From: Arcticibacter svalbardensis MN12-7
GTDB lineage: Bacteria > Bacteroidota > Bacteroidia > Sphingobacteriales > Sphingobacteriaceae
Direction of reading: 5' to 3'
Length of the DNA: 51,679 nucleotides
NCBI RefSeq assembly: GCF_000403135.1
Contig: NZ_AQPN01000149.1
Span: 1-51,679 of the forward strand
Positions 1 through 51,679 of the stretch are shown piece after piece. Positions within the stretch are counted from its first letter, which is position 1. Every line of letters begins with the position of its first letter. The notes under the pieces were generated by a model. The model ran no database searches. It was not told the origin of the DNA and saw only the letters and a program-made list of their open reading frames with translations. Made by a program: the position numbers and the translations under genes.

Positions 1-125
1 AGCAGTTTCAATATCCTGTTAGGCCTTTAGTAGCCTGTGAATGCTAATACTAACCCCAAGATGTTCCTGCCGAATTTTGTACATAATTGGTTTGTAATTT
101 TTCGTTATGAACTACAATATCTAGG

Positions 126-152
126 TTTGAACATCTAATAATCGTATCTTTG
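126..152 (+). promoter_or_regulatory. Probable Bacteroidota-type promoter of the acyl-ACP desaturase
   Basis: TATCTTTG at 145-152 matches the Bacteroidota primary sigma -7 consensus TAnnTTTG exactly, 20 bases before the ATG at 173. TTTG at 126-129 could serve as the -33 box, although the 15-nt spacer is shorter than the usual 19-21. The first 120 bases of the window show no other gene or motif I can name. Confidence 0.5.
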
Positions 153-172
153 CTTACTATAAGCCTCAAACA

Positions 173-1156
173 ATGGACTTCAATATAGGATCTAGAAGAG
201 AAGTAATGCAGCATATTGAAAAATATATGTTGGATAATATGTTTAATTATCTTAAACCTATTGATACAATTTGGCAACCTTCCGATTTTTTACCTGATTC
301 TACAGATGATAATTTCTTTCAAAAAGTAAAGGAATTACGTCAGAGTGCAGAAGGACTTCCTTACGATTTGATTGCAGTTTTAATAGGGGATACTATAACT
401 GAAGAGGCTTTACCTACTTATGAATCGTGGTTAGCTGTTGTTGAGGGAGTATCTAAAAGTGAAGAAGGTGGCTGGATGAAATGGCTTAGGCATTGGACAT
501 CAGAAGAAAATCGTCATGGTGATCTTTTAAATAAGTATTTGTACCTGTCAGGTAGAGTAAATATGCGTCAGCTTGAGATCTCTACTCAATACTTATTAGC
601 AGATGGTTTTGACATTGGCACCGATCATGATCCTTATCGGAATTTTATTTATACGAGTTTTCAGGAGTTAGCAACTAATGTTTCCCATAGAAGGGTCGCT
701 TCCCAATCTAAAAAAAACGGGGACACGTTGCTTTCTAAAATGTGTGGTGTTATTGCCGCAGATGAAGCACGTCATGCCCGTGCCTATACTGATTTTATTT
801 CTCAGATTATAAAGGTAGATCCAAATGAAGTGATGATTGCTTTTGAAGATATGATGAAAAATAAAATTGTGATGCCGGCGCATTTCCTCCGTGAGTTAGG
901 GAAGAAGGCTGGTGAAACATTTACGCATTTTGCAGATGCTGCACAACGTTTAGGGGTTTATACTGCATTGGATTATGTAGATATTCTGAATCAACTGATT
1001 AAGGAATGGGAATTGGAAAGTTTGCAAGGACTTAATGAATCAGGTGAAAAGGCTAGGGACTATGTGATGAAACTTCCTAACCGGTTGTTGAAAATTGCAG
1101 ACCGGATCAAAAGTCCTTCGTTAGATTATAAATTTAGTTGGATTCATTCCATTTAA
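173..1156 (+). CDS. Soluble acyl-[acyl-carrier-protein] desaturase
   Basis: This 327-residue protein reads as a soluble di-iron fatty-acyl-ACP desaturase (FA_desaturase_2, plant stearoyl-ACP desaturase family). That family inserts a cis double bond into an ACP-bound acyl chain using O2 and reduced ferredoxin. Two iron-ligand motifs are visible: EENRH at residues 111-115 and DEARH at 197-201. Further candidate ligand glutamates lie near residues 77-78 (ITEEALPTYES) and at 165 (FQELAT). There is no signal peptide or membrane segment, as expected for the cytosolic class. The ATG follows a good promoter and gives the normal family length. It converges on the transglutaminase operon and shares a terminator with it. 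Chain length and regiospecificity cannot be read from sequence. Confidence 0.9.
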   Translation: MDFNIGSRREVMQHIEKYMLDNMFNYLKPIDTIWQPSDFLPDSTDDNFFQKVKELRQSAEGLPYDLIAVLIGDTITEEALPTYESWLAVVEGVSKSEEGGWMKWLRHWTSEENRHGDLLNKYLYLSGRVNMRQLEISTQYLLADGFDIGTDHDPYRNFIYTSFQELATNVSHRRVASQSKKNGDTLLSKMCGVIAADEARHARAYTDFISQIIKVDPNEVMIAFEDMMKNKIVMPAHFLRELGKKAGETFTHFADAAQRLGVYTALDYVDILNQLIKEWELESLQGLNESGEKARDYVMKLPNRLLKIADRIKSPSLDYKFSWIHSI

Positions 1157-1158
1157 AA

Positions 1159-1188
1159 AGTACGTTGCGTTTCATGACGCAACATACT
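1159..1188. terminator. Bidirectional rho-independent terminator between convergent units
   Basis: Arms 1159-1170 and 1177-1188 form a 12-bp stem with one mismatch around a 6-nt loop (core GTTGCGT/ACGCAAC). On the minus strand the stem is followed by TTTTT, so it best serves the transglutaminase operon. It also lies 3 nt after the desaturase stop. Confidence 0.75.
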
Positions 1189-1198
1189 AAATGTGTAT

Positions 1199-2173
1199 TT
1201 ACTGTTGTTGCTGCTGCTCTTGTTGTTGCTGCATCAAATCTTCGTGCCTTCTATAGCTATTATCCCCTAAATTGCTTTGTGCTTTTTCAATTACTACAGT
1301 AGGGGAGTCCTCGCTTATTGTATCATCATCCTCATAAGAAACAGTAACTGAAACTTCCATAAGATGTTGAGGAAGACCTTTATAAACACCTTTAACTGGT
1401 GAACAATCAGTGAAATTTCTGCCTACAGCTAATCGTACATGAGTCTCATTTGCAATGCAGTTATTAGTAGGATCAAGTCCCAACCATCCGTAATCAGGAA
1501 TATAAGCTTCCACCCAGGCATGCGTAGCTCCCTCACCTCTCATTCCGTTTTTATGTGGGCAAATATATCCGCTCACATACCTTGCAGGAATTTTGGCAAG
1601 TCTTAACATCACAAGCAGAATATGTGCAAAGTCCTGACATACTCCTGCTTTTAATTGCAAAATAACTGCAGAAGTCGTTTCGACAGTAGTAATTCCAGGT
1701 ATATAATTGAAGTTTTGAAAGACATAGTCACAATAGTTTAAGGCGTTATTATACGGGCTTAAAGTAAAAGGTTGACTAGCAAAAACTACATCTTGTAATT
1801 CTTTTATACCTTCAAACATATCCTGATTCAGAAAATCAATAAAATTTATATTTGAACGCAAAGATTTTAGCTTTTCCCATTGTTGTTCAATTGGTAAATT
1901 ATCAGAGGGTAGGGGTTTGTTACGTGTACTTACTACTGTCGTAGAAAGAATGATAAGTTCGGAATGTGGACTACTATAACTAAAGTTGCCTACATCGTTG
2001 CCATAATAATCTTTTGACATATAAATTGAAGGATTGCCACTGATTTTCAAATCCTGAGTTTGAACTTCCTGGTAGGCATCGTTTACTGGGAAAAGTATAA
2101 TCTGGTTTGCACTATCCCGTACCGGACTTTGATATGTATATTGAGTTAAGTGCTTTATTTTAAATTCTGGCAT
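1199..2173 (-). CDS. Transglutaminase-fold (predicted peptidase) protein with glutamine-rich tail
   Basis: A 324-residue cytoplasmic protein with an N-terminal beta domain typical of bacterial transglutaminase-like proteins (about residues 1-80) and a transglutaminase core (about 140-240). The Cys-His-Asp triad is visible: C179 in GVCQDFAH, H218 in THAWVEAY and D234 in LDPTNN. Bacterial members of this superfamily are usually thought to be thiol peptidases or amidases rather than cross-linkers. The protein ends in a tail in which 10 of the last 12 residues are Gln, encoded by mixed CAG/CAA codons. It is the last gene of an operon with the alpha-E and ATP-grasp genes, 16 nt after the former. 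In published genome-context work the trio is predicted to make and break a peptide-like or amide bond. The substrate is unknown. Confidence 0.85.
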   Translation of the reverse strand: MPEFKIKHLTQYTYQSPVRDSANQIILFPVNDAYQEVQTQDLKISGNPSIYMSKDYYGNDVGNFSYSSPHSELIILSTTVVSTRNKPLPSDNLPIEQQWEKLKSLRSNINFIDFLNQDMFEGIKELQDVVFASQPFTLSPYNNALNYCDYVFQNFNYIPGITTVETTSAVILQLKAGVCQDFAHILLVMLRLAKIPARYVSGYICPHKNGMRGEGATHAWVEAYIPDYGWLGLDPTNNCIANETHVRLAVGRNFTDCSPVKGVYKGLPQHLMEVSVTVSYEDDDTISEDSPTVVIEKAQSNLGDNSYRRHEDLMQQQQEQQQQQ

Positions 2174-2189
2174 AAAAAATAATTATAGG

Positions 2190-3125
2190 TTATGCATAGG
2201 CAAAGTAATTAAGATCTAAGGCATTTCCTATACCAAAAAGATCTTTCTTGACTTGTGACAAATAAGGATGTAACCCTCTGTTTGTAATTGAGGCTATTGT
2301 GCTATACTTGATCGTACTTTGCAATCGTCCTATCATAAATGATAGTTCTTTAGATTCAATAATATCCTTATTGTGTTTTAATCGTTCAAAATAACGGTGA
2401 ATATTATTGACAGAATACATTACTGAACGTGGGAAATCATTATTAAGCACAACTAACTCTAATACATTTTCAGGATCAAATCCCTGTCTGTATGTTTTTA
2501 AATACAAATCATAGGCACCTAAAGAAAGTAACAAATAGCGAAGATATGATGTACCAGTTAGCAGATCAGGGTCACTATTTGCTGTATTAAACTTGATATC
2601 CAATATATCTGTTGACTGAATACTTCTTTCTAAATATTTTCCAATATTCATAAAGCTTCTTCCTTCACCTCTTTCCATGGTCACTTCTGCAATTCCATAA
2701 TAGAGCATCACCTGTTTGATCAGTTCGTCCAGAACAGATACGGGGTCACCCATTTTGAGCGTAGCAATAAGACGTTTATCTTTAACCAAGTGGTAATATT
2801 CATTGAGGCATTGCCATAAATCTTTGGTAAGATGATCCTGCACACTTCTGGCATTTTCCCTGGCAAGCGTAATAATGTTAATGATCGAGTTTGGATTGTC
2901 CCGACCTGTAATCATATATTGCAATACATCCCTACTATTAAATTCAATCTTATTGATGATCTCTTCGTCAGGAGAATGATAAATTTGAATTAGAGGTCGC
3001 CATGAAAATTCATGTAATGCATCCTGAGATGAAGCGTAATTAATTTTTAAGATTCTTAAAATACCATCGCTTCTTTCCAGGTAGCGACTTAACCAATATA
3101 AATTTGAGGCAACTCTGCTTAACAT
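2190..3125 (-). CDS. Alpha-E domain protein (DUF403)
   Basis: An all-helical 311-residue protein opening with MLSRVASNLYWLSRYLERSDG, which is characteristic of the alpha-E family (DUF403). No catalytic residues are assigned for this family. It occurs almost always beside or fused to circularly permuted ATP-grasp proteins and is thought to assist that ligase. Here it sits between the ATP-grasp gene (17 nt upstream) and the transglutaminase gene (16 nt downstream), which fits co-transcription from one promoter. No signal peptide or membrane segment is visible. Confidence 0.85.
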   Translation of the reverse strand: MLSRVASNLYWLSRYLERSDGILRILKINYASSQDALHEFSWRPLIQIYHSPDEEIINKIEFNSRDVLQYMITGRDNPNSIINIITLARENARSVQDHLTKDLWQCLNEYYHLVKDKRLIATLKMGDPVSVLDELIKQVMLYYGIAEVTMERGEGRSFMNIGKYLERSIQSTDILDIKFNTANSDPDLLTGTSYLRYLLLSLGAYDLYLKTYRQGFDPENVLELVVLNNDFPRSVMYSVNNIHRYFERLKHNKDIIESKELSFMIGRLQSTIKYSTIASITNRGLHPYLSQVKKDLFGIGNALDLNYFAYA

Positions 3126-3142
3126 GCTTTATGATTTTAAAT

Positions 3143-4594
3143 TTAAGATGCTAGTACCCAGGTGTCTTTACTTCCTCCACCCTGTGAACTGTTTACTACA
3201 AGTGACCCTTCTTTAAGGGCTACGCGGGTTAAACCTCCAGGAACTATTTCTATTCCATCAGGTCCGCATAAAGCAAAAGGACGCAGGTCAATTCTGCGAG
3301 GATGTAATGCTTTATTAATAAAACAAGGAGCTGCTGACAAACTTATTGTAGGTTGTGCTATAAATTGGCGTGGGTCTTTATTGATTTCAGCTTGGTAATC
3401 GTGAATTTCTTCATCTGTAGCTACATGACCCATTAACATGCCATACCCTCCGCTACCATTGGTACGTTTAACAACCATGTTCTGGATATTGGAAAAGACA
3501 TATTCTTTCTCTTCTTTATTACCGAGTTGAAAAGTAGGTACGTTTTTTAGTAAAGGTTCTTCATTCAGGTAATATTTAATCATTTGGGGAACATAAGAAT
3601 AAATGGCTTTATCATCAGCTACTCCATTTCCTACGGCGTTTACAATGGCTACATTGCCCTTTTTATAGGCACTCATGATTCCTGCTACACCCAATATACT
3701 ATCCGGATTAAACACTAAAGGATCAAGATATTCATCATCCACCCTCCGGTAAATAACGTCTACCTGTTGGCGTCCGTTTGTGGTTTTCATGTATACTTTG
3801 TGATTTTCTACTAGCAGATCACGACCTTCAACGAGTTCTACACCCATTAACCGAGCAAGAGTAGTATGTTCAAAGTAAGCGGAGTTGTAACTGCCGGGAC
3901 TAAGTAAGACAATAACAGGATGAGAAATCTGCCTTGGCGAGATTGCCATTAGATTTTTATATAAAATTTCCGGGTACTGTGTAACGCTCCTTACTTTACA
4001 TTGAGGAAGCAAATCGGGGAAAAGACGTTTGGTAATCTCCCGGTTTTCAAGCATGTAGCTCACACCAGAGGGAGTACGTAAATTGTCTTCAAGTACGTAG
4101 TAGGTGCCATCGAAATCGCGGATCAGGTCTATGCCTGCAATATGAACGTAGATATCATGCGGAACTTTTACATTATACATCTCTCTAAGGAAGTGCGGAC
4201 ATGAATAAATGATGTCTGCAGGCACTATTCCATCTTTCACAATAAACATATTGCTATAAATATCTTTTAAAAAGGTATTTAGTGCTTTTAGTCTTTGTTT
4301 AATGCCTATTTCTATAAAGTTCCAATCCTGAGCCGTTATAATACGCGGTATAATATCGAAAGGAAAGATCTTTTCTACTCCTTCTCCACTATTATATACA
4401 GTAAAGGTTATACCCTGACTCATGAAAAGATTCTTTGCCAGTTCTTCCTTTTTAGTAAGACTCTCAGCAGATTCTGTAGATAAGTAATCAATTACTTTTT
4501 GATACGGAGCTCTGATATCATTACTAGAACTAAACATTTCATCCCATGTGTTGGGAGTAGGTGAATATTGTTTTAAAAAATCCAATTCGTTCAT
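3143..4594 (-). CDS. Circularly permuted ATP-grasp type 2 ligase (DUF404/DUF407)
   Basis: This 483-residue protein matches the normal length of the circularly permuted ATP-grasp type 2 family. Visible family signatures are EDNLRTPSG (residues 169-177), the glycine-rich segment VVKRTNGSGGYGMLMG, IDLRPFALCG and the C-terminal SSQGGGSKDTWVL. ATP-grasp enzymes join a carboxylate to an amine or thiol through an acyl-phosphate. By family knowledge this one should be a carboxylate-amine ligase, with the product unknown. It is first in a three-gene operon. The ATG at 4594 has an AAGGA ribosome-binding site directly upstream, which supports the start. No clear TAnnTTTG box is visible in the 160 bases before it. 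Confidence 0.88.
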   Translation of the reverse strand: MNELDFLKQYSPTPNTWDEMFSSSNDIRAPYQKVIDYLSTESAESLTKKEELAKNLFMSQGITFTVYNSGEGVEKIFPFDIIPRIITAQDWNFIEIGIKQRLKALNTFLKDIYSNMFIVKDGIVPADIIYSCPHFLREMYNVKVPHDIYVHIAGIDLIRDFDGTYYVLEDNLRTPSGVSYMLENREITKRLFPDLLPQCKVRSVTQYPEILYKNLMAISPRQISHPVIVLLSPGSYNSAYFEHTTLARLMGVELVEGRDLLVENHKVYMKTTNGRQQVDVIYRRVDDEYLDPLVFNPDSILGVAGIMSAYKKGNVAIVNAVGNGVADDKAIYSYVPQMIKYYLNEEPLLKNVPTFQLGNKEEKEYVFSNIQNMVVKRTNGSGGYGMLMGHVATDEEIHDYQAEINKDPRQFIAQPTISLSAAPCFINKALHPRRIDLRPFALCGPDGIEIVPGGLTRVALKEGSLVVNSSQGGGSKDTWVLAS

Positions 4595-4755
4595 TCCTTA
4601 ACGTTTTTTTATAAAAATATTAATTTTATTATGAACTTTTCAGAAAAACCAACTTAAATAATAAAATATATAATTAGGTGCCTAATAATATTCGCTAATC
4701 AGGACATATTGAATCTAAAGTGTTGATTTTATCGTAACTTCTTGCATTTAGCGTA

Positions 4756-5964
4756 CTAAATTGCCTTATTAGTTTGAATTTGATAATTATTTAATACGCT
4801 TATGATGATTTTGCAAGCTTTTTTTATCTCATCATGAGTTATAATTAGAGGAGGAGCTATTCGAAGAGCAGTTTCACAATGTAAAAACCAATCTATAATC
4901 ACTCCGTTTTCTATACAGAGTTTACTAATGTCTTCTACTTGTTTGAATGTTTCGAGCTGAATACATAACATGAGTCCCTTTCCGCGCACCTCTTTAATAG
5001 CAGGATGTACTAATAGACTTATTAAAAGAGCTTCCTTTTCATCTATTCCGTTTAACATGTCTTCTTCTAAGAGGGCTTCCAATGATGCTAATCCAGCTGC
5101 ACAACATACAGGATGTCCTCCGAAAGTAGTAATATGGCCAAGGATTGGATTTTCCGCCAGGACACTCATCACATTTCTATTGGCACAAAATGCACCTATC
5201 GGCATTCCACCACCTAGAGCTTTAGCTAATAAAAGAATATCAGGAACTATTCCAAAGTGTTCAAAGGCAAAGAGTTTACCAGTCCTTCCAAAGCCAGTCT
5301 GTATTTCATCCAGAATCAATAAAGTACCTGTTTCATCACAACGTTTACGCAAAGCCTGCATATAAGCAACATCAGGAACGCGAACACCCGCTTCACCCTG
5401 AATAGTCTCCATGATTATACAAGCAGTATCCTCGTCAATTAATTGCAAGTCTTCTGTTTTATTAAATTCTATAAAATGGACATCAGGAAGTAAGGGACGA
5501 TACGCTTCTTTGAAATATTCATTTCCCATCACACTTAAGGCACCGTGAGTACTTCCGTGATAGGCATTATTGCAGGAAATTATTTTACTTCTTCCTGTAT
5601 AGCGTTTTGCAAGTTTTAGTGCACCTTCTGTGGCTTCGGCTCCTGAATTCACAAAATAAACTGAATTAATGCTATCTGGGAAAATAGATACCAATTTAGT
5701 AGCATATAAAACTTGCGGGGACTGGACATACTCACCATAAACGGCAAGGTGCATATAGCGGTCAACCTGATCTTTAATTGCCTGAACCACTTTGGGGTGG
5801 CAATGACCAATATTACTTACTGCAAAGCCAGAAACAAAATCAATATATGGTTTATCATCCGGGCCGTACAAATAAATACCCTTAGCTCTTTCTATTTGGA
5901 GCATTCGGGGATTTAAAGAAGTTTGAGCATTATTTAATAGAAATAATTGATGTAAACTGAGCAT
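4756..5964 (-). CDS. Class III PLP-dependent aminotransferase (acetylornithine/ornithine aminotransferase type)
   Basis: About 402 residues with the class III aminotransferase fold. Visible signatures are NSGAEATEGALKLAKRYTGR (the phosphate-binding region), ETIQGEAGV, LILDEIQTGFGRTG (the aspartate that contacts the PLP ring nitrogen) and the Schiff-base lysine in LLAKALGGGMPIGAF. The family moves the omega-amino group of acetylornithine, ornithine or similar substrates to 2-oxoglutarate. No arginine-pathway neighbours are present, so the substrate stays open (acetylornithine, ornithine and 4-aminobutyrate are all possible). An open frame extends five codons upstream to a TTG, but the ATG at 5964 is the better start. 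Convergent or co-directional partners are absent, so it looks monocistronic. Confidence 0.85.
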   Translation of the reverse strand: MLSLHQLFLLNNAQTSLNPRMLQIERAKGIYLYGPDDKPYIDFVSGFAVSNIGHCHPKVVQAIKDQVDRYMHLAVYGEYVQSPQVLYATKLVSIFPDSINSVYFVNSGAEATEGALKLAKRYTGRSKIISCNNAYHGSTHGALSVMGNEYFKEAYRPLLPDVHFIEFNKTEDLQLIDEDTACIIMETIQGEAGVRVPDVAYMQALRKRCDETGTLLILDEIQTGFGRTGKLFAFEHFGIVPDILLLAKALGGGMPIGAFCANRNVMSVLAENPILGHITTFGGHPVCCAAGLASLEALLEEDMLNGIDEKEALLISLLVHPAIKEVRGKGLMLCIQLETFKQVEDISKLCIENGVIIDWFLHCETALRIAPPLIITHDEIKKACKIIISVLNNYQIQTNKAI

Positions 5965-5968
5965 AGCA

Positions 5969-5976
5969 CAAAAATA
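5969..5976 (-). promoter_or_regulatory. Candidate -7 box before the aminotransferase
   Basis: Read on the minus strand this is TATTTTTG, an exact TAnnTTTG match ending 4 nt before the ATG at 5964. If used, the mRNA would be nearly leaderless. No -33 box stands at normal spacing, so this is tentative. Confidence 0.35.
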
Positions 5977-6226
5977 CAAAAGCCTATGGACTTAATGTTA
6001 TAATTGAAGATAATGATGGTTAATGGGGAAGGAGGTTAGCTAAGTTTTATTTCAAAAATCAGAATAAATAATTATAATGTACACCTTTTGTTGTTGTTAA
6101 TTACAGAGTAAACTGTTAAGTAGTTCGCAATTCAATCGCAGTAATCTTTCTTGCGAGCGGAAAAGGTGGGTGTCAGCTGCGTCAAATTTAAAAACTAAAC
6201 AATCACCCAATGATATGCAATGGAAA

Positions 6227-6655
6227 CTAACCTCTATTTTCTCTTCGTTCTTTAAGCTGATTGATCAGATGTTCCCTGAATTCCCTTTCTGTCGAGTATA
6301 CGAGGTCTGCTTTTGCTTTTGGCAGCACTTCGTAAAATTGTTTCAAATAGCGCTTTTTAGTTTCCAATATCTGTGTTTCATATTTTAATCCATCTACTAA
6401 ACCAGGGTTCCCTTGCTCTTTAGCTTGTTTCCTTACTTGATGCCGCGCACGAAAAAGATTATTCATTTCCCTACGGTAGTTGTTGTAAACTGGCCAGAAA
6501 CTTTGTGCTTCTTGTTTATTTAAATTTAAATTTTTTGTCAGGAATTCAGCATTCAGAGCTTCCATTTGTTGATGTCTTTCTGGACTCCCTGGTTGAGCGT
6601 AAGTTGAAGTGCTTAATAATAGAATGGATAATATGAGTACTAAATAATGTTTCAT
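6227..6655 (-). CDS. Small periplasmic Spy/CpxP-like protein
   Basis: A 142-residue protein with a clear signal peptide (about residues 1-20, ending STYAQ) followed by a charged, fully helical region rich in Arg, Lys, Gln and Glu. The layout resembles the Spy/CpxP (LTxxQ-type) periplasmic proteins and the small proteins often found beside ECF sigma genes in Bacteroidota. The frame is open further upstream, but those codons would overlap the preceding gene. The ATG at 6655 lies 10 nt after that gene's stop and begins a proper signal peptide. It is third in a sigma / anti-sigma operon, so it may sense or buffer an envelope stress signal. That role is inferred from context. Confidence 0.7.
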   Translation of the reverse strand: MKHYLVLILSILLLSTSTYAQPGSPERHQQMEALNAEFLTKNLNLNKQEAQSFWPVYNNYRREMNNLFRARHQVRKQAKEQGNPGLVDGLKYETQILETKKRYLKQFYEVLPKAKADLVYSTEREFREHLINQLKERRENRG

Positions 6656-6665
6656 TTGAGTAAGT

Positions 6666-7298
6666 TTAAAGAGTGGACTCCAGATATTCTTCGATCTCTG
6701 CATCAGGGATACCAAGTTCTGAGTTTACTGATGATGTACTATTTAAATTATCAATGATGACTGGTAAATCTCCTGAGTCACTATTGATAAGCAGATAATC
6801 AATAATTGCGTCATCCGGCATGTATGCTAACTTTGTTTCGATAGAAGACGCCTGTTTTTGATAAAAATACAAACCCGTGGAAATAGATATAATCAAACAG
6901 GCTGCTGCTGCATAACTTAACCAGGATGGGACTAGTCTTCTTATCTTAACTTCTTTCTTATTAGGTTGATTTGCTATTTTTTGCTGAATAGAAGCCTGCA
7001 AAGAATTGAAGTATCCTTCAGGAACAGTAAAACCGTCTTCCTTGATGTTGTCTTTAAATTGCTCTGCTTTGATAGAAGTAAGGATATGCCCTTCTAGCTC
7101 TTCAAAATATTGGTCGGGAACTTCAAAGATTTCAGCAGAGTTAGTGCCATACATTGATTCCAGCTTTATTCTGCTTGATAACTGGTGTTGCATTTCATTG
7201 AAATAGTCTGTGGGAACAGTATAAGGATTTCTTTTGCCTGTTGCAGCAAGCCCTGGTGCTTGTTCTTCCCAATCCTCGTTCATGTTATCTAAATCCAT
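6666..7298 (-). CDS. Membrane anti-sigma-type protein with three VPxxYF repeats
   Basis: A 210-residue protein with one membrane segment (about residues 128-146, preceded by basic KIRRLVPSW), a 125-residue cytoplasmic N-terminal part and a C-terminal part of about 60 residues. The N-terminal part carries three copies of an aromatic-x-V-P-x-x-Y-F motif at residues 26-33 (YTVPTDYF), 58-65 (FEVPDQYF) and 90-97 (FTVPEGYF), exactly 32 residues apart, each followed by a short amphipathic helix. It follows the ECF sigma gene by 33 nt and precedes the Spy-like gene by 10 nt. This position and topology suggest an anti-sigma factor, but it lacks the HxxxCxxC zinc signature of classical ZAS domains. The function is therefore inferred. 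Confidence 0.65.
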   Translation of the reverse strand: MDLDNMNEDWEEQAPGLAATGKRNPYTVPTDYFNEMQHQLSSRIKLESMYGTNSAEIFEVPDQYFEELEGHILTSIKAEQFKDNIKEDGFTVPEGYFNSLQASIQQKIANQPNKKEVKIRRLVPSWLSYAAAACLIISISTGLYFYQKQASSIETKLAYMPDDAIIDYLLINSDSGDLPVIIDNLNSTSSVNSELGIPDAEIEEYLESTL

Positions 7299-7331
7299 TA
7301 TATAATTCTGATTAATTTTATACCTAAAGGT

Positions 7332-7883
7332 TTAATCAATACTTAATAAAAAGTTTTCAATTTTCTTTACTGCGTGATGGAATGATGCTTTAAGGCCGCC
7401 AATGCTTGTACCTAATATCTGAGAGATCTCTTCGTATTTTAAATCATCAAAATATTTCATATTAAATACAAGGCGCTGCTTTTCTGGAAGGGTAAGCAGC
7501 GCTTGTTGTAACTTAAGTTCTGCTTGATTACCATTGAAATAAGAGCCTTCTTTCAAAGAGTCTACAAGATCGTAAGCTACTTCATCTAGAGGAATGTTGT
7601 TTTGTTTCTTTTTCTTGTTTAGAAAAGTAAGACATTCATTGGTTGCAATCCTGTAAATCCAGGTGTAAAGCTGTGAGTCATTTCTAAAGGTTGCCAGATT
7701 CTTCCACACTTTTATAAAAGCATCTTGTACAAGATCATCTGCATCATCATGATTAATTACCAGTCGCCTAACATGCCAATAGATCTTTTGCTGATATTTA
7801 TTAATTAATAGGCTGAATGCTTGATCTCTTGTTCGCTCATCAGCGAATTTTTGAAGTATTACTGCGTCGTCAATTTGCTGCAT
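7332..7883 (-). CDS. ECF-type RNA polymerase sigma factor
   Basis: A 183-residue protein with the two ECF sigma domains. Region 2 (about residues 25-90) contains DADDLVQDAFIKVWKN and the TWIYRIATNECL segment that follows it in most ECFs. Region 4 (about 125-180) contains LPEKQRLVFNMKYF and the helix-turn-helix YEEISQILGTSIGGLKASFHHAVKK. It directs RNA polymerase to a small set of promoters, here probably including its own operon with the membrane anti-sigma protein and Spy-like protein. The ATG at 7883 gives the standard length. No TAnnTTTG box is evident upstream, which is compatible with autoregulation by a different promoter type. Confidence 0.92.
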   Translation of the reverse strand: MQQIDDAVILQKFADERTRDQAFSLLINKYQQKIYWHVRRLVINHDDADDLVQDAFIKVWKNLATFRNDSQLYTWIYRIATNECLTFLNKKKKQNNIPLDEVAYDLVDSLKEGSYFNGNQAELKLQQALLTLPEKQRLVFNMKYFDDLKYEEISQILGTSIGGLKASFHHAVKKIENFLLSID

Positions 7884-8034
7884 TTTTGTTGCTTTATACG
7901 CTCAATCAAGGTTGTATTGTTTTAAATGGTACCTTTTTGGACTTGTTAGATGTAAAGAAGTTTAAACTCATTCCTATATAAAATTTAATCATTCTTCAAT
8001 TTATTGATTCATATAATAGAAGAGTACTCCCCGA

Positions 8035-8865
8035 TTAATATTCTTTTAAAAACGACAATGTCGTGTCACATGCTTTTTTTAATTCAACAGGTAACTCATC
8101 AGATAACCATGGATGCCGGGCATTAAATACATGATCTGCATTTTCAACAATGATTAACCAGCTATCCGGATGTTGTCGTTGTAATAATTGAGCTTGTTCC
8201 AATTTTACAGTTGTATCCGCTTCACCTTGCACAATGAGCCATGGCTGAGTCAGTGATCTTGCTGCATTTAATATGTCTAACTTCTCGGTATTTTTATCCA
8301 GATCTTCTAAAATTACTGAATACAAGGGCATTTGCTGATTGGTACGCGAGTTATCCATATAAATGACACCATTTTTTTTCCATGATTTTTCCTGATCCAT
8401 ATTCCATAGTCCACGGAAATTACTTATTGAAGCCCAGGTTACCAGTTTGTCAACACGATTATCTTCGAATGTTTGAAGAATGCTAATGCCCCCACCCATA
8501 CTATGGCCAATTAAAATAATCTTTGAAGGCACAGGGAAAGATTCTCCACTTTTTGCATAGGTAATGACTTCGTCCAGATCTTTAAGTTCTTTGCTAAAGG
8601 TATTGTGGCCGAAAGATTCCAGATCATCGAATATATCAATATCTTCTTTGCTCATTCCATTGTGAGAGAAGTTGAATTTTAGGAAGCTAAAGCCGTTATG
8701 GGCAAAATAGTTAGCGACTAAGTGATGAGTACCCCAGTCTTTAAAGCCTTTAAATCCATGTACGAATATGATCATAGGTGCATTTTTAACTTGATCATTT
8801 AGTAGATAATCTATATGTATAGCTTTGTTTTCTGATCCTGGTATATGAGTTTTTTGTACTTTCAT
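8035..8865 (-). CDS. Alpha/beta hydrolase (dienelactone hydrolase / serine esterase type)
   Basis: A 276-residue alpha/beta hydrolase. The oxyanion-hole segment is FVHGFKGFKDWG (residues 34-45), the nucleophile elbow is GHSMGG with Ser122, and the likely acid and base are Asp217 (GEADTTV) and His245 (ENADHVF). No signal peptide is visible, so it should be cytosolic. Similar proteins are annotated as esterases, acyl-peptidases or dienelactone hydrolases, and the substrate cannot be predicted. It stands alone, 151 bp upstream of the sigma operon on the same strand and divergent from hemA. Confidence 0.82.
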   Translation of the reverse strand: MKVQKTHIPGSENKAIHIDYLLNDQVKNAPMIIFVHGFKGFKDWGTHHLVANYFAHNGFSFLKFNFSHNGMSKEDIDIFDDLESFGHNTFSKELKDLDEVITYAKSGESFPVPSKIILIGHSMGGGISILQTFEDNRVDKLVTWASISNFRGLWNMDQEKSWKKNGVIYMDNSRTNQQMPLYSVILEDLDKNTEKLDILNAARSLTQPWLIVQGEADTTVKLEQAQLLQRQHPDSWLIIVENADHVFNARHPWLSDELPVELKKACDTTLSFLKEY

Positions 8866-9079
8866 AGCATTGTAATAAGCTGTAATATATTGAATAATGA
8901 TTAAACAGTAGGTTAATAGTTGATGTTTTTATTATTTGATAACGAGCTTGATTGTACTATTTAGGTACTTATTGTTGTATGGTATTGTCTTACAGTTGAT
9001 TAAATTATGTGTTGTCTGCCTATTTTATCATGCACTTATTTATAAACGATCTAAATACCTCTGTTTTACAAAGGAATGA

Positions 9080-9109
9080 CAGCCGCTTAAGGCTGTATTG
9101 ATACATTTG
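9080..9109 (+). promoter_or_regulatory. Candidate hemA promoter with a short overlapping palindrome
   Basis: TACATTTG at 9102-9109 matches the TAnnTTTG -7 box and lies 28 nt before the hemA start. Just upstream, CAGCC (9080-9084) and GGCTG (9091-9095) form a short inverted repeat around GCTTAA. It sits where a repressor or activator could act. No good -33 TTTG is present, which would suit an activator-dependent promoter. Confidence 0.4.
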
Positions 9110-9137
9110 TTGAAGGTTTTTTTAAACATACTCAGAG

Positions 9138-10364
9138 TTGAAACAATTAAAAGTTTTAGCATTTACACATCAGCAGATTGATCTAAAGGATCTAGGGAAA
9201 TTAGTAATATGCAATCAGTCTCTGGTTGGTAAACTAAACTTTGTCAGACAAAAGTTTGATATCCCAGAAATCTTTTATATCGGTACCTGTAATAGGGTTG
9301 AATTTGTATTTTGTGCATCGCAAACTATCAGTCTTTCATTTATAAGGGAATTTATCTCATCGTTGGACTTCTGTATTCCAGAAGACAAGATGGAAGATTT
9401 TATTAGTAAAGTCAAGTTCTACGAGGACCAGGATGCATTTAATCATCTCTTGCGTATTTCATGTTCATTGGAAAGTCTAGTTGTAGGGGAGAAAGAAATT
9501 CTTTCTCAGGTACGTAAGGCTTATGAACAATGCCGAGAAGCAGGATTTACAGGCGACTATCTTCGTATGATCATGAGTCAGGTTGTTAAAACTGCCAAAC
9601 AGGTTTATACAGATACAAATATTTCCAAAAATCCCATTTCAGTTGTATCTCTTGCGTACCGTAAGTTACGCGATCTGAACATGTGCGCGAACTCGCGGAT
9701 TCTTATTATCGGTGCAGGGGAAACCAATAAAAATATATCTAAATACCTCCAAAAGCATAAATACTCTAATTTTTCTGTGTTTAATCGTACGCTTTCTAAA
9801 GCAGAAGATTTAGCCAAAGAATTGCAGGGAGAAGCATACAGTCTGGAGGAGTTAAAGAATTACAAGAAAGGATTTGATGTAATTATTACCTGCACGAGTT
9901 GCACAGAACCAATTATTACTAATTCGATCTATCAATCTCTTTTAAATGGAGAAACAGGTAGAAAAGTGATTGTAGATCTTGCTATACCGAATGATACAGA
10001 TCCTGAAGTTATCTCAAACAATCCTGTTACTTTTATAGAAGTAAGAAGTTTACAGGAAGTGGCTAATCAAAATATGCAGGAGCGCTATCAGGAATTGGTT
10101 CATGCAGAAGTAATAATTGAACAAAATATTAACGAATTTAAGCCTATACTGCGACAACGGCGTATTGAGCTTGCCATGCGTGACGTTCCAATTAAGATTA
10201 AAGAAATCAGAAGGATGGCTGTAGACTCGGTTTTTGCCGAAGATATAGGACAATTGGATAGTAATTCGAGAGAAGTTTTAGAACGTGTTATCAATTACAT
10301 GGAAAAGAAATACATCAGCGTACCTATGGTTATGGCGAAAGAAATTTTGGTTAATAATAGTTAA
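9138..10364 (+). CDS. hemA: Glutamyl-tRNA reductase
   Basis: HemA reduces glutamyl-tRNA(Glu) to glutamate-1-semialdehyde with NADPH, the first committed step of the C5 heme route. The 408 residues are normal for the family. The catalytic cysteine is C51 in IGTCNRVEFV, and the substrate domain continues through SLVVGEKEILSQVRKAYE. The NADPH fold begins at ILIIGAGETNKNI, and a C-terminal dimerisation helix follows. The frame has a stop at 9123 and no ATG or GTG before the conserved N terminus (KQLKVLAFTHQ), so translation must begin at TTG 9138. It is the first gene of the heme cluster, and the downstream hemC-hemD gene has its own promoter. Confidence 0.95.
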   Translation: MKQLKVLAFTHQQIDLKDLGKLVICNQSLVGKLNFVRQKFDIPEIFYIGTCNRVEFVFCASQTISLSFIREFISSLDFCIPEDKMEDFISKVKFYEDQDAFNHLLRISCSLESLVVGEKEILSQVRKAYEQCREAGFTGDYLRMIMSQVVKTAKQVYTDTNISKNPISVVSLAYRKLRDLNMCANSRILIIGAGETNKNISKYLQKHKYSNFSVFNRTLSKAEDLAKELQGEAYSLEELKNYKKGFDVIITCTSCTEPIITNSIYQSLLNGETGRKVIVDLAIPNDTDPEVISNNPVTFIEVRSLQEVANQNMQERYQELVHAEVIIEQNINEFKPILRQRRIELAMRDVPIKIKEIRRMAVDSVFAEDIGQLDSNSREVLERVINYMEKKYISVPMVMAKEILVNNS

Positions 10365-10376
10365 TTTGCTTCATCC

Positions 10377-10408
10377 TTGTAAAGCAAATGCAATATTCGT
10401 TATTTTTG
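10377..10408 (+). promoter_or_regulatory. Promoter of the hemC-hemD fusion gene
   Basis: TTG at 10377-10379 and TATTTTTG at 10401-10408, with a 21-nt spacer, fit the Bacteroidota -33/-7 pattern well. The box ends 19 nt before the TTG start codon of the fusion gene. It implies that hemA and hemC-hemD can be transcribed separately. Confidence 0.6.
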
Positions 10409-10427
10409 CAAAAAGGCTAATTTTATT

Positions 10428-12008
10428 TTGGACAGAAAACTTATCATTGGAACACGAGGAAGTGAGCTTGCTCTCTGGCAGGCGCATTTTGTAAAAGATA
10501 GGCTTCTAGAGCTAGGTGTTGAAGCAGATCTAAAAATTATCAAAACTCAGGGCGATAAAATCCTTAATTTACGATTAGATAAGTTGGAAGGTAAAGGCTT
10601 CTTTACTAAAGAATTAGAAGAAGGACTGCTCGATAACTCTATTGATATAGCTGTTCATTCACATAAAGATTTACCTACCCAACATCCTGCTGGATTAATT
10701 ATTGCAGCGGTATCTGAACGCGAGGATCCCCATGAACTTCTCTTAATATTAAAAGATTGTGTAGATATCAAACAGAAGTTATCCGTAAAGTATGGCGGTA
10801 TGGTTGGTACCTCATCTAATCGTAGAAAGGCACAATTGCTTGCTGTACGTCCGGATTTAGAGATCGAAGACCTACGGGGAAATGTTCCTACTCGAATACA
10901 AAAATTGAGAGATGAGGACTATGATGCCATTATCATTGCAAAAGCGGGAGTATTTCGCCTTGGAATTGATTTAAGTGAGTTTCATGTAGAAGAAATTGAT
11001 CCAACAGAATTTATTCCATCTCCAGCACAAGGAGTATTAGCCATTCAAATTCGTGAAGGCAATCAGGAGTTATATGATATCTTACAAGGGTTGCATCATG
11101 CAGACGTTGCAGAAGTGATTGCAGTGGAACGGAAGGTGCTTAACTTATTCAATGGAGGTTGCCATATGCCGCTGGGCTGTTTTTGTAGAAAAGAAAATGG
11201 TAAATTTCAGGTTTGGACTTCTAAAGCTGATGAAGGGGACTCATTTCCAAGCCGGCTCTTTATTGAATCTGATACTGCAGATGGTTTAGCTGAACGGATC
11301 GTTGCCAAGTTCTCCAAACAGCGTAAACATCCTTCAAAAGTATTTATTACCCGTGAGATTTCTGAATATAGTTATTTCAGAAAAGCTATGGAGGCCAATG
11401 GAATTTCAATTGATGGCCGCTCATTGATCCGTACCTTTCCTATTATTAATAAACTGGATCCTTATATTTTACGTGATATCGACTGGATATTTTTTAATAG
11501 TAAAAATGCGATTGAATATTTTTTCAATTTAGATCCACAGCTGTCTAAGAAAACCAAATTTGGTGTTTTAGGACGTGCATCGGAAGAAACGTTAAGAAGA
11601 TTTGGAAAGGTGCCCGATTTTAATGGAGAGGAAGAAGGTATTGACACGGCAGAGATTGCAAAGGAATTTGCTCGTGTTGCAGGTGGTTTAAAAATCTTAT
11701 TTCCTGGTGCAAAGGGATCTTTACGTACCGTTCAACAAATGTTACCAGAAGGTACCCGAATCATTGATTTGCCGATCTATGAAACTGGTTTAGAAGAAAA
11801 TGTAGAACAATCACACGCAGATGTGTTGATATTTACAAGTCCGTCCAATGTAGAAGCTTATTTTGAAGATAACTTGTTAGAACCCGGACAAAAGGTAATA
11901 TGCATTGGGCGATCAACAGGAAAGAAGTTTGATGAAATGGGTTTGAGTTATACTTTGCCCTATTCGCCAGATGAATTAGGTTTGTCTGAAGCCGTATTCG
12001 GGCTATAA
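10428..12008 (+). CDS. hemC: Hydroxymethylbilane synthase fused to uroporphyrinogen-III synthase
   Basis: This 526-residue protein joins two consecutive heme enzymes. Residues 1 to about 300 are porphobilinogen deaminase (HemC): IIGTRGSELALWQ at the N terminus, catalytic Asp81 in HSHKDLP, and the dipyrromethane-cofactor cysteine C245 in FNGGCHMPLG. From about residue 305 (VFITREIS) to the end is a HemD-type uroporphyrinogen-III synthase, recognisable from IFFNSKNAIEYF, ILFPGAKGSLRTV and LIFTSPSNVEAYF. Fusion would hand the unstable linear hydroxymethylbilane straight to the cyclising enzyme. No ATG or GTG precedes the conserved start and an in-frame stop lies at 10380, so TTG 10428 is the start. 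Confidence 0.93.
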   Translation: MDRKLIIGTRGSELALWQAHFVKDRLLELGVEADLKIIKTQGDKILNLRLDKLEGKGFFTKELEEGLLDNSIDIAVHSHKDLPTQHPAGLIIAAVSEREDPHELLLILKDCVDIKQKLSVKYGGMVGTSSNRRKAQLLAVRPDLEIEDLRGNVPTRIQKLRDEDYDAIIIAKAGVFRLGIDLSEFHVEEIDPTEFIPSPAQGVLAIQIREGNQELYDILQGLHHADVAEVIAVERKVLNLFNGGCHMPLGCFCRKENGKFQVWTSKADEGDSFPSRLFIESDTADGLAERIVAKFSKQRKHPSKVFITREISEYSYFRKAMEANGISIDGRSLIRTFPIINKLDPYILRDIDWIFFNSKNAIEYFFNLDPQLSKKTKFGVLGRASEETLRRFGKVPDFNGEEEGIDTAEIAKEFARVAGGLKILFPGAKGSLRTVQQMLPEGTRIIDLPIYETGLEENVEQSHADVLIFTSPSNVEAYFEDNLLEPGQKVICIGRSTGKKFDEMGLSYTLPYSPDELGLSEAVFGL

Positions 12009-12022
12009 TAAATAAAAAAACT

Positions 12023-12994
12023 ATGTTACAAAGACCAAGAAGAAATAGAAAAAGTGAAGTTATTCGTCAGATGGTTAAAGAAACTCATTTGTCGGCATCA
12101 AACCTAATATTTCCTCTTTTTATAGTAGATGGGATCAACCAGAAAACGGAGATCTCCTCTATGCCCGGAATCTTCCGATATTCGGTAGATAATTTATTAA
12201 GGGAAGTAGAGAGCTGCATGAAGCTCGGCTTAAAATCTTTTGATCTTTTTCCTCGCATTGATGATTCTTTAAAAGATAAATATGCTACTGAAAGTTACCG
12301 AGAAGGCTCATTATACCTCAAGGCGATTTCTGAAGTAAAACATTACTTTCCTGAAGCTTGTGTCGTAACCGATGTGGCGATGGATCCTTATAGTTCTGAT
12401 GGTCATGATGGAATAATAGAAAATGGTGTCATTCTTAATGATGAAACACTGGAGATTTTAGGGAAAATGGCTCTGGCACATGCTCAGGCAGGTGCCGATA
12501 TCATTGCTCCTTCCGATATGATGGATGGTAGAATTGGTTATATCCGTCAGGTACTGGATGAAAATGGATTCACCAATGTCTCCCTGATGTCTTACTGTGC
12601 TAAATATGCCAGTGCTTTTTATGGACCTTTCCGTGATGCATTAGGATCAGCGCCTAAGTCAGGTGATAAAAAGACCTATCAGATGGATCCTTCAAATCAG
12701 CGTGAGGCATTGATTGAGGCTACTCTTGATGAGCAGGAAGGTGCGGATTTTCTTATGGTAAAGCCTGCATTGCCTTATCTGGATGTAATTAAGTTGTTAA
12801 AGGATCATTCGGATTTGCCGATAGCGGCGTATAATGTGAGTGGTGAATATTCAATGATTAAGGCTGCTGTTCAAAATGGATGGTTAGATGAACAGCGTGC
12901 TATAACAGAGGTTTTAACCAGTATCCGTAGAGCAGGAGCGACCGCTATATTGTCCTACCATTCCAAAGAGGTGTTACTTAACAATTGGATTTAA
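12023..12994 (+). CDS. hemB: Delta-aminolevulinic acid dehydratase (porphobilinogen synthase)
   Basis: HemB condenses two 5-aminolevulinate molecules to porphobilinogen. The 323 residues include SDMMDGRIGYIR, the two active-site lysines K194 (SYCAKYASAFYGPFRDA) and the Schiff-base K247 (FLMVKPALPYLD), and a basic N-terminal arm used for octamer assembly. The metal loop reads DVAMDPYSSDGHDG, with Ala, Asp and Asp where zinc enzymes carry three cysteines. This should therefore be the non-zinc, magnesium-responsive type. It begins with ATG 14 nt after the hemC-hemD stop and is probably co-transcribed with it. Confidence 0.96.
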   Translation: MLQRPRRNRKSEVIRQMVKETHLSASNLIFPLFIVDGINQKTEISSMPGIFRYSVDNLLREVESCMKLGLKSFDLFPRIDDSLKDKYATESYREGSLYLKAISEVKHYFPEACVVTDVAMDPYSSDGHDGIIENGVILNDETLEILGKMALAHAQAGADIIAPSDMMDGRIGYIRQVLDENGFTNVSLMSYCAKYASAFYGPFRDALGSAPKSGDKKTYQMDPSNQREALIEATLDEQEGADFLMVKPALPYLDVIKLLKDHSDLPIAAYNVSGEYSMIKAAVQNGWLDEQRAITEVLTSIRRAGATAILSYHSKEVLLNNWI

Positions 12995-13011
12995 AAATTT
13001 AAAATTTCATT

Positions 13012-14370
13012 ATGTCTGATTCTTCAACATTCCATGAACAACCTATAAATACGACAAGTTTGCCGGATATTAGCAGAGCTCAATCTGCTGCACTATATGA
13101 AACAGCTTTGCACTATTTTCCAGGGGGAGTAAATTCCCCTGTGAGAGCTTTTAAATCAGTGTTTGGCACCCCTCTTTTTATTAAAAAAGGAGATGGCTGT
13201 ACGGTTTGGGATGCAGATGGAAACCAATTCGTTGATTTCTGTTGTTCTTGGGGACCTTTGATTTTAGGACATAATAATCCGGTTGTGAAACAACATGTTT
13301 TGCAAGCGATTGATAGTGGAATGAGTTTTGGTGCGCCCACTGAACTGGAGAATGACCTTGCCTCCTTAATTTTATCGAATAACAAAAAGATTGAAAAGTT
13401 GCGTTTTGTAAGTTCAGGCACCGAGGCAGTAATGTCTGCGATCCGGCTGGCAAGGGGTTATACCAAGCGGGATAAGATCTTGAAATTTGATGGTTGCTAC
13501 CATGGACATGTGGATTCGCTATTAGTAAAGGCGGGTTCAGGCTTAGTTACTTTTGGAGAAACATCATCTGCTGGTGTACCTAAAGGATTTGCCGATGAGA
13601 CTATTGTGATTCCTTTAAATGATAAAGAGGCTGTAAAGGCTGCTTTTGATCAGTTTCCCGGACAAATTGCTGCCGTTATAATTGAAGGAATTCCTGCTAA
13701 CAATGGGTTGTTAATTCAGACTAAGGAATACATTCAGTTTTTAAGAGAAGTAACAAAAACGAATCAGTCGCTTCTTATTTTTGATGAAGTGATTACAGGC
13801 TTTAGATTGGGCTTTGAAGGAGCTGCTGCTTATTATGATGTGAATCCTGATATTATTACTTATGGTAAGATTATTGGTGGTGGTATGCCAGTAGGTGCTT
13901 ACGGTGCATCTGCTGAAATAATGGGACATGTCTCTCCCGAAGGCTCTGTTTATCAGGCAGGAACACTGTCTGGGAATCCTGTAGCAATGGCTGCCGGTAT
14001 AGGCCAGTTATCTCAATTACTACAACCTGGATTTTATAAAAAGCTGAATGCTAAAGCAGCTTCATTTGTGGAGTGTATACAAGAATTCGCAAATAATAGA
14101 GGGTATAAGTTTAAAGTATTTACTGCCGGATCCATGTTTTGGTTTGCTTTTACAGATCAGAATATTCAAGCCGCTGCTGAAATTGATGCCTCAAGTATGA
14201 CCTATTTTAAGGTGATGCATCGCGAATTATTGAACAGGGGAGTGTACCTGGGTCCTTCAGGTTACGAAATTGGATTTATTTCAGATGCGCATACTGCAGC
14301 TGATCTCGACAAAGCAAAAAAAGCTATATTTGATAGTCTGGATATTGTATTTTTAAAAGATTATGCGTAA
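13012..14370 (+). CDS. hemL: Glutamate-1-semialdehyde 2,1-aminomutase
   Basis: HemL converts glutamate-1-semialdehyde, the HemA product, to 5-aminolevulinate using PLP or PMP. The 452 residues have FPGGVNSPVRAFKSV near the N terminus, SSGTEAVMSAIRLARG, FDEVITGFR (cofactor aspartate) and the Schiff-base lysine K286 in TYGKIIGGGMPVGAYG. This separates it from the acetylornithine-type aminotransferase elsewhere in the window. It follows hemB by 17 nt. Its last 8 bases overlap the histidine kinase gene, implying translational coupling. The N terminus has about 20 extra polar residues before the core. Confidence 0.96.
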   Translation: MSDSSTFHEQPINTTSLPDISRAQSAALYETALHYFPGGVNSPVRAFKSVFGTPLFIKKGDGCTVWDADGNQFVDFCCSWGPLILGHNNPVVKQHVLQAIDSGMSFGAPTELENDLASLILSNNKKIEKLRFVSSGTEAVMSAIRLARGYTKRDKILKFDGCYHGHVDSLLVKAGSGLVTFGETSSAGVPKGFADETIVIPLNDKEAVKAAFDQFPGQIAAVIIEGIPANNGLLIQTKEYIQFLREVTKTNQSLLIFDEVITGFRLGFEGAAAYYDVNPDIITYGKIIGGGMPVGAYGASAEIMGHVSPEGSVYQAGTLSGNPVAMAAGIGQLSQLLQPGFYKKLNAKAASFVECIQEFANNRGYKFKVFTAGSMFWFAFTDQNIQAAAEIDASSMTYFKVMHRELLNRGVYLGPSGYEIGFISDAHTAADLDKAKKAIFDSLDIVFLKDYA

Positions 14371-15238
14371 ATCTCTGATTATATTTTATGCCTTAATTAT
14401 TTATGCGCTAGCAGAGCTTATCTGGTGGGGAGTTCTGCTTATAGAAGTTCAGCCTGAACGCCAAACTATGATCCTTGGAGAGGGTGCTGTTTTTATATTC
14501 CTTTTTTTTACAGGAGCTTATCATCTTCATAAGACTCTAAACAAAGAAAGAATGCTGAAGGAACAGCAAAAAAACTTTTTATTGTCGGTTACACATGAGT
14601 TGAAGTCGCCTCTTGCGTCTATTAAATTATATATTCAGACCATTTTAAAGCGAAATCTGGATAAAGAACAGATCCATTCTTTTTTAAATAATTCCTTAAA
14701 GGATATTGAACGACTCGATGACCTGGTTGAGAATATGCTTCTTGCCACACGGATTGAAAATCACTCCTATTCTTTTCCAAAAGAGAAATTTAACCTGACC
14801 GAAGTAATCAGGAGTGTAGCAAGCCGACTTCAGATCCATACCTGTAGTTCCCAGATAATTAAACTCAATGTAGAGCCAGATATTTATATAACAGGGGATC
14901 GTTTTGCGCTCACTCTGGTAGTTTCTAATCTCATAGAAAATGCGGTTAAATACTCTCCTCCCTGTGAAGAAATTGCAGTTGAATTGAAAAGAACGCCCCT
15001 TGAAGTAAGCTTTACAGTAGCAGATAAAGGTATTGGTATTAAGGATGAAGAGAAGTTCCGCATCTTTGAAAAGTTTTATCGTGTAGGAAGTGAAGATACA
15101 CGTAAAACTAAAGGGACTGGTCTTGGTTTATACATTGTAAAACAGGTGTTGGATAAACATCTGGCATTTATTAAAGTGAAGAATAACCGGCCTGCCGGAA
15201 GTATTTTCGAAGTAACATTTAACACAGATGGCCACTAA
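14363..15238 (+). CDS. Sensor histidine kinase
   Basis: A 291-residue membrane kinase with two N-terminal transmembrane helices (about residues 5-27 and 38-56) and almost no periplasmic loop. The dimerisation/phosphoacceptor box has His78 in SVTHELKSPLASIK. The ATPase domain carries the N box NLIENAVKYS, G1 DKGIGI, the F box FEKFYR and G2 GTGLGLYIVK. The very short external loop suggests it senses something within the membrane or through a partner. It overlaps hemL by 8 nt and the response regulator by 11 nt, so the pair is locked into the heme operon. A link between its signal and heme demand is plausible but only inferred. Confidence 0.92.
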   Translation: MRKSLIIFYALIIYALAELIWWGVLLIEVQPERQTMILGEGAVFIFLFFTGAYHLHKTLNKERMLKEQQKNFLLSVTHELKSPLASIKLYIQTILKRNLDKEQIHSFLNNSLKDIERLDDLVENMLLATRIENHSYSFPKEKFNLTEVIRSVASRLQIHTCSSQIIKLNVEPDIYITGDRFALTLVVSNLIENAVKYSPPCEEIAVELKRTPLEVSFTVADKGIGIKDEEKFRIFEKFYRVGSEDTRKTKGTGLGLYIVKQVLDKHLAFIKVKNNRPAGSIFEVTFNTDGH

Positions 15239-15932
15239 ACAACGTATTTTATTAGTAGAGGATGAAGAACATCTCCTTGAAGCAATAAAGCTTAATCTTG
15301 AGCTTGAAGGTTACAAAGTAACCACAGCAATTGATGGAAAGAAAGCGCTGAAAATTTTCAAAGAAGAGCGATTTAATTTGATCCTACTGGATGTGATGCT
15401 TCCCGAAATTGATGGATTTCAGGTTGCGGAAACAATAAGATTAGAGAATACGGAAGTTCCTATTATGTTTCTTACCGCAAAGAACACCAATGAAGACAAG
15501 ATCAACGGACTTAAAAAAGGTGCGGATGATTATTTGGTAAAGCCATTTAATTTAGAAGAGTTAATTCTTCGTGTAAATAACTTAGTTAAGCGTGGTTTAA
15601 CAGGTGATGACAAGAAAGAATTGAACACCTATAAAATTGGAGACAAAACGATCTACTTTAATTCATTTGAACTCAGGAATGATGATGGATCAGTAACTCC
15701 TCTTACTAAAAAGGAAACCATGCTGCTTAAGCTGCTTATTGAAAGAAGAAATGAAGCAGTGTCAAGGGAACAAATTCTTGAGACGGTTTGGAATTATGAT
15801 GTTTATCCATCTACGAGAACAATCGATAATTTTATTCTGACTTTTAGAAAGTATTTTGAACCAGATCAAAAGAATCCTATATACTTCCATTCCATAAGAG
15901 GAGTTGGGTATAAGTTTACGGAAAGTCACTAA
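15228..15932 (+). CDS. OmpR/PhoB-family response regulator
   Basis: A 234-residue two-domain regulator. The receiver (residues 1-120) has the acidic pocket EDEE at 11-14, phosphoacceptor Asp55 in LILLDVMLPEIDGF, Thr in FLTAK and Lys in DDYLVKPF. The C-terminal winged helix (about 135-234) includes LTKKETMLLKLLIE, SREQILETVWNY and IRGVGYKF, typical of the OmpR/PhoB group. It overlaps the kinase gene by 11 nt and should be its cognate partner. Targets are unknown; position between hemL and hemE makes heme or respiratory genes reasonable candidates. Confidence 0.94.
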   Translation: MATKQRILLVEDEEHLLEAIKLNLELEGYKVTTAIDGKKALKIFKEERFNLILLDVMLPEIDGFQVAETIRLENTEVPIMFLTAKNTNEDKINGLKKGADDYLVKPFNLEELILRVNNLVKRGLTGDDKKELNTYKIGDKTIYFNSFELRNDDGSVTPLTKKETMLLKLLIERRNEAVSREQILETVWNYDVYPSTRTIDNFILTFRKYFEPDQKNPIYFHSIRGVGYKFTESH

Positions 15933-15934
15933 AA

Positions 15935-16459
15935 ATGATCACAAATAGGTTCCGCTTTATTCTAATCGCTTTAGCTGCTGTACTTTTAGCTTGGACGATT
16001 ACAAAGCAAGAATATCAAGCATCCGCTTTAGTTATTTTAGGGATCTTGCTTTTGATTATAAGTTATTTAAGGGATGGTACTGTAGTGCTGGCTGCTCGTT
16101 CCTTCCAACGGAATGATTACGAAAAAACAGAGAAGTTATTACAGGAGATTAGATATCCGGAGCGCTTAAGGGCAAAAAGAAGAGGTTATTATGAATTTAT
16201 TTATGGTAATATTGAATTAAAGCGTTTGAATTATGAGGAAGCTGAAAGGCATTTTCAAATTGCCAGCCGTTTCCCTTTGAGAAATGAAAATGATAAAGCA
16301 TACGTGATGGTGCATTTGGCTAATCTTAGTCTGCGTAAGAAACAGTCTGATCGTGCCGAAGCATATCTTGTTAAAGCAAGGGGACTTAAAACAAGTTCCA
16401 GAGTGCAGGATATTATATTAAAAATTGAGAAAGAAATAAACAAGAGGTTTGAGCAATAA
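15935..16459 (+). CDS. Membrane-anchored TPR-like protein
   Basis: A 174-residue protein with two close N-terminal membrane helices (about residues 7-22 and 30-46) and a helical cytoplasmic part. The latter (about 56-155) has alternating tetratricopeptide-type helices, for example YEKTEKLLQEI, GNIELKRLNYEEAERHFQIA and SLRKKQSDRAEAYLVKA. TPR folds mediate protein contacts. No enzymatic motif is visible. It starts 2 nt after the response regulator stop and overlaps hemE by 11 nt, so it is clearly part of the operon. It may scaffold the kinase or membrane-associated heme enzymes (inference). Confidence 0.7.
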   Translation: MITNRFRFILIALAAVLLAWTITKQEYQASALVILGILLLIISYLRDGTVVLAARSFQRNDYEKTEKLLQEIRYPERLRAKRRGYYEFIYGNIELKRLNYEEAERHFQIASRFPLRNENDKAYVMVHLANLSLRKKQSDRAEAYLVKARGLKTSSRVQDIILKIEKEINKRFEQ

Positions 16460-17492
16460 ACAAAAAGATTCGTTATTTATTAAGGCAGCATTCTCCCTTC
16501 CCACTGAACGTCCTCCTATATGGTTTATGCGTCAGGCTGGACGTTTTATGAAGGAGTATTGGGAAATCAAAAACAAATATTCTTTCCTTGAAATGTGCAA
16601 AACTCCGGAAATAGCTGCTGATGTAACGATGTTACCAGTAAACTTACTGGGTGTAGATGCTGCAATTCTTTTCTCTGATATATTAGTCACTGCTGAAGCG
16701 ATGGGTGGCGACTTAAGCTTTACACAGGGAGTTGGCCCTCGTTTTGCAAATCCTGTCCGTTTGAAACAGGATGTAGAAAGGTTAACAACTGATGTGTCAC
16801 AAAAGCTTCAATATGTCCCCGAAGCAATCAAAGTCATTCAACAAAGACTCGATGGATCAATTCCTTTAATTGGTTTTGCAGGAGCACCTTTTACTGTAAT
16901 GAGCTATTTGGTGGAAGGAGGATCATCAAAAGACTTTAAACTCACCAAGTTGATGATTCATAATCAACCAGAATTGGCTCATCAGTTGTTAAATAAAATT
17001 GCTGATGTAACCATTACCTATTTGAACATGCAAATTGAAGCAGGTGTAAATGCTGTTCAGCTATTTGATAGTTGGGCTCTTGCTCTTTCATGGGATGATT
17101 ATAGGGAGTTTGCTCATCAGTATAATGTGAGAATCCTTGCCGGGTTAAACCGTAAAGATATTCCGGTTATTTCTTTCTGTAAAGGAAGTTCAGTTTTTGC
17201 TTCTATGATGGCAGAAGCAAAGCCGGATGTGATTTCTGTGGATTGGAATGCTGATTTACTGGACATTAAAAAGATGCTTCCTAAAGGTATAGCTGTTCAA
17301 GGTAACCTTGATCCACATATTTTATATGCGGACAAAAAAGTAATTCGCGAGCGAATTGTAAAATTGCATGAGCGAATGAAGGGAGAGAATGGCTTTATAT
17401 TCAACCTTGGTCATGGTATAATGCCGGATATTCCTTTTGACCATGTCAAGTATGCGGTTGACGTGATTAAAAATGAACTTACCAATGCTTAA
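16449..17492 (+). CDS. hemE: Uroporphyrinogen decarboxylase
   Basis: HemE removes four acetate carboxyl groups from uroporphyrinogen III to give coproporphyrinogen III. The 347 residues show the signature RPPIWFMRQAGRFMKEY at 21-37, DAAILFSDILVTAEAMG, GFAGAPFTVMSYLVEGG and the late GNLDPHILYA and NLGHGIMPDIP motifs. There is no ATG near the N terminus. The start is TTG at 16449, overlapping the TPR gene by 11 nt, with an AAGAGG ribosome-binding site just upstream. This follows the TTG pattern of hemA and hemC. Confidence 0.95.
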   Translation: MSNKQKDSLFIKAAFSLPTERPPIWFMRQAGRFMKEYWEIKNKYSFLEMCKTPEIAADVTMLPVNLLGVDAAILFSDILVTAEAMGGDLSFTQGVGPRFANPVRLKQDVERLTTDVSQKLQYVPEAIKVIQQRLDGSIPLIGFAGAPFTVMSYLVEGGSSKDFKLTKLMIHNQPELAHQLLNKIADVTITYLNMQIEAGVNAVQLFDSWALALSWDDYREFAHQYNVRILAGLNRKDIPVISFCKGSSVFASMMAEAKPDVISVDWNADLLDIKKMLPKGIAVQGNLDPHILYADKKVIRERIVKLHERMKGENGFIFNLGHGIMPDIPFDHVKYAVDVIKNELTNA

Positions 17493-17503
17493 AATTTAAT
17501 CCT

Positions 17504-18040
17504 TTGTTGTATTTATACGTAAAAGCTATTCATATTATTTTTGTCGTCTGCTGGATGGCAGGGCTATTCTATATCGTTCGGTTATTCATCTATCATATAG
17601 AAGCTAATGATAAAACTGAGCAGGAGAAAATTGTCCTTCATCCTCAGTTTGAGCTTATGGAGAGCCGACTATGGAATGTAATCACGACACCTGCAATGCT
17701 GATTTCATTGTTGGCAGGTGTCTATATGCTTTATCTAAATCCTTACCTTTTAGAAATGGACTGGATGTGGGTGAAGCTATCTTTTGTAGTTGGCTTGCTG
17801 ATTTACCATTTCATTTGTCAGAATATCATGCTTCAACTCAGGAAAGGAATCTTTAAATGGACATCAATGCAATTACGTATTTGGAATGAAGTAGCAACCT
17901 TGCTGCTTTTTGCAATTGTTTTTGTAGTCATATTAAAGAATGCACTTAACTGGATCTATGGTTTAGTTGGCCTTTTTGTATTCATGATTATAATTATGAT
18001 AGCCGTTAAAATTTACAAATATTTTCGTTTAAAAAATTAA
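17504..18040 (+). CDS. hemJ: HemJ-like protoporphyrinogen IX oxidase (UPF0093/CopD-like membrane protein)
   Basis: A 178-residue protein with four to five membrane helices that matches the HemJ family, which oxidises protoporphyrinogen IX to protoporphyrin IX in bacteria lacking HemG/HemY. Visible family residues are the histidine in VKAIHIIFVVCWMAG near the N terminus and the lysine in WMWVKLSFVVG (about residue 91). There is no ATG: two TTG codons stand at 17504 and 17507, and family alignment favours starting with one of them. It lies 11 nt after hemE. C-terminal residues 145-178 add one more hydrophobic helix and a basic tail. With hemA to hemE it covers the pathway up to protoporphyrin, except coproporphyrinogen oxidase. 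Confidence 0.82.
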   Translation: MLYLYVKAIHIIFVVCWMAGLFYIVRLFIYHIEANDKTEQEKIVLHPQFELMESRLWNVITTPAMLISLLAGVYMLYLNPYLLEMDWMWVKLSFVVGLLIYHFICQNIMLQLRKGIFKWTSMQLRIWNEVATLLLFAIVFVVILKNALNWIYGLVGLFVFMIIIMIAVKIYKYFRLKN

Positions 18041-18084
18041 TTGGGAATACATCCAATGGGTGAATTCTCTTATTGAAATACCCC

Positions 18085-19212
18085 ATGAAAAAGCTTCTTT
18101 TGCTGATCCTTTGTCTTCATTCAGCCCAGTTTATAAGCGCTCAAATAAACAACGATTCATTGGAGTATAGGATTCGTCCTGATAGTTTAAGAACAGGCGA
18201 ATTGTATTTAAGTATTCACAATTTTAATTTTTTAAGGAACTATGAGTTCTTTAGCAAGTTTCAGGATGGTTATACCTTGTATGGCACTCAACTTGAACCT
18301 CAGCTTGTCTATTATGCTGATCCTAAACTGGTCCTGACTGCAGGTATCCATATGCGTAAAGACTTTGGGGGAAAGGGCATTTATAAAACCTATCCTTTGT
18401 TCAGCATTAAATATCAAAATAAAGGTTTGGCCTTCATAAATGGCGTTTTAGAGGGAAATGTCCAGCACCGGTATATCGAGCCAATATTTGATATGGAGCG
18501 CAAAATAACCCAACCTGTTGAATATGGAACGCAGTTGCAGATTACTAAGCCTTCTTTTTTTATGGACGTATTTATAAATTGGAATAACATGATCTATAAA
18601 TACTCTGGAGAACAGGAACAGTTGTTTGCTGGAGGAACAGCAGATCTTAGCTTATTTAAATCTGCACGTGCAAAATTAACAATCCCTTTACAAGTGCTCG
18701 CTTTTCATCAGGGGGGCCAGATTGATACTATTGAAGCCCCTTTGAAAACTATTATTAACGGTGCGACTGGTTTAAAGTTTAATTATAAATTGGGAAAGGT
18801 TTTTCAGTCTGTCTTTACAGAAAACTACCTGGTTAAATATATTGACAACTCATCCACGCACCTCCAGGCCTATAATAATGGAAAGGGTTTGTTTCTTAAT
18901 GCAGGTGTAGAAAGTAAATTCGGAGATCTTATCTTCTCCTATTGGCATGGTAATTCGTATATCTCATCAGCGGGAATGCCTCTTTATCAATCTGTTTCTT
19001 ATAACGTAGGCAACGAAGGGTATACAGAGAAAATCAGAGAACTACTCCTGGTTAGATATGTTTACAAGAAGAAACTTGTTCCTAATTTATACCTGGATTT
19101 CCGGGTAGAACCTGCTTTTGATTTGGGTAATAATGCTTCAAAATCATTTGACTTTCATCATTCCCTGTTTTTGGTCTACAAGCAGGAGTTTAGATTATTT
19201 GGAAATAAATAA
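18085..19212 (+). CDS. Probable outer-membrane beta-barrel protein of unknown function
   Basis: About 375 residues with a signal peptide (MKKLLLLILCLHSAQFISAQ). The mature protein is rich in alternating aromatic and polar residues and ends in a terminal aromatic strand (FLVYKQEFRLFGNK), as expected for an outer-membrane barrel. I do not recognise a named family. The frame opens at a TTG 12 bases upstream, but ATG 18085 begins a standard signal peptide. It lies 44 nt after hemJ on the same strand, and no terminator is visible between them, so read-through from the heme operon is possible. Confidence 0.6.
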   Translation: MKKLLLLILCLHSAQFISAQINNDSLEYRIRPDSLRTGELYLSIHNFNFLRNYEFFSKFQDGYTLYGTQLEPQLVYYADPKLVLTAGIHMRKDFGGKGIYKTYPLFSIKYQNKGLAFINGVLEGNVQHRYIEPIFDMERKITQPVEYGTQLQITKPSFFMDVFINWNNMIYKYSGEQEQLFAGGTADLSLFKSARAKLTIPLQVLAFHQGGQIDTIEAPLKTIINGATGLKFNYKLGKVFQSVFTENYLVKYIDNSSTHLQAYNNGKGLFLNAGVESKFGDLIFSYWHGNSYISSAGMPLYQSVSYNVGNEGYTEKIRELLLVRYVYKKKLVPNLYLDFRVEPAFDLGNNASKSFDFHHSLFLVYKQEFRLFGNK

Positions 19213-19263
19213 TCCTCCTCATGCAACCTTTGTTGCCAAATGGTCATCTAGATTTTAATTAAC

Positions 19264-19833
19264 ATGAAAACTAGTCGTCAAGTACTTATTCTAGATCTAC
19301 TGGATGGATGCAGGCAAGAAGATCCGCATACCCAGGAACTTTTATATAAGCTGATGGCCTCCAAAATGCTTGGCGTATGTATGCGTTATGCCAGGGATCA
19401 ATTTCAAGCTGAAGATATGCTGCATCTTGGATTCGTCAAAGTGTTTAAAAAAGTGAAAGACTTCAGAGAAGAAGGCTCCTTTGAGGGATGGATAAGACGG
19501 GTAATTGTAAATACGGCCATTGAAGTTTATAGGAAGGAGCAGAAACATCTGAATATTGTAGACTTGGCTGATGTATATGATGCACCTCAGCAGATGTTTA
19601 ATATGGATGATCTAGAAGTGAAAGACTTGTTAGCAATGATACAGGAATTGTCTGCTGGATATAGATTGGTATTTAATATGTATGCAATAGAAGGCTATTC
19701 ACATAAGGAAATTGCTGAACAGTTAGGGATCTCAGAGGGTGCTTCTAAATCACAGTTGTCAAGGGCTAGGACTATATTAAGAGGAAAATTAGCTAAAACG
19801 GAGGGGGTAAATTATGAAAACACAAACAGATAG
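19264..19833 (+). CDS. ECF-type RNA polymerase sigma factor (second)
   Basis: A 189-residue ECF sigma factor. Region 2 spans YARDQFQAEDMLHLGFVKVFKKV and GWIRRVIVNTAIEVYRK. Region 4 spans LSAGYRLVFNMYAIEGYSHKEIAEQLGISEGASKSQLSRA, a clear helix-turn-helix. In place of the usual DA(E/D)DLxQ(E/D) region 2.2 signature it has QAEDMLHLGFVKV, common in Bacteroidota sigma-70 paralogues. It overlaps the next gene by 20 nt, indicating translational coupling with the membrane protein that probably restrains it. Confidence 0.9.
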   Translation: MKTSRQVLILDLLDGCRQEDPHTQELLYKLMASKMLGVCMRYARDQFQAEDMLHLGFVKVFKKVKDFREEGSFEGWIRRVIVNTAIEVYRKEQKHLNIVDLADVYDAPQQMFNMDDLEVKDLLAMIQELSAGYRLVFNMYAIEGYSHKEIAEQLGISEGASKSQLSRARTILRGKLAKTEGVNYENTNR

Positions 19834-20578
19834 CGACTTTGATAAGTTGTTTAGAGATAGACTGGAAGATATGGAACTTGTGCCTTCACAGAAGGTTTGG
19901 GCAAATGTATCCAGGGATCTCAGTGTGCCAGTAAAAAATAAAAAAGGGATACCAATAGTATGGCTTGTAGCTGCCAGCATCTCTTTACTTTTTGTTTTGA
20001 GTTTATTATTGATTCCAGGAAAAAAACCGATAAAACTTCAGGCGTCAGTGCAGCCTTCCACTGAATATAAAAAATCTGCTATACCGGTAAAGGCAAAGCG
20101 TAGTTTAGGCCGTAAGCTTAAAGGAATTACATTTCTTAATAGACTTGCATCAATGCGACTAGAAAGAGATAAACACTTAAAATCATACAAGATAACAGGA
20201 AAAGCAATAGCTGATAATTTAAAAAATTTACCCTTATTAACTAAAGTAAATTTAGAGTTGCCTACTGTAGTATTAAGGCAGGAAACTGTTATGATGGCAT
20301 CTATTCCATCCTTCATTGCTATGCATGTCCCAGTTGCTACTAAGAAGATAAATACGCACAGAATAACTAGAGTGCCTGCGACAGAGGCAGATTACCAGGA
20401 TTCACAAACCCGAATCCGATCTGTTGGAGACCTTGTAAACTTTGTAGTTCGCCGTGTTGATCATCGTGACGAAAAGATCATTGAATTTTCCAATCATGAT
20501 GATGGCTCATCTATTTCTGGAATTAATTTGGGCCTTATTAAAATAAGAGCAAAACAAAATGAAATTAAACCTAACTAA
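19814..20578 (+). CDS. Membrane protein, probable anti-sigma partner
   Basis: A 254-residue protein with one transmembrane helix (about residues 46-67) dividing a 45-residue cytoplasmic N terminus (DFDKLFRDRLEDMELVPSQKVWANV) from a basic, otherwise low-information C-terminal region outside the membrane. This layout, its 20-nt overlap with an ECF sigma gene and the following barrel gene are typical of Bacteroidota sigma regulatory units. No ZAS zinc motif is present. It overlaps the downstream frame by 20 nt, although the more likely start of that gene is 10 nt beyond its stop. Confidence 0.6.
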   Translation: MKTQTDSDFDKLFRDRLEDMELVPSQKVWANVSRDLSVPVKNKKGIPIVWLVAASISLLFVLSLLLIPGKKPIKLQASVQPSTEYKKSAIPVKAKRSLGRKLKGITFLNRLASMRLERDKHLKSYKITGKAIADNLKNLPLLTKVNLELPTVVLRQETVMMASIPSFIAMHVPVATKKINTHRITRVPATEADYQDSQTRIRSVGDLVNFVVRRVDHRDEKIIEFSNHDDGSSISGINLGLIKIRAKQNEIKPN

Positions 20579-20588
20579 GCAAATATTT

Positions 20589-21446
20589 ATGAAACCTTTA
20601 ATTCTATTCTCTCTGCTGCTTCTATGCATCCAAACTGGATTTGCATCAGTAAAGTCTGATACAACTGTAAATTACTCATCAAGTACGGATACAACCATAA
20701 TAACATCCTCTTCTGGTTCGGATACCACAGTAATTAAAAAAAGAAAAAATGTCAATTTTGAATGGTCATTAGGTAAAAATGAGAAAGATAATACAGAATC
20801 CTCAAGTAAGCATAGAAAGGCTCCAGGCGTTATATATGGATTAACGTTTTCAAGGTTTGATTTAGGCTTCTCCAAATTAGTAGATAACGGAAGTTTCACG
20901 CTGTCTGACCCAAATAATTTTCTGGAGTATAATGGATGGAAAACCAGTACAGTAGGATTTGACCTATTACAGTACGGCTATCGGTTCAATAGTAGTTTTA
21001 AAATATATTTATCTGCTGGTTTTGATTGGACGCTTATCCGTTTAAAAAAGAATATTACAATGATTAGAAACTCTCCTGTATTAGATTATGAGGTCTCTGA
21101 TATTGAGTTTGATAAAAATAGATTTTCTTCTACTTATATTCGATTACCGCTATCTTTTGAATGGAGATCTAAGGATGATAATCGTGGAAATAAGTTTAGG
21201 TTCATAGCTGGTCCTGATATGGGCTTTTTACTTAATGGAAAAGTGAAGCAAAAAAGCAGTGAGAACGGTAAACAGAAATTCAATGATAATTACCATTTTG
21301 CCACATTCAGGTATGGAGCTTTCGCCCGGATAGGTTATGGAGGAACAGGTTTATTTGCGAAATATTACTTTAATGATATGTTTGAGAATAGTCCGGGTCA
21401 GGAAGGTTTGCAAAATATGTCCTTTGGAGTATCTTTAGGGTTTTAA
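20589..21446 (+). CDS. Outer-membrane beta-barrel protein with S/T-DTT repeats
   Basis: About 285 residues with a signal peptide (MKPLILFSLLLLCIQTGFA). A short mature N-terminal linker carries three DTT copies (SDTTV at 23-27, TDTTI at 33-37, SDTTV at 44-48), followed by a basic KKRK stretch. The remainder has the aromatic, alternating pattern of an 8- to 10-strand barrel (porin-like/OmpW-like size). An alternative ATG at 20559 would put ten residues before the signal peptide and overlap the upstream gene, so ATG 20589 is preferred. It is the likely envelope output or sensor of the adjacent sigma/anti-sigma pair (inferred from gene order). Confidence 0.6.
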   Translation: MKPLILFSLLLLCIQTGFASVKSDTTVNYSSSTDTTIITSSSGSDTTVIKKRKNVNFEWSLGKNEKDNTESSSKHRKAPGVIYGLTFSRFDLGFSKLVDNGSFTLSDPNNFLEYNGWKTSTVGFDLLQYGYRFNSSFKIYLSAGFDWTLIRLKKNITMIRNSPVLDYEVSDIEFDKNRFSSTYIRLPLSFEWRSKDDNRGNKFRFIAGPDMGFLLNGKVKQKSSENGKQKFNDNYHFATFRYGAFARIGYGGTGLFAKYYFNDMFENSPGQEGLQNMSFGVSLGF

Positions 21447-21540
21447 TCAATGAGCTAAGAAACAGATGCTAAAATTTTGTCATGCTTATGCTTTAATACG
21501 TTAAAAGCTTGATTTTTATTTATATTTAAAAATACTTAAT

Positions 21541-21580
21541 AACCCTGCTAATTCCTGATTAAGGACAGCAGGGTTTTTTT
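21541..21580 (+). terminator. Rho-independent terminator
   Basis: Perfect 9-bp stem AACCCTGCT (21541-21549) / AGCAGGGTT (21567-21575) with a 17-nt loop, followed by a T-run to 21580. It closes the second sigma-factor unit just before the ABC ATPase gene. Confidence 0.85.
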
Positions 21581-21594
21581 AATTCATATTGCAC

Positions 21595-22584
21595 ATGATA
21601 AATCAACCTGCTATTGAGCTCAAGCAAGTTACAAAATTATATAGTACACAACCGTTATCTGGTGTCGAATCTATTAGTCTAACTATACAGCAAGGAACTA
21701 TAACTGTAATTGCAGGTGCTAGTGGAAGCGGGAAAAGTACACTGATCAAGCTTATTTCAGGACTTATGAGTCCCGATTCAGGTGAAGTTTATTATCAGGG
21801 GAAACATGTTGCCGGTCCATCAGAAAAACTCATTCCAGGACATGATGCTATGAAAACCGTGGCTCAGGATTTTAATCTCAATATATATGCGAAAGTGTAC
21901 GATAACATAGCCGGATTGTTATCCAATACCGATCTTAAAGGTAAGCAGCGTAAAACTTTTGAAGTAATGGAGTTTTTAAAAATTGATCATCTAGCTCAAA
22001 AGCGGGCAGTAGATCTGAGTGGAGGAGAGCAACAACGTGTAGCTATTGCACGCGCAATCATTACTGGTCCGGAAGTACTCCTTTTAGATGAACCATTTAG
22101 TCAGGTTGACGCCATGTTCAAAAATGAGTTAAGAGCCGATATCCGACGCATGGCAACCTATTTAGGTATCACAGTAATACTGGTATCTCATGATCCTCTT
22201 GATGGTCTGTCGCTCGCCGATAACATGGTGATTATTAAAGATGGGAAATTAATAGAAGAGGGGAATCCTTTTTATTTATATGACCATCCAAAAAAACTGT
22301 ATACCGCAACCTTATTAACAAACTGTAATGTGCTATCCAAGGAAGATGCCGCTACAGTAGGCATCTTCTCCGAAAAGGATAATATTGTTATTTATCCGGA
22401 ATGGATTGTATTTAACGACCGTGGACTTAACTTTTATATCAAAGAATGCCTTTTCAAAGGATTCTATGAAGAGTTAGTATTAGAGTACGAAGGAGTTGTT
22501 TTACGTGCATTAAGCCAAAGTCCGGGCAGATATAAGAAAGGGCATTGGATACAAGCAGAACTGACTCGTTTTTATGATTATTGA
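21595..22584 (+). CDS. ABC transporter ATP-binding protein without adjacent permease
   Basis: About 329 residues. The nucleotide-binding domain has Walker A GASGSGKST (41-49), the Q-loop in VAQDFNL, the signature LSGGEQQRVAIARA (from 141), Walker B LLLDEP (162-167) and the switch histidine in LVSHDP. After about residue 235 a separate C-terminal beta domain resembles the TOBE-type regulatory domain of importer ATPases (MalK, PotA, FbpC class). No permease or binding-protein gene is next to it, so it either serves a distant importer or acts alone. The frame has a TTG two codons upstream, but ATG 21595 is preferred. It converges on ilvA with only 24 bp between stops. Confidence 0.82.
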   Translation: MINQPAIELKQVTKLYSTQPLSGVESISLTIQQGTITVIAGASGSGKSTLIKLISGLMSPDSGEVYYQGKHVAGPSEKLIPGHDAMKTVAQDFNLNIYAKVYDNIAGLLSNTDLKGKQRKTFEVMEFLKIDHLAQKRAVDLSGGEQQRVAIARAIITGPEVLLLDEPFSQVDAMFKNELRADIRRMATYLGITVILVSHDPLDGLSLADNMVIIKDGKLIEEGNPFYLYDHPKKLYTATLLTNCNVLSKEDAATVGIFSEKDNIVIYPEWIVFNDRGLNFYIKECLFKGFYEELVLEYEGVVLRALSQSPGRYKKGHWIQAELTRFYDY

Positions 22585-22608
22585 ATCCCGTAAATGATAG
22601 ATATTAAG

Positions 22609-23856
22609 CTATACCAGATACTCAAATAATGTCTTATCCCGGTTAATTTCTTTGTAATCAAATCGATGTGCCTCCATCCTTTGGATAAGTGAAGCATAAT
22701 CATCTGCAAATTTAAGTTCGATTCCCACTAAAGCAGGTCCAAACTCTCTTTGCGTTTTCTTTATGAATTCAAAACGAGTAATATCATCCGTTGAACCCAA
22801 TACATGATTGACAAATAACTTCAAAGCACCCGGACGTTGTGGGAAACGGATCACAAAGTAATGTTTAAGCCCTTCATACAATAAAGAAAGTTCTTTTATC
22901 TCTTGCATGCGTTCAATATCATTGTTGCCTCCGCTGATAATACAAACTACTTTTTTACCTTTAATCTGGTCTTTGCAGAGATCCAGGGCAGCGACAGATA
23001 ATGCTCCGGCAGGCTCAGCAACAATAGCGTCCTGGTTATATAGTTGTAATATGGTGGTACAAACTTTTCCTTCCGGAACAAGAATGATATCTTCAAGTAC
23101 TTCTTTACAGATCGAGTAAGTTAGTTCTCCTACGCGTTTTACAGAGGCACCATCAACAAAATTGTTTATCTCCTCTAAGGTTATAGGACCTCCATTCTCA
23201 ATAGCCTTAGTCATGGAAGGTGCCCCCATTGGTTCAACTCCCAGTAGTTTAATAGTAGGGTTTTTCTGTTTAAAGTAGCTTCCAGAGCCGGCAGCTAGTC
23301 CCCCTCCGCCAATAGGGATCAATATCACCTCTGCATCTTCAAGATCCTGCATAATTTCAACCCCTACCGTTCCCTGACCTTCAATGATGTTATAATTGTC
23401 AAATGGTGGTATGAAATTCATGTCATGGTCTTTGGTATAGATCAACGCTTCCCGAAGGCAGTCATCAAAAGTATCTCCCACCAAAATAATTTCAACCATT
23501 CCGTCTCCAAACATTATAGTTTGATCAAGCTTCTGTTTAGGCGTTATTTCAGGCATGAAAATTACGCCACGTGTATTTAACTTTCTGCAGGAGAAAGCAA
23601 CACCTTGAGCATGATTTCCTGCACTAGCACATACTACACCCTTTGAAAGCTGCTCTGTAGAAAGCTGAACGATCATGTTATAGGCTCCTCTGAGCTTATA
23701 AGATCGTACTATTTGCAAATCCTCTCTTTTGAGATATACTTCGCAATCGTATTTAACTGATAGTCTGGAATTGTATATTAATGGAGTGCGTTTGATTACT
23801 TCTTTTAACCGTTCAGCAGCTATTTCCGGGTTGAATTTAACTTCAAGATCTGACAT
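22609..23856 (-). CDS. ilvA: Threonine ammonia-lyase (threonine dehydratase)
   Basis: IlvA deaminates threonine to 2-oxobutanoate, the usual entry to isoleucine synthesis. The 415 residues comprise a fold type II PLP domain with the Schiff-base lysine in RSYKLRGAYN (about residue 54), the phosphate cradle IPIGGGGLAAG, and SGGNND. One C-terminal ACT-like domain follows (about 330-415, HYFVIRFPQRPGALKLFV). It is shorter than the 514-residue E. coli enzyme with two such domains. The frame runs nine codons upstream to a TTG, but ATG 23856 precedes the conserved start. It sits after the leuB terminator with its own promoter, so it is separately controlled from the ilv/leu operon. Confidence 0.93.
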   Translation of the reverse strand: MSDLEVKFNPEIAAERLKEVIKRTPLIYNSRLSVKYDCEVYLKREDLQIVRSYKLRGAYNMIVQLSTEQLSKGVVCASAGNHAQGVAFSCRKLNTRGVIFMPEITPKQKLDQTIMFGDGMVEIILVGDTFDDCLREALIYTKDHDMNFIPPFDNYNIIEGQGTVGVEIMQDLEDAEVILIPIGGGGLAAGSGSYFKQKNPTIKLLGVEPMGAPSMTKAIENGGPITLEEINNFVDGASVKRVGELTYSICKEVLEDIILVPEGKVCTTILQLYNQDAIVAEPAGALSVAALDLCKDQIKGKKVVCIISGGNNDIERMQEIKELSLLYEGLKHYFVIRFPQRPGALKLFVNHVLGSTDDITRFEFIKKTQREFGPALVGIELKFADDYASLIQRMEAHRFDYKEINRDKTLFEYLV

Positions 23857-23880
23857 GTATATATTTATGAATCGAAGAAG

Positions 23881-23888
23881 CAAATTTA
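23881..23888 (-). promoter_or_regulatory. Candidate ilvA -7 promoter box
   Basis: On the minus strand this reads TAAATTTG, matching TAnnTTTG, 24 nt before the ilvA ATG at 23856. No good -33 box is visible at the usual spacing. Confidence 0.45.
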
Positions 23889-23921
23889 AACAGTAATATG
23901 AGATATCTGCAGCTTTTATTA

Positions 23922-23956
23922 TAAAAAGAAAGGCTGTCCCAATACTGGAACAGCCT
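23922..23956 (-). terminator. Terminator of the ilv/leu operon after leuB
   Basis: On the minus strand the arms AGGCTGT (23950-23956 side) and ACAGCCT (23931-23937 side) pair, with two further G-C pairs after one mismatch. They are followed by TTCTTTTTAT. The hairpin lies about 80 nt downstream of the leuB stop and separates the operon from ilvA. Confidence 0.75.
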
Positions 23957-24038
23957 TAATGATTAGAAATTAGAATTGGGTCTACTCCGTTTTGATTTAT
24001 TAGCTATTAACAAGTTTAATTCAAATTAACTTTTGAAA

Positions 24039-25103
24039 TTATGCTATGTTAGCAGCTAACCAATCACCCACTTCAGTAGTTTTATACGCTTTTTTGCCTT
24101 TAACCACTATATCTTCAGTCACAATACCTTCATCTAAAGATTTGTTTACAACCGCCCTGATTAATTCTGCTTCTTCTTTCAAACCGAAAGCATCTTCAAA
24201 CATCATAGCAGCGGATAAAACTGTGGCTAATGGATTTGCAATATCCAGACCTGCTGCCTGAGGATATGAACCATGTATAGGCTCAAATAATGAAGTATGT
24301 AGCCCAATTGAAGAGGAAGGCATTAATCCCATTGAACCCGATATAACTGAAGCTTCATCTGTTAAGATATCGCCAAATAGATTTTCAGTGATTAATACAT
24401 CATATGAACTTGGCCATTGAACCAGGCGCATCGCTACAGCATCTACAAATTCGTAGCTTACTTTCACTTCAGGATACTCTTTTTCCATCGCCTGAACAGT
24501 TTCTCTCCATAAACGGGAGGACTCCAGAACGTTTGCTTTATCCACACAGCATAATTTTTTACTTCGGTTCATTGCCATTTCAAAACCAAGCTTAGCTAAA
24601 CGCTGCACTTCAACTCTTGTGTAAGTACAAGTATCAAATGCGGTATTCCCATCATCTTTACGGCCTCTTTCGCCAAAATAGATACCACCCGTTAATTCTC
24701 TTAGAATGATTAAATCGGTGCCTTCAATCCGTTCTCTTTTTAAAGGAGAGTTATCGATTAAAGAAGGGAAAGTAAATGTTGGACGAACATTTGCAAATAA
24801 GCCTAATTTCTGACGCATTTTTAACAAACCTTGTTCCGGACGCACAGTTGCTTTAGGATCATTATCATAACGGGGATGACCGATAGCACCGAATAAAACA
24901 GCATCTGCTGCCATGCAAACAGCATGTGTTTCATCGGGATAGGGCTCACCAACAGCATCTATAGCTGCAGCACCAGTTAAGGCGGAGGTCCAGTTTACCT
25001 CATGTTTAAATTTAATGGCTACTGCATTGACTACTTTTACAGCCTGGTCTATTACTTCAGGTCCTATTCCATCTCCTGCTAAAAGAGCTATATTTAATTT
25101 CAT
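24039..25103 (-). CDS. leuB: 3-isopropylmalate dehydrogenase
   Basis: LeuB oxidatively decarboxylates 3-isopropylmalate to 4-methyl-2-oxopentanoate with NAD+. The 354 residues include the N-terminal LLAGDGIGPEV, ILRELTGGIYFGERG, and the metal/substrate signature ENLFGDILTDEASVISGSMGLMPS. The late HGSYPQAAGLDIANP segment is where cofactor specificity is set. In the citramalate route the same enzyme would act on 3-methylmalate, which fits its position 34 nt after cimA. It is the last gene of the operon, followed by a terminator. Confidence 0.96.
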   Translation of the reverse strand: MKLNIALLAGDGIGPEVIDQAVKVVNAVAIKFKHEVNWTSALTGAAAIDAVGEPYPDETHAVCMAADAVLFGAIGHPRYDNDPKATVRPEQGLLKMRQKLGLFANVRPTFTFPSLIDNSPLKRERIEGTDLIILRELTGGIYFGERGRKDDGNTAFDTCTYTRVEVQRLAKLGFEMAMNRSKKLCCVDKANVLESSRLWRETVQAMEKEYPEVKVSYEFVDAVAMRLVQWPSSYDVLITENLFGDILTDEASVISGSMGLMPSSSIGLHTSLFEPIHGSYPQAAGLDIANPLATVLSAAMMFEDAFGLKEEAELIRAVVNKSLDEGIVTEDIVVKGKKAYKTTEVGDWLAANIA

Positions 25104-25137
25104 TTTTATTTAAGTTATTCTTGTTAAGTATTGAAGG

Positions 25138-26655
25138 CTAGATGATATTTAACATCTTCTGTGTCGATTTAATGGCACATACCGTTTGGTCCGAATCTAA
25201 TCCTCTGGTGATAAAGGTTTTATGTATGGTTTCCCATGTGATAATCGTTTCACATAAGGCATCTGAATGACTCCCGGGAGCTATTCTTACCGCGTAATCT
25301 ATAAGTTTTGGTAAACAAAGATTTTTCATTACGTAAATTTTAGTCAGCGCTTTCATGAATGCATCGAACTGTCCATCTCCTTGTGCACTTTCTTCAAATA
25401 GTTCTCCATGAATGCGTACACATATAGTCGCTGATGGTCGAAGTCCTTTTGAATTTGTTAAAACATAGGACTCAATAATCACCTTGTCTTCATAAGTATT
25501 ACTATCAAGGACGTCCGAAATGATATATGGAAGGTCTTCCATCGTTACCGTTTCCTTTTTGTCGCCTAGTTCGATGACACGCTGAGTCACCTTTTTTATT
25601 TCATCATCATTTAACCGAAGACCCAACTCCTGAAGGTTCCTTTCAATGTTGGCTTTGCCTGATGTTTTTCCTAAGGCATATTTACGTTTTCTCCCAAACC
25701 GTTCAGGCAGCAAATCATTAAAATAAAGATTGTTCTTATTATCGCCGTCTGCATGAATCCCTGCCGTTTGAGTAAAAACGTTATCCCCTACAATAGGTTT
25801 ATTAGCCGGGATTCGAACCCCAGAGAATGTTTCCACCAGCTTACTCACTTTATAGATCGAAGATTCCTCTATTGATACTTCAATTTCAGGAAGAAAATCT
25901 TTGATTACCGCAATAGCACTAGCCATAGACGCGTTGCCAGCCCTTTCTCCCATTCCATTTACCGTCAAATGTAATCCATCAGCTCCTGCTTTAACCGCTT
26001 CTAATACATTTGCATTGCCCAGATCATAATCGTTATGTGCATGAAAATCAAAATGGAAAAGGGGATACCTTAACTTCAAACCAGCAATAAAACTAAAGGT
26101 CTCCGATGGTGATAGCACACCTAATGTATCTGGTAATAGAACGCGTTCAATCTTCTGAGTAGTTAAAAAATCTAAATACTCTAGCACATATTCCTGCGAA
26201 TTACGCATGCCATTACTCCAGTCTTCCAGGTACACGTTGGTAGAAATGCCTTTTAAAGCGGCAAGGCTTATTACATGAGCGACTTCCGAAAAATGTTGCG
26301 TAGGTGTTTTTTTTAACTGATGAGTTAAATGATTTAAAGAACCTTTGGTTAATAAATTCTGCACTTGTACCCCAGCACTCACCATCCAATCTATGGATGT
26401 TCCATTGTCGACAAAAGATAAAACTTCTATTTTGTTAATGTGTCCATTGGACCTGGCCCATTCCGTAATCGCCTTAACAGACTCCAGTTCTCCTGCTGAT
26501 ACACGTGCTGAAGCAACTTCAACCCGGTCTACAGCTAGTTCTTCAATAAGGAGTTTACTAATTGTTAATTTTTCTGAAGTAGAAAATGACACGCCCGAAG
26601 TTTGTTCACCATCCCGCAAGGTCGTATCCATTATCTCAATTTTTCTCTTTTTCAT
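25138..26655 (-). CDS. cimA: (R)-citramalate synthase (CimA type), LeuA paralogue
   Basis: A 505-residue LeuA-superfamily protein: catalytic TIM barrel with [15 protein letters not shown] (residues 10-24) and the metal histidines in HAHNDYDLGNAN, then a C-terminal LeuA allosteric domain (about 380-505). It differs strongly from the other LeuA in this operon. From memory it closely resembles the Leptospira citramalate synthase, sharing VEVASARVSAGELESV-type and NVYLEDWSNG segments. It also has L80, L103 and Y143 at the positions described there as the small pyruvate pocket. It should condense pyruvate and acetyl-CoA to citramalate, feeding LeuCD and LeuB towards 2-oxobutanoate. A second isopropylmalate synthase is the alternative. 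A terminator-like hairpin lies 29 nt upstream. Confidence 0.8.
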   Translation of the reverse strand: MKKRKIEIMDTTLRDGEQTSGVSFSTSEKLTISKLLIEELAVDRVEVASARVSAGELESVKAITEWARSNGHINKIEVLSFVDNGTSIDWMVSAGVQVQNLLTKGSLNHLTHQLKKTPTQHFSEVAHVISLAALKGISTNVYLEDWSNGMRNSQEYVLEYLDFLTTQKIERVLLPDTLGVLSPSETFSFIAGLKLRYPLFHFDFHAHNDYDLGNANVLEAVKAGADGLHLTVNGMGERAGNASMASAIAVIKDFLPEIEVSIEESSIYKVSKLVETFSGVRIPANKPIVGDNVFTQTAGIHADGDNKNNLYFNDLLPERFGRKRKYALGKTSGKANIERNLQELGLRLNDDEIKKVTQRVIELGDKKETVTMEDLPYIISDVLDSNTYEDKVIIESYVLTNSKGLRPSATICVRIHGELFEESAQGDGQFDAFMKALTKIYVMKNLCLPKLIDYAVRIAPGSHSDALCETIITWETIHKTFITRGLDSDQTVCAIKSTQKMLNII

Positions 26656-26683
26656 GTAATGGCTTAATCGGTTCTATAAGCAT

Positions 26684-26729
26684 TAAAAAAATGGAAGAGT
26701 GCTGCATTGATCTGCGAAAAGCACTCTTC
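26684..26729 (-). terminator. Strong terminator/attenuator-like hairpin between leuD and cimA
   Basis: A perfect 10-bp stem, GAAGAGTGCT (26720-26729 read on the minus strand) with AGCACTCTTC (26694-26703), encloses a 16-nt loop and is followed on the minus strand by CATTTTTTT. It lies 37 nt after the leuD stop and only 29 nt before the cimA ATG. It has every feature of an intrinsic terminator yet sits inside the operon, so cimA and leuB depend on read-through or an unseen promoter. Confidence 0.8.
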
Positions 26730-26766
26730 TGTTTTCTAAAACTTTAATTTAGCAACATCATATCTA

Positions 26767-27363
26767 TTAAAGAGGAAGATGTAAGGCAAACTCCTGAATT
26801 TCGGTCTTGATGTTTTGTAAATAGTCAATATCATCAAACCCATTGGTCATGTTATCTTTTTTATAAGGACTAATTTCAAAGCTTTCCTGCTCTCCGGTTG
26901 AAAGAAGTGTGATTGTTTGTGCAGGAAGATTTATTTCAAGTTCTGCTTTTGGATCAGCGAAAACAGCAGCGAATATTTTTTCTAAAAATTCCGGACTAAC
27001 TTGTACAGGTAATACCCCAATGTTCAAGCAGTTGTTCCGGAATATATCAGCAAAGAAGCTGGATACCACACATCTGAAACCATAATCATAAACTGCCCAT
27101 GCTGCATGCTCTCTGGAAGAACCTGAACCGAAATTTTTACCTCCAACTAATATCTTACCACTGTAAACAGGGTTATTAAGAACGAAGTCTTGTTTTGGTG
27201 TGTTATCTGCATTATAGCGCCAATCACGGAAAAGGTTATCTCCGAATCCAACTCGCTCGGTAGCTTTTAAAAAACGTGCCGGGATAAGTTGATCCGTATC
27301 CACATTTTCAATAGGAAGAGGAACTGCTGTACTTTTTAATATATTAAAATTATCGTATGCCAT
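26767..27363 (-). CDS. leuD: 3-isopropylmalate dehydratase small subunit
   Basis: LeuD is the swivel-domain subunit that completes the LeuC active site for isomerising 2- to 3-isopropylmalate. The 198 residues carry VDTDQLIPARFLKA near the N terminus and GKNFGSGSSREHAAWAVYDYGFRCV, the conserved substrate-binding loop. The length is normal. It follows leuC by 25 nt, and the heterodimer would also isomerise citramalate. Confidence 0.96.
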   Translation of the reverse strand: MAYDNFNILKSTAVPLPIENVDTDQLIPARFLKATERVGFGDNLFRDWRYNADNTPKQDFVLNNPVYSGKILVGGKNFGSGSSREHAAWAVYDYGFRCVVSSFFADIFRNNCLNIGVLPVQVSPEFLEKIFAAVFADPKAELEINLPAQTITLLSTGEQESFEISPYKKDNMTNGFDDIDYLQNIKTEIQEFALHLPL

Positions 27364-27388
27364 TTCTTGAATTTTTAAACTTAGAAAC

Positions 27389-28801
27389 TCAAACTAATTC
27401 TAGTTCGTGAATTAATGTTCTTGGGTCAGTTACTACACCTGTTACTGCTGCTGCTGCTGCAACCAAAGGACTGGCTAGCATTGTTCTAGCACCAGGACCC
27501 TGTCTGCCTTCAAAGTTTCTGTTTGAAGTACTTACCGCATACTTTCCTGCAGGTATTTTATCATCGTTCATGGCCAGACAAGCTGAACAACCAGGCTGAC
27601 GCAAGGTAAATCCTGCTTCAATGAAGATATCCAATAATCCTTCCTCTTTGATCTGGGCCTCCACAATATGTGAACCGGGAACTAACCAGGCTGTAACATT
27701 CGCAGCCTTTTTTCTACCCTTAACCAATGAAGCAAATGCCCTGAAATCTTCAATCCTTCCGTTGGTACAGCTACCAACGAATACAAAATCTACCGGTTTT
27801 CCAACAATGGAGTCACCCTCAGAAAATCCCATATATTTTAAAGATTTTTCATACGTAGTTACGCCACCTTCCACATCCTCTGCGTCAGGGATATGATTCG
27901 AGATTCCCATGCCCATACCTGGGTTTGTTCCATAGGTAATCATTGGCTCTATAGTGGATCCATCAAAAGTCAATTCTTTGTCAAACGTCGCATCCGCATC
28001 CGTTTTAAGCGTAAGCCAGTAGGCCATTGCTTTATCCCATGCTTCACCTTTAGGAGTAAATTCACGACCTTTTACGTATTCAAATGTAGTTTTATCGGGA
28101 GCAATCATTCCTCCACGGGCACCCATTTCAATACTTAAGTTGCAAACCGTCATCCGGCCTTCCATACTCATGTTTTCAAAAACTTCTCCAGCATATTCTA
28201 CAAAATAACCAGTAGCACCTGACGTGGTTAGTTTCGATATAATAAATAAGGCAACGTCTTTTGGAGTAACACCAAATCCTAGCTTTCCAGTCACATTGAT
28301 CCTCATGCTCTTTGCCTTTGGCTGCATGATACATTGTGTAGAAAGTACCATCTCTACTTCTGATGTTCCGATACCAAAAGCGATGGCACCAAAAGCACCA
28401 TGCGTAGATGTATGCGAATCACCACATACAATAGTGGCACCCGGTTGAGTTATTCCGTATTCCGGACCTACAACATGTACAATACCATTTTTCTGGTGAC
28501 CCAATCCCCAGTAACTAATCCCGTATTCGTTAGAGTTTGTCTCTAAAGCTTTCAGCTGTTTAGCAGAAAGAGGATCGGCAACAGGTAAATGCTGATTAAT
28601 TGTTGGAGTATTGTGATCGGCCGTAGCAAATGTACGCTCCGGATATAATACCTTAATTCCTCTTGTCTTTAATCCTAAAAAAGCTACCGGACTTGTAACC
28701 TCATGAATCAAGTGGCGGTCTATAAATAATACATCAGGTCCACCTTCAATCTTCTTCACAACGTGTGTATCCCACACTTTGTCAAATAATGTCTTACTCA
28801 T
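27389..28801 (-). CDS. leuC: 3-isopropylmalate dehydratase large subunit
   Basis: LeuC is the aconitase-like subunit holding a [4Fe-4S] cluster. The 470 residues include [32 protein letters not shown], and the cluster ligands C345 ([13 protein letters not shown]), C405 and C408 ([12 protein letters not shown]), almost at the E. coli LeuC positions. It acts with LeuD on isopropylmalate, and likely on citramalate in the CimA branch. It lies between leuA and leuD. A 59-nt gap before it contains a small GGGT/ACCC hairpin without a T-run. Confidence 0.97.
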
Positions 28802-28860
28802 TTTTTTATATTTATAATTCTCAAGACACCCAAAAGGGTCGGTCTCAATTAATTTATTGT

Positions 28861-30369
28861 TTATACAAATTTATTTAAAGCATCCAGATAGGCATTTGCA
28901 GAAGCACGAACAATATCAGTGCTAAATCCATATCCCATATACGATTTATCTTCATGAATAACCCGCATATCTACCTTACTGACATCATCACTTCCACCCT
29001 GAATGGAATGAATGTTAAACTCTTTTATTTCCACATCCGAAGCCATTATGCTTTGGATGGCATTGATTGTAGCACTAACCGGACCGTTTCCATAAGCGGT
29101 AGCCTTATGCTCAGTACCTTTATAGTTTAAGTTTATTTCAGCTGAAGGTTCAGTCTCATTACCACAAGTAACCAGCAATGAATTGATTTTTACTCCGTTT
29201 TTATAATTCACTTCCGCTTCAACACCCATTAGAAATAAAATGTCATCATCCTTAATTTCTTTTTTAGCGTCAGCCATCGTTAGAAAACGTTGGTAAACCT
29301 GATCCAGATCAAGGCGGTCATTAGCATAACCCAATCGCTCTAAATGATGTTTAAGTGCATGTCTGCCACTGCGGGCTGTTAAAATTATTTCCGATTGATC
29401 AATCCCAACATCTTCAGGATTAATTATTTCATAATTTTCACGATGCTTCAGTACACCATCCTGATGGATACCAGAACTATGGGCAAAAGCATTCTTCCCA
29501 ACAATCGCTTTATTTGCTTGAACCGGCATGCGCATCATTCTGCTTACCATGCCACTCAGTTCATATATATGTTTGGTATTAATTCTATTCGTTAGATTAA
29601 GGGATTTGTGCGTTTTTAAAATCATCACTACTTCTTCTAATGAAGTATTCCCTGCACGTTCGCCTATACCATTAATGGTACATTCTACCTGGCGTGCCCC
29701 ATTTTGTAAACCTACTATTGTGTTAGCAGTTGCTAAGCCCAGATCGTTATGACAATGAACGGATATAATTGCCTGATCAATATTTTTTACATTTTCTTTC
29801 AGATACAGAATCTTGGAGCCATATTGTTCCGGGAGACAATATCCGTTTGTATCGGGGATATTCACTACCGTAGCACCTGCTGCAATTACGGCTTCAATCA
29901 TCTGAGCCAGATACGCATTATCAGCTCTTCCTGCATCTTCTGCATAGAATTCAATGTCCTCTACAAATTTCTTTGCATATTTTACAGACTCTACAGCACG
30001 CTCAATTATCTCTTCTCTTGTACTATTGAACTTGTATTTGATATGCATATCAGATGCGCCTATCCCTGTATGGATACGTGGATGACGGGCATGTTTTAAT
30101 GCTTCTACGGCACAATCAATGTCTCCTTTGTTTGCACGGGTTAATGCACAAATAATAGGGTCGCGTATAATCTTTGATAGCTCAACTACACTTTTAAAGT
30201 CTCCTGGACTCGAAATAGGGAACCCAGCCTCAATAACATCTACACCCAGAGATTGCAATGCTTCAGCGATAACAATCTTTTCCCGGGTAGTTAATTGTGA
30301 ACCTGGTACTTGTTCTCCATCACGAAGTGTGGTGTCAAAAATAAATATACGATTAGGATCGTGTAACAT
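28861..30369 (-). CDS. leuA: 2-isopropylmalate synthase
   Basis: LeuA condenses 3-methyl-2-oxobutanoate with acetyl-CoA, the first committed leucine step. The 502 residues show [17 protein letters not shown] at the N terminus, [14 protein letters not shown] (metal histidines), [17 protein letters not shown] and [20 protein letters not shown]-terminal allosteric domain (about 390-502) should bind leucine for feedback inhibition. It is the canonical LeuA of the operon, in contrast to the citramalate-type paralogue downstream. A long hairpin lies between it and ilvC. Confidence 0.95.
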
Positions 30370-30433
30370 TCTATTTGCTTTATAGCCATGTCTTCAGACA
30401 GGACTTCAGTATTTATTTGTGATTTTTTATTAG

Positions 30434-30468
30434 AAAGCAATACTTAGCCTGAAGCTAAGTATTGCTTT
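30434..30468 (-). promoter_or_regulatory. Long perfect hairpin between ilvC and leuA
   Basis: Arms 30434-30447 (AAAGCAATACTTAG) and 30455-30468 are perfectly complementary over 14 bp with a 7-nt loop. On the minus strand, the direction of the operon, no T-run follows (CTAATAAAAA), so this is not a standard terminator for these genes. It begins 13 nt after the ilvC stop and may protect the 3' end of an upstream transcript or mark a processing site. On the plus strand it is followed by ACTTTTTG and could stop antisense transcription. Confidence 0.6.
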
Positions 30469-30481
30469 ACTTTTTGTAGTC

Positions 30482-31540
30482 TTATGCTTCTACTGATTGG
30501 TTTTCAGGGCGTAAACTTCTTACAGTTTTACCTGATTGCCATATTTCACTTTCGCGAAGTTCAGTTAATTCTGCATCCAATTTCTCACGGTAATCTGGTT
30601 GACTGTTCAAATCAATTGAACGCTGAGATTCCTTACCGGTAGCAACACTTTCATATAACTCTTCGAATACAGGTTTAGTTGCATCTCTAAATTTCTTCCA
30701 CCAATCCAAAGCACCACGCTGAGCAGTAGTGGAACAATTTGCATACATCCAATCCATACCGTTTTCAGCAACTAAAGGCATCAATGATTGAGTCAGCTCC
30801 TCTACAGTTTCATTGAAAGCTTCAGAAGGACTGTGTCCTTTACTTCTTAATACTTCATACTGAGCTGAGAAAATTCCCTGAATACAACCCATTAATGTAC
30901 CACGTTCACCTGTAAGGTCAGAATACACTTCTTTCTTAAAGTTGGTTTCAAATAAATATCCACTACCTACTGCAATACCCAAAGCAACAACGCGCTCAAA
31001 TGCATTACCTGTAGCATCCTGGAAAATAGCATAACTTGAATTCAATCCGCGACCTTCAAGGAACATACGGCGTAATGAAGTACCTGATCCTTTTGGAGCT
31101 ACTAAAAATACGTCAACTCCAGCAGGAGGGATGATACCGGTTTGCTCATTAAAAGTAATACCAAACCCGTGTGAAAAATATAAAGCTTTACCTGGAGTAA
31201 GGTGCTTTTTAACAGTTGGCCAAAGCTCAATCTGTGCTGCATCACTTAACAAGTAGCAAATGATAGTTCCTTTTTCTAACGCAGCTTCAATTTCGAAAAG
31301 AGTCTCTCCCGGTACAAATCCGTCTTTTACTGCTTTATCCCATGATTTTGAATTCTTACGTTGACCAACGATCACGTTGATTCCATTATCTCTTTGATTA
31401 AGCGCTTGTCCTGGACCTTGTACTCCATAACCAATTACAGCTACTGTTTCATTTTGAAGTACTTTTTGTGCTTTAGATAAAGGAAACTCTTCGCGGGTTA
31501 CTACATTTTCTTCAACACCGCCGAAATTTAATTTTGCCAT
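30482..31540 (-). CDS. ilvC: Ketol-acid reductoisomerase
   Basis: IlvC carries out the alkyl migration and NADPH-dependent reduction of acetolactate or acetohydroxybutyrate. The 352 residues have a Rossmann segment VAVIGYGVQGPGQALN (GYGVQGPG at 37-44), SHGFGITF, FLVAPKGSGTSLRRMF and the metal-binding helix EVYSDLTGERGTLMGCIQG. The length fits the short class I-type enzyme. It follows ilvN by 63 nt and precedes leuA. Confidence 0.95.
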   Translation of the reverse strand: MAKLNFGGVEENVVTREEFPLSKAQKVLQNETVAVIGYGVQGPGQALNQRDNGINVIVGQRKNSKSWDKAVKDGFVPGETLFEIEAALEKGTIICYLLSDAAQIELWPTVKKHLTPGKALYFSHGFGITFNEQTGIIPPAGVDVFLVAPKGSGTSLRRMFLEGRGLNSSYAIFQDATGNAFERVVALGIAVGSGYLFETNFKKEVYSDLTGERGTLMGCIQGIFSAQYEVLRSKGHSPSEAFNETVEELTQSLMPLVAENGMDWMYANCSTTAQRGALDWWKKFRDATKPVFEELYESVATGKESQRSIDLNSQPDYREKLDAELTELRESEIWQSGKTVRSLRPENQSVEA

Positions 31541-31603
31541 GATTTTTTGTTTTTGCTGTTAAGCTATTGTTTGTTTTTGTTATAATATTATTCCAAAGAG
31601 CAA

Positions 31604-32224
31604 TTACATGCTGAATACCTTGTCTCTGCTATTGAGAAACTCATTTTCAATCACATCCTGTCCTGGTTCGATTCGCTCAAATTCGCGCAACTTCCGGTTA
31701 AAGCCATCACTGTCTTTAATAATAGAAATTCGCGCACTCCGTACAAATTCAATCAGCCCGAATGGCTGTAAAGCTATGATAAGAGCATCTGTTTCTGATC
31801 GGTGTCCCGTGGTTTCAAATACCGTGTAATCTTTCCGGATCACAACAGCCCTTGCACCATTTTCACGCAGTAACCGTTCTACCAATGCTTTTTCAGCAAT
31901 GATATCAGTAGGGACTTTATATAAAGCCATTTCCTGCCAGATGATATCCTCGTTGGTATTGTAATATACCTTCAAAACTTCTACCTGCTTTTCAATCTGC
32001 CGTGTTACTTTCCTCACCACATCTTCCGTTTCAGTAATCACGATATTGAATCGGTGAATACTTTCAATCTCTGAGGGCGATGTGTTTAAACTTTCTATAT
32101 TAATCTTTCTCCGTGTAAAAATTATCGCAATACGACCTAGAAGACCAATCTGGTTTTCAGTGTAAACAGTAATGTTATATTCCTGCTTAACTATGCTTAT
32201 TTCTTTTTGATTCTGATCACTCAT
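31604..32224 (-). CDS. ilvN: Acetolactate synthase small (regulatory) subunit
   Basis: A 206-residue regulatory subunit with an N-terminal ACT domain (about residues 12-85; YNITVYTENQIGLLGRIAIIFTRRKINIESLN) and a C-terminal extension of about 120 residues, as in longer IlvH/IlvN proteins. ACT domains bind valine and relay feedback inhibition to the catalytic subunit. It begins 17 nt after the ilvB stop. The gap to ilvC (63 nt) is AT-rich and shows no terminator. Confidence 0.93.
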   Translation of the reverse strand: MSDQNQKEISIVKQEYNITVYTENQIGLLGRIAIIFTRRKINIESLNTSPSEIESIHRFNIVITETEDVVRKVTRQIEKQVEVLKVYYNTNEDIIWQEMALYKVPTDIIAEKALVERLLRENGARAVVIRKDYTVFETTGHRSETDALIIALQPFGLIEFVRSARISIIKDSDGFNRKLREFERIEPGQDVIENEFLNSRDKVFSM

Positions 32225-32241
32225 AACGCAAGGTTCTACTA

Positions 32242-33993
32242 TTATTTAAGTCTTATTTCGCTTACACTACAGCCTTGTGGCACCATTGGAAATACATTAT
32301 TTTCCTTCGTTACCATTACTTCAAGGAAGTAAGATCCATTGGTATTCAACATAGTTTGCAATGCTGTCCGCAAATCTTCTCTCTTGGAAACACTGCTTCC
32401 CGGTATGCCGTAAGCATCTGCTACCTTAATATAATCCGGACTTGTTATGTCAACAAATGAATAGCGCTTTTCCTGAAACAACTCTTGCCACTGGCGTACC
32501 ATTCCCAAAAACTGGTTATTCAAAACGATGATCTTCACATCAATTCCACATTGCATGATGGTTCCAAGCTCCTGTATGTTCATCTGTATGCCACCATCTC
32601 CTATAACTGCGACTACTGTTCGATCTAATGCACCAAATTTGGCACCAATGGCAGCAGGTAATGCAAAACCCATTGTTCCAAGTCCGCCACTCGTAATGTT
32701 ACTCCTGGTTTTGTTGAATTTACCATAACGGCATGCAATCATCTGATGCTGTCCTACGTCCGATACAATGATAGCCTCTCCCTTAGTCAGTTCATTCAAT
32801 ACTTGAATAACTTCAGCCATGGTCAGTTCGCCTGTAGTTGGAAATAATTCATTATCGATTACTTCAGCATGTTCCTCTCTTTCGAAACCTCTGAATTTTT
32901 CCATCCATTCCGAATGTTGTTTCGCATCACAAGCATCCATCAATAGGGGCAGTGTTTCCTTACAATCACCCCAAACAGGCACCGTAGATTGTACATTTTT
33001 ATCTATCTCAGCAGGATCAATGTCCAGATGGATCACTTTAGCCTGTTTCGCATACTTATCTAAACGCCCTGTTACACGGTCATCAAACCGCATCCCTATA
33101 GCAATCAGCACATCACATTCATTTGTCAATACATTCGGACCATAATTACCATGCATCCCCAGCATCCCTACATTTAAAGGGTGATCACTTGGTATCGCTC
33201 CAGCACCTAATATTGTCCAGGCAGAAGGAATCCCTGTTTTTTCAATAAATGCCTTGAATTCTTGTTCAGCTCTACCTAATAAAACACCCTGTCCCCATAA
33301 CACAAACGGTTTTTTAGCCGCATTTATAAGTGCTGCAGCCTCTGCAATATATTCTTTCCTGACAATAGGTTTTGGCCTGTAACTCCTGATATGAGCACAA
33401 GGTTTATAACCCTCAAAATTGAATTTTTGAAGCTGAGCATTCTTGGTAATATCAATTAGTACAGGACCCGGACGGCCACTTCTGGCAATATAAAAAGCCT
33501 TCGCCAGTATCTCGGGTATCTCTGTAGCATCTGTGATCTGGTAATTCCACTTTGTGATCGGAGAAGTGATATTGATGATATCGATTTCCTGAAAAGCATC
33601 TGTACCTAAAAGATGAGCAAATACCTGACCGGTAATACAAACAAGCGGAGTGCTGTCAATCTGAGCATCAGCTAATCCGGTTACCAGATTGGTAGCCCCA
33701 GGACCACTAGTTGCAAAAACCACCCCTACTTTTCCTGATGCGCGTGCATAACCCTGTCCAGCATGAATTCCTCCCTGCTCGTGACGAACCAGGATATGCT
33801 TTAATTTATCCATATAATCATATAGCGCATCATATATAGGCATGATTGCTCCCCCCGGATAACCAAATATAGTATCTACCCCCTCTGCAAGAAGCCCTTC
33901 TAATAAAGCAGCGGACCCCTTCATTTCAATTCCAGGGTTTGTTTTTTGCTCGGACAATACTTCCTGTTGTGCTGTTTCCATAATTAAATCCAT
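32242..33993 (-). CDS. ilvB: Acetolactate synthase large (catalytic) subunit
   Basis: A 583-residue thiamine diphosphate enzyme that makes acetolactate from pyruvate or acetohydroxybutyrate from pyruvate plus 2-oxobutanoate. The N-terminal domain has the cofactor glutamate in LVRHEQGGIHAGQGYARASG. The C-terminal domain has the ThDP/Mg motif GDGGIQMNIQELGTIMQCG followed by NNQFLGMVRQWQELF. Two in-frame ATGs (33993 and 33981) are possible starts, four codons apart. It follows ilvD by 44 nt. Confidence 0.95.
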   Translation of the reverse strand: MDLIMETAQQEVLSEQKTNPGIEMKGSAALLEGLLAEGVDTIFGYPGGAIMPIYDALYDYMDKLKHILVRHEQGGIHAGQGYARASGKVGVVFATSGPGATNLVTGLADAQIDSTPLVCITGQVFAHLLGTDAFQEIDIINITSPITKWNYQITDATEIPEILAKAFYIARSGRPGPVLIDITKNAQLQKFNFEGYKPCAHIRSYRPKPIVRKEYIAEAAALINAAKKPFVLWGQGVLLGRAEQEFKAFIEKTGIPSAWTILGAGAIPSDHPLNVGMLGMHGNYGPNVLTNECDVLIAIGMRFDDRVTGRLDKYAKQAKVIHLDIDPAEIDKNVQSTVPVWGDCKETLPLLMDACDAKQHSEWMEKFRGFEREEHAEVIDNELFPTTGELTMAEVIQVLNELTKGEAIIVSDVGQHQMIACRYGKFNKTRSNITSGGLGTMGFALPAAIGAKFGALDRTVVAVIGDGGIQMNIQELGTIMQCGIDVKIIVLNNQFLGMVRQWQELFQEKRYSFVDITSPDYIKVADAYGIPGSSVSKREDLRTALQTMLNTNGSYFLEVMVTKENNVFPMVPQGCSVSEIRLK

Positions 33994-34037
33994 TCAGGCC
34001 CTTTTTACTTTCGGTTAATAGTTTTGTTGTTTATTAT

Positions 34038-35756
34038 TTAAAGATCTGTTACACATCCAAGTGCAGCATTACTTACCTGTTTAGCATATTTATAAAGAAG
34101 TCCTTTTTTAACCTTTAACTCAGGTTGAGACCAGGCCGCTCTTCTTTTAGCAATTTCCTCTTCGGAAACTTTAAGTGTGATGCTTCTGTCTACAGCATTC
34201 ACATCAATAATATCATTATCCTGAACCAGGCCAATTAAACCACCATCAAAAGCTTCAGGAGTAATATGACCCACTACAAAACCATGAGTTCCTCCACTAA
34301 AACGTCCGTCAGTAATTAGCGCAATAGTTTTACCTAAACCTGCACCGATCAATGCTGACGTTGGTTTTAACATCTCCGGCATGCCGGGAGCACCTCTTGG
34401 ACCAACATTACGGATCACGACAACATCACCATGTTGCACACGACCATTGCTTATGCCATGAATTAATTCAAACTCACCATCAAATACGCGGGCCGGACCT
34501 TCGAAACGTTCTCCTTCTTTACCACTGATCTTAGCCACACTACCACCTTGAGCAAGGTTCCCGTATAAGATCTGTAAATGTCCGGTTGCTTTTACAGGTG
34601 TTTCAATAGGAAGGATAACCTTTTGGTTCTCAAAATCAATTGCAGGTACATCAGCCAAATTTTCAGCGATAGTTTTTCCTGTACAAGTGATGCAATCACC
34701 ATTCAACCAACCCAGATCAAGCAGATATTTCATCACAGCCGGTACACCGCCCATATTGTGAAGATCCTCCATCATGTATTTTCCACTTGGTTTCATATCT
34801 GCAAGAACAGGAATTCTGTTACTCACTTCCTGGAAATTATCCTGAGTCAATTCTATGTCCACACTAGCAGCCATGGCAATCAGATGCAATACCGCATTGG
34901 TAGAACCACCAAGAACCATCAAAAGAACTATAGCATTTTCAAATGCCTCCCTAGTCATGATGTCCTTTGGCTTAATATTTAATTCAAGTAAATTTTTGAT
35001 TGCTTTACCAGCATCCAGGCACTCTTTATTCTTCGCATCGCTCAATGCCGGGTTCGAAGAGGAATAAGGTAAACTCATTCCTAATGCTTCAATAACCGAA
35101 GCCATGGTATTAGCGGTATAAATTCCGCCGCAAGCACCGGCACCCGGGCAAGCACGTTTAATTATTTCTTTAAAGTCGATCTCATCCATTTCTCCTGCAA
35201 TCTTCTTTCCAAGCGCTTCAAATGCAGATACGATATTCAGGTCTTCACCTTTATAATGACCTGGTGCAATTGTGCCACCATAAACCATAATAGCAGGACG
35301 ATTTAAACGGCCCATTGCCATAATAGATCCAGGCATGTTTTTATCACAACCCGGAAGAGCAATTAAGCCATCATAATATTGAGCACCACAAACGGCTTCA
35401 ATAGAATCTGCAATCAGATCGCGGCTCACTAAAGAATAACGCATTCCCTCGGTACCATTACTCATTCCATCACTAACACCGATAGTATGAAAAATTAATC
35501 CTACCAGGTTTTCTTTCCATACGCCTTCTTTTACAATGGCGGCAAGTCCATTCAAATGCATATTACAGGTATTGCCATCATAACCCATACTCACAATTCC
35601 GACCTGGGCTTTGTCCATATCCTCATCTGTTAAACCAATTCCATAAAGCATGGCTTGAGCAGCCGGCTGAGTCGGGTCTTGTGTAAGGGTTTTACTGAAA
35701 CGGTTCAATTCTTCCGTTTCTGTAGTGGGTTCTGTTGTATTTGTTAATGTCGCCAT
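34038..35756 (-). CDS. ilvD: Dihydroxy-acid dehydratase
   Basis: IlvD dehydrates 2,3-dihydroxy-3-methylbutanoate or the pentanoate homologue. The 572 residues contain the cluster-ligand motifs [13 protein letters not shown] and [19 protein letters not shown], and the late [19 protein letters not shown]. It is the first gene of the nine-gene ilv/leu operon. Its upstream region of about 300 nt carries a large palindrome and an AT-rich stretch but no leader peptide that I could find. Confidence 0.96.
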
Positions 35757-36065
35757 AATAAATAATCAATTCGGGAGTATTCCAATCTGTATTAAGATCG
35801 TCAATCGTTTTCCTGAATATTAATAATACTCAAGGTAAGCACAAGTTGTTTTATAGTCAATAGGGTATTGTAAATAATTAAAATAAGAATTATATTTTAA
35901 TTAATACTAATATTAAGAATTAAATATTGAATTATTGCTATTCGTAGTAAGAAAAATTTGGATGAGATATACCAAAACTGATTCTGGTATATGGTTTTCG
36001 GTCTATGTTACTTGTTAAATCCAGACCAATTTCTTCTTAAAAGGAGCAGAATGCAGGAAAAATTG
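35757..36065 (-). promoter_or_regulatory. Upstream control region of the ilv/leu operon
   Basis: 309 bases without a gene between the atpC terminator and ilvD. On the minus strand a possible promoter is TTG (35858-35860) and TACCTTGA (35830-35837), 20 nt apart, a one-mismatch version of TAnnTTTG. The stretch 35875-35940 is almost pure A/T. Upstream is an inverted repeat (listed separately). I found no ATG on the minus strand across the region, hence no ordinary leader peptide for ribosome-mediated attenuation, and no terminator hairpin just before ilvD. Confidence 0.4.
35967..35992. repeat. Perfect inverted repeat upstream of ilvD, possible operator
   Basis: ATATACCA (35967-35974) and TGGTATAT (35985-35992) form a perfect 8-bp inverted repeat with a 10-nt spacer. 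The 26-bp size and centre-to-centre spacing of about two DNA turns suit a dimeric regulator. It lies about 210 bp upstream of ilvD and about 130 bp upstream of the candidate promoter. Confidence 0.45.
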
Positions 36066-36099
36066 CAAAAAAAAACCGGATGAATTGAATCATCCGGTT
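36066..36099 (-). terminator. Rho-independent terminator of atpD-atpC
   Basis: A perfect 10-bp stem AACCGGATGA (36074-36083) / TCATCCGGTT (36090-36099) with a 6-nt loop, followed on the minus strand by a run of nine Ts. It starts 20 nt after the atpC stop. Confidence 0.92.
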
Positions 36100-36119
36100 T
36101 GTTATTTCAGGGAAGAAAC

Positions 36120-36365
36120 TTAGGTAACCACTCCTTCAGCGAGAACAATAACTTTGTTATCTATGACTTCAACAACACCACCTTTAATCTGATAGATTTG
36201 TTCGGTCTTACCTTCTCGGATAATAACTTTTCCATCTTCCAGAATAGAAATTATCGGAGCGTGATTATTAAGTACTTCAAAAGAACCAAGTGCACCGGGA
36301 ACAGTTACAGAGGTAACCTCTCCTTTATATACAGTTTGATCTGGTGTTAAGATTTCTAATGTCAT
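36120..36365 (-). CDS. atpC: ATP synthase F1 epsilon subunit, short form
   Basis: An 81-residue epsilon subunit: the N-terminal beta-sandwich is complete (LEILTPDQTVYKGEVTSVTVPG, GSFEVLNNHAPIISIL, GGVVEVIDNKVIVLAEGV). The C-terminal two-helix domain that inhibits ATP hydrolysis in longer (about 135-residue) homologues is absent. The stop is followed directly by a terminator, so this is the natural end. It lies 8 nt after atpD. The other F1Fo genes are not in the window, a separation typical of Bacteroidota. Confidence 0.9.
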   Translation of the reverse strand: MTLEILTPDQTVYKGEVTSVTVPGALGSFEVLNNHAPIISILEDGKVIIREGKTEQIYQIKGGVVEVIDNKVIVLAEGVVT

Positions 36366-36373
36366 AATTGCAA

Positions 36374-37897
<1,524 letters not shown>

Positions 37898-38078
37898 TTA
37901 TTAATCAATGTTTAAGCCCGTTTTTGGTCTCATTTTTGGGTTTGCAATAATACGTTTTAATCTTTGAAAATAAAATGACTTCACTCAAAAGATTTTTAAG
38001 ATCTGTCAGTTAATGCTTTTTTCTTAAAACCTATCCATTTTTTTAGTGTTCTAAATAGACATACAGAGCATATAAACA

Positions 38079-38333
38079 ATGAAGTGGAGAGTTTTAATAA
38101 GGGACAAAGCATTTATATTATTTGCATGTTTTTATTTGTTTTTAGGCCTTCTCGCTTTTCAAATACAGTCATCTTCTCCTGATAAAGGGAAATCTCCGGA
38201 AAATATTTTTACTTCTTTTTCCTACGTATGGTACAATGAACCATGGGTATTGGCTATTGTGACTGCTATTCTCATTCTTTTAGTTGCTACATTCGGAACC
38301 GTAAAAAAAGGTCCATCCGTTAAAAATTCTTAA
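38079..38333 (+). CDS. Small two-helix membrane protein of unknown function
   Basis: An 84-residue protein with two hydrophobic helices (about residues 11-27 and 57-72), a basic N terminus (MKWRVLIRDK) and a polar loop containing SSPDKGKSPENIF. The tail is basic (KKGPSVKNS). I recognise no family. It is divergent from atpD and 140 nt upstream of the peroxiredoxin. Codon usage and the paired helices make it a credible gene. Confidence 0.55.
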   Translation: MKWRVLIRDKAFILFACFYLFLGLLAFQIQSSSPDKGKSPENIFTSFSYVWYNEPWVLAIVTAILILLVATFGTVKKGPSVKNS

Positions 38334-38473
38334 AATAAGCTTCCTTTTTATTCTTTTGATGCATCAATTCCCGATGTATCATTGTTGCTTTATATCATAC
38401 TCCATATATAAATTTACCTATATTAGCCAGAGTCAGTTTATCCAAAGCTTACATTGACATTAAATTTTTTAAT

Positions 38474-38938
38474 ATGACATTAACACCTGGACAAAAAGCA
38501 CCCGACTTTAAATTGTACAGCTCAGAGCTGAAAGAAGTCTCATTAAGCGATTACTCTTCCAAAAAGTTGATTATACATTTCTTTCCTATGGCATTTACAG
38601 GAGTATGCACCGAACAACTCTGCACCATGCGCGATTCTTTTGGCTATTACGAAGGATTGGGAGCAGAGATTGTAGCTATTTCTGTCGATTCACCCTTTAC
38701 TCTGGCCAAGTTTAAGGAAGACAACCACTACCAGTTCCCTTTATTATCTGATTTTAACAAAGAAACTTCACAGGCATACGGTGCATATTATGAAGATTTT
38801 GTGTTCGGATTAAAAGGTGTAGCAAAAAGAGCTGCATTTGTTATCGACGAAAATCAGACTATACTATATGCAGAGGTTCTGGAAGCCGCATCAGAACTTC
38901 CTAACTTTGATGCAATCAAAAAAGCAATCACTAATTAA
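38474..38938 (+). CDS. Peroxiredoxin (AhpC/TSA, AhpE/Prx-like)
   Basis: A 154-residue thiol peroxidase of the peroxiredoxin family. It has FKLYSSELKEVSLSDY, FFPMAFTGVCTEQLCTMRD with the peroxidatic cysteine C45 and a second cysteine C50, and FVIDENQTILYAEV. It should reduce hydrogen peroxide or organic peroxides at the expense of a thiol donor. The T-x-x-C motif is intact. It precedes floA by 9 nt, so the two are probably co-transcribed. Confidence 0.87.
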   Translation: MTLTPGQKAPDFKLYSSELKEVSLSDYSSKKLIIHFFPMAFTGVCTEQLCTMRDSFGYYEGLGAEIVAISVDSPFTLAKFKEDNHYQFPLLSDFNKETSQAYGAYYEDFVFGLKGVAKRAAFVIDENQTILYAEVLEAASELPNFDAIKKAITN

Positions 38939-38947
38939 TTATAAATA

Positions 38948-39934
38948 ATGGATCCTAATAATGTTCAATTAATAATGGTAGTAGTAGGAGTCGTAGCAGC
39001 GATTTACTTTTGCTTTTACCTTTTGCCGGTGAACTTATGGTTTACCGCCCAGTTATCAGGGGTGAAGATCAGTCTTCTTAACTTGTTTCTCATGCGTTTA
39101 CGTAAAGTTCCGCCTTCATTAGTCACCAATGCCATGATCATCTCCACAAAAGCGGGTCTTAATATTTCCTCTAATGAAATTGAAACACACTTTCTAGCAG
39201 GAGGAAACGTGAATAATGTGATTAAAGCACTTATTTCTGCTGATAAGGCCAACATTCCCCTTACCTTTAAACTCGCTACTGCCATTGACTTGGCTGGCAG
39301 GGATGTATTTGACGCCGTACAGTTATCTGTTAATCCCCGTGTAATCAATACCCCTCCTGTAGCTGCAGTAGCGAAAGATGGAATTCAGTTAATTGCCAAA
39401 GCAAGAGTTACCGTTCGTGCCAATATCAACCAGCTGGTAGGTGGGGCAGGAGAGGAAACTATTTTAGCTCGTGTAGGCGAAGGTATCGTAACTACCATCG
39501 GTTCTGCTGTAAACCATAAAGAAGTACTTGAAAACCCGGATCGGATCTCCAAGACGGTATTGGGTAAAGGTCTTGATAGCGGAACAGCATTTGAAATCCT
39601 TTCCATAGATATCGCGGATATTGATATTGGCGAAAATATTGGTGCCAAATTGCAAACCGACCAGGCAGAAGCTGATTTAAAGGTGGCTAACGCACGTGCT
39701 GAAGAGCGTAGGGCTATGGCTGTTGCTTCCGAACAGGAAATGCGGTCTAAAGCACAGGAAGCGAGAGCTAAAGTAATTGAAGCAGAGGCGCAATTGCCAC
39801 TGGCTATTGCTGAAGCTTTCCGTTCTGGTAACCTGGGTATCATGGATTATTACAAATTAGAGAATCTGAAATCGGATACAGATATGAGAGAATCTATATC
39901 CAAACCTGGTAAAGGCCCTTCTCATAATCCTTAA
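38948..39934 (+). CDS. floA: Flotillin-like protein FloA (SPFH family)
   Basis: A 328-residue SPFH-domain protein matching FloA (UPF0365). It has an N-terminal membrane-inserted helix (about residues 9-27), the conserved segment [23 protein letters not shown], the SPFH core (about 60-235, with [20 protein letters not shown]), and an Ala/Glu-rich coiled coil (about 236-295) that drives oligomerisation. FloA proteins organise functional membrane microdomains. It follows the peroxiredoxin gene closely and is ended by a terminator before tRNA-Arg. Confidence 0.92.
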
Positions 39935-39977
39935 TGTTTATTCTGATGGCTTTATTGCTTTGATAATTAATCAATTA

Positions 39978-40009
39978 CAAGGTTTTATTGATTTAAAGCC
40001 TTGTTTTTT
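39978..40009 (+). terminator. Rho-independent terminator after floA
   Basis: CAAGGTTTT (39978-39986) pairs with AAAGCCTTG (39995-40003), with one G-T wobble, followed by TTTTTT. It lies 43 nt past the floA stop and insulates the tRNA gene. Confidence 0.75.
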
Positions 40010-40041
40010 GAATTTTATTTAGGGATTCTAGAAAGAACTTC

Positions 40042-40049
40042 TATCTTTG
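40042..40049 (+). promoter_or_regulatory. -7 promoter box of tRNA-Arg
   Basis: TATCTTTG is an exact TAnnTTTG match ending 16 nt before the first tRNA base, the same octamer as at the desaturase promoter. The -33 region is AT-rich without a clear TTTG. Confidence 0.6.
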
Positions 40050-40065
40050 CATTCCATTAGCAAAC

Positions 40066-40139
40066 GGACTTGTAGCTTAATTGGATAGAGCACCTGACTA
40101 CGGATCAGGAGGTTGGGGGTTCGACTCCCTTCAAGTCCA
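40066..40139 (+). tRNA. tRNA-Arg (anticodon ACG)
   Basis: A 74-nt cloverleaf. The acceptor stem pairs GGACTTG (40066-40072) with CAAGTCC (40132-40138). The anticodon arm is CCTGA-CTACGGA-TCAGG with anticodon ACG. The T arm contains TTCGACT with two G-T wobbles at its base, and A40139 is the discriminator. CCA is not encoded. ACG would be edited to ICG by TadA to read CGU, CGC and CGA. Confidence 0.96.
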
Positions 40140-40150
40140 CAATCAAATTC

Positions 40151-40181
40151 AAAAGCCTTTTCAGTTAACGGAGAGGCTTTT
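40151..40181 (+). terminator. Terminator after tRNA-Arg
   Basis: AAAAGCCT (40151-40158) and AGGCTTTT (40174-40181) form a perfect 8-bp stem with a 15-nt loop, 12 nt downstream of the tRNA. The 3' arm supplies the T-run. Confidence 0.65.
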
Positions 40182-40201
40182 AAAATTTAAAAATAACCCA
40201 G

Positions 40202-40777
40202 ATGCTAAATCTCGTATTATTTGGCCCTCCGGGAGCCGGTAAAGGAACCCAATCCCAAAAGCTTATTGAAAAATATCAGCTTGTACACCTATCCACAGGA
40301 GACATTCTAAGAAATGAAATCACACAAGGTACTGAATTAGGACTGGAAGCTAAAAAGCTGATGGACCAGGGCGTTCTTGTGCCAGATGCAGTTGTTATTG
40401 GTATGATCAGCAATAAGCTTGATTCCAATAAAGAAGCCAAAGGATTTATTTTTGATGGTTTCCCACGTACGGTAGCTCAAGCTGAAGCATTAGATCAACT
40501 TCTTGAAACAAAGCATACTGCTATTTCAGGAATGATTGCATTAATTGTGGACAACGAGGAACTTAAAAAACGTCTTTTATTACGTGGAAAAGAATCTGGC
40601 AGACCTGATGATGCAAATCCTGAAATAATTGGTAAACGTATCGAGGAGTACAATAACAAAACCGCTCCTGTTGCTAACTTTTACAAAGCACAGAACAAGT
40701 TTCAAAGTGTAAACGGCATCGGTAGCGTAGATGAAATATTTGCTTCTATCGCAACGGTTACCAATAGCTTTAATTAA
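40202..40777 (+). CDS. adk: Adenylate kinase
   Basis: A 191-residue adenylate kinase (ATP + AMP to 2 ADP). The P-loop is GPPGAGKGT at residues 8-16, with the AMP-binding STGDILR and the signature FIFDGFPRTVAQAEAL. RGKESGRPDDANPEIIGKRIEEY is the short lid that replaces the 30-residue LID of long-form enzymes, which explains why it is shorter than the 214-residue E. coli protein. It is followed by obgE after 28 nt. Confidence 0.95.
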   Translation: MLNLVLFGPPGAGKGTQSQKLIEKYQLVHLSTGDILRNEITQGTELGLEAKKLMDQGVLVPDAVVIGMISNKLDSNKEAKGFIFDGFPRTVAQAEALDQLLETKHTAISGMIALIVDNEELKKRLLLRGKESGRPDDANPEIIGKRIEEYNNKTAPVANFYKAQNKFQSVNGIGSVDEIFASIATVTNSFN

Positions 40778-40805
40778 ATAATAGTTTTCTTAAACTGAAT
40801 TTTAT

Positions 40806-41798
40806 ATGTCCCAGGGATCCAACTTTGTTGATTATGTGAAGATATGTTGTCGCTCTGGTCGTGGTGGTGGAGGTTCTGCTCATTTACACCGTGATATCCT
40901 AACCTCTAAAGGAGGACCGGATGGTGGAGATGGTGGACGAGGGGGACATGTAATGTTAAAGGGCAATAGCCAATTGTGGACTATGCTTCACCTGAAATAC
41001 CGTAAGCACGTTATTGCAGGTGATGGAGACTGCGGCTCGAGTTCTTTAAGCAGTGGTAAAACGGGTAGAGATGAATGGTTGGAAGTTCCCTTAGGAACCA
41101 TTGCCAGGGATTCGGAAACCGGTGAAATCTTATATGAGATTACTACAGACGGTCAAACTGAAATTTTAACAAAAGGTGGTCGTGGCGGACAAGGTAACTC
41201 TCATTTTAAAACGCCAACCAATCAAACACCACGTTACGCACAACCGGGCGAAGCAGGTAAAGAAGAGTGGGTCATTCTGGAGCTTAAAGTTCTGGCTGAT
41301 GTAGGTCTTGTAGGTTTCCCCAACGTAGGGAAGTCAACTCTTTTATCTGTTGTATCAGCAGCTAAACCTGAGATAGCAAATTATGAATTTACCACTTTAG
41401 TGCCTAATCTGGGGATCGTAGCTTACCGTGATAATCGTTCCTTTGTCATGGCCGATATACCAGGAATAATTGAAGGTGCTTCTAAAGGAAAGGGGTTAGG
41501 CCTTCGCTTTTTGCGCCATATTGAACGAAATTCAGTGCTGCTTTTTATGGTTCCTGCTGATACGAAACGTACAATTACCGAAGAATATAATATTTTACTT
41601 GCTGAACTGGAGGATTACAATCCGGAATTGATGCATAAACCCCGGATACTGGCCATCAGTAAGTCGGATTTGCTCGATGAGGAACTAACAGCAGAAATGG
41701 CTAAGGAGGTTCCTGATCTGCCTTATGTGTTTATTTCATCTGTAGCTCAAAAAGGAATTCAGGAACTGAAAGATCTGCTCTGGAAGTCGATTGTTTAA
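40806..41798 (+). CDS. obgE: Obg GTPase (ribosome assembly, stress response)
   Basis: A 330-residue Obg protein. The glycine-rich Obg fold (residues 1 to about 158) has [16 protein letters not shown] and [16 protein letters not shown]. The G domain has G1 GFPNVGKST (170-177 region), G3 DIPG (217-220), and a G4 motif reading SKSD instead of the usual NKxD. There is no C-terminal OCT domain. Obg GTPases bind the 50S subunit and link GTP/ppGpp levels to ribosome maturation. The SKSD variant should still recognise guanine through Lys and Asp. Confidence 0.95.
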
Positions 41799-41882
41799 TC
41801 TATATATTTAGCGTTTAACATAAATAGGATGCCCGCATCTGTTTTGTTTTAAAAGTAAATACATTTCCTGGTTTAAATAGGT

Positions 41883-42221
41883 ATGATACATAGTGAAGTT
41901 TATCAGTTTGCCCAGGATATCGCTTGGAAAAACGCTGGAGAAGGTATTCAAAGGCAAATGTTCGGTCATGATGATAAGGTGATGTTGGTTAAAGTAAAGT
42001 TTGAAGCCGGCAGTATCGGTACGTTACATGAACATTATCATTCTCAAACAACCTATGTGGCCAGTGGCTCTTTCGAAATCACTATTGGCGATGAACGCAA
42101 AATAATCAGATAAGGTGACGGCTATTACATTCCTCCTCATGTTATTCATGGTTGTCTTTGTCTGGAACCCGGTGTATTGATCGATTGTTTCAGCCCCCCA
42201 CGTGAAGACTTTTTAATTTAA
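41883..42221 (+). pseudogene. Cupin-domain gene interrupted by one in-frame TAA
   Basis: The reading frame from ATG 41883 gives 76 residues of a small cupin (GTLHEHYHSQTTYVASGSFEITIG, with His ligands) and meets TAA at 42111-42113. The same frame then continues without a gap as GDGYYIPPHVIHGCLCLEPG and ends EDFLI at TAA 42219-42221. That is exactly the second cupin motif, including a metal-binding histidine (HVIH). The intact protein would be about 112 residues. Only one codon is wrong (a lysine AAA to TAA change would explain it), so this is a recent nonsense mutation, a sequencing error or a recoded stop. The predicted role is a metal-dependent small-molecule cupin, substrate unknown. Confidence 0.85.
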
Positions 42222-42303
42222 TAAAATAAAATTCCTTACTTTTTTTCCTGGTGCTTTCCAGGTCTTATGTTTGTCCTGTCTAATCAGTATAAATATAAGA
42301 ACA

Positions 42304-43314
42304 TTGAAAAAGTGGTTAAATGCATTTTTTGGTTTTTCAAAGAGGGAGCAAAACGGACTATTTGTTTTATGTATCCTTATTTGTTTAATTGCTTTATTCC
42401 CCTGGGTTTATGCTGTGTTCCAGTCGCCTGTTGTATATCGATTTTCGGAAACTGACAAATTTGCGGAAACAGGCAGTGAAGCTTACTCGGACAATTCAAG
42501 CTCCTCGTATACACGTTCACCAGACAACCCAAATTCCTCTTATACAAGATCTCCAGGTTACAATCATTCTGCAGAATCTACGGTTTCTACATCGCGTACA
42601 AAAGCACAGTATTTTCTTTTTAACCCTAACCAGTTAGCCACAGCAGACTGGAAGAAATTAGGTTTGTCCGAAAAGCAGATCCAGGTCATTCATCACTATG
42701 AGGACAAGGGTGGAAGCTTTCGCAAGAAGGAAGATCTGCAAAAAATCTATTCCATTTCTACTTTTGAATATGCTCATCTCGAACCCTATATCCGGATTCC
42801 CGAAACTTCTTATAATAATACCTCTTTTAAAAGGAATGATTATGCCGGATCAAAAGCTAATCCTGATTACCATTATGTCAAGAAAAATTATCCTCCGAAT
42901 GCAAAACGAGAACTGAGGGTTGTTGAATTAAATGCTGCAGACTCTGCTCAATTAGTTGATATAATAGGCATCGGACCAGTGCTGGCCGTTCGAATAGCCA
43001 AATACCGAGACCGTCTAGGTGGATTTCATACCAAAGAGCAACTTCAGGAAGTATTTGGGATCGACTCCCTGAAGTATGCAGAAATAAAGAACCAGGTACG
43101 CGTGGAACAGGGATCCCTGCATCAGCTCAATATCAATACGGCTACATTTGAGGACTTAAAAAAGTTTCCCTATTTTAGTTATAAGCAAATAAATGCCTTA
43201 ATTCAATATAAGAAGCAGCATGGAGAATATCATTCAATAGATGATTTGAGGCAGATTAGCATTCTTAACTCTGAAATTTTGCTTAAAATTGCACCTTATT
43301 TAATTTTCCAATGA
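42304..43314 (+). CDS. Membrane-anchored helix-hairpin-helix (ComEA-like) protein
   Basis: About 336 residues. An N-terminal membrane helix (LFVLCILICLIALFPWVYAV) is followed by a Ser/Pro/Asn-rich linker with near-repeats (SSSYTRSPDNPNSSYTRSP). Three helix-hairpin-helix units come next: FNPNQLATADWKKLGLSEKQ, LNAADSAQLVDIIGIGPVLA and LNINTATFEDLKKFPYFSYK, each with a following GG/GE-F/Y-H/R hairpin. ComEA proteins bind double-stranded DNA during uptake, but Bacteroidota homologues are mostly uncharacterised. The start is uncertain: no ATG is in frame, and TTG 42304 (giving MKKWLNAFFGFSKRE) or TTG 42271 could be used. The stop overlaps the apt ATG (ATGA), showing translational coupling. Confidence 0.75.
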   Translation: MKKWLNAFFGFSKREQNGLFVLCILICLIALFPWVYAVFQSPVVYRFSETDKFAETGSEAYSDNSSSSYTRSPDNPNSSYTRSPGYNHSAESTVSTSRTKAQYFLFNPNQLATADWKKLGLSEKQIQVIHHYEDKGGSFRKKEDLQKIYSISTFEYAHLEPYIRIPETSYNNTSFKRNDYAGSKANPDYHYVKKNYPPNAKRELRVVELNAADSAQLVDIIGIGPVLAVRIAKYRDRLGGFHTKEQLQEVFGIDSLKYAEIKNQVRVEQGSLHQLNINTATFEDLKKFPYFSYKQINALIQYKKQHGEYHSIDDLRQISILNSEILLKIAPYLIFQ

Positions 43315-43838
43315 TCAGTAAAAAGATTCAATCCGTTGTAAGGGATATTTATGATTTTCCAAAGCCTGGAATAGTATTTAAGGACGTAACGCCTATATTT
43401 AAAGATCCGGCCCTGTGTACTGAAATTGTAGATGCTTTTGCTGAAAAACTCGCTCATCTGGATATTGATGTGATTGCCGGGGTAGAGAGCAGGGGTTTCC
43501 TGTTCGGATTGATGCTGGCTAATAAGCTTAATAAACCTTTTGTGCCCGTTAGGAAACCAGGGAAACTTCCGTTTTCTATTGTGACCAAATCCTATGAACT
43601 GGAATACGGAACCGCTACGATTGAAATCCATACTGATGCATTCGCTCCTGGAAGCAGGGTGTTTGTTCATGATGATTTACTTGCAACAGGAGGTACAGCT
43701 GCGGCAACTGCTGATCTTATATTTGAATTAGGTGGTACAGTTGCAGGTTTTGGCTTTGTGATTGCTCTAGGCTTTCTCCATGGTGAAGAAAAATTGTTAC
43801 CGTTTTCTTCGAATATTATCAGTTTAACTACGTATTAG
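43311..43838 (+). CDS. apt: Adenine phosphoribosyltransferase
   Basis: A 175-residue purine salvage enzyme converting adenine and PRPP to AMP. It has DFPKPGIVFKDVTPIF near the N terminus, AGVESRGFLFG and the PRPP loop VFVHDDLLATGGTA at 119-131. The length is normal. Its ATG overlaps the stop of the HhH protein gene, so the two are co-translated. It is the last clearly housekeeping gene before the gene-poor accessory stretch. Confidence 0.95.
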   Translation: MISKKIQSVVRDIYDFPKPGIVFKDVTPIFKDPALCTEIVDAFAEKLAHLDIDVIAGVESRGFLFGLMLANKLNKPFVPVRKPGKLPFSIVTKSYELEYGTATIEIHTDAFAPGSRVFVHDDLLATGGTAAATADLIFELGGTVAGFGFVIALGFLHGEEKLLPFSSNIISLTTY

Positions 43839-43951
43839 GGAATATTTCTGGATCTATTGTAGAAGCTTTAAGGATTTATTTATGAGTTTTCAGGGATCTT
43901 CAATCAAACCTATCTTGATGATGACCCCGATAAGATACGATCTATGGGGAT

Positions 43952-43986
43952 AAAAGAAAGCCGGCTCTAACTAATTAGTGCCGGCT
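43952..43986 (-). terminator. GC-rich hairpin, terminator-like on the minus strand
   Basis: AGCCGGC (43959-43965) and GCCGGCT (43980-43986) form a perfect 7-bp GC stem. The loop contains the palindrome ACTAATTAGT. On the minus strand the stem is followed by TTCTTTTA. On the plus strand no T-run follows, so it is a poor terminator for apt. Confidence 0.5.
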
Positions 43987-44142
43987 ACTTATCAACAAAC
44001 TCAAACTCAAAGCAATTTTATTTTCGAATCTTAAAACGGGTGCAATCAGATGATGATCGCTGTTTTTAAGATGAAGATGATCTCTGTTATTTATCAATAC
44101 AAAAGTACTGGATGAAATCTTTATTGAAATGACACAGGTCAT
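43975..44142 (-). CDS. Possible small open frame ending in a terminator
   Basis: ATG at 44142 opens a 55-residue frame (start MTCVISIKISSSTF, end ALSLSLLISSRH) whose TAA lies in the loop of the hairpin at 43959-43986. The hairpin plus T-rich tail would end a minus-strand transcript just here, which is the only reason to list it. The product has no recognisable domain, and no promoter was found. It could equally be chance, or the mark of a small RNA. Confidence 0.2.
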   Translation of the reverse strand: MTCVISIKISSSTFVLINNRDHLHLKNSDHHLIAPVLRFENKIALSLSLLISSRH

Positions 44143-44703
44143 GTATCAAAAAGATTAAAGTCACAAAATAGGGAGTTGATCATCCATTCTCCTAATGGAT
44201 TGATCTGTAATAAAGAGTTTAATATTCAGACAGGAGACTGGTCTCCATTTATTATTACCAATTAACATGCAAAGTGTATTTTCGGGTTACATGAAGAACA
44301 TTTTAAACGGAATCGAGATCGATGACTTTCGGATAATACACAGGTGGCATTGAGCTACCTTTATATTGAGGATTCCAAAAAGATAGTAGTATGAGAGCGG
44401 TATAAGTCCAACTGTACCTAGTTTACATCGGACTTTCCTCGGAAATATGCTGCTTTCAATAAGATTTATGTCTGTTTCTTTGTATCATAAATTCACCAGA
44501 TTAAATCATCCATGTTAAAATATCAACTGATTTTGGGTGGTTAGGTTTTATGAGTTTAAACTGTGAACATAATGTTCTTTAAAATAATTTGGTTGCATAT
44601 TCAGGAAGATTCTGTTGTATGAGAGAAGATTTAGGAAGATTTAGTCTTTCTTTCGCTTTTATGATCGTTTAGTAAGTCCTTTACTTATATAAATCATAAG
44701 GAT

Positions 44704-45669
44704 ATGGCTACAATAGATAAAAAAGGGATGGTACATGGAACTGCAGGTTCGGTTACCTACCGTGAGTACCGGGGGAAGAACATCATCCAGGGGAAAGCAA
44801 AAGCATTTAAGCAGACTGAAAAAACTAAAAGGAGTGCTGCCGAGTTTGGCCTTTCAAGTTCTTCTGCAGCAGTGATTAGGACAGCATTTGAGCCGGCTTA
44901 TTTTTTTAAGGATGGAACGGCGGCTTACAGGAGTACGCAAATGGTGTACCGGTCGATATTGAATAATTTGAGTGGAGAGAAAGGGAAAAGGGATTTACAT
45001 GATGGGGATTTGTCTTTTTTACAGGGACTAGATTTTAATGCGAACAGTAAATTGCATGAAGTGTTGCAGATGAGCCATTCGGTAAGTAAAAGTGCGGAAG
45101 GTTTGGTGCGTGTTATCTTGGGTCCCTTGAACACCCAAATAGGAATCAAAAGGCCTAAAAATGCCAGCGGCGCCTATATGAAACACCGCATCAGGTTAAT
45201 GTTAGTTGCATTTAACTTCAGGCAAGAGTATTATGAAAACCTTGGGTTTAAGGATGTTGATTTGGAAGGATATCAAAGTATTGAAGATCAGGTTATCACC
45301 TTTAAAGAAGCAGTTCCTGCAGACTGTTTGGCAATGGTAAGTATGTCGCTAATGCTGTATTCCACTTTAGATCACACCAATGAAAGTGTTTTGTTGAATA
45401 GTGCAGCGTTCAGTCCTTGTGCTATAATTGGAACATTTCAATCCTTAAATCCTTCAGATTACCCTTTAAAAGAGGTTGATATGCAACCATCCAAATATTC
45501 GGGTAAAGAAGAAAAAATCAAAGAGATGTTTTATAAAGGCAATCTCCTGATGCTGAGGCTGGATTCGCAATTCGGTAAACAGGCTAACCTGTCCACTAAA
45601 ACGGTAAAATCAAAGCAGATGATTCCGGATGTTGTGCCACTAAAGCGTGTTTCGTTCAAAAAAAGTTGA
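44704..45669 (+). CDS. Uncharacterised 321-residue protein
   Basis: A 321-residue protein with no signal peptide, membrane helix or known catalytic motif. It begins MATIDKKGMVHGTAGSVTYR, then a basic segment (REYRGKNIIQGKAKAFKQTEKTKRSA). The remainder mixes predicted strands and helices and ends in a basic tail. The opening recalls a multi-copy family of hypothetical proteins seen in Sphingobacteriia, but I cannot name it with confidence. The ATG follows AAGGAT, an acceptable ribosome-binding site. It is flanked by non-coding DNA on the left and a CobW pseudogene on the right, so it stands alone in the accessory stretch. Confidence 0.6.
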   Translation: MATIDKKGMVHGTAGSVTYREYRGKNIIQGKAKAFKQTEKTKRSAAEFGLSSSSAAVIRTAFEPAYFFKDGTAAYRSTQMVYRSILNNLSGEKGKRDLHDGDLSFLQGLDFNANSKLHEVLQMSHSVSKSAEGLVRVILGPLNTQIGIKRPKNASGAYMKHRIRLMLVAFNFRQEYYENLGFKDVDLEGYQSIEDQVITFKEAVPADCLAMVSMSLMLYSTLDHTNESVLLNSAAFSPCAIIGTFQSLNPSDYPLKEVDMQPSKYSGKEEKIKEMFYKGNLLMLRLDSQFGKQANLSTKTVKSKQMIPDVVPLKRVSFKKS

Positions 45670-45780
45670 GTGGGGGCAAGATTTTTGATTAATGCACTGA
45701 GTATATGATATCCGATAAGGAAATAAGGTCAAATTAACATCCAAGAGAAGGTATTTACCTGAAGCTGTGGGGTGACGATC

Positions 45781-46194
45781 TAACCTAGTAATGGATGTCT
45801 TTGCTGTACCTTGAGCCAAGATTTTCACCAGCTGCTAGAGGATCTGTGGTACAGAAGATCAGAGTTTGACGAAGTTGTTATCGAAACCACCGGAATAGCC
45901 GATCCAGCGTCAGTAGCTGCACCATTTCTCACATCGCGCTCAATCCCGTATTATTATCAGTTGGAGCGGGTAATCTGTCGATAGATGCACACCATATCGA
46001 GACACAGTTAAAGGAAACAATGGAGGCTCGTCAGCAAATTAGTTTCAGTGAATGCCAGTTTAATTATAGAATACGGACAATAATGGGAAGAGGGGGAGCT
46101 GCCACAAAGTCGTATGGTATTCATTAGAAAAAGTCTTAAGCCGGAAGGATTCGAGCGTATGCTAAAGCAATGTTTGAAAGCTCCGCAGGATTAA
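45781..46194 (+). pseudogene. Decayed CobW/ZNG1-family GTP-binding metallochaperone gene
   Basis: Three fragments of one CobW-type protein lie head to tail in different frames. Fragment 1 (about 45787-45980) reads SNGCLCCTLSQDF with the family's CxCC metal motif, then FDEVVIETTGIADPAS. After a one-base shift near 45980, fragment 2 (to about 46040) gives IDAHHIETQLKETMEARQQI, the region after the DA(x)H motif. Fragment 3 (46039-46194) gives LVSVNASLIIEYGQ, a TAA stop at 46081, then WEEGELPQSRMVFI and a C-terminal FERMLKQCL, the normal end of the CobW C-terminal domain. The P-loop N terminus and the middle of the protein (including NKxD) are missing. Intact relatives are about 400 residues. It abuts a TonB-receptor locus, so it may be a relic of a metal-acquisition operon. 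Confidence 0.85.
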
Positions 46195-46271
46195 TATTCA
46201 AAAAGACATGCCCAACGATCAAAGCAAAGCACAACGCCCGACAAAACTGGACAGGCGTTATGCTAATGCTA

Positions 46272-48452
46272 CTAAAGTCTTAGTTTAATGCCTCCATTGA
46301 TTACAAAGCCATCAACAGGGGCATAAATATCCTTAAAGACAGGACTGGTAATGCTTCCAGTATAAATAGTGTCAAACTTTGTTTGGCGGGTATCCGTAAA
46401 GTTTTCGAAGTTTATGAAGAGCGAAAACCTCTCCCAAAGCTTTTCTGCCATTAGGCCAGCCGTCCAGTAACTCTTTCCAGTTGCACCGTCGTTCAGTTGC
46501 TGTTTGGAGAAATAGTAGGCCTCCAGGCCAATTTTCCACTCATCTTCCACTTCGTACATCAACACATTGTTCAGACGGTGCTTAGAAACCAGCGGATAAG
46601 TGGTACTGGCGCCTCTTGTGTGCTGGTTTACATCAGCCAGGGTATAACCAATGAATAATTTAAAGTCACTATAGGTGATCTTGGCGTTGGTTTCCATTCC
46701 TTTGGTATCCAGATTGCCCTTAGGCTGTAAATAAGCAAGGTTACTACCAGTCGCTGCCGTTAACAGTAAGGGATTATTAATACGGGTATAAAAGAACATT
46801 TGGTTTATACTGAATCCAACATTACCATCAAAGAGTGAAGTGTGGTAATTGACATCATAATTGGAACCATAAGAACGCTCTGCTTTAGTGTTTGCTACAT
46901 CAAGAGGCAATACATTTCTGAATTGGATGCGTTCGGCATCTTCAGTAAATACTGTCGGGGCTTTATAGCCCAATCCGCCACCTAAACGGGTCGAAAAATG
47001 TTCATTGATCTTCCATAACCCGGAGATTCGTGGCAAAAAGAAAAATCCGTATTCATTGTGATAATCCCCCCGGATGCCCGATTCGATACTGAATTTTTCC
47101 GATAGGTTCCAGGTGTTCTGCGCGAAGGCTCCAATGGTATTATAGTTGTAGCTCCTTAACGCAGTAGCACTATTTTGATCTTCTTTGAAACTGTCAGACA
47201 GGAAATTGACACCCAGTACCCATTCTGATTTTTCTCCGTTACGGCTATAATTGGCCTCACTGTAGGTAGATACCTGTGTACCTGAAAACAGGTAGTTTGG
47301 CAGGCCGATACTGCGGTCGTAATAGCTTACTGAATTGCGCAGGGTTAGCTTTTGGTTTTCACCTATTTTGTTATCCAGCTCGAGCTGGGAACTATAGCGC
47401 CCGGTTTTGTTCTCTTCAAAATAAGAGTGACTTGCGCTGCCGTTTCCTTTAACATATTCCACATCGCCGCCGATCCTTTTTTCTGTTGTTGCATTAATCC
47501 CAGCTGAGAGGGTGGTCGCATCATTGAAATAGAAATACAGTTTCGGGTTCAGGGTAAAGCGGTCAAATTTAGGAATGGCCGTCAGGCCGATATCGGCAGG
47601 ATCATAAGCCGTTCCTTTATTATATGCACCGTAAACGGTAATACCAAATTTATCAAATTTTTGCGCATAAAAGCTGCTGGCATCCAGTCCCAGTGCTGAA
47701 GTTCCGTTCAGCAGGAAATTAAGCTGCCGTTCTTCAGTCGGTTTTTTAGAAACTAGATTTACAAGACCGGCAATGGCACCACCACCATACAGCGTTGAGG
47801 ATGATCCTTTGATCACCTCGACCTGTTGCAAGTCCAGCGGGGCGATCTGTAACAGGCCAAGTCCACCGGAGAAACCGGAGTATAAAGGAAAGCCGTCACG
47901 GATGACCTGGGTGTATTTACCGTCTAGTCCCTGAATACGGATGGCCGAGTTACCACTTGTAGCGGATGTTTGCTGGGTCTGTATACCTGTACTTTCTGCT
48001 AGTAGCATACGGATATCACCCGGCTTCATGTTTCCTTTTTCGTCCAGTTCTTCACCTGCAATAACTTCTACACGCGTGGGGATATTATCTATTGTACGGC
48101 TGCTTCGGGTAGCGGTAATAACAACTTCTTCAAGATGTTCATCTTCTTCGTTGGGTTCTAATGAAACAATCAGCACCGTGTCCTGATTTAAAGGAAATGT
48201 TAAAGTATCCATCTTTGTCTGGTACCCAATGTAGCTATACTGAATGATCTGACTACCTGATGGGATATTGCTAATGGATAATGATCCGGAATCATCTGAT
48301 TTCGCGGTAATATTAGCTGTAGTTACTTTTATTGTAGCCCCTGCTAGCGGCTGATTTGTTTGGGCATTTTTAATAACTGCCTTGTACGTATTCTGGGCAA
48401 ATGCTACTGAGGTAATCCATAGCATAACCACTAATACAAATAATTTTTTCAT
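46272..48452 (-). CDS. TonB-dependent outer-membrane receptor
   Basis: A 726-residue receptor. Signal peptide MKKLFVLVVMLWITSVAFAQ, a CarboxypepD_reg-like beta domain (about residues 22-100), a TonB-box-like EEVVITATR, the plug (about 115-225, with VEVIKGSSSTLYGGGAIAGLVNLV) and a 22-strand barrel ending in INGGIKLRL. The ATG at 48452 precedes a clean signal peptide; a TTG nine codons upstream is not needed. It is the BtuB/FepA-like size class. The ligand is not readable, but the Cys/His-rich small protein encoded just upstream and the CobW relic just downstream suggest a metal or metal-chelate (inference). Confidence 0.93.
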   Translation of the reverse strand: MKKLFVLVVMLWITSVAFAQNTYKAVIKNAQTNQPLAGATIKVTTANITAKSDDSGSLSISNIPSGSQIIQYSYIGYQTKMDTLTFPLNQDTVLIVSLEPNEEDEHLEEVVITATRSSRTIDNIPTRVEVIAGEELDEKGNMKPGDIRMLLAESTGIQTQQTSATSGNSAIRIQGLDGKYTQVIRDGFPLYSGFSGGLGLLQIAPLDLQQVEVIKGSSSTLYGGGAIAGLVNLVSKKPTEERQLNFLLNGTSALGLDASSFYAQKFDKFGITVYGAYNKGTAYDPADIGLTAIPKFDRFTLNPKLYFYFNDATTLSAGINATTEKRIGGDVEYVKGNGSASHSYFEENKTGRYSSQLELDNKIGENQKLTLRNSVSYYDRSIGLPNYLFSGTQVSTYSEANYSRNGEKSEWVLGVNFLSDSFKEDQNSATALRSYNYNTIGAFAQNTWNLSEKFSIESGIRGDYHNEYGFFFLPRISGLWKINEHFSTRLGGGLGYKAPTVFTEDAERIQFRNVLPLDVANTKAERSYGSNYDVNYHTSLFDGNVGFSINQMFFYTRINNPLLLTAATGSNLAYLQPKGNLDTKGMETNAKITYSDFKLFIGYTLADVNQHTRGASTTYPLVSKHRLNNVLMYEVEDEWKIGLEAYYFSKQQLNDGATGKSYWTAGLMAEKLWERFSLFINFENFTDTRQTKFDTIYTGSITSPVFKDIYAPVDGFVINGGIKLRL

Positions 48453-48511
48453 GATATTATTTATAATAAGTGTTTTCAAAAAAACAGTCTACATAGACTG
48501 CGATAGGAAAA

Positions 48512-48823
48512 TCAACTTAATTTAGGCGGTTGCCAGATAGAAGATAAGGATTTCGGTAGTTCATCATGAATATGGAGGGTCTTATGCTGAACTGGTATAG
48601 CTTGCAATCCAAATGTTATAGCCGACACTATGTTAAGTGAAAAGCCAACACATGCACCACATACATAAAACGGTGAGCAGTCGCTGCACCTGTCATCGCA
48701 ACTATGACTTATTTTATGCCCAATTTCTATTGAATGCACCTCAGATACCTCATCTAATGCACAGCAAGGTATTAAAGTCAATCCAAGAACGATTGTCGAC
48801 AGAAAGAAGGCGAATAATTTCAC
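48512..48823 (-). CDS. Small exported Cys/His-rich protein (DUF6660-like)
   Basis: A 103-residue protein with an N-terminal signal or lipoprotein-like segment (MKLFAFFLSTIVLGLTLIPCC), a Cys/His cluster (HKISHSCDDRCSDCSPFYVCGACVG) and the ending SIWQPPKLS. The layout and the IWQPPK tail recall the DUF6660 family, often found beside TonB-dependent receptors in Bacteroidota. The cysteines and histidines suggest metal binding in the periplasm. The start codon is GTG at 48823. It precedes the receptor gene by about 60 nt on the same strand and is probably co-transcribed with it. Confidence 0.7.
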   Translation of the reverse strand: MKLFAFFLSTIVLGLTLIPCCALDEVSEVHSIEIGHKISHSCDDRCSDCSPFYVCGACVGFSLNIVSAITFGLQAIPVQHKTLHIHDELPKSLSSIWQPPKLS

Positions 48824-48943
48824 GGGTTAAATTTAAAAATCATAATTGAGAAAAGCACTAATATAAATTCAGGTAAAGGTCAAGCATCTGTAACAGTTCT
48901 TTCTAGGTTTGACAATATCCATTCTGCAAAAATTTATATCTAT

Positions 48944-49009
48944 CACTATTCCTTCATTTTTTTGTAGAAAGCAATAGACTGTCTCTGTATTCCACGGTTT
49001 AATGATAAT
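48944..49009 (+). repeat. Imperfect intergenic repeat, copy A
   Basis: This 66-bp segment shares two blocks with 50149-50211: ATTCCTTCATTTTTTTG (copy B: ATTCCCTCGTTTTTTG) and ATTCCACGGTTTAATGA (copy B: ATTCCACCGTTTAATGA). They are separated by 24 nt here and 22 nt in copy B. The spacer sequences are unrelated. This is a direct repeat about 1.2 kb apart. Confidence 0.6.
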
Positions 49010-49419
49010 TTATTTACTAAAAGAACTTCTTGATAAAAACAAAGTGGCGGTAACAAAAATGAAGGTGCCGAATACTGATTGCATTAGTAGTCCTACAGGA
49101 ACCATTGCCGATACAATTTCACCAAACCAACCGAATAAATAAGAGTAAGTATTAATTATTATATCAGTGGCCATAATTGCAATTGCGAGAAGAAGACCTT
49201 GCTTCAGTTTAAACCAAAATACTATCGAAGCAAAGAGATCAAGGAGGGTTAGGCTGTCCCAGTAAAGATTTACGTACCAAGGAGCAAGGTGGGATACAGA
49301 TAAAAAGCCACTAACAATAATATTATATAGATGGGTAGAGGTTCCAATTAAAAATCCGACACTATAAAAAATAGGATAACACGCCGAGTTCGATAGTTAT
49401 CTATCTGATTAATTTTCAT
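49010..49419 (-). pseudogene. Small four-helix membrane protein gene, frameshifted in a T6 run
   Basis: On the minus strand ATG 49419 opens MKINQIDNYRTRRVILFF. The frame then breaks at an A6 tract on the plus strand (49366-49371; T6 in the coding strand). In the next frame the protein continues without any stop as SVGFLIGTSTHLYNIIVSG, through SHLAPWYVNLYWDSLTLLD, to the end FLSRSSFSK at TAA 49010. Adding one T to the run restores a continuous protein of about 137 residues with four hydrophobic helices. The function is unknown. A one-base slip in a homopolymer means recent inactivation, phase variation or a sequencing error. No neighbouring gene overlaps it. Confidence 0.75.
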
Positions 49420-49526
49420 CGTTTGTTGAGACTAACGGTTTAGAATTTGAATTGTTTTCGATTTAGAGCACCTCATTGTCGCCCGAGTATATACGTTAAA
49501 CTCACGGCGAGGGGTTTCATTTAAGG

Positions 49527-49937
49527 TTAATTAATCCTAAAAGGCATAACAATCTTTACCCTCACACTTTCACCTTTAACAAGGCCAGAAGACCACTTTA
49601 ATTGCAATCCTTTAAAAGTTTTAATAAGCTCCTTATCAATATTTTCATCTACCCTTTCAACTAGATCGATATCTATCAATTCGCCATTATGATTAACAAT
49701 AAAGCTAATCTTAATATCCCGACGCCGAAATTTTTTAAATACCAGATTAGACTTTATACTTTTATACCATGCATTATACAGATGCTGTATACCTTTTACT
49801 GGTTTAGGTTGTATATCTATCTCCTCTGCCAAATAAACTTTTGTCAATGAGTTATGTAACTTCTGCAACGAACTGGCTTTTAAATTTGAAAAAAAACCAA
49901 TAAAAAAAGTAGAATCAAATAAGGTCTTAAAATTCAT
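49527..49937 (-). CDS. TonB C-terminal-domain protein
   Basis: A 136-residue protein whose second half is a TonB C-terminal fold: LYNAWYKSIKSNLVFKKFRR, then ISFIVNHNGELIDIDLVERVDENIDKELIKTFKGLQLKWSSG and VRVKIVMPFRI. This is the usual pattern of energy-transducer TonB domains in Bacteroidota. The N terminus (about 25 residues) is only weakly hydrophobic, with no clear membrane anchor or proline-rich spacer, so it may be a truncated or orphan TonB-like domain. It lies near a TonB-dependent receptor but is not adjacent to it. Confidence 0.65.
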   Translation of the reverse strand: MNFKTLFDSTFFIGFFSNLKASSLQKLHNSLTKVYLAEEIDIQPKPVKGIQHLYNAWYKSIKSNLVFKKFRRRDIKISFIVNHNGELIDIDLVERVDENIDKELIKTFKGLQLKWSSGLVKGESVRVKIVMPFRIN

Positions 49938-50148
49938 TTAAAATTCAATTAAAAAAATCATCAGTCAAATAGATATGTATTGTCATTCAATAGATTAGAT
50001 ATTGCTTTTTAAAAACTTTTAATATACTGGTACCTTCGATTTTTAAGAGTATACTTGATGATTTATCAGCCGAATATACTTAATAATTTCACTTGTACGA
50101 AAATTCATTATAAAAAGGAACGTAAAGAATACAGACTGGATCTTTTCT

Positions 50149-50211
50149 CATTATTCCCTCGTTTTTTGATCAAGTTAAATTTTGTTTATAATTCCACCGT
50201 TTAATGACTAT
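50149..50211 (+). repeat. Imperfect intergenic repeat, copy B
   Basis: Partner of the segment at 48944-49009 with the same two conserved blocks in the same order and orientation. It ends 27 nt before the higBA palindrome, so it may have a regulatory role here. Confidence 0.6.
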
Positions 50212-50237
50212 TATCATCAATAAATTGGTTCTTCACT

Positions 50238-50265
50238 CCGTATAGTGTATATTTACGCCATACGG
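50238..50265 (+). promoter_or_regulatory. Probable higBA operator/promoter
   Basis: CCGTAT (50238-50243) and ATACGG (50260-50265) are a perfect inverted repeat with a 16-nt spacer, 6 nt before the higB ATG. The spacer holds TATATTTA (50248-50255), a one-mismatch TAnnTTTG box. A HigA dimer bound here would block the promoter, the usual autoregulation of such modules. Confidence 0.55.
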
Positions 50266-50271
50266 TCTATT

Positions 50272-50556
50272 ATGATTGAAACTATTAAGAGTATGGCCTT
50301 AAGGCTTCTTTGGGAGAAGGGGGGTGGTAGTAAGCTGCCTCCGCTGCAGTTAAAAAAAATAAAGCTCATTTTGCAAATTATTGATGATTTAGAAGAAGTA
50401 CCGGAAGATCTTGCAAATTTAGTTTCATTTAGGCCGCATCCTTTAAAGGGCAACCTTCAGGGATTTTGGAGCTTAGATGTTACAGGTAATTATCGAATTG
50501 TCTTCCGCTTTGAAAATAAATCTGCTTTTGACTTAGATTATTTAGATACACACTAA
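50272..50556 (+). CDS. higB: HigB-type toxin (RelE/ParE superfamily mRNA interferase)
   Basis: A 94-residue toxin from ATG 50272 with the HigB/plasmid-killer pattern: LRLLWEKGGGSKLPP, FRPHPLKGNLQGFWSLDVTGNYRIVFRFENKSAFDLDYLDTH. HigB toxins cut mRNA on the ribosome. The conserved G-FWSLDV-x-x-NYRIVF core is intact. A GTG nine codons upstream lies within the palindrome and is a poorer start. The toxin gene comes first and the antitoxin follows after one base, the typical higBA order. Confidence 0.88.
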   Translation: MIETIKSMALRLLWEKGGGSKLPPLQLKKIKLILQIIDDLEEVPEDLANLVSFRPHPLKGNLQGFWSLDVTGNYRIVFRFENKSAFDLDYLDTH

Positions 50557-50557
50557 T

Positions 50558-50854
50558 ATGAAAAGAGAAATGGAATTAATCCACCCAGGGGAAATATTAA
50601 AGATTGAAATTGTTGAAGGACGTAATTTAACCATTGCTAAAGCCGCTGGTCTGTTAGGCGTCACCAGACCTACATTGTCTAATATAATAAATGGTAAGGC
50701 TTCTATAACACCCAATATAGCCTTAAGAGTTGAAACAGTGTTTGGAGGGGCTGCAAGATTTTGGGTTCGTTTGCAATCATCATATGACCTATCATTAGCT
50801 AAAAAAGGGTTTATGGAGAATCCACCTAAAATTGCACGCTATAATTTCGTATGA
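50558..50854 (+). CDS. higA: HigA-type antitoxin (XRE family)
   Basis: A 98-residue antitoxin with the HigA start (ELIHPGEILKIEIVEGRNLT) and an XRE helix-turn-helix (IAKAAGLLGVTRPTLSNIINGKASITPNIALRVETVF) followed by WVRLQSSYDL. It should neutralise HigB and repress the operon through the palindrome upstream. It starts 1 nt after the higB stop. The pair looks intact. Its position beside an IS and decaying genes fits its usual mobile, stabilising role. Confidence 0.9.
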   Translation: MKREMELIHPGEILKIEIVEGRNLTIAKAAGLLGVTRPTLSNIINGKASITPNIALRVETVFGGAARFWVRLQSSYDLSLAKKGFMENPPKIARYNFV

Positions 50855-50879
50855 TGGCAATCATACCATTAATCTCTAG

Positions 50880-51679
50880 GGAGGTGGAAATTCATAAGGG
50901 GGCTTCCAATAACCTACCTTAATTTATGAGTACAAAAAATCGAATAAGCGCGCATAAATGATTAAATTTAGATATGAAAAAACGGGAAAAAACTCTCTTT
51001 GATTTTATGGATCATCAGGATAAATTAGGCAATTATAAAGACCCTTTAAAAACACTTGATGAGCATATAGATTGGGAGGGATTCCGTGAATTAATCAAGA
51101 GTGGTTTTGCTACAATAGATTATAGTAAAGGAGGCCGCCCACCTTATGATAAACTGATGTTGTTTAAGATCCTGGTGCTGCAGAACCTATATGGTTTATT
51201 GATGCCCAGACCGAGTTTCAGATCGTAGACCGTCTGACTTTCATGCGTTTCTTAGGTTTAGGGCTGAATGACCAGATCCCTGATCAGAATACAATCCGTA
51301 ATTCCAGGGAAGCATTGATCATTAACAATGTACTTGATTCCCTGTTTGTAGCCTTTAACAACAGGCTAGAAAAAGCAGGCATGTATACTAAAAAAGGGAG
51401 TATGGTAGATGCCAGTTTTGTCACTGCTCCTAGGCAACGTAACAGCAGGGAAGAAAACGAGCAACTGAAAGAGGGCGATCTTCCTGAAGACTGGAGCTTA
51501 AACAAGATGAGGCATAAGGATACCGATGCGGACTGGACAAAGAAGAACAATCAGGTCTATTTCGGCTATAAGAACCATGTAAAGGTTGATATTGGCTCTA
51601 AACTGATCACCGGATTTGAGACCAGTTCTGCAAGTGTGCATGATAGTGAGGTACTGCAGGATCTGCTTACTGAAGAAGA
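50880..51679 (+). mobile_element. Left part of an IS5-family insertion sequence
   Basis: The transposase frame begins about 95-110 nt after a GG-rich segment (50879-50911, GGAGGTGG... GGGGGCTTCC) that could contain the left terminal inverted repeat. The right end is beyond the window, so neither the inverted repeats nor a target duplication can be confirmed, and the left boundary is approximate. Confidence 0.6.
50974..51679 (+). pseudogene. IS5-family transposase, frameshifted and cut by the window end
   Basis: ATG 50974 gives the N-terminal DUF772-type region of an IS5 transposase (MKKREKTLFDFMDHQDKLGN to KLMLFKILVLQNLYGL). The frame is lost at about 51199 and stops at 51226-51228. One frame over, the protein continues as DAQTEFQIVDRLTFMRFLGL, NDQIPDQNTIRN, then GSMVDASFVTAPRQRNSREE (first catalytic Asp) and QVYFGYKNHVKVDI, and runs off the window end. 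Restoring one base in GGTTTATTGAT gives the expected YGLSDAQ. IS5 elements sometimes use frameshifting, but this position, before the DDE domain, looks more like inactivation. Later catalytic residues lie outside the window. Confidence 0.85.

Follow-up and report, generated by a model that had tools for sequence, protein, structure and literature searches.

The window analysed here, the whole stretch of 51,679 nucleotides, is one entire contig (C149) of the draft genome of Arcticibacter svalbardensis MN12-7 (G000; 4.69 Mb, 149 contigs, 99.99% complete) and carries what is very probably the pseudogene of a YjiA-like CobW/COG0523 GTPase of about 325 amino acids, what is left of a gene, probably zinc-related, that this genome has lost. 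The remains consist of three pieces on the forward strand (45787-46182), which follow each other in the expected order in frames 1, 3 and 1 (Table 1). A preliminary description of the sequence had proposed a CobW-family relic at 45781-46194 made up of three frame-shifted fragments, retaining a GCLCC motif, the ETTGIADPAS and DAHHIE segments and the typical C-terminal end, with the P-loop and the middle deleted. Translated searches bear out the family and all of these segments; the three pieces stand, although they occupy two frames and not three, and while the end agrees with a stop codon, the start does not, as similarity begins at 45787 and base 45781 is the first of a stop codon after which the frame of the GCLCC motif opens.

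Upon search of the whole genome, the PF02492 profile matched 45727-45975 on the forward strand with an E value of 1.4e-12 and two stops within the match. This region is the sole PF02492 match in the draft genome, and the second cobW copy that the preliminary description had advised looking for is not among its genes. The start of the match at 45727 is probably an over-extension through two stops, because the region upstream of 45787 is unlike the 5' ends of cobW genes. As a reference served the closest intact gene found, which belongs to a genome of another genus of the same family (G194, locus L035) and encodes a protein of 322 amino acids that matches PF02492 (E 6e-49) and PF07683 (E 1e-16). 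With this protein as a tblastn query, pieces A and B are linked with an E value of 8e-33, while the control, a reversed window searched with four intact proteins, gave no match at E<=1. About 40% of the gene survives, including the GCxCC metal-binding motif, present as GCLCC at 45793-45807 in frame 1; as for the C-terminal domain (PF07683), just the last ~46 residues of the protein are left, with one stop inside.

Table 1. Features of the relic, its neighbourhood and related loci (window positions unless a locus is named).
Feature	Position	Strand	Evidence or remark
Relic piece A, residues ~64-127, GCLCC and ETTGIADPAS, frame 1	45787..45978	+	tblastn with G194 protein, 78%; Pfam PF02492
One-base deletion, frame 1 to 3	45979..45980	+	single gap in DNA alignment to L035; tblastn frame change
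Relic piece B, residues ~129-152, IDAHHIE...ISFSE, frame 3	45981..46052	+	tblastn with G194 protein, 75%
Deletion junction, 7 bases aligning to both deletion sides	46045..46051	+	shared by DNA alignments 45787-46051 and 46045-46182
Relic piece C, residues ~277-322, C-terminal end, frame 1	46045..46182	+	tblastn with G194 protein, 67%, E 7e-15
Stop codon TAA closing the relic's last frame, near the gene's original end	46192..46194	+	
Colinearity breakpoint with sister species G002	45676	.	blastn, L072 9213-14000 against window 45675-40958, 83%
TonB-dependent receptor	46272..48479	-	Pfam
DUF6660 Cys/His-rich protein, the receptor's partner	48512..48823	-	Pfam PF20365, E 5.5e-7
CxxxxC protein	L035:8187-8432 (-); L036:8878-9165 (+); L038:8281-8502 (+); L039:14192-14443 (+)		
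P-type ATPase with HMA domain and AcrB-type pump	L064		heavy-metal-type genes
HMA-domain reductase	L065		heavy-metal-type gene
HMA protein	L063		heavy-metal-type gene

The lesions are several and separate. Besides the one-base deletion and a premature stop at 46081 in piece C, the segment between the DAxxIE motif and the C-terminal end is absent through an internal deletion of ~380 bases, which in the DNA alignment corresponds to positions 456-835 of the L035 gene. The 7 bases shared at the junction may stem from a deletion between short repeats, but the sequence of the intact relative is not the same at this place. The first 63 codons including the Walker A motif (P-loop) are undetectable upstream of 45787, as the 117 bases before this position align with four intact 5' ends no better than shuffled sequences do (the score is reached in 39, 247, 263 and 129 of 300 shuffles), and tblastn with the G194 protein gave no significant N-terminal match anywhere in the window. 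Nor does the gene-free stretch 43839-44703, where the lost 5' end might lie had the neighbouring gene orf321 split cobW, show a clear trace of it (the score against the four intact 5' ends is reached in 90, 3, 46 and 13 of 100 shuffles, the value of 3 being one of four tests). The frame that opens after the stop at 45781 contains no ATG, GTG or TTG ahead of the GCLCC motif. The relic is thus a pseudogene and the gene is dead: with no usual start codon and with these lesions, neither a GTPase nor a CxCC peptide can be made from the usual start codons, and the event looks like ordinary gene loss.

Two readings would nevertheless keep the gene, or a part of it, alive. A shortened but functional small CxCC protein, or translation of a frameshifted product, could draw on the 66 codons over which frame 1 is open around the intact cysteine motif, but the lack of a start codon in this frame, the absence of the P-loop and the alteration of 9 of the 72 residues that do not vary among four intact relatives make this extremely improbable. 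That an intact gene was broken by an assembly or sequencing artefact is hardly more credible and likewise very improbable; the assembly is a draft in 149 contigs, but the lesions are multiple and separate, comprising the loss of the 5' end and of ~380 internal bases, and many amino acids have changed at conserved sites. The draft state bears on one point nearby, where the sequence may be wrongly joined at 45676.

A tree built on 129 aligned columns, which left out two proteins shorter than 200 amino acids (L022, L032), places the relic together with the G194 gene; the two are split from the rest with 100% bootstrap, with branch lengths of 0.33 for the relic versus 0.08 for G194. With L037, L036 and L038 as outgroups, 13, 12 and 12 amino-acid changes fall on the line of the relic versus 4, 6 and 5 on that of G194. 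The base changes at codon positions 1/2/3 amount with the same outgroups to 11/8/25, 16/9/31 and 15/11/28 on the line of the relic and to 10/4/17, 10/3/15 and 10/3/20 on that of G194. Because third codon positions still lead, much as they do on the G194 line, although the protein changed faster, a large part of the divergence seems to date from a time when the gene still worked. The relic retains 63 of the 72 residues invariant in the four intact relatives.

What the lost gene did can be approached through its intact relatives. A search with a 49-residue fragment found COG0523 relatives in 71 of the 201 genomes of the family collection, the relic counted. Among the five nearest intact cobW loci (L035-L039), four hold a Fur-family gene, the distance between cobW and this Fur/Zur-type gene being about 0.2 kb (L035), 0.9 kb (L038), 6 kb (L039) and 8 kb (L037), and none was seen in L036. 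Three loci also contain ABC and FtsX-type genes, recognized by Pfam in L035 and by resemblance in L037 and L039. According to one report, Zur-regulated COG0523 genes cluster with zur and zinc transporters (PMC2770081). The Fur-type protein beside the G194 cobW gene has a relative of at least 49% identity in 124 of the 201 genomes; such a relative occurs in 56 of the 71 COG0523-positive genomes versus 68 of the remaining 130 (Fisher p 2.4e-4, uncorrected for kinship, with the 49% identity line chosen after the list had been inspected and the relic entered as COG0523-positive). The NCBIfam ZigA model scored far under its cut-off, as did both the Fur and the Zur models on the Fur/Zur-type protein, and the name Zur is used here on the basis of family membership and context. 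Most of the closest intact genes have a Fur/Zur-type regulator within about 8 kb, and by analogy the lost gene was probably a zinc-responsive metallochaperone.

Four of the cobW loci further encode an unnamed protein of ~70-95 amino acids with a CxxxxC motif (CITVDC and similar), which has no Pfam match (copies of L035 and L036) and no NCBIfam match (copies of L035 and L038). Relatives of this protein occur in 28 of the 201 family genomes, the present genome not among them, and in 23 of these genomes a COG0523 fragment match, of one length class or the other, is located no more than 1 kb from it. The CxxxxC protein is a possible partner of COG0523 chaperones.

To the preliminary description, the position of the relic next to the TonB-dependent receptor and the Cys/His-rich protein suggested a metal-uptake locus that had once been larger, and it proposed to look for relatives in which an intact gene adjoins this receptor. 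The pair of receptor and DUF6660 protein recurs in the sister species G002 and in G074, G065, G093 and G043 with receptors 70-85% identical, the DUF6660 partner in G002 being just 24% identical; these five loci comprise the one match from the genus and the four best DUF6660 matches, DUF6660 being matched in 95 of the 201 genomes. No cobW match at E<=0.1 was found in the 13.6-15 kb around each of the five receptor relatives, three of which have heavy-metal-type genes in their loci (Table 1), and the nearest intact cobW genes stand in other surroundings. A former locus joining cobW, the receptor and the DUF6660 gene is therefore improbable, even though the three are adjacent today and two of the five intact cobW loci (L037, L038) have a TonB receptor no more than 2 kb from the gene, as these receptors are distant, with 27-28% identity to the receptor of the window over ~240 residues. 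Moreover, the relic and the receptor gene are convergent and therefore not parts of one operon. The receptor is probably an unrelated neighbour from outside the original locus of the relic, which corrects the step from adjacency to a shared metal-uptake locus. No literature on DUF6660 was found.

On its left side, the window is colinear with the sister species through apt, the gene-free stretch and orf321 up to 45675, beyond which G002 has other genes, and the relic sits just to the right of this end of colinearity. In G001, G003, G004 and G005 other genes follow apt, and their stretches are without orf321. As to the other end of the rearrangement, the gene to the right of the breakpoint in G002 has just 37-40% identical paralogues in the present genome. 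The segment 45676-51679 matches 16 plasmid records with 60-80% identity, and the 15 of these matches that were listed cover the receptor, toxin-gene and transposase parts. With at most two candidates scored per genome, the DNA of the relic (45676-46270) found in the 201 genomes, beyond the window itself, three matches of 37-50 bases.

Further features of the surroundings deserve mention in their own right. The orf321 gene (44704-45669, forward strand; 321 amino acids, no Pfam match) is present in at least two copies in the genome, the second of which (L061:3275-4240, reverse strand) is 79% identical and has a P-type ATPase gene ~4 kb away; the orf321 of G002, beside apt, is 80% identical. The 865 bases of 43839-44703 between apt and orf321 are without a listed gene and align with the sister species, with one 34-base match (G003) in the remaining members of the genus, and may be the remains of another gene. 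A HigB-like toxin and its helix-turn-helix partner are encoded at 50245-50854, followed at 50974-51679, up to the contig end, by transposase pieces in two frames with a DUF772 match just below the cut-off.

With respect to origin, a fragment search found neither cobW nor a further relic in any of the five other members of the genus; PF02492 matches one gene in G004, which its neighbours let one read as HypB, and gives weak matches in G004 and G005. The present genome has two Fur-family (PF01475) genes, both on contigs other than the window: a Fur-like gene on C8 and another gene on C23 that is 39% identical to the G194 regulator and adjoins a P-type ATPase gene. Relatives of the G194 regulator with 59-62% identity exist in the four other genus members G001, G003, G004 and G005, while G000 and its sister species G002 have no close relative, the best being a paralogue of 38-39%. 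In G003, G004 and G005 the Fur/Zur-type gene is adjacent to a probable ispG gene (stretches L169, L171 and L168, respectively). As four of the six genus members have the Zur-type relative, an ancestral zinc system probably existed in the genus. One tentative scenario, on balance rather unlikely, takes the relic as the last visible trace of a dismantled zinc-starvation response, in which the Zur-type repressor would have been lost in the common ancestor with the sister species and the deregulated COG0523 chaperone would then have decayed.

Alternatively, and compatible with the pseudogene reading since it concerns only where the gene came from, cobW could have been gained horizontally and then decayed, which falls slightly short of an even chance. 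The relic and the G194 cobW gene are 74% identical (128 sites), above the 61% of apt between the same two genomes, and the G194 gene is only 59% and 62% identical over its full length (66% and 65% on the sites of the relic) to those of G173 and G154 from its own genus, where apt reaches 76%; the absence of cobW from the five other examined members of the genus of the relic points the same way. Against this, a single reference gene was compared, the Zur-type relative in four of six genus members makes an ancestral zinc system probable, and patchy loss can produce the same pattern. Gain and loss thus have about equal weight.

For the pseudogene of a probably zinc-related GTPase the course of events may be pictured as follows. 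The intact ancestor would have been a zinc-responsive metallochaperone, as its relatives near Fur/Zur-type regulators suggest; selection would have been lost rather late, after or along with the loss of Zur-type control in the lineage; and rearrangement or gene gain would have placed the remnant between orf321 and the receptor/DUF6660 pair, with a transposase at the contig end ~4.7 kb from the relic. The order of these events is a guess, because the fragment search detected neither cobW nor a relic in the other members of the genus (0 of 5). The case adds a gene loss that gene callers probably leave unlisted, and one data point on the turnover of COG0523 and Zur-type genes in this bacterial family (71 and 124 of 201 genomes).

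In comparison with known systems, the neighbours of the relic belong to the TonB receptor and DUF6660 pair, the five other examined loci of which are without cobW. Four of the five closest intact cobW genes resemble the Zur-linked COG0523 genes of the YciC/ZigA kind (PMC2770081) in having a Fur/Zur-type gene in their vicinity, whereas the window holds no such regulator. In a case described in PMC5786701, it is zupT that is broken, with the COG0523 gene retained. The intact gene nearest to the relic encodes a protein that matches YjiA, a family member of solved structure (PDB 1NIJ, 4IXM, 4IXN), over 300 residues. Compared to COG0523/CobW GTPases with their PF02492 and PF07683 domains, the relic is without the P-loop and the middle third and carries a frameshift and a stop, but it shares with them the GCxCC motif, the ETTG segment, the order of motifs and the C-terminal end.
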